The translations under genes were made by a program, and so were the position numbers. From the NCBI GenBank assembly GCA_029547205.1, contig JAKPPT010000068.1, positions 1-41,921 of the forward strand: a DNA stretch of 41,921 nucleotides, written 5' to 3'. Of the stretch, positions 1-41,921 are shown one piece after another. The DNA comes from Spirochaetota bacterium (GTDB taxonomy: Bacteria > Spirochaetota > Spirochaetia > Treponematales > UBA12059). Position 1 is the stretch's first letter. Every line of letters begins with the position of its first letter. The notes beneath the pieces were generated by a model, which searched no databases, had not been told where the DNA came from, and worked only from the letters and a program-made list of their open reading frames with translations.

Positions 1-110
1 TTCCATGGGGTGAAAATTGCAAAGTACCTGCTGGTTACGGTGTAAATGCGCATTTTTCACGTGTTTTTTGGGGTAAACAAAATTTTGATATGTTTGTATT
101 TTCTTTTTAA
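1..110 (+). CDS. C-terminal end of an unidentified protein (partial)
   Basis: Reading from base 3, an open frame runs into the window and stops at TAA 108-110, giving the last 35 residues of a protein that starts upstream. The tail is rich in aromatic and glycine residues (WGENC, PAGYG, HFSRVFWG) and ends in the alternating pattern NFDMFVFSF with a terminal phenylalanine. A terminal aromatic residue after an alternating strand is common in outer-membrane beta-barrels and secreted beta proteins, but 35 residues are too few to name a family. No terminator is visible before the repeat at 155. Other frames in this stretch are closed sooner. Confidence 0.45.
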   Translation, partial: PWGENCKVPAGYGVNAHFSRVFWGKQNFDMFVFSF

Positions 111-154
111 GCAAGAAGTTAGAAACAGCGAAAAAGACTCATTGATAAGTTATA

Positions 155-297
155 TAGTGTCACGAAAATTGTGAAAATACTAATTTTGTTCACATCCTTT
201 TAATTTTTATAGAAAGTATTAAATATATTGTAATTATCTATGAATATGCCTACTAAACATTGTGGAGATAATTTTATTCACAAGCTTCATGACACTA
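155..297. repeat. Full-length MITE-like repeat, copy 1
   Basis: 143-bp element bounded by TAGTGTCACGAAAATTGTGA and, at the other end, TTCACAAGCTTCATGACACTA-type sequence (arm about 21 bp, imperfect inverted repeat). The interior is AT-rich and shares blocks such as ATATATTGT, GAATATGC and TTGTGGAGAT with the copies at 7809 and 20097. Both ends carry TA, so it could be a shorter element flanked by a TA duplication. It sits 9 bp upstream of the -35 box of the cyclase promoter. Confidence 0.9.
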
Positions 298-305
298 AGC
301 ACCGA

Positions 306-333
306 TTGACAAGTCTAGGAATAAGGGTAGAAT
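306..333 (+). promoter_or_regulatory. Promoter of the cyclase gene
   Basis: TTGACA at 306-311 and TAGAAT at 328-333 with a 16-base spacer. The predicted start near 340 leaves a 16-base leader holding GGAG at 341-344 before the ATG at 356. The repeat ends at 297, directly upstream, so an insertion there could have brought or altered upstream control. Confidence 0.6.
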
Positions 334-355
334 AGAAAATGGAGCAGATATCCTC

Positions 356-1894
356 ATGAATAAAGAAGAAGAAGAAGAAGAAGTAAATATAAATGAGTTC
401 CTCGATGTAGCAATAGAAAAATCCACGGAAAATCACCAGAATGAGCTTATTAAAGAATTAGCGATTGAAGCTGTCCCTGAAAAAATTGAAACTGAGACAT
501 TAAAAAAACAGATTGCTGATATTTTTATCAATAAACAATTGGAATCTGCTTTACTTGAATATGGTAGCATTCCACAAGGCTCCGCAGAGACGATTGTCGG
601 CGTTGGTTTTCTCGATATTGTTGATTATTCCTACATATCATCCTGGCTCAGTCCTCGCGAAAATCAGATTTTCCTTAACGGCTTGTACTCAGCATTTTAC
701 TATGTCTTAAAAAAGCGAGGTGGTTTTCTCAATAAAATTTCTGGTGATTCAATGATGTTTCATTTTGGTGGCATCATCGATCCGCTTACGAGGAATCTAA
801 AGCAAGAAGAAGCAGAACCGCTCATTGCACGGCTCTTATTTCAAACTTGTATTGAGCTGCAGGAGTCGTGCAGGCTTTTCAACCGTGCCGATGAAGATTT
901 TATTCCTCAAAATGCTGAACCTGGCATTCGAAAAGCAATTACTCAGGCTTTTCTTATAATGAAAAATCTAAGAGAAAACCTTTCACTTATCACGACCATC
1001 GATGCAATGTTTCAAGTTCGTATCAGAATTGGCGCTTCATTGGGTGAAGTATGTATCGGTAATTTTGGACCAGAAGGTGCCCGACAATTCGATATCATTG
1101 GGAATCCTGTAATCGAAGCGCGCCGCATGGAATCTACAGCCCCTGTCGATTGCATACGAATAACAAGCCATCTCATGGATGTGCTCAAAACAACAAATCT
1201 CATGGAACAATACCTTTACTATTTTAGAAGCAAGGCATCGGGATTTTATCAGCTCATCGAAATGAAAGAGCTCTTTTTACGAAAAGATGTTACTGTGCAT
1301 GAAAAACGAAATGCTCGGTTTGAAAGCTATGCTGTTCAAGCTAATCCAGACCTGCCCGAAGATATCTGGAGGTACATTGAAGCACACATTGAAATGGGCG
1401 AACAGGGTATTGAAACCATCATTGATACCATTAAGTATTACCGCGGAAACCGTCTTGTCATCGAGGCTGTTGAAGAACTGTTCCGAGAACGCGATATTCA
1501 GCTGAGAAAAGCTGATATATTCAAATTGCTCGCTCCACAGCACTATAAAAAAATTCTTGATGATCACTCAGGAAATAAACAAAGCGCTGAAACATATATA
1601 AACGAAAATATTTCTCTTTATAAACTATTTTCACTATTAAGTTCATATCAAGACCACTGGAAAAAAGCCGATTTACCAGAACAGAGTATCTGCTCATTTG
1701 ATACCTATGACGATTGGATCACAAAACAGATGAATACAATCGAAACGTTTCATCAAGAAATGCGCAAAATCAATGAACGGAAACTCTATTTTGAAGAAAT
1801 TCTCATGCCAGCAATATTCCTGCATATCGAGGGTAGTCTCAGAGAACATATAAAACACATTAACGCTGTGTTCAAATCGAGTGATTGTGCCTGA
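356..1894 (+). CDS. Class III adenylate/guanylate cyclase domain protein
   Basis: 512-residue soluble protein predicted to make a cyclic nucleotide from ATP or GTP. The catalytic domain lies roughly at residues 80-285: the metal-binding aspartates fit FLDIVD (D87) and KISGD (D131), and the substrate/transition-state segment is the FDIIGNPVIEARR stretch near 240-260, with the conserved Asn and Arg. The Asp in FDIIG resembles the adenine-selecting residue of adenylate cyclases, so cAMP is my guess. No membrane segment or known sensor domain is visible; the roughly 220-residue C-terminal half is helical and unassigned. The N-terminus is acidic, encoded by a run of GAA triplets (365-382) that could slip in frame. 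A good promoter and GGAG support the start. Confidence 0.85.
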   Translation: MNKEEEEEEVNINEFLDVAIEKSTENHQNELIKELAIEAVPEKIETETLKKQIADIFINKQLESALLEYGSIPQGSAETIVGVGFLDIVDYSYISSWLSPRENQIFLNGLYSAFYYVLKKRGGFLNKISGDSMMFHFGGIIDPLTRNLKQEEAEPLIARLLFQTCIELQESCRLFNRADEDFIPQNAEPGIRKAITQAFLIMKNLRENLSLITTIDAMFQVRIRIGASLGEVCIGNFGPEGARQFDIIGNPVIEARRMESTAPVDCIRITSHLMDVLKTTNLMEQYLYYFRSKASGFYQLIEMKELFLRKDVTVHEKRNARFESYAVQANPDLPEDIWRYIEAHIEMGEQGIETIIDTIKYYRGNRLVIEAVEELFRERDIQLRKADIFKLLAPQHYKKILDDHSGNKQSAETYINENISLYKLFSLLSSYQDHWKKADLPEQSICSFDTYDDWITKQMNTIETFHQEMRKINERKLYFEEILMPAIFLHIEGSLREHIKHINAVFKSSDCA

Positions 1895-1903
1895 ACGTAT
1901 CCG

Positions 1904-1969
1904 TAGTGCCACGAAGATTGTGATACCCAATGGGGCTAGTGCCACGAAGATTGTGATACCCAATGAGCA
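1904..1969. repeat. Tandem duplicated arms of the repeat family
   Basis: Two units with a 33-bp period (1904-1936 and 1937-1969). Each starts TAGTGCCACGAAGATTGTGA, and the two are identical over the first 29 bases. This is the left arm of the dispersed element without a right partner. The pair begins 9 bp after the cyclase stop codon and lies just upstream of the next gene. The GAAGATTGT variant is shared, in reverse complement, with the arms at 12539 and 12594, suggesting a subfamily. Confidence 0.8.
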
Positions 1970-2008
1970 TTGCGTTACACATCTCTTTATGCAATAATTG
2001 GTTTTACA

Positions 2009-3415
2009 ATGAATCCTCACAATAAAAACCTGAAACCATCAACAAGCCGACAAGCTTCCAGAACACGAACTGGGAACCATTCCTCTTTAAAGCAAGTTAA
2101 ACTAGCTTCTAGTAGCGGTAAACATACAGCATCCGATTACTATACCGTTCAACAACCTGTATTGCCTGAAAATCTCGCTGCTCACATGGATCAATTGCTT
2201 GATGCAATTGATAGGGCTCTTCCGCTCAGCCCTGCACATAAAAAAGACCTTAAATATGCTGTCCGAGACCTTTCGCGAGAGCTTACGAGCGAACGGACTG
2301 AACGCAAACGCGATTATCTGGGGATGCCCCGCAATCATGCAGCATACATTCAATACTTTCTTCCCTGGAATGTGCTCCGTATTGCTCAGATCGTTGCAAA
2401 TCTCGATGTTTCTTTACAAGATGGGGACAGCATTTTAGATATTGGTTCAGGGCCATGGACTGTTCCGCTTGCATTTTGGATTGCGAGGCCAGAACTCCGC
2501 ACCAAACAGCTCACCTGGATACTGATGGATCGCGTTAAAAAGCCAATGGAATCCGGACGAGCTATTTTTACTGTACTGAATGAGATGCAAAATCTAGCAG
2601 ATTGTCCCTGGCAGTTTGTCACAGTTCGTGAACAATTCCCTGCTCTAGCAGAAAAGAAACAACCTAAGCCATTTGCGCTCATAACAGCTGCAAATGTACT
2701 CAACGAACTATTTTGGAATGAACGCGTACAGCTAGACATTCGTGCCAGCAGTGTACTGGAAAGTGTAAGTCTAAATGCAGGACCAGGAACGCGACTGCTC
2801 ATTATCGAACCGGGCGAACCTCGATCGGGCACCATGATTGCAGCGCTCCGTGAAAGCATACTGATCAATGCGCAGCATCTCAAAGGACGCATTCTTTCTC
2901 CTTGTCCACATACCAATGCTTGTCCAATGCCCGGCAGCTATCTTGGAAAAGCTCTACGAGCGCTCAGGACTGGTGCGCCACTCACTAAAGAAATACCTGC
3001 TGCGGTAAACATGCCCGCATCACGACAAAAATACCCCTGGTGCCACTTTGTGCTCAACAGTTCTCCTGCTCCCAAACGATTGCTCGAATTATCAGAAGCA
3101 GCGGGCATACCTAAGGAAAGACTCGTTGCAAGCTGGCTTTATGTAGAACTATTTTCAAAACAACCGACACAATATGAAAAAAATCATAAAAAAGAGGAAA
3201 ATTCTATCAGGATCATCTCTGATACAATACGCGCTCACAATAAAATATACCGCTATGGCTGTGGGGAAGATGGTTATCTTATGGTAGGGCAGCCATTCTC
3301 CCACTACCCCTCAGGAACACTCATTACACTTGCTGATAAAAAAATCTGGGTATCACACAGTATTGATAAAAAATCGCATGCACTGTTAGTAGAACAACCA
3401 AATCAAGAGCAGTAA
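2009..3415 (+). CDS. Rsm22/METTL17-like small-subunit methyltransferase family protein
   Basis: 468 residues from ATG 2009; an in-frame TTG at 1970 is possible but lies at the edge of the repeat. The fold is a Rossmann-like SAM methyltransferase with ILDIGSGPWTVPLA as the SAM loop, followed by the family signatures LITAANVLNEL, LLIIEPGEP, LSPCPH..ACPM and WCHF. These are typical of the Rsm22 family, homologues of mitochondrial small-ribosomal-subunit assembly factors; METTL17, a member, is an Fe-S protein. Cysteines C299, C305 and C345 are visible candidate ligands. About 35 extra residues separate ACPM from WCHF. The first 55 residues are basic and Ser/Thr-rich. No clear ribosome-binding site is seen. 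Whether the bacterial protein methylates rRNA is unproven. Confidence 0.75.
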   Translation: MNPHNKNLKPSTSRQASRTRTGNHSSLKQVKLASSSGKHTASDYYTVQQPVLPENLAAHMDQLLDAIDRALPLSPAHKKDLKYAVRDLSRELTSERTERKRDYLGMPRNHAAYIQYFLPWNVLRIAQIVANLDVSLQDGDSILDIGSGPWTVPLAFWIARPELRTKQLTWILMDRVKKPMESGRAIFTVLNEMQNLADCPWQFVTVREQFPALAEKKQPKPFALITAANVLNELFWNERVQLDIRASSVLESVSLNAGPGTRLLIIEPGEPRSGTMIAALRESILINAQHLKGRILSPCPHTNACPMPGSYLGKALRALRTGAPLTKEIPAAVNMPASRQKYPWCHFVLNSSPAPKRLLELSEAAGIPKERLVASWLYVELFSKQPTQYEKNHKKEENSIRIISDTIRAHNKIYRYGCGEDGYLMVGQPFSHYPSGTLITLADKKIWVSHSIDKKSHALLVEQPNQEQ

Positions 3416-3420
3416 CGTAT

Positions 3421-3543
3421 TAGTATCTCTGTAAATGGTACGGCACATCATATTTTTACTCGTGTAACCAGCATTTTTTCTTGACACAAATCATAAATAT
3501 AATAAATTTTATATACAATACTTTCACAAGCTTCCATACATTA
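3421..3543. repeat. Possible degenerate copy of the repeat
   Basis: The right end at 3523-3543 (TTCACAAGCTTCCATACATTA in pieces) matches the consensus right arm at about 18 of 21 bases. A weak left-arm match (TAGTATC...) lies at 3421, six bases after the preceding stop codon. The interior does not align clearly. It abuts the start codon of the chemoreceptor at 3552, so it would form that gene's leader. Confidence 0.35.
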
Positions 3544-3551
3544 AGCAAGAT

Positions 3552-4634
3552 TTGACAACACTCAACGACCTTTTAACCAAATCCGCTACCATTGCTTCAC
3601 AAAATGCATTTCTCATTACGGTGAGCAGCTTGGTTATTGGAATTGGATTTGCATTGTTGCTCTCCTTAATTTTTAGCACTCGTTTATCCAAACGCATTCA
3701 AAATCTGGAACAAGTCATGGAAAGTATGGCACAAAAAGACATTAGCATTGAATCACATGACACAAGTAAGGATGAATTGGGTAAACTATCAAGACATATC
3801 AATATGATCATAGAAATTATGCAGAGTGTATCAAAGCTTGTTGAATCGCGCCTTACCAATCTGGAAGAATTACAAAAAGCAATTGCAGAAGGCTTTGATG
3901 AAGCCGATAAGTCATCGGAAATTCTTTCAAAAGCTAAGCATGAACTCGAAGGCATAAGCGAAATTTCTGATATGATTGCCGATGTTGCCGATAAAACTAA
4001 TATTCTTTCTATGAATGCAGCCATTGAAAGTGCACATGCTGGCATTAGTGGTAAAGGTTTTGCTGTTGTAGCCGAAGAAATACGCAAACTATCTGATACT
4101 GCTTCAGAAAATGCCAGCAATATTGAAAAATTGGTAAAAAATATTGCAGTAAGCTTGAGCAACTCATCACAATCTGCGGAGCAGAGTCGAGCGGTTCTTG
4201 CTGCAACAAGAGAAATGGCTGAATCGTTTGTATCTGCATTTTATGAAATTGGCTCTGCAATAAAAGAACTAAACCAGGCAAGCAAAGAAATTCTTGAAGC
4301 TGTAGGAAATATCAAAACATCATCTCTGACTATTAAACAAGAAGGGCCTAAGGCTGCTGAATCTTCTAAAAAAATTGAACAGGATCTAGCAGTGGTTAAA
4401 GTTACATCCGAACAGGTAGTCCTTAAAATTGCTAGAATTACAGAAAGTATAAATACACTTTCATCTGCTCTCGAACAGATGAACAGCCTCGTAACTATAA
4501 CGAACAAACGTTCATCAGAGCTCAATACCATGCTCTGCGAATTTAGAGTTGAACAAGCATGTGTATCTGAACATGAAACAGAAAATATGCTCGAAATAGT
4601 TTCGGAGGAAAAACATGTGCAAACTTCTATGTGA
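3552..4634 (+). CDS. Short methyl-accepting chemotaxis protein without sensor domain
   Basis: 360 residues from a TTG start; no ATG, GTG or better-placed start precedes the first hydrophobic segment. One transmembrane helix lies at about residues 20-42, followed by a HAMP domain (about 40-95) and a cytoplasmic coiled-coil signalling domain whose hairpin tip is in the stretch NILSMNAAIESAHAGISGKG, the most conserved signature of chemoreceptors. There is no periplasmic ligand-binding domain, so it may report membrane or cytoplasmic state or act with another receptor. It should feed the CheA/CheW array that controls flagellar rotation; no che genes are present here. The gene ends 139 bp before the transporter operon. 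Confidence 0.85.
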   Translation: MTTLNDLLTKSATIASQNAFLITVSSLVIGIGFALLLSLIFSTRLSKRIQNLEQVMESMAQKDISIESHDTSKDELGKLSRHINMIIEIMQSVSKLVESRLTNLEELQKAIAEGFDEADKSSEILSKAKHELEGISEISDMIADVADKTNILSMNAAIESAHAGISGKGFAVVAEEIRKLSDTASENASNIEKLVKNIAVSLSNSSQSAEQSRAVLAATREMAESFVSAFYEIGSAIKELNQASKEILEAVGNIKTSSLTIKQEGPKAAESSKKIEQDLAVVKVTSEQVVLKIARITESINTLSSALEQMNSLVTITNKRSSELNTMLCEFRVEQACVSEHETENMLEIVSEEKHVQTSM

Positions 4635-4680
4635 TTATGCGCATTGCATATATTTCTTATTTACTTAATAAAAATAATTA

Positions 4681-4750
4681 TTGACAACAGGGGATATGCG
4701 TGGAAGAATTTACGTAAGGCGCTAACCACTCCACAGTACGTGCTGGAGTG
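4681..4750 (+). promoter_or_regulatory. Promoter and leader palindrome of the ABC operon
   Basis: TTGACA at 4681-4686 with a weak -10 (AAGAAT, 4704-4709) after 17 bases. Downstream, CACTCCA (4727-4733) and TGGAGTG (4744-4750) form a 7-bp inverted repeat around a 10-base core, just before the strong AAGGAGG at 4761. Its position soon after the predicted start fits a repressor operator or a leader hairpin. Confidence 0.45.
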
Positions 4751-4773
4751 TGATATCGATAAGGAGGTTTCGT

Positions 4774-6063
4774 ATGACGTGAACCACAACTAAACTGCTA
4801 TTCATTGCAGTTTCACTGTTCATCACATTGGGCATAATCAGTGCTCAAACTATCAATGTGCTGGTATGGGACGATCCCCTTCCCAGAGCAATAAAAGAGC
4901 TCTTACCTGAATTTGAAAAAGCAACAGGCTACAAGGTTAATATGGAAATCGTACCAACAACCAGTGTAATAACTAAAACAACCGTAGGTGTTACCAAAAC
5001 CAATGCAGATTACGATGTTGTTGCTGTTGATGAAGGCAATATACCCATTGTGGCACCGGTCATGCTTCCTTTTGATAAATGGCCTCAAGGGAAAAAATTT
5101 CCTAAAGTAGGCAAAGATACGGTTACTGCCCCAATGCTCGATGCTGCTACCTGGGATAATGTGCTTTTGGGTTTCCCAATCAATGGAAACTTGTACGTAT
5201 GGATGACACGCAAAGACCTTATCGAGAATCCGACATATCGCCAGCAGTTTAAGGCAAAATATGGCTATGACCTTCGCGTTCCAGAAACATTCAAAGAACT
5301 ACTCGATATGGCAATCTTTTTCCACACCAATAATGTTGCTATTGGATTTGGCAATTTTGCCACTGGTGCTCCTGGTGTTCACGCAGAAGCTATTTTCATG
5401 TGGGAAAGCTTTGGCACTAAGTTTATTGACCGAGTTAATGGTAAATATGTGGTTGTTTTGGACAAGAAAAAAGCAGCTGAAGCTATGGAGTTTTATAAAA
5501 AACTGATGGCTGTAGCACCCCCCAATGCTGCAACATTGGGACACTCTGAACGACAAGTTGCGTTTAGAACCGGCAAGGGTGTATTTTCAATGTTTATTTG
5601 GCCTAATTAGATTGCAAACTATGAAAATCCTGACTCATCACTCTATTTTGGCAAAATTGCATATTCACCGCCCCCCGCAGGCCCCGCAAAACGCGTCGCT
5701 GTACGCGGTTGCTGGACATTGACGATTCCTGCTGCTTCTAAAAATCAAATGGCTGCAGCAGAGTTTGTATACTGGTGGGCAAGCAAAGAAATCGGATATA
5801 AACTAGCTGATCAGGGTATTCCAGGAGCACGCAAAGATGTACTTTTGGATCCCAAATACCAAGCAAAGATGCCCTGGTATCAAGCTATAGCAAAATCAAT
5901 GGAATATGCTGTTGCACGCCCTCGCTTCCCACAAATTGGACAGGTTAACGAAATCGTAAAGAAATACTGGCTCGCTGCAGTAACGGGCAATATGCCAATC
6001 GCTGATGCTATTGAAGCAATTATCAAGGAAACCAATGAAGTACTCGTCGAAGCCAACAAATAG
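4774..6063 (+). pseudogene. ABC sugar-type substrate-binding protein, interrupted
   Basis: The frame from ATG 4774, behind a perfect AAGGAGG, encodes an extracytoplasmic solute-binding protein of the family 1 (MalE-like) type: a signal peptide (LLFIAVSLFITLGIISAQ), then a mature region starting TINVLVWDD. It is broken by TGA at 4780-4782 (codon 3) and TAG at 5608-5610; the frame resumes identically after each. A restart after codon 3 could still yield the signal peptide, but the second stop removes the C-terminal lobe. Arg (CGA) to TGA and Gln (CAG) to TAG would be single C-to-T changes. The intact protein would be about 428 residues, delivering sugar to the permeases that follow. Decay is my reading; base-call error is the alternative. 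Confidence 0.75.
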
Positions 6064-6969
6064 GCTTAAGAGTTTCACACTGGAAGGCGGCTCATGGAGG
6101 GCCGTCCTTCCATTTCTTATGCCTGCATTTATTTTTGTTTTCGTAGTGCTGATTTTCCCAGCACTCTATTCTCTCTATGCCAGCTTTTTCAAATGGCCGC
6201 TCAACGATGCATCTTCCAGGGAATTTATCGGCCTTAAAAATTATGTAACATTGTTCAAGGATCCTGAGTCTGGAACTCACTGCGACTCCAATGTGGTTTT
6301 ATCATTATTGCTATACCAACTGAACTCGTGCTGGGCTTTGCAGCAGCGTTACTCCTCAATCGAGAATTCCCTGGTGGTGGCATTGTACGAAGCTTACTTC
6401 TTCTTCCGGTATTCATTTTACCGGTAATTTCAGGTTTTACGTGGCGATTCATGCTTCAGCCTGATTATGGGCCGATTAACTGGCTTATCAATGCGCTTGG
6501 TGGCAAACAAATCCTCTGACTCAATGATCCCACGCTTGCTTATGTTGCCGTGATTCTGCAGGATATCTGGCGCATGTGGCCATTCATGTTTATGCTGCTC
6601 TATGCAGGTTTAACAACCATACCGCATGAACTCTATGAAGCAGCACGCATTGATGGAGCGAGCTGGGGACAGAGTTTTAAACACATTACGCTACCCATGC
6701 TTAAACCAACCATCATTACAGCATTGCTGCTCCGTCTCATCGATGCACTCCGTATTTTCTCCGAAGTTTATACAATGACTGAGGGTGGTCCAGGTTCTGC
6801 AACGCTGCTCTTTTCACTCTATACTCATAGGCAGGCATTTACCTATTACAAGGTAGGACTGGCAAGCGCTATGGCTATCTTACTACTGGTACTTTCAGTC
6901 ACTATTGCACTCACACTGGTTCGCAAGAATATGAAAATTGAGGAATTTGAGAAAGGAGCCGATGCATGA
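6035..6969 (+). pseudogene. ABC sugar transporter permease (MalF-type), frameshifted
   Basis: A likely start is ATG 6035, behind AAGGA and overlapping the binding-protein gene. The first part encodes the N-terminal membrane segments (LPFLMPAFIFVFVVLIFPAL) in one frame up to KDPE near 6268. From there the sequence continues in another frame as WNSLRLQCGFIIIAIPTEL, which fits loss of one T at about 6269. A second lesion is TGA at 6517-6519 where the family normally has Trp (IL-W-LNDP). The EAA loop (YEAARIDGASWGQSFKHITL) is present near 6630-6690, so the gene was a normal MalF-type permease of about 310 residues. Two independent lesions make a functional product unlikely unless they are sequence errors. 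Confidence 0.8.
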
Positions 6970-7802
6970 CCGCATATGCCTTAAAGAAAAAGCTCACACC
7001 CTGGCTCATTACCATAGCAGCAGTAATTATTCTTGCCGTAGAACTGTTTCCTGTTTTTATCATTGTATCCTCTAGTTTTAAGCGTGATATTGATATTATC
7101 AGCAACGGTCCGTTCAACATGAATTTTACAACACGATCGTGGTTTCTCGTTTTTATCAAAAATAAAGAGTATATGGGTTACCTATGGAACTCAATACAGG
7201 TTGGCATCCTTTCTACGTTGATTAGTGTCGTAGTTGGGTCCATGGCGTCATATGGAATTGCCCGGTTTAAGTTTACAGGCCGTTCAACCCTTGCATACAG
7301 CTTTCTCATTTTCCGTATGCTTCCTCAAATTTCACTCGTTATTGCAATGTACATGATGTTTCAAGCAATAGGAGCACGTGATACGATATGGGGGCTTACC
7401 CTTGCTCATGCAAGCTTTAATATCCCATACGTAATATGGATGATACTTCCATTTTTTGCTCAGATTGACAGGAGCTATGAAGAAGCAGCACTCGTCGATG
7501 GCTGCTCACGGTTTCAGACATTTCTCAAGGTATTTCTCCCGCTTACAGCACCAGGGCTCGTCGTGGCATCGGTTTTTGCGTTCATCAATTCTTGGAATGA
7601 GTTTTTATATGCACTCATTCTAACAAGCATTCGTGCGAAAACTGCACCTATTCATGTTGCTGATTACATTGCAGCAGATGGACTTAAATGGGGACAGCTC
7701 TATGTTGCTGCTGTTGTGCTGCTCATTCCCGTTTTTCTCTTTACACTCATAATGCAGAAGTTTCTCATACGGGGTATTGCAGCAGGCGGAGTTAAAGGAT
7801 AG
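6966..7802 (+). CDS. ABC sugar transporter permease (MalG-type)
   Basis: 278-residue inner-membrane permease with six predicted membrane helices. The EAA loop (EEAALVDGCSRFQTFLKVFL) at about residues 173-192 is the docking site for the ATPase subunit. The start overlaps the preceding permease stop by 4 bases (ATGA), with AGAAAGGAG just upstream, so translation is coupled. It is intact although the two genes before it are damaged. No ATPase gene lies in the operon; sugar importers of this class often share a multipurpose ATPase encoded elsewhere. Substrate is unknown. The repeat begins 7 bp after the stop. Confidence 0.85.
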   Translation: MTAYALKKKLTPWLITIAAVIILAVELFPVFIIVSSSFKRDIDIISNGPFNMNFTTRSWFLVFIKNKEYMGYLWNSIQVGILSTLISVVVGSMASYGIARFKFTGRSTLAYSFLIFRMLPQISLVIAMYMMFQAIGARDTIWGLTLAHASFNIPYVIWMILPFFAQIDRSYEEAALVDGCSRFQTFLKVFLPLTAPGLVVASVFAFINSWNEFLYALILTSIRAKTAPIHVADYIAADGLKWGQLYVAAVVLLIPVFLFTLIMQKFLIRGIAAGGVKG

Positions 7803-7808
7803 TCTCTA

Positions 7809-7950
7809 TAGTGTCAGGAAAATTGTGAAAAATCTGTTTTTAATCACTACGTCTTATTTTTTATAGAAAATACCGGATATATTGTGTGGCATATAAATAT
7901 GCTTACTACATATTGTGGAGATGCTTTTATTCACAAGCTTCCTGACACTA
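7809..7950. repeat. Full-length MITE-like repeat, copy 2
   Basis: 142 bp, TAGTGTCAGGAAAATTGTGA at the left and ...GCTTCCTGACACTA at the right. The left AGG is matched by CCT in the right arm, where copy 1 has ACG opposite CAT. Internal blocks TATAGAAAATA, GATATATTGTG, AATATGCTTACTA and ATTGTGGAGAT match copies at 155 and 20097. It starts 7 bp after the permease stop and fills most of the gap before the next gene. Confidence 0.9.
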
Positions 7951-7980
7951 ATCCGAACTTCCAAAGGCACACATTTACCT

Positions 7981-8811
7981 ATGGATACTATACAAAACCA
8001 AACTAGCCGACAAGCTACTATTGATTACATTCGCGGTACACTCGTTATCGCAATGATTTTGTATCATACGGTGTACTGCCTCGTCAGTTTTAAACTTATT
8101 ACAATCGATCTCTTTCAAGGATTTTGGTGGTGGTTTCCCCGCTGTATCGCAGCAGGCTTTATATTTTTATCCGGCATGAGCCTTGCTGCAGCACGAAGCA
8201 GATCATATACCTTACAAAAGGCGTTAAAGCGGAGTGGAAAACTCATTTTGTATGCGGGACTTGTAAGTCTCACAACATTTGTTGCCTTTGGGTATCAATA
8301 TTTTGTGTTTTTTGGCATATTGCATCTGCTTGCTGTATCCAGCATTGTCGCATGGCCACTTGCTAAACCCATATCAAATCAGGGACTACAATTTGCAGTC
8401 GCTGCTCTTGGGTGTGCAGTACTTGCAGCAGGACTCTGGCTGGGCATGGTACGCTTTGATTTTCCATGGCTCGCTTGGCTTGGTTTTCGTCCCAAAAATC
8501 TCTATCCTGTGGACTATGAACCGCTTCTACCCTGGTTTGCATGGTTTATATATGGTATTGCATCGTATAAACCATTCAGCACGATTGCTCAGCATACTGG
8601 TACCGGTACCAACACTCATACATGCAAAGAAACAGGAGCAATCGCGTCTCCGTATAGCGCTCACCCAAAAAAGAATACTCACGCCTTTTTTAAACCACTG
8701 CTTGCTGCTCTTAGGTGGTTAGGAAGCCATTCACTCATAATTTATCTCCTCCACCTGCCTATACTCTATGGTTTATCATGGATGCTCTCTTTAGTGCTAC
8801 GAAAAATGTGA
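7981..8811 (+). CDS. DUF1624 / heparan-alpha-glucosaminide acetyltransferase-like membrane protein
   Basis: 276 residues from ATG 7981, the first start outside the repeat. Multiple membrane helices and the signatures IDYIRGTLVIAMILYH near the N-terminus, FIFLSGMS and FFGILH match the HGSNAT catalytic domain / DUF1624 family, relatives of membrane acyltransferases that move acetyl groups across the membrane to sugars. The His in ILYH is the likely active-site candidate. The C-terminal helix SLIIYLLHLPILYGLSW is also typical. The real substrate is unknown. The last codons (LVLRKM) and the TGA stop are encoded by the left arm of the repeat starting at 8792, so the natural C-terminus may have been replaced by the insertion. 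Confidence 0.7.
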   Translation: MDTIQNQTSRQATIDYIRGTLVIAMILYHTVYCLVSFKLITIDLFQGFWWWFPRCIAAGFIFLSGMSLAAARSRSYTLQKALKRSGKLILYAGLVSLTTFVAFGYQYFVFFGILHLLAVSSIVAWPLAKPISNQGLQFAVAALGCAVLAAGLWLGMVRFDFPWLAWLGFRPKNLYPVDYEPLLPWFAWFIYGIASYKPFSTIAQHTGTGTNTHTCKETGAIASPYSAHPKKNTHAFFKPLLAALRWLGSHSLIIYLLHLPILYGLSWMLSLVLRKM

Positions 8812-8838
8812 ATAGTGTTTACAAGCTTCGTGTCACTA
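8792..8838. repeat. Short 47-bp hairpin form of the repeat
   Basis: Left arm TAGTGCTACGAAAAATGTGA joined almost directly to a right arm (TTTACAAGCTTCGTGTCACTA in pieces), with the interior missing. It overlaps the end of the preceding reading frame and supplies its stop codon at 8809-8811. Confidence 0.8.
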
Positions 8839-8856
8839 GTAAAGATATGCCCCCTG

Positions 8857-8877
8857 TTTACAAGCTTCGTGACACTA
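8857..8877. repeat. Solitary right arm of the repeat
   Basis: TTTACAAGCTTCGTGACAC plus TA, nearly identical to the right arm ending at 8838 and placed 39 bp further on. This left-right-right order recurs at 22688-22904. Confidence 0.8.
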
Positions 8878-8885
8878 GTTTTTAT

Positions 8886-8915
8886 TTGCGTGACCACCTT
8901 AAAATAGGATATACT
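8886..8915 (+). promoter_or_regulatory. Promoter of the GH13 gene
   Basis: TTGCGT (8886-8891), an 18-base spacer and TATACT (8910-8915), giving a start near 8922 and a 21-base leader containing GGAG before ATG 8943. It lies immediately after the solitary repeat arm. Confidence 0.5.
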
Positions 8916-8942
8916 ATTACAAACAACCATTGGAGCAGCACA

Positions 8943-11900
8943 ATGAAAACAACAACTACCATAACAGAACGAGACATACGACATTTCTTCCCCATACTCA
9001 AATTGATTAGAAAGCAACTTAAGCTCAACGAGATTCCCTTTTCCAGCACGGGTGATGCTCTCGTTGTGGATGTGTTTTCAAGCCGTGTTCTTGCAATGAA
9101 ACTCTCACAAGCACTTCCTGTGCCGGTAAAAGCTGGTGAAGTCTACGGCTCTGCCCTGCTCCATGAAATAGCTCACCTCCTGTGCAGATACTACATTCAA
9201 TCGATATATCCTGAAGCTTTCAAAGAAACGGCTGAAGCTGCTGCTCGAAATTTAAGTCCAACAGATTTTGCCACAATTATTACCGCTTATACCGATGCGT
9301 TCCCGCCACCGGAAGTTTTTTCTGAGACAGTTTCACCAGAAGCATGGAGCAAAACCCCTGCTAACACGATGCTCATGCTGGAAGAACTACTCCTCATTCG
9401 CATTGCAAATGAAAATCCTGCTCTTTCAACACTCCATCCTGTATTTTCTGATGCAGCGCTCAGGGCACAGTATCCCGTTGATAAACTAATTGCTATTTCA
9501 GAAAAAGCTTTTATGCTGATGCCAGCAGTTGAGGTCCCTGGACAAAAACCGATGGATCTCCTTTCTATGCTCCGTGAACCAGCCCGACGATTTCCTAATT
9601 CGATAAAAGATCAACTTGCATACATTCTTACCGCATGGAAACCACTCCTTGGTGATATATTAGCAAAACTGCTCGGTGTCCTTGACCTCATCGCCGAAGA
9701 AGAAAAACCCCGATTTGCTGGCGGACCAGGCCCCAACCAGGTGCTAACCTTTGAAGGCACAGAGCACGAATATGAAGCATTTACGAGCGACAGTGACTGG
9801 ATGCCTAAAGTCGTCATGATTGCAAAAAGCACACTGGTCTGGCTCTATCAGCTCAGTAAAAAGTACCAACGTACAATTACCACACTTGATGCTATCCCTG
9901 ACGAAGAACTTGAAATCCTTGCACGACGTGGTTTCAATGCACTCTGGTTAATCGGACTCTGGGAACGGAGCCATGCCAGCCAGCGCATTAAGCAACTTTG
10001 TGGAAATCCTGAAGCTGCAGCGAGTGCCTATGCGCTCTGGGACTACGAAATCGCCGGCGAACTTGGAGGTTGGCCCGCCTTGGAAAACCTGCGCTGGCGA
10101 GCATGGAAATATGGTATTAGGCTCGCTGCTGATATGGTACCAAACCATACCGGTATTGATTCGAGCTGGGTACGCTATCGGCCTGAACTCTTTATGCAAC
10201 GCACCTCAGTGCCATTTCCAACCTACACATTTAATGGAGAAAATCTTTCAAGCGATCCTTCAATCGGTATTTGGCTCGAAGATCACTACTACAACCGCAG
10301 CGACTGTGCAGTTGTTTTTAAGCGGGTAGATTTTCGCACCGGGGATACTCGATATATCTATCATGGCAATGACGGTACCAGCATGCCATGGAACGATACT
10401 GCACAGATAGATTTTCTTAAACCCGAGGCACGACAGGCAGTCATCGAACGCATTCTGCATGTTGCACGCAATTTCCCAATTATTCGTTTTGATGCCGCCA
10501 TGATTATGGCAAAACGTCATTTCCGACGGCTCTGGTATCCAGAACCCGGACATGGCGGCGATATACCGAGCCGCAGTGAATATGCACTTCCCCGAAACGA
10601 TTTTGACCGTGCTATGCCCAATGAGTTCTGGCGTGAAGTTGTTGATATCTGTGCAAAAGAAGTTCCCGATACACTACTCCTTGCAGAAGCGTTCTGGATG
10701 ATGGAAGGCTACTTTGTCCGCACACTTGGCATGCACCGAGTATATAACTCTGCATTTATGAATATGCTTAAACGCAAAGAAAATCACAAATATCGTGACA
10801 CTATAAAAAACACACAGGAGTTCGATAAGGAGATACTCAAGCGGTTTGTCAACTTTATGAACAATCCAGATGAAGAAACCGCAGTAGCCCAGTTCGGCAA
10901 AGGAGATCACTATTTTGGTGTGTGTACGCTCATGGCAACACTCCCAGGACTGCCCATGTTTGGACACGGACAAATTGAAGGCTTCACAGAAAAATATGGC
11001 ATGGAATACCGCCGTGCTTATTATAATGAAATACCCGATGAATACCTTATCGCCCGTCATGAGCGAGAAATTTTCCCGCTTCTCAAAAAGCGCTATCTTT
11101 TTTCTGGTGTCGATAATTTTGTTCTCTATGATCTCTGGAAAGAAGATAGTACCGTAGATGAAAACGTTTTTGCATTTTCTAACGGCACAGACAGAGAACT
11201 TGCGTTAGTTTTATACAATAATGAATGGACAGCAACACATGGCACCATCAACTGGTCATGCCAGTGGGCACAGAAACATCCCGATGGTTCAAAAACCATG
11301 GCTCGAACCAATCTGGGTGGCGCTTTGAGACTTCCTGAAAGTGATTCCGCATTTTTAATAATGCAGGAACAGCGGAGCGGACTCTGGTATATTCGTAATG
11401 CGCTTGACATTCACCGTCACGGACTAAAAGTGATGCTCAATGGCTTTGAATCACAAGTCTTTCTCAACATACATTGCGTTATTGATGACAATCGAGAGCT
11501 TTATAAAAAATTAACACAAAGCCTCAATGGAGCTGGGACATTAAATATAAACGACAGCCTCCTCGATATCGAATTCCACACGCTCTATAGCGCATGGGAT
11601 AAAGCATTTAAAGACTCCGATAAAACGCATCTTGAGCAAGCAAAACTCACATGTTTTCATGAAACCTTTACTGAGCTTATCCGGGCACTTCAGTATTGTA
11701 CAGGAATTTCAAATATAACCACGGACTCTAATAAACTTGCTCAACAAACCATCGATGCTCTAACCCGCATGCAGGGTATTTATAAAACAATATTTGAAAA
11801 CCAGGATTCGAGCAAGAAAGCTAGTAAAACAACTGGCACAGTTGCTGCAAGTGCTCCACCTCATACACTAGAGGAATACTGTGAGCATTATTCTGACTTA

Positions 11901-12542
11901 CTGCCACTTCCACTCCAGTACCCTGTAGCACGCTCGTGCATGAGCGTCTGTTTTATGTGGGCACAATCAATGTGTGCCAAAACTGCTGTCACAAGCGCAC
12001 CTCTCGAAACATCAAAGCAAACCGATTCCCAAACCACAAAGGGTACCGCTATGATCCCTGATGATTCATTCCTTATTCAAAAAACACTCGAGCTGTGGCA
12101 CAGGCTAGGACTCACACGAAAGCTTGCGCAGATTATTCCGAATACCACTGCCCCACAACATATCAGTGCACTTGTTTCACTGGCGCTCCTCGATGTTTTT
12201 GCAGTAAGCAAATGCTTCATCCCATTCGAACAAGCTGTAACTAATGAGATGAGCACTTCACTGATTCAAGGGATTAAAACATTTGCGGAGACATGCCAGG
12301 AATTTCGAGATGCAATTGGTCTTCACAGCTGGAATGAAACACTCTGGTTTAACAAAGAACTCTCTGAACATTATGCTGCACTGCTTACATTGATCTACGC
12401 CGGAGCATTGTCGAATACCGTAGAGGCTCCATTAGCTCTTAAACAAGCAGAAACGAATTACTTCCAACCCATGCGAAGTATACTGGAAGCATCAGGCTGG
12501 CAGTGGGAAGAATTACTGAAGGGCTTACATACAATTTTTTAA
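8943..12542 (+). CDS. Very large GH13 (alpha-amylase family) glycoside hydrolase-like protein
   Basis: 1199 residues from ATG 8943, preceded by GGAG; no signal peptide, so cytoplasmic. A GH13 TIM-barrel core spans about residues 310-760: region I DMVPNHTG (397-404), region II IIRFDAA with nucleophile D517, region III LAEAFW with acid/base E582, and region IV NNPDE with D643. All catalytic residues are present, so it should act on alpha-glucans or transfer glucosyl units. The length is roughly twice that of a normal amylase. The N-terminal 300 residues hold a zincin-type HEIAH motif (74-78). The C-terminal 400 residues are helical and unassigned. The strongest local conservation is around QFGKGDHYFGVCTLMATLPG. 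A storage-glucan role is inference. The stop overlaps a repeat arm. Confidence 0.85.
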   Translation: MKTTTTITERDIRHFFPILKLIRKQLKLNEIPFSSTGDALVVDVFSSRVLAMKLSQALPVPVKAGEVYGSALLHEIAHLLCRYYIQSIYPEAFKETAEAAARNLSPTDFATIITAYTDAFPPPEVFSETVSPEAWSKTPANTMLMLEELLLIRIANENPALSTLHPVFSDAALRAQYPVDKLIAISEKAFMLMPAVEVPGQKPMDLLSMLREPARRFPNSIKDQLAYILTAWKPLLGDILAKLLGVLDLIAEEEKPRFAGGPGPNQVLTFEGTEHEYEAFTSDSDWMPKVVMIAKSTLVWLYQLSKKYQRTITTLDAIPDEELEILARRGFNALWLIGLWERSHASQRIKQLCGNPEAAASAYALWDYEIAGELGGWPALENLRWRAWKYGIRLAADMVPNHTGIDSSWVRYRPELFMQRTSVPFPTYTFNGENLSSDPSIGIWLEDHYYNRSDCAVVFKRVDFRTGDTRYIYHGNDGTSMPWNDTAQIDFLKPEARQAVIERILHVARNFPIIRFDAAMIMAKRHFRRLWYPEPGHGGDIPSRSEYALPRNDFDRAMPNEFWREVVDICAKEVPDTLLLAEAFWMMEGYFVRTLGMHRVYNSAFMNMLKRKENHKYRDTIKNTQEFDKEILKRFVNFMNNPDEETAVAQFGKGDHYFGVCTLMATLPGLPMFGHGQIEGFTEKYGMEYRRAYYNEIPDEYLIARHEREIFPLLKKRYLFSGVDNFVLYDLWKEDSTVDENVFAFSNGTDRELALVLYNNEWTATHGTINWSCQWAQKHPDGSKTMARTNLGGALRLPESDSAFLIMQEQRSGLWYIRNALDIHRHGLKVMLNGFESQVFLNIHCVIDDNRELYKKLTQSLNGAGTLNINDSLLDIEFHTLYSAWDKAFKDSDKTHLEQAKLTCFHETFTELIRALQYCTGISNITTDSNKLAQQTIDALTRMQGIYKTIFENQDSSKKASKTTGTVAASAPPHTLEEYCEHYSDLLPLPLQYPVARSCMSVCFMWAQSMCAKTAVTSAPLETSKQTDSQTTKGTAMIPDDSFLIQKTLELWHRLGLTRKLAQIIPNTTAPQHISALVSLALLDVFAVSKCFIPFEQAVTNEMSTSLIQGIKTFAETCQEFRDAIGLHSWNETLWFNKELSEHYAALLTLIYAGALSNTVEAPLALKQAETNYFQPMRSILEASGWQWEELLKGLHTIF

Positions 12543-12616
12543 CAATCTTCGTGACACTAGAGAAGAATTGCTGAAGTACTTACATACAGCCTTTTAACAA
12601 TCTTCGTGACACTAGA
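12507..12616. repeat. 55-bp tandem duplication carrying two right arms
   Basis: Units 12507-12561 and 12562-12616 match at 49 of 55 bases. Each contains the end of the GH13 coding sequence followed by a right arm, TTAACAATCTTCGTGACAC plus TA (12539-12559 and 12594-12614). The first TAA is the gene's stop codon. The second unit is therefore a non-coding, diverged copy of the gene's last codons plus arm. Confidence 0.85.
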
Positions 12617-12631
12617 GAGACAATGCCACGA

Positions 12632-12740
12632 TTGACAATTTTCTATTCTTTTTATAGACTCAAAAAAAATTTTGAACAAAAACTTACTGCTATTGCTTTT
12701 CTTTTCCAACTACCTCTCATAAAATCAAATTTTGTTCAAA
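12632..12740 (+). promoter_or_regulatory. Promoter region of the protease gene with long inverted repeat
   Basis: TTGACA at 12632-12637 with TAGACT (12655-12660) after 17 bases or TATAGA after 15. Downstream, TTTGAACAAAA (12671-12681) is a perfect 11-bp inverse of TTTTGTTCAAA (12730-12740). The right half ends 13 bases before the Shine-Dalgarno GGAGG, so the leader may fold or hold a regulator site. Confidence 0.4.
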
Positions 12741-12770
12741 TGTACAAACTTTTACTGCGGAGGAAACTCA

Positions 12771-14462
12771 ATGAAAAAAAAGCTCATGCTTGTAGTATGC
12801 ATGCTGGCTGTCACAGTCTCATTATTTGCACAAATACGGCAATTTATCCCTATTGTCAAGCCTGTGATGCATGAAAAAACAAAAGAATTCCTAACTGAAT
12901 TTGGCAATGAATTCATTCGTGCTGGCCAAAAAGACATTGGAAACTATTTTAAAGCCTGGGCAGAAGGCGGTTTTGGTTCCGGATTTTTGTATGTAGACCC
13001 CGAAACTGGAGACAACTACGTTATCACAAACCGGCATGTAGTATCGTATGGCATGACAGTAACACTTCAATTTGAACAAGAAGATGGAAGCATACTCACG
13101 TTCGAAAATTGTCCGGTAAGTGCAATTTCAGAAAAACTAGACGTTGCACTCATAGCATTACCAGAATCAAGCAGGAAAAAATTCACTGCCGGGCTTACCA
13201 TTCTTACTGATTTACCTGCCGATGGCGATGAAATCTGGACTGCTGGATACCCTGGACTCCTTTCCAAGCCTTCATGGCAGCTAGCTAAAGGAACTATTTC
13301 AAACAATCGAGCCAAAGTCGAAGAACTCGCTGACCCTGCATTGTTCAAACTCTATCAGCATACTGCACCTATTGATGGAGGCAGTTCCGGTGGACCTCTC
13401 CTCATCAAAAATCCAAAACTTCCCGGTGGCTATGGTATTATCGGTATGAATACCTGGAAAATTCTTGACAGGCAGGATACCAATTTTGCAATACCTTCCC
13501 AATATATTCTCGATTTTATAAAAGAATATAAAGCGTCACTTTCATCAGATAAGCAGCAAAGTTTCCTTGAAAGGATTAATAACTTTGTCCTCGCAGCAAG
13601 AGGTGATTCGTTTATTAAGCTTGCAAAGTATGTTTCATACGAATTCGTTGCAAATTATGGCGCACAGCTTATCGATGTTGCTTACCAGCGAATGAACAGC
13701 AGTGAGCGTGACTTTCTAATGAGAGCTTTTATCCTGGAACCAGTAGAAGGTATGCGGCTAGCAATTGCATATCTCATTTACATGCAGCTCAATGCTTCAA
13801 AAGTCGTTAAAGCAGACTTTGAAACAATGACTTTTTCGGACGATGAAAGTGTTATTGCCATTACCCAAGAAAAAACAAAAACCCCTTCACGGTGGGTGCT
13901 GGAACAAGGTCAGTGGCGGCTTACAAGTTTTGAAAGTGTTGAAAAGCTAAAATTTGATAAAAATTACAATGTTACAGCACCTACAATCTCTCTGAATGTG
14001 GGTTTTGGAGCAACTCAGACCGATAACTATTTACTCGCAGAATTATATTTTGCACCTAATGCATTCTTTTATGGATTAACGTTTGGAATGTACACTATAA
14101 CAAGAGAAATAGAAATTAGAGAATACTCTCCAACTTATCGCATCACGACTCAGCAAGTTGAACTGCCCCTTATCGTACTTGGTGAAAGCTTTGGTATCCA
14201 ACTGCCCATCAAACTGGGAGAAATTTCCTTAATTCCCTTTGCTGGTGCAGGAATGAGTCTTATACAATCGACAAATAACCAATATGATATCACCAATATG
14301 GGTTATTTATATTTTTATGGTGCCGAACTGTTTTTACCTTCCATCAGCCTGGGTGTGGGATTACAGATGCGTGGCGTTGGTACTTTGATGACAATAGCAA
14401 CTGAAGACATATATATTACTGTTCCACCCATGCTTACACTATATGCAAAGATTGGTTTATAA
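12771..14462 (+). CDS. Secreted trypsin/HtrA-like serine protease with C-terminal barrel-like domain
   Basis: 563 residues. ATG 12771 follows GCGGAGG, and the product starts with a clear signal peptide (MKKKLMLVVCMLAVTVSLFAQ). Residues about 50-260 form a trypsin-like protease domain with the full triad: H89 in TNRHVV, D124 in LDVALIAL, S206 in GGSSGGPL. No PDZ domain follows. The middle, about 260-400, is helical and then mixed. The last 160 residues alternate polar and hydrophobic positions with many aromatics and glycines (NVGFGATQTDNYLLAELYFA, GIQLPIKLGEI, LYAKIGL), like an 8-stranded outer-membrane barrel. That would anchor the protease to the outer membrane facing the periplasm. Envelope quality control is a plausible role; substrate is unknown. 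Confidence 0.75.
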   Translation: MKKKLMLVVCMLAVTVSLFAQIRQFIPIVKPVMHEKTKEFLTEFGNEFIRAGQKDIGNYFKAWAEGGFGSGFLYVDPETGDNYVITNRHVVSYGMTVTLQFEQEDGSILTFENCPVSAISEKLDVALIALPESSRKKFTAGLTILTDLPADGDEIWTAGYPGLLSKPSWQLAKGTISNNRAKVEELADPALFKLYQHTAPIDGGSSGGPLLIKNPKLPGGYGIIGMNTWKILDRQDTNFAIPSQYILDFIKEYKASLSSDKQQSFLERINNFVLAARGDSFIKLAKYVSYEFVANYGAQLIDVAYQRMNSSERDFLMRAFILEPVEGMRLAIAYLIYMQLNASKVVKADFETMTFSDDESVIAITQEKTKTPSRWVLEQGQWRLTSFESVEKLKFDKNYNVTAPTISLNVGFGATQTDNYLLAELYFAPNAFFYGLTFGMYTITREIEIREYSPTYRITTQQVELPLIVLGESFGIQLPIKLGEISLIPFAGAGMSLIQSTNNQYDITNMGYLYFYGAELFLPSISLGVGLQMRGVGTLMTIATEDIYITVPPMLTLYAKIGL

Positions 14463-14490
14463 CCAGTAGTTATTACTGTTCTTTTAAAAA

Positions 14491-14521
14491 GGGGCTGTAC
14501 TGCAAAACGCTGTACAGCCCC

Positions 14522-14527
<6 letters not shown>
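14491..14527 (+). terminator. Rho-independent-type hairpin after the protease gene
   Basis: GGGGCTGTAC (14491-14500) pairs perfectly with GTACAGCCCC (14512-14521) around an 11-base loop, followed by a short T-rich stretch (ATTTTAT). It starts 28 bases after the stop codon. Confidence 0.75.
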
Positions 14528-16474
<1,947 letters not shown>

Positions 16475-16510
16475 TACCGTAATCTATATACCTGTATATA
16501 GTGCATGGGA

Positions 16511-16536
16511 AAGGCGGCAGCAAAGCCGCCTTTTGT
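16511..16536 (+). terminator. groEL terminator
   Basis: AAGGCGGC (16511-16518) pairs with GCCGCCTT (16525-16532) around AGCAAA, followed by TTTTGTT. A TGT-TATAAA extended -10 motif (16534-16542) overlaps the end, so a promoter for the next gene may start inside the U-tract. Confidence 0.85.
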
Positions 16537-16556
16537 TATAAATTTCAGGGAACATC

Positions 16557-17000
16557 ATGGAACTGTACAAACTCAATCTTCATAGGCCATTGGAATATCA
16601 AGTAGTTGCAGCGCTCACATCTCCTGTGTGGGAGGGCATCGCTCACATTGTACAAAATCTAAATGAAGGTGCTGAATGCATAGCAGAGATTTCTGAAGCA
16701 TCACTACTCACAGCGGATGATCAAGGACCACATGCGCTTTTTCCTCTTCCTGAACCACTCCGATTCGGAACAAGCGCTTTACAGAAACATACTCAAAACA
16801 ATGAACTGATAATGATTCCACAGGGCACTTACATATTTACTCAACACCGCTGGACTGACCCTCTCTCAGCATATGAAGCACTCGACTGGTTTATTAGAGA
16901 ATCCTGGTGGCAGCGTGAAACAGCGGAAGGACCGTTTTATGTACGTTGGGTCCGCGAGGATGGTAAGACAGCTCTCCAAATTCTGAGGAAACAAAACTAA
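16557..17000 (+). CDS. Hypothetical protein, 147 residues
   Basis: I do not recognise this protein. It is soluble, without signal peptide, membrane segment or obvious metal-binding motif, and mildly acidic. The C-terminal third is rich in Trp and Tyr (EALDWFIRESWWQRE, GPFYVRWVRED), which suggests a compact beta-rich domain. ATG 16557 follows CAGGGAA at a normal distance. It lies between the groEL terminator and a shared terminator with trkH, so it is a single-gene unit. Coding use resembles its neighbours. Nothing in the context fixes a function. Confidence 0.7.
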   Translation: MELYKLNLHRPLEYQVVAALTSPVWEGIAHIVQNLNEGAECIAEISEASLLTADDQGPHALFPLPEPLRFGTSALQKHTQNNELIMIPQGTYIFTQHRWTDPLSAYEALDWFIRESWWQRETAEGPFYVRWVREDGKTALQILRKQN

Positions 17001-17128
17001 TCATAAAAAAATAGCTAATATATAGTGTGTTTATTATTACCAGTATAATGGCAGTGTGTCCCTTGTATATACTGTTTAATATTTTCACGCGAAAAGAGAG
17101 TAATATTTTACAGCAAATATCTAAAAAA

Positions 17129-17167
17129 CAGGTACTGTATGTTTTTGTACAGTACCTGCTTTTTTTG
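17129..17167. terminator. Bidirectional terminator between convergent genes
   Basis: CAGGTACTGTA (17129-17139) pairs perfectly with TACAGTACCTG (17148-17158) around TGTTTTTG. It is followed by CTTTTTTTTGTTT on the plus strand and mirrored by an A-run on the left, so it can end both the 147-residue gene and trkH. Confidence 0.9.
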
Positions 17168-17169
17168 TT

Positions 17170-18624
17170 TTATTTCCAATAGCTTTTTGTAAAAATTACG
17201 AGCACGGTAAAAATTTCTAATCTTCCAAGAAGCATGATAAATGATAACCATACTTTAATATAATCCGGGAAAAACGCATAGTTGAAAACCGGTCCAACAA
17301 GAGCAAAACCAGGTCCTATATTTCCAAGTGTTGCAAGTGTTGCTGATAATGATGTCAATATATCATAACCTCCCGTAGAGACTACAAATGTAGAGACGAT
17401 CATGCTCACCAAATATAAAATGACCATTGCAGCAATGTCATACACTACATTTTTTTTAAGATACTGACCATCGATAAAAACACCATAAATTCCACGCGGC
17501 TTAATTAAATATCGCATTTCTGTAAAACCCATTTTTATAAGGGTTGTAATTCTGCCTACTTTAATCCCGCCCCCCGTTGATCCAGAACATCCGCCAATAA
17601 ACATCAAAATGAAAAGAACTGTTTGAGCAAGTGCTGGCCATGTTAGATAGTCTGCGGTTACAAAACCTGTCGTTGTCAGTATAGACGCAGCTTGAAATGA
17701 TGCGTATCGTAATGCTGTTCCAAATGACAGAAAGTTCTTACCCTGTAATAGATTTAAAGCAATAATAATTGAAGCTGCCAAAAATATCAGAATATAAACT
17801 CGAGCTTCTGTATCTTTAAGCACCGCTTTAATATTCCCTTTAAGCAGCTTCCAATAGAGCGAAAAATTTAATCCTGCAAATAACATAAAAATTGTTATTA
17901 CAATATCAATATATGCTGAATGGTATGCACCTACACTCAGGTTTTTGGTTGAAAAACCTCCTGTTGCCATTGTTGCAAATGCATGTGTAGCTGCATCAAA
18001 AAGCGACATACCACCGATCATTAAAAGTAATATTTCTATTACTGTTAAACCAAGGTAAATGAGCCAGAGAATTTTTGCAGTTTCTGAAATTCGAGGAGTA
18101 AACTTATCAACCTGAGGCCCAGGAGCTTCAGCTTCCAGTAGAGCTCTTCCGCCAATACCGAGCAGCGGTAAAACTGCGACGGTTAGCACTACAATTCCCA
18201 TTCCACCGAGCCAATGAGTAACTGCACGCCATAAGAGAATACATTTCGGAAGCACTTCTATATCGGTCAGAATGGTCGCACCAGTTGTTGTGAAACCAGA
18301 CATAGTTTCAAAAAAAGCATCAACAAAGGAAGGAATAGCCCCTGAAAAAATAAATGGAAGTGAACCGAGAAGAGTAGCAAACACCCACGCAAGGGTGACA
18401 AAAAGATATCCCATACGTTGCGAAAGTATAGCTTTCTCATTTTGCTTTTTTGTTGCTAACAACACAATTATCATTAATATTCCCACCATACAGGGAATAG
18501 AGAACGATCGAATTGCATCCGTTGTTTCGCCAAGCAGTATGCCAGCAGCAAATACAGCAATCATACATGCTGATACTATTGAAAGTAGTCCAAACAAAGC
18601 ACGAATCAAATGCTTAAATTCCAA
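17170..18624 (-). CDS. trkH: TrkH potassium transporter, membrane subunit
   Basis: 484 residues from the TTG at 18624, chosen because GGAGG stands five bases before it; another TTG four codons earlier lacks a site. The protein has many membrane helices and the repeated selectivity-filter loops of the TrkH/KtrB superfamily, seen in SGFTTTGATIL, TMATGGFSTKN, SILTTTGFVTAD and TLGNIGPGF. It conducts K+ (sometimes Na+) through the inner membrane and needs the TrkA ring for gating. It overlaps the end of trkA by 11 bases, so the two are translationally coupled. The usual second partner, TrkG or an ATP-binding TrkE, is not nearby. Confidence 0.95.
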   Translation of the reverse strand: MEFKHLIRALFGLLSIVSACMIAVFAAGILLGETTDAIRSFSIPCMVGILMIIVLLATKKQNEKAILSQRMGYLFVTLAWVFATLLGSLPFIFSGAIPSFVDAFFETMSGFTTTGATILTDIEVLPKCILLWRAVTHWLGGMGIVVLTVAVLPLLGIGGRALLEAEAPGPQVDKFTPRISETAKILWLIYLGLTVIEILLLMIGGMSLFDAATHAFATMATGGFSTKNLSVGAYHSAYIDIVITIFMLFAGLNFSLYWKLLKGNIKAVLKDTEARVYILIFLAASIIIALNLLQGKNFLSFGTALRYASFQAASILTTTGFVTADYLTWPALAQTVLFILMFIGGCSGSTGGGIKVGRITTLIKMGFTEMRYLIKPRGIYGVFIDGQYLKKNVVYDIAAMVILYLVSMIVSTFVVSTGGYDILTSLSATLATLGNIGPGFALVGPVFNYAFFPDYIKVWLSFIMLLGRLEIFTVLVIFTKSYWK

Positions 18625-20017
18625 CGCTTCCTCCAAATACTGCTTCTAATTTTGTAATTGCGTTTTTTCTTACAACGAGCGCTACTGTATCACCATCATG
18701 TAGCATTGTGTCTCCTGTTGGCACAGTCACAGTATGTTTATTAATTACAAAAGCAACCAGTGTTCCTCGTGGTAATGCTAACTCTTTCAAGCTTTTACCA
18801 ATTGCATGAGAATTTTTGTCTAACGTTAATTCAACAATTTCAACATCAGCTTCATAAAAACTATGAATAGTTTTTATATGTCCTCTCCGTATCAATGATA
18901 GAATCGAAGCTGCTGCTGCATTCTTTACACTGATCAATGCATCAACCGTAAGTTCTCCAGCCAGATTGAGATAACGGTCATTCAAAGTAATTGCAATTGC
19001 CTTTTTTGCACCTAAAGATTTAACAAGCTGTGCTGTAAGGATATTAAATGTCTGAGACTCGGTAGCAGTAATGACAAGATCCGCTTTTTGTATCTGCATT
19101 TCTTCAAGGAAATTTTCTTCCGAACAATCACCATACGCTGCATCAACTTCCGGGAACTTCTTTACGATAGCCTTTCCAGCATCTCTCGAAGCATCTAAAA
19201 CCTGTATAGTTATTTTTTTTCTAAAACCAGCTTTAATTTTTTCATAGAACGATAGCGACCGCTCGGTATCCAATAAACTTTCTATCAAACGTTCAGTAAC
19301 TGAAGTTGCTCCAATGATCACAATACGCCTGCTTTTTTGTTTTAATGCATCCACTCGCTCAAGCACTTCATCAAGTACAGAAGGAGTTCCCAGCACATAC
19401 AGCATATCAGATTCAGAAATCATATATGATCCTGACGGGATCTCAAAATCACCATCATTCACAACTGCTGCAATGAGAAAATCTTTTTCCGTATGCTTTT
19501 TTATTTCCTGTAATGTTTTTCCGCAAAAACCAGGAAACTCTTGAGCTTTAATAAGTCTGAGCTGGAGCTGTCCTTCATGCAGTGGTATTATAGACTCGGC
19601 AAATCCTTCCTCGATAATTCTTTTTATTTCAGTCGCTGTCTCTTTTGCAGGGTTGATAATAATATCGAGCCCCAGAGCTTCTTTTTGAGCCTTGTTGAGT
19701 GTAGTATAAAAAGGATTTTTAACTCTTGCTACCGTCCTGATCTCGGGATATTCTGCTGAAACAAGTCCGCAGGAAACTATGTTGCTTTCATCTGATCCGG
19801 TAAGCGCAAGAAACCAGTCTGTTTTTGCAATTCCTGCTTTTTTTAGTACCTCTGCACTCGTTCCATCCTCATTTATTACCAGACAGTCTAGATTATTTGA
19901 AGCGATTCGAGCAATTTCAGTATCTTTCTCGATCAGAACAACATCACGGTTTTCCTTAATGAATTCCTGTGCAATATGGGTACCGATTTTGCCTGCACCT
20001 ACGATAATAATTTTCAT
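18614..20017 (-). CDS. trkA: TrkA, nucleotide-binding regulator of TrkH
   Basis: 467 residues, close to the E. coli length of 458. Two tandem RCK units each have a nucleotide-binding Rossmann half and a ligand-binding TrkA-C half. The first has the intact dinucleotide motif VGAGKIGTHIA at residues 6-16. The second, at about 230 (VIIGATSVTERLI), lacks the glycine pattern, so only the first half is likely to bind NAD(H) or ATP normally. It forms the cytosolic gating ring of TrkH. It is first in the trkA-trkH operon, and a full-length repeat lies 79 bp upstream. Confidence 0.95.
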   Translation of the reverse strand: MKIIIVGAGKIGTHIAQEFIKENRDVVLIEKDTEIARIASNNLDCLVINEDGTSAEVLKKAGIAKTDWFLALTGSDESNIVSCGLVSAEYPEIRTVARVKNPFYTTLNKAQKEALGLDIIINPAKETATEIKRIIEEGFAESIIPLHEGQLQLRLIKAQEFPGFCGKTLQEIKKHTEKDFLIAAVVNDGDFEIPSGSYMISESDMLYVLGTPSVLDEVLERVDALKQKSRRIVIIGATSVTERLIESLLDTERSLSFYEKIKAGFRKKITIQVLDASRDAGKAIVKKFPEVDAAYGDCSEENFLEEMQIQKADLVITATESQTFNILTAQLVKSLGAKKAIAITLNDRYLNLAGELTVDALISVKNAAAASILSLIRRGHIKTIHSFYEADVEIVELTLDKNSHAIGKSLKELALPRGTLVAFVINKHTVTVPTGDTMLHDGDTVALVVRKNAITKLEAVFGGSVGI

Positions 20018-20096
20018 GCTGCAAACAATATCATAAAAGGCATTGTTCCGCTATAAAGTCTTACATAATTCACTTTTGTATAAAACAAACAAAGTA

Positions 20097-20240
20097 TAGT
20101 GTCACGAAAATTGTGAAAATGCTGATTTTGTTTATTACCCATTAGATTTTTGTAGAAAGTATCAAATATATTGTGATGATATATGAATATGCTTACTAGA
20201 TATTGTAGAGATAATTTTATACACAAGCTTCATGACACTA
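20097..20240. repeat. Full-length MITE-like repeat, copy 3
   Basis: 144 bp, TAGTGTCACGAAAATTGTGA at the left and ACACAAGCTTCATGACAC plus TA at the right; the same arm types as copy 1 (ACG opposite CAT). The interior aligns with copy 1 through TTTTGTAGAAAGTAT, AAATATATTGT, GAATATGCTTACTA and TTGTAGAGATAATTTTAT. It lies between trkA and the lipoprotein gene, which are both on the minus strand. Confidence 0.9.
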
Positions 20241-20243
20241 AGT

Positions 20244-20273
20244 AAGCTGTCCTGATAGTCAGCAGGACAGCTT
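20244..20273. terminator. Strong hairpin next to the repeat
   Basis: AAGCTGTCCTG (20244-20254) pairs perfectly with CAGGACAGCTT (20263-20273). It lies 39 bp beyond the lipoprotein stop codon and 4 bp from the repeat. There is no T-run on either side, so it may end transcription weakly or protect the 3' end. Confidence 0.5.
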
Positions 20274-20311
20274 GGTATATTAATCTCTAACTATTACCGT
20301 TAATTACTATT

Positions 20312-21136
20312 TTAAAACGATTTAAACTTAGTTGTGTATCCTTTTTTGATAGAAATGAGTTCACCTTTAAGTTTTTCTTTTGAGCCGCTTTTAGTCCACT
20401 CGAATTTAACTAAACCACCTGTCGCTTTAGTGTCTATCCACCACACATAGTGATAGGTAGCTTTTTCATCCTCATCATAGATAGACCATTCAATTCTAGT
20501 ACATGCCCAGGTTCCACTCGTAATTTTAATTGTTTCTTTGGTTGTTTTTGCTTTTGTAGATTTATAAAAATCATCGAGCGTTTTATAATCAGCACTTTCT
20601 GCTTTTGGTGGTGGTGTCGTTTCCTTTTTAGGATCAGCATTTTTTGAAGGAGGATCAAATTTAGCTTCCTCAATTCGTTTTACGTCTTCATTATAGTACC
20701 GCATGCGGATAGGATTAAGATCTTTATCAAACAAAACCTCAAATTCAAAAGATTGCTCTTCATCTCGCCATGCAAGAAACCACCAGCTATCTCCATTAGG
20801 AAGCTTTTTAAGCAATGCTCGTTCTGCTTCGACAAAAGAAACCTTACCGTCTTCGTCTGTAGATTCTAAACGCCAGATTGTCCCCTGCGTTTCTTCCAGA
20901 TCATAGTAAGCTGCATTAAACCCACCAATAAAAAAGATCTGCGTATACACAACACTGAACATCATTTTGCGGGTCATTTGCGAAATTCCAATAGCAGAAG
21001 CGACTTCTGCATTGGCACGCTTTTCCAGTGCGTCAGTCAGAGGATTTCCTATGCCCGGAAATGAAAAACAAGAAGCAAGCAGTGCAATGACTGCAACCAG
21101 CGTAAAAGCTCTAAAAACTTTTTTCCAATTACCCAT
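20312..21136 (-). CDS. Predicted lipoprotein of unknown function
   Basis: 274 residues from ATG 21136, with AAGGAGA at the right distance; upstream in-frame codons lack a site. The first 23 residues are a lipoprotein signal with lipobox LLASC, so Cys23 would be lipidated and the protein held at a membrane. After that I recognise no family. The region about 80-180 has repeated Trp/Glu segments (SWWFLAWRDEEQSFEFEVLF). A Pro/Lys linker near 180-205 (KKETTPPPKAE) leads to a second beta-rich domain with TWACTRIEWS and YHYVWWID. The two-domain build with a flexible linker suggests a periplasmic binding or structural role. No neighbour shares its transcript. Confidence 0.75.
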   Translation of the reverse strand: MGNWKKVFRAFTLVAVIALLASCFSFPGIGNPLTDALEKRANAEVASAIGISQMTRKMMFSVVYTQIFFIGGFNAAYYDLEETQGTIWRLESTDEDGKVSFVEAERALLKKLPNGDSWWFLAWRDEEQSFEFEVLFDKDLNPIRMRYYNEDVKRIEEAKFDPPSKNADPKKETTPPPKAESADYKTLDDFYKSTKAKTTKETIKITSGTWACTRIEWSIYDEDEKATYHYVWWIDTKATGGLVKFEWTKSGSKEKLKGELISIKKGYTTKFKSF

Positions 21137-21156
21137 TTGTTTCTCCTTAAAATAAT

Positions 21157-21175
21157 GTGCATCTGCTCGATGCAC
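21157..21175 (-). promoter_or_regulatory. Leader hairpin before the lipoprotein gene
   Basis: GTGCATC (21157-21163) and GATGCAC (21169-21175) form a 7-bp stem with a 5-base loop in the leader, a few bases before the Shine-Dalgarno. It could modulate translation or mRNA stability. A TATACT -10 candidate lies further upstream on the same strand. Confidence 0.4.
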
Positions 21176-21243
21176 AAAAACTTGTTTCGCTTGTAGTAAA
21201 TAGATTATGCTCTGTAAAGTATATACCCATTCATACAAAAAAA

Positions 21244-21265
21244 CTACACAATTTTCGAGACACTA
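21244..21265. repeat. Solitary right arm of the repeat
   Basis: CTACACAATTTTCGAGACAC plus TA. Its reverse complement resembles the left arm (TAGTGTCTCGAAAATTGTGT), so it can be read as either end. It lies 27 bp before the MATE gene start, between two divergent genes. Confidence 0.65.
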
Positions 21266-21292
21266 AGTATGCATTGAATTAACAGCTCACTC

Positions 21293-22684
21293 ATGCTATA
21301 CAGAAGTGTGACCATACATAAAATTTTTGGACCGGCATCATATTATCGCACAACACTTAAAATTGCAGCTCCAGTAATGCTGCAACAGCTCATCATGAGT
21401 CTTGTTTCTCTAATTGACAATTTCATGGTTGCAGGTCTTGGCGATGCCAAAATGGGTGCTGTCAATGTTGTCAATTCTATTAATTTTATTTATTACATCG
21501 CACTATTCACCCTTGGCAATGCCGGCGGTATTTTCTTGGCTCAATACTATGGTGCAAAAAACAATGCAGGTATGCAGCAAGCGTATCGATTCAAAGTACT
21601 TGCAGGCATCATTATTTCAATTGCATATGGCTTACTGCTGCTAGTTATTCCAGAAAAGCTCATTGCACTAATGACCATGAATAATGCAGCACAAGCTGCA
21701 ATTATTCAGTATGGTTCGCATTACATGCGGCTCATGGCAGTCACGCTCATACCGATGGCCATAGCATCGGCAATAGGTTCATCATATAGGGAAATTGGAA
21801 AGACTACGGTGCCATTGGTGATTTCTATTATTGCAACCCTGATAAACACAATCGGCAACTGGATTTTGATATACGGTAATCTAGGAGCTCCACGATTAGA
21901 AGTAACAGGCGCTGCATATGCCACCATACTTGCACGCGTTATTGAGATGATTGCATTCCTCGTGTATGCACGGTGGAAACGAACTGCATTTTTTGTACCG
22001 TTTGCAAATATTTTCGCAATTGAACGCACCCTCATACTGCGCATCCTCAAGCGTTCATGGATGATGCTGCTTACGGAAACGAGCTGGTCCATTTCTGAAA
22101 CTGTTATTACGGCACTGTACAACACCCGCGGTGGCGCCGAGGTCGTTGCAGGCATGGCAGCTGGTTGGACCATGGCTAATGTTTTCTTTTTAATTTTTAG
22201 CGGTATTCAGACTGCTGCAGCAGTATCAATTGGAACAACTCTTGGCGCAGGCGAGCTCGATGAAGCACGGAGACGCGCGGTCTGGATACAGAGCGGTGCT
22301 GTGGTTTTTGGCAGTTTTATTGGGTTGATGGCAATTCTTGCTACTGCAATTATTCCGCTCGTGTTCGCAAATCTTACTCCTCAGGCGCAACGTATTACTG
22401 CTGAACTGCTCGTTGTAGTAGCCTGTTATATCCCGCTCTGGTCGCTTTTGTCATCACAGTTTGCGGTATCCCGAGCGGGCGGAGATGCAGCGCTCGGACT
22501 CTATGTTGATTTTACTGTAAGCCTCTTTCTCTTTATTCCTGCTGCGTGGGCACTCACTATGTTTACAACGGTTGGACCCGTACTCATTTTTGCACTTTCC
22601 AAGCTCACCGATATATGCAAAGTAAGCATCGCTCATTGGTATCTCAAAAAAGAACGATGGGTAAAAAACCTCACGGTTCATTAA
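21293..22684 (+). CDS. MATE family efflux transporter
   Basis: 463 residues with about 12 membrane helices in two six-helix halves. The N-terminal motif PVMLQQLIMSLVSLIDNFMV and the later WSISETVITALYNTRGG, with IFSGIQTAAAVSIG, are typical of multidrug and toxic compound extrusion proteins, which export drugs or metabolites in exchange for Na+ or H+. The start at ATG 21293 has no strong ribosome-binding site; GTG 21308 is an alternative. The full-length repeat starts three bases after the stop codon. The substrate cannot be read from sequence. Confidence 0.9.
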   Translation: MLYRSVTIHKIFGPASYYRTTLKIAAPVMLQQLIMSLVSLIDNFMVAGLGDAKMGAVNVVNSINFIYYIALFTLGNAGGIFLAQYYGAKNNAGMQQAYRFKVLAGIIISIAYGLLLLVIPEKLIALMTMNNAAQAAIIQYGSHYMRLMAVTLIPMAIASAIGSSYREIGKTTVPLVISIIATLINTIGNWILIYGNLGAPRLEVTGAAYATILARVIEMIAFLVYARWKRTAFFVPFANIFAIERTLILRILKRSWMMLLTETSWSISETVITALYNTRGGAEVVAGMAAGWTMANVFFLIFSGIQTAAAVSIGTTLGAGELDEARRRAVWIQSGAVVFGSFIGLMAILATAIIPLVFANLTPQAQRITAELLVVVACYIPLWSLLSSQFAVSRAGGDAALGLYVDFTVSLFLFIPAAWALTMFTTVGPVLIFALSKLTDICKVSIAHWYLKKERWVKNLTVH

Positions 22685-22687
22685 GCT

Positions 22688-22829
22688 TAGTGTCAGGAAA
22701 AATGTGAAAATTCTGTTTATAGAGATCGCTTCTTTGATTTTTTAGAAGAAATTAAATATATCATTATGCCAGAAGGGTTTAGATACTGCCGTGATATAAA
22801 ACCATTTATTCACAAGCTTCCTGACACTA
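22688..22829. repeat. Full-length MITE-like repeat, copy 4
   Basis: 142 bp, TAGTGTCAGGAAAAATGTGA at the left and CACAAGCTTCCTGACAC plus TA at the right. AGG and CCT match in the arms as in copy 2, yet the interior differs almost completely from the other copies apart from AAATATAT and the TTTATT next to the right arm. Same size with a different interior suggests that the ends and length, rather than the middle, are maintained. Confidence 0.85.
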
Positions 22830-22871
22830 ACACAGGGCAGCAACCACAACAGTATACGCTTGCCCAACGGG

Positions 22872-22904
22872 TAAAACCATTTATTCACAAGCTTCCTGAC
22901 ACTA
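22872..22904. repeat. Duplicated right arm
   Basis: Exact 33-bp copy (TAAAACCATTTATTCACAAG, continuing to CACTA) of 22797-22829, placed 75 bp downstream. The 42-bp spacer between them is unique. Confidence 0.9.
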
Positions 22905-22974
22905 GTACTTGCTTTTCTTATATTGTTTATTACTTTTACCATATAAGATGATACATCTCGATTAAGGAGGCACT

Positions 22975-23529
22975 ATGATCCTGTCAGCTATTACAAGCCG
23001 CAGAGCCGCACGAGCACTCGCTCCCGATCCTATTCCAGAAGAAGACATAGAAGAAATTGTGTTAGCAGGCACACTCGCTCCATCCTGCTATAATAATCAG
23101 CCCTGGAGAATTATCGCTGTTACCGAAGCAACCATGCTGGAAAACGTTAGAGAAGCTCTCGCTCCGGGAAATGCCTGGGCAAAAAAAGCACCTCTCATCC
23201 TTGTATTGGCAACCCGTCCCTGCGATGATTGCCGGCTCGATGAAGGAAGAGATTATGCACATTTTGATCTTGGCCTCTGTGCAATGAATATCATGCTGCA
23301 GGCAACGCATCTGGGATATGTTGCGCATCCTATTGCCGGCTTTACCCCTAAAAAAGTACGCCAGAAACTGAGTATCCCACTGGATTACGACATTGTAACG
23401 CTTATCATTATTGGGAAAAAAGGAACTCCGGATAACTTAGAGCCATGGCAGCAAGCAGCAGAAACCGCTCCACGAGAACGTAAACCAATCAGCGAAGTTG
23501 TTTTCTATAATACCTGGGGAAAAAACTAA
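22975..23529 (+). CDS. Nitroreductase family protein
   Basis: 184 residues, typical length for a compact FMN-dependent nitroreductase. ATG 22975 follows AAGGAGG perfectly. The N-terminal ITSRRAARALAPDPIPEEDI and APSCYNNQPWRIIAV are the family's FMN phosphate and ring contacts (SRRA, NxQPW), and DLGLCAMNIMLQATHLGY is the dimer and FMN-binding helix. It would reduce nitro compounds, quinones or flavins with NAD(P)H. Three Cys near 83-104 (PCDDCRL, GLC) are unusual but do not form a recognised Fe-S motif. It appears monocistronic, behind the duplicated repeat arm. Confidence 0.9.
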   Translation: MILSAITSRRAARALAPDPIPEEDIEEIVLAGTLAPSCYNNQPWRIIAVTEATMLENVREALAPGNAWAKKAPLILVLATRPCDDCRLDEGRDYAHFDLGLCAMNIMLQATHLGYVAHPIAGFTPKKVRQKLSIPLDYDIVTLIIIGKKGTPDNLEPWQQAAETAPRERKPISEVVFYNTWGKN

Positions 23530-23537
23530 TTGTTCAA

Positions 23538-23565
23538 TTGACTGATCGTTGACCTCCACTATACT
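23538..23565 (+). promoter_or_regulatory. Promoter of the FliG-like gene
   Basis: TTGACT (23538-23543), 16 bases, TATACT (23560-23565). The leader of about 47 bases runs to ATG 23619. The palindrome CTGTACAG follows the -10 box. Confidence 0.55.
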
Positions 23566-23618
23566 GTACAGTAAAAGACAATCCTGCTGATTTATTTCAA
23601 TTATAGTAAGAGTCAGGT

Positions 23619-24626
23619 ATGATTATACAGAAGTATATCCCACTCATGCTGTTAGAGCGTGCATCCTGCAAGCGAAAGGACAAGGCAGAAATTGTCCATA
23701 CGATTCATTTAATGATCAACTAGCGTGAAAAATGCCAACGAGAAGGCAGAATATCTCTTGAAGACGATGTAAAATATTGTAAAGATCCATTTTTTAAGTC
23801 TTTGTTAGAAATGGTTATGAAGAATTATAATACTGAAATACTTGTAGATTATGGTCTTACCAGGCTGATAACATCTGGATGGAAAGGTAAAAAGCTATTA
23901 AATGCTTTAATATATTTTTCGGGATGCATAGCTATCTCAGAAGGATACTACCCATCAATTACACAAAAAACACTTGCGGCATTTCTTGGGAATGATGAGG
24001 ATTTGGTTAAAACTGATTCCTATAACGTTAAAAACATGTTACCAGATGAGCCAATAGAGTTTAATTCTGCAGATGAATTGCTCAACGCAATACTACCCAA
24101 CCAGAAAGCTAAGACTCAAGAAGATACTAACGATGCTTTTGAGTCGATGCCTGTTGAACTATCAGCTGTTGCACTGCTTCATCAGCGCAAGCATGAACAG
24201 GAGAAAATTCGTAAATCACTTTCTGCTAAGAGACTTTCAGAGATTATTCAAATATTTTGCAAAATACCGTATTTTGATATTAGACCATATATCGATTTGC
24301 TACAGACTAAATTAAACCGAACCTTTCAATTTAACGAATCAATCTATATGCCCGTATATGGTTTCCCTGCAGCAATAAATTTTTTACAAATTATTGATAG
24401 CAAAATTGCTCTGCAGGTTTTAAAAAATATAGAAAAAAATGATAAAGCAAATTTTCAAATACTTATCGATAACCTTGTTTCATTTGAGGACATACTGCAG
24501 CTTGATAGTTATAATTTTCAAAAGCTTGTAAAAAGAAAAATCAAACAATTTGCTATGACTCTTAAAGGTGCGAATCCCCCTGTATTAAAAAATTTTTTAG
24601 AGAAACTTCAACCTGAGACAGCCTGA
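23619..24626 (+). pseudogene. FliG-like flagellar motor protein, amber codon at position 35
   Basis: One frame of 336 codons runs from ATG 23619 to TGA 24626, broken only by TAG 23721-23723. The C-terminal half resembles FliG middle/C-terminal domains: SFEDILQLDSYNFQKLV (from residue 288) and AMTLKGAN match the conserved FEDI-LLD and ALKGA of the rotor switch protein that contacts MotA. The segment just after the amber codon (QREGRISLEDD, KDPFFKSLLEMV) looks like the cytoplasmic loop of MotA (REG-LALE, DPFL-GL-LVVDG); this is my pattern match, less certain than the FliG part. Starts after the stop (for example near 23802) would lose this segment. Motor part, regulator or decaying copy are all possible. 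Confidence 0.6.
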
Positions 24627-24646
24627 ATTATACGAAATAAATTAGA

Positions 24647-24853
24647 ATGCATAGATCGCCATCAAAATCTGACATAGAGGCAATCCAGCGAGATTTAGTA
24701 CTTACAATAATAAAAAAGCATGATGGGGAGAGATTCAGTTTTAAGAGTAAAACCGGCAACCAGTCAGTTTCATAGATTGCTTGTAGTAACAATCCATATG
24801 CCCCTATCAATTTTTACAACAGTAAGGATTGTATGGCTTTAAAAACATTTTGA
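24647..24853 (+). other. Possible small gene with an in-frame amber codon
   Basis: From ATG 24647 a 42-codon frame (MHRSPSKSDIEAIQRDLVLT...) reads like coding sequence, meets TAG at 24773-24775, then stays open to TGA 24851-24853. No ribosome-binding site is clear, and the end overlaps the uridine kinase promoter. It could be a remnant, a small gene with a mutation, or chance. Confidence 0.25.
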
Positions 24854-24857
24854 TGTA

Positions 24858-24866
24858 TGGTATACT
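24858..24866 (+). promoter_or_regulatory. Extended -10 promoter of udk, near-leaderless
   Basis: TGG-TATACT at 24858-24866. Transcription is expected at about 24873, two bases before ATG 24875. There is no Shine-Dalgarno. Confidence 0.55.
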
Positions 24867-24874
24867 GCAAGCTC

Positions 24875-25504
24875 ATGGAACAGGCACACATAATTGGTAT
24901 TTCCGGAGGATCTGGATCGGGTAAAACCACTATCGTTCATAAAATATCTGAACTCGTATCAGATTTTGTCTTTATTCCGCAAGATAATTACTATAAATCT
25001 GCAGAACATATGTCTAATGAAAATATTACTGCATTCAACTTTGATCATCCTGATGCATTTGACAATGAACTGCTGGCTCAACATTTACTCGCACTCAAAA
25101 ATATGCAAAGCGTTGAAATGCCTACCTACGATTTTGTACATCACAGGCGGGCTGAAAAAACAATCTATGTAAAACCAGCAAAGTTAATTATTTTTGAAGG
25201 AATAATGGTTTTTTACGATAAAACAATTCGCGACCTCATTGACTTAAAGATTTTTGTTGACACCCCTGATGATATACGTTTTATTCGCAGGCTAACTCGT
25301 GATATCAAGGAACGCGGTCGCACAATGGAATCTGTAATAGACCAGTACCTCAATGTTGTCAGACCCGGTCATTATCTTTTTATTGAACCCACCAAACAAT
25401 ACGCAGACATAATCATACCAGAGGGTGGAGCAAACGAGAATGCACTTAACCTCTTAGTTACTTTTATTAAACAGGTGCTTTCTTCGGGGGAACACTATCA
25501 TTGA
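24875..25504 (+). CDS. udk: Uridine kinase
   Basis: 209 residues, a P-loop kinase that phosphorylates uridine and cytidine with ATP or GTP in pyrimidine salvage. The Walker A loop is GGSGSGKTT at about residues 10-18, followed by IPQDNYYK and FDHPDAFDN, both typical of the uridine kinase family. [21 protein letters not shown] forms the lid and is highly characteristic, and [22 protein letters not shown] completes the base-binding end. I start at ATG 24875 because the in-frame ATG at 24857 overlaps the -10 box. The gene converges on the anti-sigma kinase gene with 28 bp between them. Confidence 0.92.
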
Positions 25505-25532
25505 TTTTTTACTGATATTTATATTACAACAG

Positions 25533-26069
25533 CTATGAACGCGAACCATTGGTGTACCACCTAATTACTCCTACTTTATTTTTTTTATTATTAAAAATCA
25601 TGCCACCATTCCAGAACTCCAGCGCTGCTATAAGACTGTTTCCTCCATCATCAGCTGTGCTATTTACTCCTTTATAAGCTGCGAGCTCTAAAAAACTGTT
25701 AAAATCCTCACGGTATAACGCTTCTTGTCGTTTCCTATAAAATTCATTCCATGCTTCAAGTTCTTTAAACCCATCCCCCTCATCTTCTACAATAATTCTC
25801 ACTCGTTTTCTAAAATCAAACCATACTTTTAGTTTTTTTTCAGGATTCTTTTTGTTACCATGTTTTATACCATTCTTTATAATTTCTGATATTTGTTGCT
25901 CTAAAAGATTTCCTTCTCGATATATATCTGGACACGTACTCATGATTTGATTTGTATACACTCTAATCTTTTCATAGATACTTGGAAATTCGATGTACTG
26001 CATTCCTTGAGCATCAAATATTTCATTGTATTCATCAACAATAAGCTTACGAATTATCAGCTGCTTCAT
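25533..26069 (-). CDS. HATPase_c anti-sigma-factor-type serine kinase
   Basis: 178 residues with the GHKL ATP-binding fold of RsbW/SpoIIAB kinases: N-box EIIKNGIKHGN (about 62-72), G1-box VEDEGDGF (about 93-100) and a C-terminal GGNSLIAAL resembling the G2 box. Such kinases bind a target, often a sigma factor, and phosphorylate an STAS antagonist on serine. The unusual part is the insertion between the G1 and G2 boxes (EFYRKRQEALYREDFNSFLE), which makes it longer than plain RsbW. The partner is encoded two bases upstream. The target is not in the window. Confidence 0.85.
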   Translation of the reverse strand: MKQLIIRKLIVDEYNEIFDAQGMQYIEFPSIYEKIRVYTNQIMSTCPDIYREGNLLEQQISEIIKNGIKHGNKKNPEKKLKVWFDFRKRVRIIVEDEGDGFKELEAWNEFYRKRQEALYREDFNSFLELAAYKGVNSTADDGGNSLIAALEFWNGGMIFNNKKNKVGVIRWYTNGSRS

Positions 26070-26071
26070 TA

Positions 26072-26392
26072 TTAAACACCTTTATCAATTTCCCGGAGCA
26101 ATGGCAAAATATTTGCCATTGCTAATACTTTTCGAGGTGTGCCCTGTATACCAGAAAAGCTTAACACAATATTTTTTATTTTTGCAAATTGCAGAGCTTT
26201 TATGATTGCCCCTACTCCTGTGCTGTCAAGATAACTGACATTCTGTAAATCAACATGAACTTGACAGCTAGCATTTGAAATTGCATGCAACATTGCATCT
26301 GATGCTTTAATTCCAGCATAGAGGTCAAGATCACCATGAATTTCAATTGTTATGACACCTGTCGTGGAGTTTGTAAATTCTCTAATTTCCAT
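26072..26392 (-). CDS. STAS-domain anti-sigma factor antagonist (SpoIIAA/RsbV-like)
   Basis: 106 residues, a single STAS domain. The phosphorylation loop is SYLDSTGVG, with Ser57 the likely site. When unphosphorylated it would bind the kinase encoded next and free that kinase's target; the SpoIIE-type phosphatase across the shared promoter region would restore it. The gene is the first of a two-gene operon. The CATACT -10 box ends seven bases before the ATG, and there is no ribosome-binding site, so the message may be leaderless. Confidence 0.93.
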   Translation of the reverse strand: MEIREFTNSTTGVITIEIHGDLDLYAGIKASDAMLHAISNASCQVHVDLQNVSYLDSTGVGAIIKALQFAKIKNIVLSFSGIQGTPRKVLAMANILPLLREIDKGV

Positions 26393-26398
26393 AAGGCT

Positions 26399-26407
26399 AG
26401 TATGACA
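26399..26407 (-). promoter_or_regulatory. Extended -10 promoter of the STAS gene, leaderless
   Basis: On the minus strand this reads TGT-CATACT; the last base of the hexamer is 26399, so +1 falls at 26392, the first base of the ATG. Confidence 0.5.
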
Positions 26408-26485
26408 ATCGATTGTTAAAATAATCTGTATTCTTTATTAAAAATTATTTTATAAATTTAGTTTAACACTCATTTAAAAATGCCG

Positions 26486-26494
26486 TGTTAATAT
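26486..26494 (+). promoter_or_regulatory. Extended -10 promoter of the SpoIIE gene, near-leaderless
   Basis: TGT-TAATAT at 26486-26494; +1 is expected at about 26501, one base before ATG 26502. A TTAACA at 26463-26468 is too far for a good -35. An AGAAG could also serve as a weak ribosome-binding site if transcription starts further upstream. Confidence 0.45.
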
Positions 26495-26501
26495 AAGAAG
26501 C

Positions 26502-27671
26502 ATGAAAACGATTGAAAAGATAGTACACAATATGACAGTACGGCCTAAGCCCTATTCAAATTCAATACTTACTTTAGCACGCCATACCATGTTCGTCTAC
26601 AGCTCAGCTAAGGTAATCGAAACAGCGGATGAACTTCAACACTATCCTGATATTCCTGTTTTTGGTGTTGTTGATTCAGAAAATAAGCTTGTTGGTATTG
26701 TTGATAAAGAGTCCCTCTTTGTCACTATTGGAAAGCCATTTGGACGTGAAATTCTCAGACGAACGTCGATACTTGAATTTGTCCAGCATATACCGGCATT
26801 TGATTATAGGACAGACTTTTTTACTGTTTTTGAAAAATTACAAAACAACCTCGAAATAAGTTTAGCTTCATACATTCCTGTTATTGATGAACAACAGAGA
26901 TTTGCTGGAATTTTTTCACGGCACGAGCTCAATGAGTTTCTTGCCAATATAACTAAAAATGATATTGAAATTGCAGGAAAACTCCAAGAACGTCTTCTTT
27001 CTTTTTCAGAATATGTCAGAAATGATTATGCTGTCTATGGTTGGTCAAAATCTGCGCGTGGTATTGGAGGTGATTTATTTTTTATTCATCCATTACAAAA
27101 TGATTGTATCTTTTCATGCTTGTGCGATGTTTCAGGGAAAGGAGTTTCTGCATCGGTTATTGTATCAATGATTTGGGGTATGCTTTTAACCTACGATTAT
27201 TCAAAAAGTTTAGCCAATCTTATATTACTCCTCAACAAAGCAATAATCACCACTTTTCATATGGAAAAATATGTAACTGGTATTTTTATGATATATAACC
27301 CCCATACAAGACGAATGATCTATGCTGATATGGGGCATTCTCATGCTCTACTAATAAGAAATAGAAGAGTGCTCCCAATACATACAAAAATAGCAAATCT
27401 CCCTATAGGAATTGAAACAGACATGAAACCGTATATCGTTTCATTCCATGTTCATAAAAACGATACTCTATTGCTCTATACCGATGGAATATCAGAACAA
27501 CATGATGAATTGGGTAATGAATTTGGAGAAGAAAAACTTATGAGGCTTATTCATGAACACTCTCATTCAATCGAAAGCTTGCGAGAATCAATTATCTCAG
27601 CAATAGAATTACACAAAAAGGACGTACCACAGCAAGATGATATGTCATTCTTGCTCTTCGGGGTCACGTAA
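26502..27671 (+). CDS. CBS-SpoIIE phosphatase of the partner-switching module
   Basis: 389 residues. The N-terminal 155 residues contain two CBS motifs (VPVFGVVDSENKLVGIVDKE and ASYIPVIDEQQRFAGIFSRH), a fold that usually binds adenine nucleotides. The rest is a SpoIIE/PP2C phosphatase: ARGIGGDLFF near residue 190, CDVSGKGVSAS, DMGHSHALLI, LYTDGISEQ and QQDDMSFLLF supply the metal-binding aspartates. It should dephosphorylate the STAS protein encoded divergently. The CBS input suggests control by energy charge or S-adenosyl ligands instead of a membrane sensor; there is no membrane segment. Its end overlaps the convergent acyltransferase gene by 27 bases. Confidence 0.92.
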   Translation: MKTIEKIVHNMTVRPKPYSNSILTLARHTMFVYSSAKVIETADELQHYPDIPVFGVVDSENKLVGIVDKESLFVTIGKPFGREILRRTSILEFVQHIPAFDYRTDFFTVFEKLQNNLEISLASYIPVIDEQQRFAGIFSRHELNEFLANITKNDIEIAGKLQERLLSFSEYVRNDYAVYGWSKSARGIGGDLFFIHPLQNDCIFSCLCDVSGKGVSASVIVSMIWGMLLTYDYSKSLANLILLLNKAIITTFHMEKYVTGIFMIYNPHTRRMIYADMGHSHALLIRNRRVLPIHTKIANLPIGIETDMKPYIVSFHVHKNDTLLLYTDGISEQHDELGNEFGEEKLMRLIHEHSHSIESLRESIISAIELHKKDVPQQDDMSFLLFGVT

Positions 27672-28376
27672 ACCTGACCGTATAATAGTTTCTACTCGAT
27701 GCGGAAGTTCTTTTTTTTCATTTACATCTAAACCTGCTGTTGCTATTGGTGGATGAAACTGTATACTTACTTTACAGGGTGTGATGCGTTTGTGTTCTTC
27801 CCATGCTCTCCAGGTACCATTAACTGTAACTGGAACAATCACTGCTTCTGCCATGGTTGCCAGTTTAAAACTTCCTGGCTTAAATTCCCGCATAAAGTTA
27901 CCTCTGCTTCGCGTGCCTTCTGGATAGATACAAACAGCTTTACCTTTTTTCACCTGTGCGGCACCTTTTTCAATAGAAGCCCGCGCTTTTCGGATATTGC
28001 CACGATGAATGAACACGCCTCCTAAAACCGCAATCCATATGTTGAGAAATGGCATATAGAGCGCTGTATGTTTTATAATAAAACCAACCGTGCGGGGGAC
28101 ATATGCGAGCAGTAATACAAAATCCATATCTCCTTCATGATTTGAAACAAAAACCAATTTTTTCTCTTTTGGAATATTTTCTCTTCCAATAACTTCAACA
28201 GAACATCCTGTACTCCAAATTACCATATGGCACCACCCACGTACAATGAGGGAGATGAGTGGTCGCGCTATTACTCCAAGACAAAGCCAATCTAACACTA
28301 AAAGTATAAAGCCAAATGGAGTCCAAATTATCATAGTTGTCCAGAAAAGAATAAAAAAGAATATCGTTCGTATCAT
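27645..28376 (-). CDS. 1-acyl-sn-glycerol-3-phosphate acyltransferase (PlsC family)
   Basis: 243 residues from ATG 28376; ATG 28442 in the same frame would add 22 residues, and neither has a clear ribosome-binding site. After one or two N-terminal membrane helices come the family motifs in order: NHEGDMD (HX4D catalytic pair), GGVFIHRGN (motif II), IYPEGTRSRGN (phosphate-binding motif III) and VIVPVTVNG (motif IV). It would add the second acyl chain to lysophosphatidic acid in membrane phospholipid synthesis at the inner membrane. It is single-gene and convergent with the phosphatase. Confidence 0.93.
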   Translation of the reverse strand: MIRTIFFFILFWTTMIIWTPFGFILLVLDWLCLGVIARPLISLIVRGWCHMVIWSTGCSVEVIGRENIPKEKKLVFVSNHEGDMDFVLLLAYVPRTVGFIIKHTALYMPFLNIWIAVLGGVFIHRGNIRKARASIEKGAAQVKKGKAVCIYPEGTRSRGNFMREFKPGSFKLATMAEAVIVPVTVNGTWRAWEEHKRITPCKVSIQFHPPIATAGLDVNEKKELPHRVETIIRSGLRDPEEQE

Positions 28377-28502
28377 AGTGGTAATAATGAATGATGCTGA
28401 TAAAAAAATCAACCTGGCATGTAAACAATAACTCGTAAGCATTATTAAAATGTCAGATTTACTTAAACTCCGTCTGTAAATGTTCTATTGTATGTCTTAT
28501 TT

Positions 28503-28531
28503 TTTACTTTACGAAACAATTACAATATAGT
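28503..28531 (+). promoter_or_regulatory. Promoter of the DUF5692-like gene
   Basis: TTTACT (28503-28508), 17 bases, TATAGT (28526-28531). Start near 28538; GAGGAGG at 28555-28561 precedes ATG 28570. Confidence 0.6.
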
Positions 28532-28569
28532 ACACTACGAAAAAAGAAAAAATTGAGGAGGTATAAAGT

Positions 28570-29445
28570 ATGAATGCTGTACTCCATGCAGTAGGAGTTT
28601 TTTTAGTGCTACTGCTTGCAAACCAGATAATTAGAAAATCAAAATGGGTTGCACTTGCAATTTATGGTGTGCTCACCATAATTCTTTCCTTTACGCTTAT
28701 TAAACAAAATGGTACAACTCAGGGGACGTCAGTAAATACATGGTTCACCTGGGCAAAACTATATTCTGTTATTGCCGGGTGTCTTCTTATCACATACATA
28801 AACTATACTAAACATGGACTTACAAAATTAACGCAATGGCTGATTTTTGGCATTCTCACGATTAATATATTGGAAGCTGTTGCACGTGATCTTGAACTTT
28901 TTTTTAGCGGCGATGCACTAGCAATGTTTGGACACAACCAGACACCTACAATATTTGCAAAATATGGGATATATCATCTATTGAATGCACTTGCAGGATT
29001 ACTTAACATAATCGGGCTTTCTGGATGGGAAAACATTGAGGTAAAATCTAACGGCATGGGGAAAGACCTCATCTGGAAAGACTTAAGGCCTTTCTGGATT
29101 GGAAACTACACCATCTGGAATTTTGCGTATATCTATAACTGCATTCCGGTACATGCAGGCTACGGAATTGCAGTACTCGCTGCAGCATTTGTAGCCGGGG
29201 TGTTCCTCAATGAAGGCACATGGATTCAGGCTCGTGCATACACACTTGGATTATGGATGCTGTACGTAATGTCCTTTACGACAATTGTTGATGCACCCGG
29301 AAATTTTATTGCAATTCCATACAACACTACAGCTCTTACTATTGTAAGTTCTGTAAGTTTTATTCTCAATCTTGTTTTTGCCTGGCTTGCAATTAAACAG
29401 AGGCAATCACGCTTTCTTCCCTGGCCCAGGAAAATTTGGGAATAA
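28570..29445 (+). CDS. Multi-pass membrane protein, DUF5692-like
   Basis: 291 residues with about eight hydrophobic helices and no signal peptide. The sequence resembles what I recall as the DUF5692 family, found in anaerobic bacteria, but I hold that name loosely. Conserved-looking polar segments between helices include EAVARDLELFF, GLSGWENIEV, KDLRPFWIGNYTIWNFAYIYN, NEGTWIQARAYTLGLW and DAPGNF. No transport or enzyme motif is recognisable. It has its own promoter, a perfect ribosome-binding site and a strong terminator, so it is transcribed alone. Confidence 0.65.
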   Translation: MNAVLHAVGVFLVLLLANQIIRKSKWVALAIYGVLTIILSFTLIKQNGTTQGTSVNTWFTWAKLYSVIAGCLLITYINYTKHGLTKLTQWLIFGILTINILEAVARDLELFFSGDALAMFGHNQTPTIFAKYGIYHLLNALAGLLNIIGLSGWENIEVKSNGMGKDLIWKDLRPFWIGNYTIWNFAYIYNCIPVHAGYGIAVLAAAFVAGVFLNEGTWIQARAYTLGLWMLYVMSFTTIVDAPGNFIAIPYNTTALTIVSSVSFILNLVFAWLAIKQRQSRFLPWPRKIWE

Positions 29446-29493
29446 AGAAACTGTAACTACTCATGTAGTATTAAAATTATAATACATCTTATC

Positions 29494-29535
29494 AAAAAGG
29501 GGATGTCAGTAAAATGTTTTGGACATCCCTTTTTT
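29494..29535 (+). terminator. Rho-independent terminator after the DUF5692-like gene
   Basis: AAAAAGGGGATGTC (29494-29507) pairs with GACATCCCTTTTTT (29522-29535) with one extra G, ending in a T-run. Confidence 0.9.
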
Positions 29536-29584
29536 CTTAAACTTGACAGCCTAAATCTGATACCATAGACTTTCTTATATAATT

Positions 29585-29615
29585 TTGACATTGTTTTTTG
29601 TTGTTTGTTTATATT
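29585..29615 (+). promoter_or_regulatory. Promoter of addA
   Basis: TTGACA (29585-29590) and TATATT (29610-29615) at a 19-base spacing, or TTTATA at 17. GGAG at 29623-29626 precedes ATG 29634. Confidence 0.5.
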
Positions 29616-29633
29616 ATTGGTTTGGAGCAATTT

Positions 29634-32600
29634 ATGGGATATGTAATTTATGAAGCGTCAGCAGGATCCGGTAAAACTACAAAAATGGTATATGAATATT
29701 TACAAAAACTCTTTTTCTTACAACCACAAGAACTTAAACAGGCAGTAGAAAGTTCAGTTGCAATTACTTTTACCAATAAAGCAACATCAGAAATGAAGGA
29801 AAGGATTCTTACCACACTGTGGCGATTTATTAATAATGACATTCCCAACGAATATAAGATTTTGGAATCAACACTCTTAAATAACAAAATTGATATTACA
29901 AAACAATCACGTTTAATACTTTCTACAGTTCTGCATAATTACTATATTTTTAATATTACCACCATCGATAGCTTTATTCAAAAAATAGCGAGAAGCATTG
30001 CCTATGAATTAGAGTTACCAATAAATTACAAGGTATCACTCGATGCAAACAAAATTATTTCTATGGCATGCAAACGAATCATCAAAAAATTAGGAAAGGA
30101 TTTAGACAATTCTGAAGTTACAGGTATCCTTCAGGAATTTGTTAATTATTCTATTTCTGAAAAAAATCAGTACAACATAGAAAACGCTCTAATTGATATG
30201 GCACAATCATTCTCCAATGAACAATTTTATAGTATTATTGAAAATTTAAGCAGCTCGCTTGATATGAACTCTTTTTATGAAGCATGTTTAACTAAGTATA
30301 AAAACATTAAAAACGAATTAACTTCAAAAGCAAATCAGTTTATACAACAAGTCAATGATATGCTCAATGCACACAACCTTCAATATAAAGATATTTTTAG
30401 TTATAATGGTGCAGGCAATTATACGCTCCTTCAAAAGCTTGGAAATCCTGGCACAGACTTTAGTAAGGAACTAATACGCACAAGTTTTCAACGCTTTGAA
30501 CCTCTAATAAAAAAATCGTTTAATCATAACGAAAAAGCAACCATTGAAAAATATATTACAACATTATTCGATGAAATTAAGGAAAATTATTTAATAAAGG
30601 AAGCAAAACCAGAAGATTCTGTTCCGAATGAAGACAAAAAAGGTTTTGAGCTACTAAAAGCAAACGCTATTCTAAAAACATATTTTATTATTGTTTTAAT
30701 GGAATATATTTTTAAAGAAATTGAAAACATTGCAAAAGAAGAAAACACAGTATTGCTCAGTGAATTCACGCGCATTATGCAAAAAAAAATCAATGAAAAT
30801 GATATCCCTTATATTTTCATGAAACTTGATTGCGAAATAATGAGGTTGTTTATTGATGAATTTCAAGACACAAGTCAACTACAATGGAAAAATCTTGAAT
30901 TGTTTAAAGAAAATATGATTTCGGAAAATCGTGATTTTTATATTATTGGAGACCCAAAGCAGTCTATTTACCGTTGGCGAAATGGTGATGTAAAAATTAT
31001 GCTTAACGAAATAGATTTTATCGAAAAGAAAATGGCTTCTGATGATGATTACAATCACATATCACTCGATATTAATTACCGAAGTCTCCCAACAATAATT
31101 GAATTTAATAATGATTTTTTTTCTAAATTAATTTCTGTGCTGGAAAATGATCCATACAGTAATATAGCTACAGGTAACCAAGAAGAAACATATTCACCAA
31201 AGAAAAAATTATTCGATACGATTATTTCAAGCTACAAAAAACTCATACAAAAACCTTCAACAAAAAACAAACAGGAAGGTTTTGTTATGATTGAAATAAT
31301 TCAAAGGCCAACTAAATCTTCTTCAACAGACAATTCGGAAACCGAAGAATCTGACACTGGAACTACTGATTTACAGGATAGCGATGAAACTAATGTCAAT
31401 ACTGAGAGTACAGCTATACCGCAAGAATCAATCTCAAAATGCGTGGCATTTATTAAAGATTTATTACAGAAAGGATACAGGCAGCAGGATATTGCCATAC
31501 TGATACGAGAAAATCGCCAGGCTTTTCCTCTTACTGAAATTTTTCTAAAAGAAGGTATAGATTTTATTAACAATAATGCTTTAGCTATATACAATTCTCC
31601 AGCTGTACAGTGTTTACTAAACCTTCTAAACTATTTTGCAAACACAGAAGATACTTTATCCCTGTACACTGCAATGCAACTCTATATTCAGTATTATAGC
31701 AATGATATAACAATAATACATATTTTTGAAAATATTCATGAGCATATCAAATCAAAAACATATAAACTTTATAATTTATATGAACTGTTTCATACATCAG
31801 ATTGGTTTAAGCCTTTTAAAATAGTTAATGAACAATTTTTTTCACTTAAGAGTTTAGATCTCTATAATTTGGCAGAAGAGCTTATTCGAATTTTTAAATT
31901 TAATGAACAAACTCAAGATTATATTTATTTACAATTTTTTCTTGATTATATTTTTGACTATGTTAAAAACAATGATGATTCAATTTCTGATTTTTTAAGC
32001 TACTACAAAAACAATAAAGATAAATTCTTGCTATCCTTAAACGAGCAAACTAATGCTGTACAGATTATGTCCATACATATGTCAAAAGGATTACAGTTCC
32101 CTGTTGTCATACTACCCGATGCAGACTTTGATATAAAGAAAGATAATTACATCACAGCTCCAATTTTTTCATCAATTTACTCAATACAAAGCAACAACAG
32201 TAAAACACCTATATATTATATCTATAAAAACCATAAAAGTTTATTGCAGCTTGGAGAAACACGAAAGCCAGCACTTGAGGCTGCTGTCGATACGATACAT
32301 GATAATATTAATTTACTCTATGTTGCTATGACACGAGCCGAACAGGTACTTTACATGATTGTGCCTGTAAGAGAAACAAAAAATGAAAAAAAATCTAATT
32401 CTATTTTAAAAGCATCCTCAACAGGTAGCATTATTCGCAAAGCACTCGGACAATATGAAATTCCTTTATGTATACAAAAAGGGAAAATACCAGAGAGCAA
32501 TTCCCACTCAATATTAAATGAGCAATCTGCTCAATCGGGTAAGAATTACCCTGAGGCTCTTTTTGTTAGCAATTTCTGGCAATCAAAATTAGTTATTAAG

Positions 32601-33089
32601 ACTAATTCTGATAACATTGCACTTGCGCTTAATCATGAGCGACGGGAACAGATAGATTTTGGAAATCTTATGCATCGATTTCTCTCTGAAATTCATTCAG
32701 TTTCTGATATAGCAGAAACAATCAAAAAACCCTATTACGCTCAGCTTTCTCTCAATATACAGAATAATCTTATACGCAATGCAGAATGGGTGTGGAAAGA
32801 ATTTCAAAACCGTGGATGGACTGCCTTCTCGAAACACTATTTTGAACGCGCTGTAATCTATAATGGCGAAGAAAAACGACCAGATTGCGTATTTGCTCAC
32901 GATTCAAGAGCAATAATTATAGATTACAAAACAGGGCTTCAAGGCGATGAAGCAGAACTGGATATTAAAAATAAATATAAAAACCAGCTTTTAGTATACC
33001 ATGATATTTATCTTGCACTAGGATATAGCGATATAGAAACATACATCATGTTGCCAGAAAAACATACAATAATTACACTCACAGAATAA
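29634..33089 (+). CDS. addA: AddA-type UvrD helicase / exonuclease subunit
   Basis: 1151 residues from ATG 29634 (GGAG upstream). A superfamily 1 helicase with Walker A ASAGSGKTT (8-16), motif Ia ITFTNKATSEMK, motif II LFIDEFQDTSQ (about 404-414), motif III GDPKQSIYRWR, motif IV INYRS, motif V SIHMSKGLQFPVV (about 811) and motif VI LLYVAMTRAEQ (about 893). At the C-terminus a PD-(D/E)XK nuclease has RPDCVF and IIIDYKTG (about 1094). With the next gene it should form the dual-nuclease helicase that resects double-strand ends for RecA. The motor domain carries a long linker rich in Ser/Thr/Glu near 570-605. Strongly AT-rich compared with groEL and the GH13 gene. Confidence 0.9.
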   Translation: MGYVIYEASAGSGKTTKMVYEYLQKLFFLQPQELKQAVESSVAITFTNKATSEMKERILTTLWRFINNDIPNEYKILESTLLNNKIDITKQSRLILSTVLHNYYIFNITTIDSFIQKIARSIAYELELPINYKVSLDANKIISMACKRIIKKLGKDLDNSEVTGILQEFVNYSISEKNQYNIENALIDMAQSFSNEQFYSIIENLSSSLDMNSFYEACLTKYKNIKNELTSKANQFIQQVNDMLNAHNLQYKDIFSYNGAGNYTLLQKLGNPGTDFSKELIRTSFQRFEPLIKKSFNHNEKATIEKYITTLFDEIKENYLIKEAKPEDSVPNEDKKGFELLKANAILKTYFIIVLMEYIFKEIENIAKEENTVLLSEFTRIMQKKINENDIPYIFMKLDCEIMRLFIDEFQDTSQLQWKNLELFKENMISENRDFYIIGDPKQSIYRWRNGDVKIMLNEIDFIEKKMASDDDYNHISLDINYRSLPTIIEFNNDFFSKLISVLENDPYSNIATGNQEETYSPKKKLFDTIISSYKKLIQKPSTKNKQEGFVMIEIIQRPTKSSSTDNSETEESDTGTTDLQDSDETNVNTESTAIPQESISKCVAFIKDLLQKGYRQQDIAILIRENRQAFPLTEIFLKEGIDFINNNALAIYNSPAVQCLLNLLNYFANTEDTLSLYTAMQLYIQYYSNDITIIHIFENIHEHIKSKTYKLYNLYELFHTSDWFKPFKIVNEQFFSLKSLDLYNLAEELIRIFKFNEQTQDYIYLQFFLDYIFDYVKNNDDSISDFLSYYKNNKDKFLLSLNEQTNAVQIMSIHMSKGLQFPVVILPDADFDIKKDNYITAPIFSSIYSIQSNNSKTPIYYIYKNHKSLLQLGETRKPALEAAVDTIHDNINLLYVAMTRAEQVLYMIVPVRETKNEKKSNSILKASSTGSIIRKALGQYEIPLCIQKGKIPESNSHSILNEQSAQSGKNYPEALFVSNFWQSKLVIKTNSDNIALALNHERREQIDFGNLMHRFLSEIHSVSDIAETIKKPYYAQLSLNIQNNLIRNAEWVWKEFQNRGWTAFSKHYFERAVIYNGEEKRPDCVFAHDSRAIIIDYKTGLQGDEAELDIKNKYKNQLLVYHDIYLALGYSDIETYIMLPEKHTIITLTE

Positions 33090-33098
33090 GGATTGGTT

Positions 33099-35900
33099 AT
33101 GAAAAGATTTCTTGAATCTGTTGCCAGTACCATATATAATGATTTATATCAGAATAAATCGGTTTTAGTTATTGTCCCTAATATTCGTTCAGGAATTTTC
33201 TTAAAACATTATATTCTCCAAAAAACACAGCGAGCTGTTTTTGCGCCAGATATTTTTTCATCAGAACAGTTTGCCAGCACTTTTAGCGGATTAGAAGCAA
33301 TCGAAAATTTTGAAGTTATATTAAAATTATATAATATTTACATTAACAGTACTCAAAACACTAAAACAGATCAATTTAAAAAATCAAGTGATACAGCTCT
33401 TTCTATTGGTGAATTTTTTCCGCTTGCAAATGTATTACTGAGTGATTTTGATGAGATAGATCGATACTGTATCGATGCAAAAAAATTATTTATGAGAATA
33501 TACGACAATGCTTTAACATCTAACCTCTATGATAAATTAAAAAAAATCTGGATGCAGTTTAGCAATTTATATTTCACAATAAAAGATGAATTAGTCTCTT
33601 CCGGATCTGGATATACTGGCTTACGGTACAGAACCATGTTAGAAAAAATCCAGGAAACATCATTACCATATAATACTGTTTACTGGGTAGGCCTGTATGC
33701 ACTCACTCAATCAGAGAAGCAGCTGTTCACCTTTTTCCGCGAACGATATGCATCTAACTTTAAAGTTTTTCTAGACCTCGATGCTTACTTTATAGAAAAT
33801 GATGAACAGGAAGCAGGAGCCATATATCGTAATTTTTGGAAAAAACAGTTATTGCCTGATATCTCAAATGAATTTATTCACAAACCAATTGATATCCATG
33901 CCATATCAACACAGGGATCAATTGGAATTGTTAAGTGTGCTGGTTCAATTATAGCAGATATTTTTAACAAAAATCCTGATATTGATCCAACATCCATTGC
34001 TATAGTTTTTTCAGATGAAAGCCTTCTCATGCCAATGCTCAACACAATTCCAGAACAAATAAAAGAATTCAATGTCACAATGGGCTTACCCATGACCATT
34101 ACAAAATTGTATTCATTTTTATCAATACTCTTCGATGTCTACAATTCAATGCAAACCAATGATAAAGAAATACCAGAAGCTGATTCCTTACGCATTCGTG
34201 AGTTACTGGAACACTCATACATGGAGTTACTTGTAAAAAACAATAAATCTGAATTCAATGATATAAACAACCAACTTAATGACTTAATTGCGAAGAATTA
34301 TAGTTATATTTCTGTAGATATTTTTAAACCAATTACTCATATATACAATTTTCTCCAATCACATGATGGTATTGCTGCGTTAGATGAAATTGAAAAAATC
34401 ATACTGAGTATTTTACACAAGAGTCATGAACAAAAACTCATTTTTGAAACCGAAATTATATATGCAGGATGGGAGCTCATTAATAAATTATGTACTATGT
34501 TTCATAAAAATAATCTTTCAATTAGTGTGCGTGATCTTTATGAAATCTTAAACACACTATTCCTTTCAAAAACAATAGCATTCAAAGGTGAGCCACTCAA
34601 AGGTCTTCAGCTTATGGGTATGTTGGAAACACAATGCCTCGATTTTTCCATTCTAATAATGCTTTCAGCGAATGAAGGGTATTTACCATTTACTAATAGG
34701 GGAAAATCGTTTATTCCTGAAAATTTACGAAAAGAATTTGGACTTCCAACTCAAACGAATAGTGAAGAAGTAACCGCTTACCATTTTTACAGACTCATTT
34801 CTCATGCTGATTCTGTTTATCTTATTTATTCAGAAGCAAATGAGACACTCGCTAAAAGCGAAAAGAGCCGGTTTATCTATCAATTAAAATATGAATATAT
34901 CCAAAGTAATCCTAATTGTACGTTTACCGAAGAAACATTTGCCTTTCCTATGGTCAAACAAACTAAAAAAACAATTGTAATAGAATCAAATGATACAATT
35001 AAAAATATATTACTCAATATTAGTTATTCCCCAAGCGCGCTTGCATGTTTTAATGAGTGTTCACTAAAGTTCTATTACAAATATATAATGTATATTAAAG
35101 AACCTCAGGAGCTGCAGGAAGACCCAGATGCAGCTATGATTGGTAATATTTTTCATACAAGCTTAAAAAATTTGTTTTCGTTAAAATCGTACACAAAAGA
35201 TGATCTTCTTTCCCTCAAAAATAAAATAGAAATTACTGTTAATAATGCAATAAAAAAATACTTACCTAATACCATGTTTCAAGGCAATCACTACGTTCTT
35301 CAAAAAGCAGCGGTATATTTCCTGGAACAATATATCAAAAATAGCATAGAGTACTCAGAGCGTATCAATTCAGATTCTCTAAAAGAACTTTACACCGTGC
35401 TTGCAACCGAAAAATTATTTACGCACACACTCACAATTGATACAAAAGCAATTTCTATTGAAGGAACAATCGACAGAATAGACATCATAGGTGAAAAGCC
35501 AGTCATTATAGATTTTAAGACAGGTGCAGTGAAAGGACTTACTATTAGCGGAGATACCATTGAGGAAGTCTTTGCATTACTGCGACAGCCCACTAGAAAA
35601 CAAGCCTTACAGCTTTTGCTCTATGCTTTGCTCTTTTCAAAAAGCAATAAACTATCTTTTGATAAAGAGCAGGGGCTGGCATGCTCTATTTATTCTTTTA
35701 AAAATAAAAATGGATTTGAGCAACTTACAATAAAAGTTCAAAAACAGGAAATACCTATTAATTCTCAATTATTAGAAAATTTTGAATGCTGGCTTAAAAT
35801 ATTTTTAAAAGAAATAATCGATACTCCCGTTTTTACACAAACCGCTGATACAAAAATATGCCAGCTGTGTCCCTATAATAGTATGTGTATGAGGATATAG
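33099..35900 (+). CDS. addB: AddB-type PD-(D/E)XK nuclease subunit
   Basis: 933 residues from ATG 33099, 9 bases after addA and behind AAGG. The C-terminal nuclease is clear: GTIDRID, then VIIDFKTG near residue 803. Four cysteines match the AddB iron-sulphur staple: C654 in NECSLKFYYKY and C921, C924, C930 in CQLCPYNSMC (CX2CX5C). The N-terminal helicase-like half starts SVLVIVPNIRSGIFLKHYI and has no Walker A loop, unlike Bacillus AddB; in many relatives this half scans for Chi rather than moving DNA. The central region includes LSANEGYLPF, typical of AddB. It acts with AddA. Confidence 0.85.
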   Translation: MKRFLESVASTIYNDLYQNKSVLVIVPNIRSGIFLKHYILQKTQRAVFAPDIFSSEQFASTFSGLEAIENFEVILKLYNIYINSTQNTKTDQFKKSSDTALSIGEFFPLANVLLSDFDEIDRYCIDAKKLFMRIYDNALTSNLYDKLKKIWMQFSNLYFTIKDELVSSGSGYTGLRYRTMLEKIQETSLPYNTVYWVGLYALTQSEKQLFTFFRERYASNFKVFLDLDAYFIENDEQEAGAIYRNFWKKQLLPDISNEFIHKPIDIHAISTQGSIGIVKCAGSIIADIFNKNPDIDPTSIAIVFSDESLLMPMLNTIPEQIKEFNVTMGLPMTITKLYSFLSILFDVYNSMQTNDKEIPEADSLRIRELLEHSYMELLVKNNKSEFNDINNQLNDLIAKNYSYISVDIFKPITHIYNFLQSHDGIAALDEIEKIILSILHKSHEQKLIFETEIIYAGWELINKLCTMFHKNNLSISVRDLYEILNTLFLSKTIAFKGEPLKGLQLMGMLETQCLDFSILIMLSANEGYLPFTNRGKSFIPENLRKEFGLPTQTNSEEVTAYHFYRLISHADSVYLIYSEANETLAKSEKSRFIYQLKYEYIQSNPNCTFTEETFAFPMVKQTKKTIVIESNDTIKNILLNISYSPSALACFNECSLKFYYKYIMYIKEPQELQEDPDAAMIGNIFHTSLKNLFSLKSYTKDDLLSLKNKIEITVNNAIKKYLPNTMFQGNHYVLQKAAVYFLEQYIKNSIEYSERINSDSLKELYTVLATEKLFTHTLTIDTKAISIEGTIDRIDIIGEKPVIIDFKTGAVKGLTISGDTIEEVFALLRQPTRKQALQLLLYALLFSKSNKLSFDKEQGLACSIYSFKNKNGFEQLTIKVQKQEIPINSQLLENFECWLKIFLKEIIDTPVFTQTADTKICQLCPYNSMCMRI

Positions 35901-35920
35901 TATTGGACAAATGTAACCTC

Positions 35921-36066
35921 TTGCTTTATAGCGGCACTGTATGCTATAAAAACATCCTGCCACGCACGAGGTTTATGCGCGAAACCTGGCACTTCGCTTA
36001 GGCCTGCTCTTTAACGTATAAATATGGGCCATCCAGAACCTCCATCCTTTTTAATGAGGAGGGAGT
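35921..36066 (+). promoter_or_regulatory. Promoter and structured leader of the symporter gene
   Basis: TTGCTT (35921-35926), 18 bases, TGC-TATAAA (-10 at 35945-35950), start near 35957. The 110-base leader opens with a nested hairpin: TGCCA (35958-35962) with TGGCA (35987-35991), and inside it GGTTT with AAACC. Near the gene, CCTCC (36039-36043) can pair with GGAGG of the ribosome-binding site (36058-36062). This fits a switch that hides the site, but no known riboswitch class is recognised. Confidence 0.45.
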
Positions 36067-37683
36067 ATGCCCATTACTGCTGTTTTCATTTTTGTTTTTC
36101 TCGTTGCAAATCTAGTTTTAGCCTTTGTAAAACAAAAAGAGCACAATCCTAATTCCTTTGTACTTGCAGAACGTTCACTTAGCGGTTTTAGCCTTTTTCT
36201 CACACTGCTTGCATCTAACCTTTCTGCATTCACGATTTTTGGTGTTTCTGGCGCGGGCTACAGAATCGGTTGGGCTTTTTTCCCTGTAATGGCTTTTGGT
36301 ACTGGCTTTATGGCTCTCTCTTTTATACTGTTTGGCTTACCTCTTCGTAAACTCTCGCTTGAATCGGAATGGGTTACTCCAGCTCAGTGTATAGAGGCAC
36401 GATTTCAGAGCAAGGTACTCGGTAAGGTTTACGCTATCATCTTACTTGTATTTACGCTCCCCTATCTTTCTGTACAAATTGGAGCTGCTGGCAGCATGAT
36501 AGCATCTGTAAGCAATTTACCTACCTGGATCTGTTCACTGATAGTTACAGTTATCATTGCATTCTACATCGTGAGAGGTGGTATGCGCTCTGTTGTACGT
36601 ACCGATATACTTCAGGCATTTGCACTCTATTTTTTCGCTGGTCTTGCGTTCTTGATTGTTATGCTCTTCTTTTCAAAAAATCAAGCTGATACAGTAGACA
36701 AAGTTCTGGCTTCCGGAATAGCAGATAGAAATGGTATTAACAATACAATGCCGCTTATCAGCCTGGTTTCTTACTATGCACTGTGGTTCCTTGCTGATCC
36801 TATGTTTCCGCACCTGACACAGCGATTTTTTGCAGCCAAATCCGACAGAGCGATTCTTACCAGTATGGCTCTGTATCCCTTTGCATCGCTTATTATCTTT
36901 TTTATGATGACTGGTCTTGGCGTCGCAGGTGCAGTACTCATACCGGGTCTTACTGGTTCACAAAGTGATACAGTATTTACTAAACTATCAATACTAATTA
37001 CTGGAAACTGGGCTCCTGTTTTTTCCATTGCTGCGCTTGCAGCGCTCATGTCTACTATGGATAGTCAACTTCTATCATGTGCATCGATATGTGTAGAAGA
37101 TTTCTTACCCGGAAAAAGGAAATCAGTGTCAACCATTAAACTCGTAACAATGCTTTTTGCATTACTATCATGGATTATATCACTTAAACCACCAGCATCA
37201 CTACTCTCATTTCTTACCGGTACCGCATTTGCAGGTTATGCCATCCTTGCTCCAATCATGTTTACAGCAATTTACATTCCATACACGGGCAAACTGACCG
37301 CGTTGATTAGTCTTATTGCCGGAGCAGCGCTTGTCTTTATACAGGCTCTTAAACTATGGACACCACCGCTGCCTGCTGTATTTTTTAATGTAGCTATTCA
37401 GTCATTTATACTCTGTATTGGTTTTATCGTCTCACATGTAACATCAAAAGTAAACAATGCTACCAAAGTGAATACCACTACAGTGACCCCTTATAAAAAT
37501 GAGTACATTACTCCTCTTTCAGTTTTTGTAGCACTCATACTATTATTTTTAGCTATTGATTTCTGGAATTATGGCAAAACACCAGTTCTGTTTCTTGGAA
37601 TACCAACCTGGGTATGGTACCACGCTTTCATAACAGTTTTATTAGGAATAGCATGTTTAATTTTTAGAAAGAAACATACATAA
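36067..37683 (+). CDS. Sodium:solute symporter (SSS family)
   Basis: 538 residues with about 13 membrane helices; ATG 36067 follows GAGGAGGGAG. N-terminal FVLAERSLSGFSLFLTLLASNLSAFTIFG is the hallmark of the SSS family (PutP/PanF/vSGLT), where the broken first core helix binds Na+. IVRGGMRSVVRTDILQAF and ALAALMSTMDSQLLSCASI are further family signatures; the latter is the Na2-site helix. It couples Na+ entry to uptake of a substrate not readable from sequence (amino acid, vitamin or sugar). The long structured leader suggests control by a metabolite, perhaps the substrate. Confidence 0.92.
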   Translation: MPITAVFIFVFLVANLVLAFVKQKEHNPNSFVLAERSLSGFSLFLTLLASNLSAFTIFGVSGAGYRIGWAFFPVMAFGTGFMALSFILFGLPLRKLSLESEWVTPAQCIEARFQSKVLGKVYAIILLVFTLPYLSVQIGAAGSMIASVSNLPTWICSLIVTVIIAFYIVRGGMRSVVRTDILQAFALYFFAGLAFLIVMLFFSKNQADTVDKVLASGIADRNGINNTMPLISLVSYYALWFLADPMFPHLTQRFFAAKSDRAILTSMALYPFASLIIFFMMTGLGVAGAVLIPGLTGSQSDTVFTKLSILITGNWAPVFSIAALAALMSTMDSQLLSCASICVEDFLPGKRKSVSTIKLVTMLFALLSWIISLKPPASLLSFLTGTAFAGYAILAPIMFTAIYIPYTGKLTALISLIAGAALVFIQALKLWTPPLPAVFFNVAIQSFILCIGFIVSHVTSKVNNATKVNTTTVTPYKNEYITPLSVFVALILLFLAIDFWNYGKTPVLFLGIPTWVWYHAFITVLLGIACLIFRKKHT

Positions 37684-37755
37684 ACTATTTTTTACATTTT
37701 ATTTGGCAAGCATTCTATTTGTCATCGTTTTTTCCTGGAAGGATTCTCTGTGATA

Positions 37756-37764
37756 TGCTATACT
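37756..37764 (+). promoter_or_regulatory. Extended -10 promoter of thpR, leaderless
   Basis: TGC-TATACT; the hexamer ends at 37764, so +1 falls at 37771, the A of the ATG. No -35 or Shine-Dalgarno. Confidence 0.55.
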
Positions 37765-37770
37765 AGCTCT

Positions 37771-38328
37771 ATGAGACTATTTATTGCTTTCGAAATTCCT
37801 GAACAAATCAAAGAGCACCTCATATGTCTTATGGAAGATCTTAAACCATTATGCAACGGTGCTCGGTGGGTACGCAGGGAAGATTTGCATATCACTCTTG
37901 CATTCCTTGGGGAAACAGACCCATCTCTTGTTCCTGTAATTGCTGATGTATTAGAGGATGCAGCATGTAATTTTAAGGCTCAGAATGTACGTATTACCCA
38001 TCTCGGTACATTTCCTAACACTACTCATGCATCGGTATTATGGACTGGCATAGAAAAAAATCCACAACTCTTTACAATTGCCGATGTAGTTCGTAAAAAT
38101 CTTTCTGAACAAAACCCTCAGATTACTTTTGATGCTAAACCCTTTAAGCCGCACATAACGCTTGCACGTTTCAAAATTCAACAAAATATAAGCACTGCAA
38201 TTCAGAAACAATTTCAAGACATAGCTTTCACTCTCAATACAATCGTTCTCTATGAAACAGTATGGCTCCATGGCGGAGGACACCGGTATGAAAAACGTGC
38301 TTCTGTTTCACTCGAGTATAATAAATAG
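37771..38328 (+). CDS. thpR: RNA 2',3'-cyclic phosphodiesterase (2'-5' RNA ligase family)
   Basis: 185 residues from ATG 37771; an in-frame GTG at 37750 overlaps the -10 box and is rejected. Two HxT motifs, HITLAFLG near residue 46 and HITLARF near 130, define the 2H phosphoesterase fold. These histidines open RNA 2',3'-cyclic phosphates or join 2'-5' ends in vitro. N-terminal MRLFIAFEIPEQIK is typical. The physiological role in bacteria is unsettled. It is followed 54 bp later by exonuclease I with the same promoter type. Confidence 0.9.
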   Translation: MRLFIAFEIPEQIKEHLICLMEDLKPLCNGARWVRREDLHITLAFLGETDPSLVPVIADVLEDAACNFKAQNVRITHLGTFPNTTHASVLWTGIEKNPQLFTIADVVRKNLSEQNPQITFDAKPFKPHITLARFKIQQNISTAIQKQFQDIAFTLNTIVLYETVWLHGGGHRYEKRASVSLEYNK

Positions 38329-38366
38329 CATTGTTTCTATCCCATCTTAATTGGAAAACTGTACTA

Positions 38367-38375
38367 TGCTATACT
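38367..38375 (+). promoter_or_regulatory. Extended -10 promoter of sbcB, near-leaderless
   Basis: TGC-TATACT at 38367-38375; +1 at about 38382, one base before ATG 38383. No ribosome-binding site. Confidence 0.55.
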
Positions 38376-38382
38376 CACATAC

Positions 38383-39903
38383 ATGTCACAAACACTACTC
38401 TGGTACGATTTAGAAACATTTGGACGAAATCCTTTTCATGATCGTATTGCACAATTTGCCTGTATACGAACCAATGAAAATCTGGAACCAGTATCAGCTG
38501 GTACGGTGCTCTATTGTAAACTTACCCCTGATTATCTTCCTGATCCGCGCGCATGCCTCATTCATGGAATTGACCCACAAACGGTTATGAGCGAGGGCAT
38601 TCGGGAATATGATTTTGCGCGGGCAATACATACTGAAATGTCTAAACCGGGCACATGTGTGCTTGGATTTAACAGTATTCATTTTGATGATGAGTTTATA
38701 AGAAATTTATTGTATAGAAATTTGCTCGACCCATACGAACGGGAATGGCAAAATGGCAATTCGAGATGGGATGTTATTAATTTATTTCGTGCTGCACATG
38801 ATTTACGCCCGGATGGAATGGTCTGGCCCATCAAAGAAAATGGGAAACCTTCATTTAAGCTGACAGCACTTTCAGGCGCAAACGGCATTCCTCATGAGAA
38901 TGCTCATGATGCACTTCATGATGTCGATGCAACAATTAAACTTACATGGATCTTAAAGCAAGCACAGCCAAAACTTTTTTCCTGGTACTGGAACCATCGG
39001 ACTGCAGAGAGCCTCCGCCCCCTCATCAATGTTGTTGGAGAAGAAATTCTACTCCATACGAGCGCAGCCTACACCAGCCAGTATGGATGTACCGCGCCTG
39101 TCCTGCCACTATCAATTCTTCCGGGACGAAAAGACAGCATCATTGCTGTTGATCTTCGTGAGGATATCGACGTACTCTTTGATATGACAACAAGTGAAAT
39201 CAGATTTGCATATTTCAAGAGCGCTGAAGAATACAACAAACAAAAACAAAATATTGATCCTGACTCCGAACAGCTTGAGCTGTTCCCTTACTTTTCGCCT
39301 AACTTTAAAGTCCCGCTAGTAGAATTAAAACTTAACCGCTGCCCCTACCTTGCTCCATGGCAAATATTAGATGATGAAAGCGCAGAACGGCTACATATTG
39401 ATAAAAACCTCTGTTTAGAGCGAACTAAAAAGCTCAGACAAAATCCCGATCTCGTTCAAAAAATTATTGCTGTCTTTTCTACAGTCAGAACTGGAACAGA
39501 AACAAACGATCCAGATTACACCATATATTCAGGAGGTTTTTTTAGCAATACTGATAAATCTTCATTAAAATCATTGCACACTGCCCTTTTAGAACAGGAA
39601 CCGCAAATAGTTATAAATAATTATTGTTCACATGCATGGGAAGACACACGAATACCGCAAATGTTATATCGATTATCTGCACGAAACTGGCCAGAAATTC
39701 TTACAGAGGAAGAGCAAAAAAAATGGAAATCTTTCTGTGCAGAAAGAATTCTTTTTCCGGTCGTAACACATGCATTGGATTATAATAAGTTCAGAAGGGT
39801 TATTCGTGAGTGTGCAAAAACAGCAAGTCACGAAGAAAAGATTTTGCTCCGAAAGCTCCTTGCCTATGGACGAAGAATCAAAGCATACTGTACCTCAGTT
39901 TAA
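38383..39903 (+). CDS. sbcB: Exonuclease I
   Basis: 506 residues (E. coli 475). The DEDDh 3'-5' exonuclease domain starts LWYDLETFG, with the metal-binding Asp and Glu; the second and third acidic positions are in GFNSIHFDDEFIRNLLYRN and HDALHDVDATIKL, the last also with the catalytic His. RWDVINLFRAAHDLRPDG is a signature specific to exonuclease I. The C-terminal half has the SH3-like and helical domains that hold single-stranded DNA (LELKLNRCPYLAPWQIL). It degrades single strands during recombination and mismatch repair. Together with addAB nearby it makes a DNA-end-processing neighbourhood, though on separate transcripts. Confidence 0.95.
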   Translation: MSQTLLWYDLETFGRNPFHDRIAQFACIRTNENLEPVSAGTVLYCKLTPDYLPDPRACLIHGIDPQTVMSEGIREYDFARAIHTEMSKPGTCVLGFNSIHFDDEFIRNLLYRNLLDPYEREWQNGNSRWDVINLFRAAHDLRPDGMVWPIKENGKPSFKLTALSGANGIPHENAHDALHDVDATIKLTWILKQAQPKLFSWYWNHRTAESLRPLINVVGEEILLHTSAAYTSQYGCTAPVLPLSILPGRKDSIIAVDLREDIDVLFDMTTSEIRFAYFKSAEEYNKQKQNIDPDSEQLELFPYFSPNFKVPLVELKLNRCPYLAPWQILDDESAERLHIDKNLCLERTKKLRQNPDLVQKIIAVFSTVRTGTETNDPDYTIYSGGFFSNTDKSSLKSLHTALLEQEPQIVINNYCSHAWEDTRIPQMLYRLSARNWPEILTEEEQKKWKSFCAERILFPVVTHALDYNKFRRVIRECAKTASHEEKILLRKLLAYGRRIKAYCTSV

Positions 39904-39918
39904 CTAATTCTTAAAGCG

Positions 39919-39957
39919 AAGTCCCTGAAATGCGCATACGCATCCAGGGACTTTTAA
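39919..39957 (+). terminator. sbcB terminator
   Basis: AAGTCCCTG (39919-39927) pairs with CAGGGACTT (39945-39953), with a nested TGCG/CGCA stem inside, followed by TTTAATT. Confidence 0.85.
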
Positions 39958-39997
39958 TTGCCGAATCATGTAGTAAAGTAATGACAGTTCGCTTAAT

Positions 39998-40849
39998 CTA
40001 TTTAGTTCCGATTAGCTTAGATAAATCCATAATAGTACCATTGTTGCCGCTCATAACCGATGGAAGCTTACCATCCCATTTTTCTATCCACATTTTTGTA
40101 AGCAACTCTTGAGTAATTGATGTCCGTAACAGTTCCTGTTCCTTTGCCATTCCTTCTGCCTGTATAATGCGGGCTTCTTTCTGATAGCGAGCCTGCTCCG
40201 CTTTATTTTTTTCTACCTGTATGCGGACAGCCTCTATCTGTTTTGCTTCAATAGCTTTGATATATTCATCAGTGAATTTAATTTCACGTATTCCAACAGA
40301 ATCCAGGAGGAGACCATTGGCTTCAAAACTCGGTCTTAATTTACTCTCAATAATTGTCTGGATTTCTGTGACATTTCCCGTATAGAGCATTTCAGCCTCA
40401 AATTCACGCGGTATATTGCGTACCCATATTCTTGAATCGGCTTTAACAATTTTTTCCACTAAATCATTCTCATTACCAATATTTTGTGCGACCTAAGTTA
40501 CTTTCTCAGGGTCTACCGAAAACCGAATGGTATAGTAGATGAGCACCTGCTGGCCATCTTTCGTATTAGTATCAACAGGGTAATCTTTGTAGTTTGCATT
40601 GGAATATCGTTGCTTTTCCTCACTTGTTGTTTCATAAATAACCTTTTTGGTATTGTAGATATACGTTTTATCGATAATTGGCATAATAAAATTGAGTCCA
40701 GGCTTGAGAATCGTGCCAGTGACCTTTCCGAGCCGTACAACAACCTGAACACTGCCTGGCTCTACTATTCTTATAGTAGAAAAAATAAAAATAATGACAA
40801 CAATACCTATCGCTACTAAGCCAATAATCCTAGTACTGCTTTTAATCAT
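39998..40849 (-). pseudogene. SPFH/prohibitin-like membrane protein, amber-interrupted
   Basis: From ATG 40849 (AAGGAGG at the right distance) the frame has 284 codons with one internal TAG at codon 119 (plus-strand 40493-40495). The N-terminus is a single membrane helix (IIGLVAIGIVVIIFIFSTI), then the SPFH/band-7 domain: GSVQVVVRLGKVTGTILKPG, TKDGQQVLIYYTIRFSVDP, then after the stop ADSRIWVRNIPREF and LDSVGIREIKF, and an Ala/Glu-rich coiled coil with KNKAEQARYQKEARIIQAEG. Prohibitins and HflK/HflC form membrane rings that modulate FtsH. The rest of the frame is perfectly kept, so the stop is recent, suppressed, or an error in sequence. Without readthrough, only the first 118 residues are made. 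Confidence 0.8.
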
Positions 40850-40925
40850 ATTAGTTTCCTCCTTGCTTTCTATAGTATACTTGTAATTGCATGGTTCGAC
40901 AAATATAAATTGTAGCAAAAGACAC

Positions 40926-40958
40926 TTGACAATTAAAGCATATTGGTATTATTATACC
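40926..40958 (+). promoter_or_regulatory. Promoter and operator-like palindrome of the Rrf2 gene
   Basis: TTGACA (40926-40931), 18 bases, TATTAT (40950-40955); +1 falls at about 40962, the A of the ATG. GGTAT-TATT-ATACC (40945-40958) is a perfect 5-bp inverted repeat laid over the -10 box, a natural place for autorepression. Confidence 0.6.
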
Positions 40959-40961
40959 ATT

Positions 40962-41384
40962 ATGAATGGAAACAAGATCGTACATATCAGCGACGCAAGC
41001 ATGCTTGCAATACATGCCCTGCTCTATCTCGCACAACACAGAGATAAGAGAGTGCAAACCAAAGAAATCGCAGAAAAACTTGGTACAAGCGAAAATCATC
41101 TTGCAAAAGTTATGCAGACTCTCGTAAAAAAGGGATACATAACGTCAGTTAAAGGGCCAGCAGGCGGGTTTACACTTGCTGTTAAACCTGAAACGCTTTC
41201 GATTCGAGCAATTATTGAAACTATTGATGGCACACTCTATGCGGAATATTGTCCTTTTAGCATGTCCTGTAATCCCGATAACTGCATTTTAGGAAAAGAA
41301 TTTCAAAATTTATCAAGAAAAATGGTTCAGCTTCTGGAAAATCGCACAATAAAAGACATGCAAAACACAGGAGTTTTTGTATGA
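40962..41384 (+). CDS. Rrf2-family iron-sulphur transcriptional regulator
   Basis: 140 residues from ATG 40962. A winged helix with the recognition segment ENHLAKVMQTLVKKGYI and the wing VKGPAGGFTLA (GxxGGF) is diagnostic of Rrf2/NsrR/IscR. Cysteines C97, C103 and C108 (CX5CX4C) match the cluster-binding loop of the family, so it likely senses Fe-S status, oxygen or NO. It is divergent from the SPFH gene and begins an operon with a small membrane protein and a ferredoxin. In anaerobes the Rrf2-ferredoxin order often precedes hybrid-cluster protein (hcp), which would lie beyond the window; that is inference. Confidence 0.92.
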   Translation: MNGNKIVHISDASMLAIHALLYLAQHRDKRVQTKEIAEKLGTSENHLAKVMQTLVKKGYITSVKGPAGGFTLAVKPETLSIRAIIETIDGTLYAEYCPFSMSCNPDNCILGKEFQNLSRKMVQLLENRTIKDMQNTGVFV

Positions 41385-41656
41385 AACTTACTCTCTCGCC
41401 TAACACAACTGCATGCTCTCTGAATCGTAGGCTCACCACAAACAAGCCACATGGCTTGCTTAGTGCCACGAAAAATGTGAAACTGCTATTTTTGGTTACA
41501 GCATGTTTGATTTTACTACTAAATATTGTAGGGATACATTTATTCACAAACTTCGTGACACTAGACATAGCTCGTATCAATCTGCGAGTAATTTTTTATA
41601 CCTATTTGGGTATTTTTTTTACCATTATACTTTTATTGAGGAGGTTTTATGGCTAA
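41381..41656 (+). CDS. Small membrane protein with a repeat inside its coding frame
   Basis: 91 residues, start overlapping the Rrf2 stop (ATGA) and end overlapping the ferredoxin start by 8 bases, so it fits as a coupled middle gene. Residues about 27-61 are encoded by the repeat at 41461-41563, including the whole first membrane helix (LLFLVTACLILLLNIVGIHL). The second helix (VIFYTYLGIFFTIILLL) comes from unique sequence. No family recognised. Either the repeat landed in a small gene and stayed in frame, or the frame is only accidentally open. Confidence 0.5.
   Translation: MKLTLSPNTTACSLNRRLTTNKPHGLLSATKNVKLLFLVTACLILLLNIVGIHLFTNFVTLDIARINLRVIFYTYLGIFFTIILLLRRFYG
41461..41563. repeat. Shorter MITE-like repeat inside a reading frame, copy 5
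   Basis: 103 bp, TAGTGCCACGAAAAATGTGA at the left and TTCACAAACTTCGTGACAC plus TA at the right. The left ACG is perfectly matched by CGT. The interior keeps TACTAAATATTGTAGGGATACATTTATT-like sequence near the right end. It is about 40 bp shorter than the other copies, with the loss on the left of the middle. Confidence 0.85.
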
Positions 41657-41921
41657 GCGAACTGTAATAGAAATTAACGAGGATCTCTGTAACGGTTGTG
41701 GACTTTGTGCGGAAGGGTGTCCGGAAGGTGCCCTGCAGATTATCGATGGGAAAGCCCGACTCGTTGGAGAGTCTCTCTGCGATGGCCTCGGAGCATGTAT
41801 TGGGGACTGTCCCCAGGGGGCAATAAATAAAGTTGAGCGCGAAGCTGAAGCATACAGTGAACGACAGGTAATTGAAAACATCATCCCAAAAGGATTAAAC
41901 ACCATACGGGCTCATCTTAAA
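41649..41921 (+). CDS. Two-cluster 4Fe-4S ferredoxin-type protein (partial)
   Basis: The gene starts at ATG 41649, behind GAGGAGG, and runs off the window; 91 residues are visible. Two Fe-S sets are present: CNGCGLCAEGCPEGAL at about residues 14-29 and CDGLGACIGDCPQGAI at about 45-60. The second has the widened spacing CX5CX3C seen in ferredoxins that accompany hybrid-cluster proteins or act in anaerobic electron transfer. The tail VIENIIPKGLNTIRAHL is a family-typical extension. It would carry electrons in the cytoplasm. It is coupled to the small membrane protein gene and under the Rrf2 promoter. Confidence 0.88.
   Translation, partial: MAKRTVIEINEDLCNGCGLCAEGCPEGALQIIDGKARLVGESLCDGLGACIGDCPQGAINKVEREAEAYSERQVIENIIPKGLNTIRAHLK

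Follow-up and report, generated by a model that had tools for sequence, protein, structure and literature searches.

A decayed copy of a spirochaete gene family joining a MotA-like cytoplasmic domain to FliG_C, and a possible clutch or brake role of its intact members

Results and Discussion

Features of the locus

The window, a 41,921-nucleotide stretch of DNA from a Spirochaetota bacterium (contig JAKPPT010000068.1), carries on its + strand, at 23619-24626, a region containing the four peptides QREGRISLEDD, DPFFKSLLEMV, SFEDILQLD, and LKGAN. The neighbors of this locus are non-flagellar, a nitroreductase gene upstream and a uridine kinase gene downstream. An earlier note had treated the region as one open frame, but codon 35 of this frame is an in-frame TAG (23721-23723). 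The stretch free of this stop, 23724-24623, comprises 300 codons (chance probability of about 1e-8 for the local composition), and its codon-position G+C pattern resembles that of the neighboring genes. The first ATG, GTG, or TTG past the TAG is the TTG at 23802, which would give a product of 274 aa. No RNA families or tRNAs were found in the window. The genome to which the window belongs (G000; 2.65 Mb, 99.6% complete) encodes MotA and FliM elsewhere, as well as FliG in two separate genes. At 25533-27671, the window also contains a SpoIIE phosphatase gene with CBS domains next to genes that were recognized by eye as encoding RsbW-like ATPase and STAS anti-anti-sigma proteins; these genes constitute a partner-switching module.

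When 59 related genomes were searched, the closest full-length relative of the window protein was an intact protein of 400 aa without stops, encoded by a genome of the same bacterial family (G021; E = 4.9e-32, 29% identity, residues 3-296). The features assigned to the locus are as follows.

23646-23720, + strand: the ~25 codons with which the former gene began (LLERASCKRKDKAEIVHTIHLMIN), forming the start of the MotA-cytoplasmic-like domain 5' of the TAG; collinear with profile positions 6-29 (E = 0.06) and aligned with the start of the G021 protein
23721-23723, + strand: in-frame TAG within the MotA-like domain, where intact relatives have L, F, Y, or M in the alignment
23724-24017, + strand: remaining MotA-cytoplasmic-like domain, with the equivalents of the TM2-TM3 loop and the post-TM4 tail joined; Glu98 equivalent kept, Arg90 equivalent replaced by Gln (profile matches)
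24018-24150, + strand: linker region, of low similarity in alignment A4; the equivalent region is of low confidence in both predicted models described below
24151-24425, + strand: FliG_M-like stretch common to the window and G021, lacking the EHPQR motif (alignment A4; PDB matches to FliG begin at query residue 192)
24426-24623, + strand: first half of FliG_C (SFEDILQLD to LKGAN), stopping short of the torque helix (PF01706; NCBIfam fliG)
24624-24626, + strand: TGA inside the FliG_C homology; the Pfam FliG_C model runs through it to 24653
24627-24653, + strand: FliG_C homology beyond the TGA (Pfam FliG_C match)
24656-24718, + strand: out-of-frame stretch that may be what is left of the last FliG_C helices (SPSKSDIEAIQRDLVLTIIKK); suggestive only, at 5.5 bits to the C-tail profile, for which about 0.9% of random 200-base stretches reach at least 5 bits

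Similarity and decay of the window copy

The earlier note had regarded the FliG match of this region as solid and its MotA match as tentative. The window copy alone scored 22.8 bits against Pfam FliG_C (PF01706), below the cut-off of 23.3, whereas a match allowed through the TGA gained about 7 bits and reached 29.8, above the cut-off; the NCBIfam fliG model matched at E = 1.1e-7. By itself, the similarity to FliG is real but weak. The FliG call was right, and the C-terminal half of the intact G021 relative is a clear FliG_C. The NCBIfam MotA model gave a marginal E = 0.0075, and a PDB search with the window protein returned no MotA at E up to 10. On the other hand, a fusion-family profile built without the window matched 23724-24623 at E = 9e-25 (profile positions 33-219), and the second-best of 1,175 six-frame pieces was the collinear piece 23610-23720 (positions 6-29, E = 0.06). 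Because this profile matched both sides of the TAG, the homology crosses the stop. Judged from these comparisons, the similarity to MotA is marginal when the window is taken alone and unambiguous through its relatives. The tentative MotA match thus held by way of the intact-family profiles, for which PDB matches were to MotA and PomA only. Two findings had been named as grounds for giving it up, an N-terminus without MotA similarity in profile searches and one assignable to the normal FliG N-domain; MotA was found, and FliG_N was not.

Since the homology runs across the TAG and past the TGA and the torque helix is missing, the window copy is, with high probability, a pseudogene, and at the least it is heavily degraded. 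The TAG by itself may be a sequencing error, as one assembly is available; such an error would not account for the TGA or the missing torque helix. The two stops and the loss of the torque helix, together with the Arg90-to-Gln change, indicate that the copy is probably without function now. In the N-domain tree, its end branch had a length of 1.11, and that of G021, its sister in a group with an SH-aLRT support of 96, a length of 0.45. The window copy illustrates the loss of the fusion family in one lineage. The suggestion of a single soluble protein bearing both faces of the rotor-stator contact is borne out by the intact relatives of the family, but it fails for the window copy on account of the TAG, the TGA, and the absent torque helix.

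Layout and distribution of the intact fusions

Relatives of the same architecture, for which the earlier note had proposed a search, were found in several families of Spirochaetota, the phylum covered by our family searches. Besides the G021 protein, at least 10 intact fusions were obtained (G452, G385, G483, G445, G463, G482, two in G359, G439, and G368). Their common layout is a MotA cytoplasmic domain of ~130 residues, a linker, and FliG_C; G087 has three MotA-like copies ahead of FliG_M/C, and weaker members occur in G564, G604, and G688. These proteins form an undescribed spirochaete family in which a MotA cytoplasmic domain is joined to FliG_C in one soluble protein. A literature search for MotA-FliG fusions in spirochaetes, with most subscription journals outside its coverage, found none.

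The distribution of the family is patchy. The fusion was present in 6 of 46 genomes of the class of G445, a survey in which G369 showed only an N-domain at a contig end plus a separate FliG-like piece, and in 3 of the 395 genomes sampled in the class of the window. Soluble, uninterrupted MotA-cytoplasmic domains were seen in many Spirochaetota in a phylum search of 393 genomes. One bacterial family (f4; L003-L006 and L020-L049) carried a standalone N-domain gene in 28 of 30 sampled genomes and, where examined, this gene was followed by a gene encoding a diverged N-domain plus FliG_C. An NTPase-like gene, recognized by eye, precedes the standalone gene in some f4 genomes. The fusion genes had no conserved neighbor in the neighborhoods compared and lay apart from flagellar operons. 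A first contig scan with the window protein as the query gave no relative. A scan with the G445 N-domain returned its own record and apparently ordinary MotA proteins, mostly of Lachnospiraceae, with no new named fusion; the match to ordinary MotA-like proteins supports the MotA homology.

The dN/dS ratios of close intact pairs were 0.04-0.20 for the fusions and 0.08-0.28 for the two-gene form of f4, with some dS values near saturation. This range (0.04-0.28) points to purifying selection and indicates that the intact copies are functional. In the N-domain tree, MotA lay on one side of a branch with a support of 92. Most of the fusions, the f4 proteins, and one solitary protein fell into one group, whereas the forms of G087, G034, G127, and G029 were nearer to MotA. 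Given this placement, the tree, whose support is moderate, suggests that soluble MotA domains arose more than once, and perhaps the fusion did as well. Three clustered fusion-family genes (L198, L204, and L206; G368:C4:33847-36200) encode proteins of 266, 157, and 391 aa, the later two of which are strongly diverged.

Domains, predicted structure, and conserved residues

With the N-domain profile (A2), MotA proteins of ~260 residues were found in almost every genome of the order, most of them at E values of about 1e-12 to 1e-16. The MotA of G021 aligned with the N-domain profile in two blocks, profile positions 25-92 with MotA 77-144 and 95-132 with MotA 220-256. This two-block match indicates that the N-domain consists of the TM2-TM3 cytoplasmic loop of MotA joined to its post-TM4 tail, with TM3-TM4 missing. 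Against the PDB, profile A3 matched MotA and PomA chains only (best E = 6.5e-28, chain residues 78-139 plus 215-250), and the next, unrelated entry was at E = 0.45. At the other end of the protein, PF01706 scored 42-132 bits in the intact members versus the cut-off of 23.3 (103.4 in G445, and 132.1 for the C-terminal half of the G021 protein).

The AlphaFold model of the G445 protein (276 aa; pLDDT 89.8, pTM 0.61) has two confident domains and a low-confidence linker at about 141-170. Residues 19-129 of this model superposed on MotA (8ucs_C) with a Z score of 17.1 (1.7 A over 111 residues), residues 20-120 on PomA with 17.2 (1.0 A), and residues 177-270 on FliG (1lkv) with 18.0 (0.7 A over 94 residues), whereas unrelated folds gave Z scores of at most 5. 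The model of the G021 protein has the same FliG half.

Residues were numbered according to E. coli MotA and FliG of MG1655. The equivalents of MotA R90 and E98 were kept in all 10 aligned intact fusions and also in domain 2 of G087. FliG R281 and the acidic pair at 288/289 were kept in 11 of 11 intact fusions; FliG K264 and R297 vary among the fusions. FliG_N, the FliF-binding domain, gave no Pfam match in the window, G021, or the other fusions. The EHPQR motif of FliG_M, through which FliM is bound, was absent from the fusions examined, G087 having EHPNT. No transmembrane segment was found in the fusions, whose highest 19-residue hydropathy was 1.0-1.7 versus 2.2-2.6 in MotA, and a gap occupies the positions equivalent to MotA Pro173 and Pro222.

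Comparison with known proteins

The fusions resemble MotA and PomA in the two-block sequence of the N-domain, in its predicted fold (Z 17), and in the equivalents of Arg90 and Glu98. They differ in that they lack the four transmembrane helices, the TM3/TM4 residues Pro173 and Pro222, and an ion path, and in being soluble and joined to FliG_C. They are similar to FliG (PF01706/TIGR00207) in the fold of the C-domain (Z 18), in 54% identity to the FliG_C of 1LKV, and in the torque-helix charges of the intact members, whereas FliG_N is missing, FliG_M with EHPQR is missing or degenerate, and a MotA domain stands in front. As they have neither the FliG_N and EHPQR of FliG nor the transmembrane helices of MotA, the fusions are a distinct family built from domains of both.

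NCBIfam NF047717, the family of LIC10244, matched the G439 fusion over positions 9-241 of 252, across both domains (E = 1e-13), and also aligned with fusion members in the genomes searched; the best score among the members found was 58.7 bits, far below the curated cut-off of 475. This Leptospira family (PerRA/PerRB upregulated protein) is annotated as hypothetical and is not linked to MotA or FliG. It is a divergent relative of the fusions. Leptospira genomes carrying LIC10244 itself were found neither among the genomes sampled from the phylum nor among those of the G368 family. LIC10244/LIMLP16540 has been described as a hypothetical cytoplasmic protein, upregulated 6.61-fold under PerRA/PerRB in host-adapted cells (PMC8638967, Table 1).

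The structure of MotA with FliG_C (8UCS), in which two adjacent MotA cytoplasmic domains grip FliG_C, was obtained by fusing FliG_C to MotA via an unstructured linker (PMC11302681). The engineered construct has the same order of MotA, flexible linker, and FliG_C as the natural fusions, but it was built on full-length membrane MotA, whereas the natural fusions are soluble.

YcgR, the c-di-GMP flagellar brake, reportedly binds MotA as well as FliG (PMC12713396). The likeness of the fusions to YcgR and to the clutch EpsE lies in the proposed role only, that of a soluble protein at MotA and/or FliG. The fusions consist of motor parts and contain no PilZ or glycosyltransferase domain, for which Pfam gave no match in the window, G021, or the other fusions. 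Known stator-rotor regulators such as YcgR and EpsE are unrelated to motor parts.

Proposed role of the intact members

We infer that the intact members regulate the flagellar motor from the cytoplasm, without being anchored. The role that appears most likely, by analogy with YcgR and its reported contacts with MotA and FliG, is that of a bivalent decoy, competing where rotor and stator touch. The MotA-like half would occupy or cap the torque helices of FliG in the rotor and the FliG-like half would occupy the MotA pincer of the stator unit, so that the fusion, when produced, would compete at the contact, serving as a clutch or brake; alternatively, the two halves might bind each other, which would be an off state. 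The variation of K264 and R297, the lack of flagellar neighbors, and the patchy distribution count against this explanation. The existence of the family and the decay of the window copy, taken alone, are highly probable; for the whole statement, in which the window copy is a decayed member of a spirochaete family of MotA cytoplasmic and FliG_C domains whose intact members act as a clutch or brake at the stator-rotor contact, we estimate a probability of about 0.5.

The conservation of both contact faces and the flexible linker would also suit adaptors or assembly factors that bind stators through the FliG_C half and the rotor through the MotA half (or head to tail), and that recruit, store, or position stators around the large spirochaete motor instead of inhibiting them. 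Tandem MotA cytoplasmic domains in G087, G034, and G368 would fit such a multivalent scaffold. However, the patchy distribution, with most of the sampled flagellate relatives lacking the fusion, argues against a core assembly role, and the genes have no flagellar neighbors; we consider this role unlikely, though it deserves to be kept in view. It is improbable that the fusion is a divergent FliG paralogue still incorporated into the C-ring in place of a regular subunit, with an N-domain that does something unrelated. Some FliG_M-like sequence is present in G021 and G087, and spirochaetes already have two FliG copies, as does G000, but no member has FliG_N, the only trace of EHPQR is the EHPNT of G087, and most members carry FliG_C only.

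For the window copy itself, the 300 stop-free codons and the gene-like G+C pattern could mean that translation in G000 still begins at TTG 23802 or ATG 23811 and yields a useful shortened protein of ~270 residues. Such a product would be missing the first MotA helices, which include the FliG-contact residues, as well as the FliG torque helix, and the homology across both stops and the long branch also speak against it, so that its existence seems quite doubtful. The marginal MotA match of the window might even be put down to chance resemblance or a chimeric assembly. The chance of this is negligible, because it is contradicted by the match of the leave-window-out profile over both halves, by the full-length match to G021, and by the same layout in many independent genomes.

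For the engagement and release of stator and rotor, which is an open question, a natural soluble protein with both contact faces would be a ready-made probe. A testable hypothesis is also gained for LIC10244, a Leptospira protein of hypothetical annotation that host-adapted cells switch on (PMC8638967). More broadly, and tentatively, spirochaetes may have repeatedly made soluble stator cytoplasmic modules combined with rotor parts (FliG_C, FliM/FliY-type EIDALL peptides, and leucine-rich repeats), which would be clutches made of motor parts on both contact faces, one of them possibly CheY-controlled.

Other soluble MotA-domain proteins

In a Treponema-like genome, locus L052 (G076:C12:9500-15000) encodes on the - strand three adjacent soluble MotA-cytoplasmic-domain proteins (588-1523, 1904-2437, and 2869-3411) with FliM/FliY-like peptide ends. 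One of them holds TISQDEIDALLGG, 13 residues identical to the N-terminus of the protein encoded beside FliM in the same genome (L193:2421-3578). The N-terminal region matching TISQDEIDALLGG is the one known in FliM and FliY to bind CheY-P. In addition, L050/L072 (G034:C1:2357500-2362500) encodes a protein, 805 aa or longer, that begins with a FliG_C-like region and also contains leucine-rich repeats and two MotA-cytoplasmic domains.
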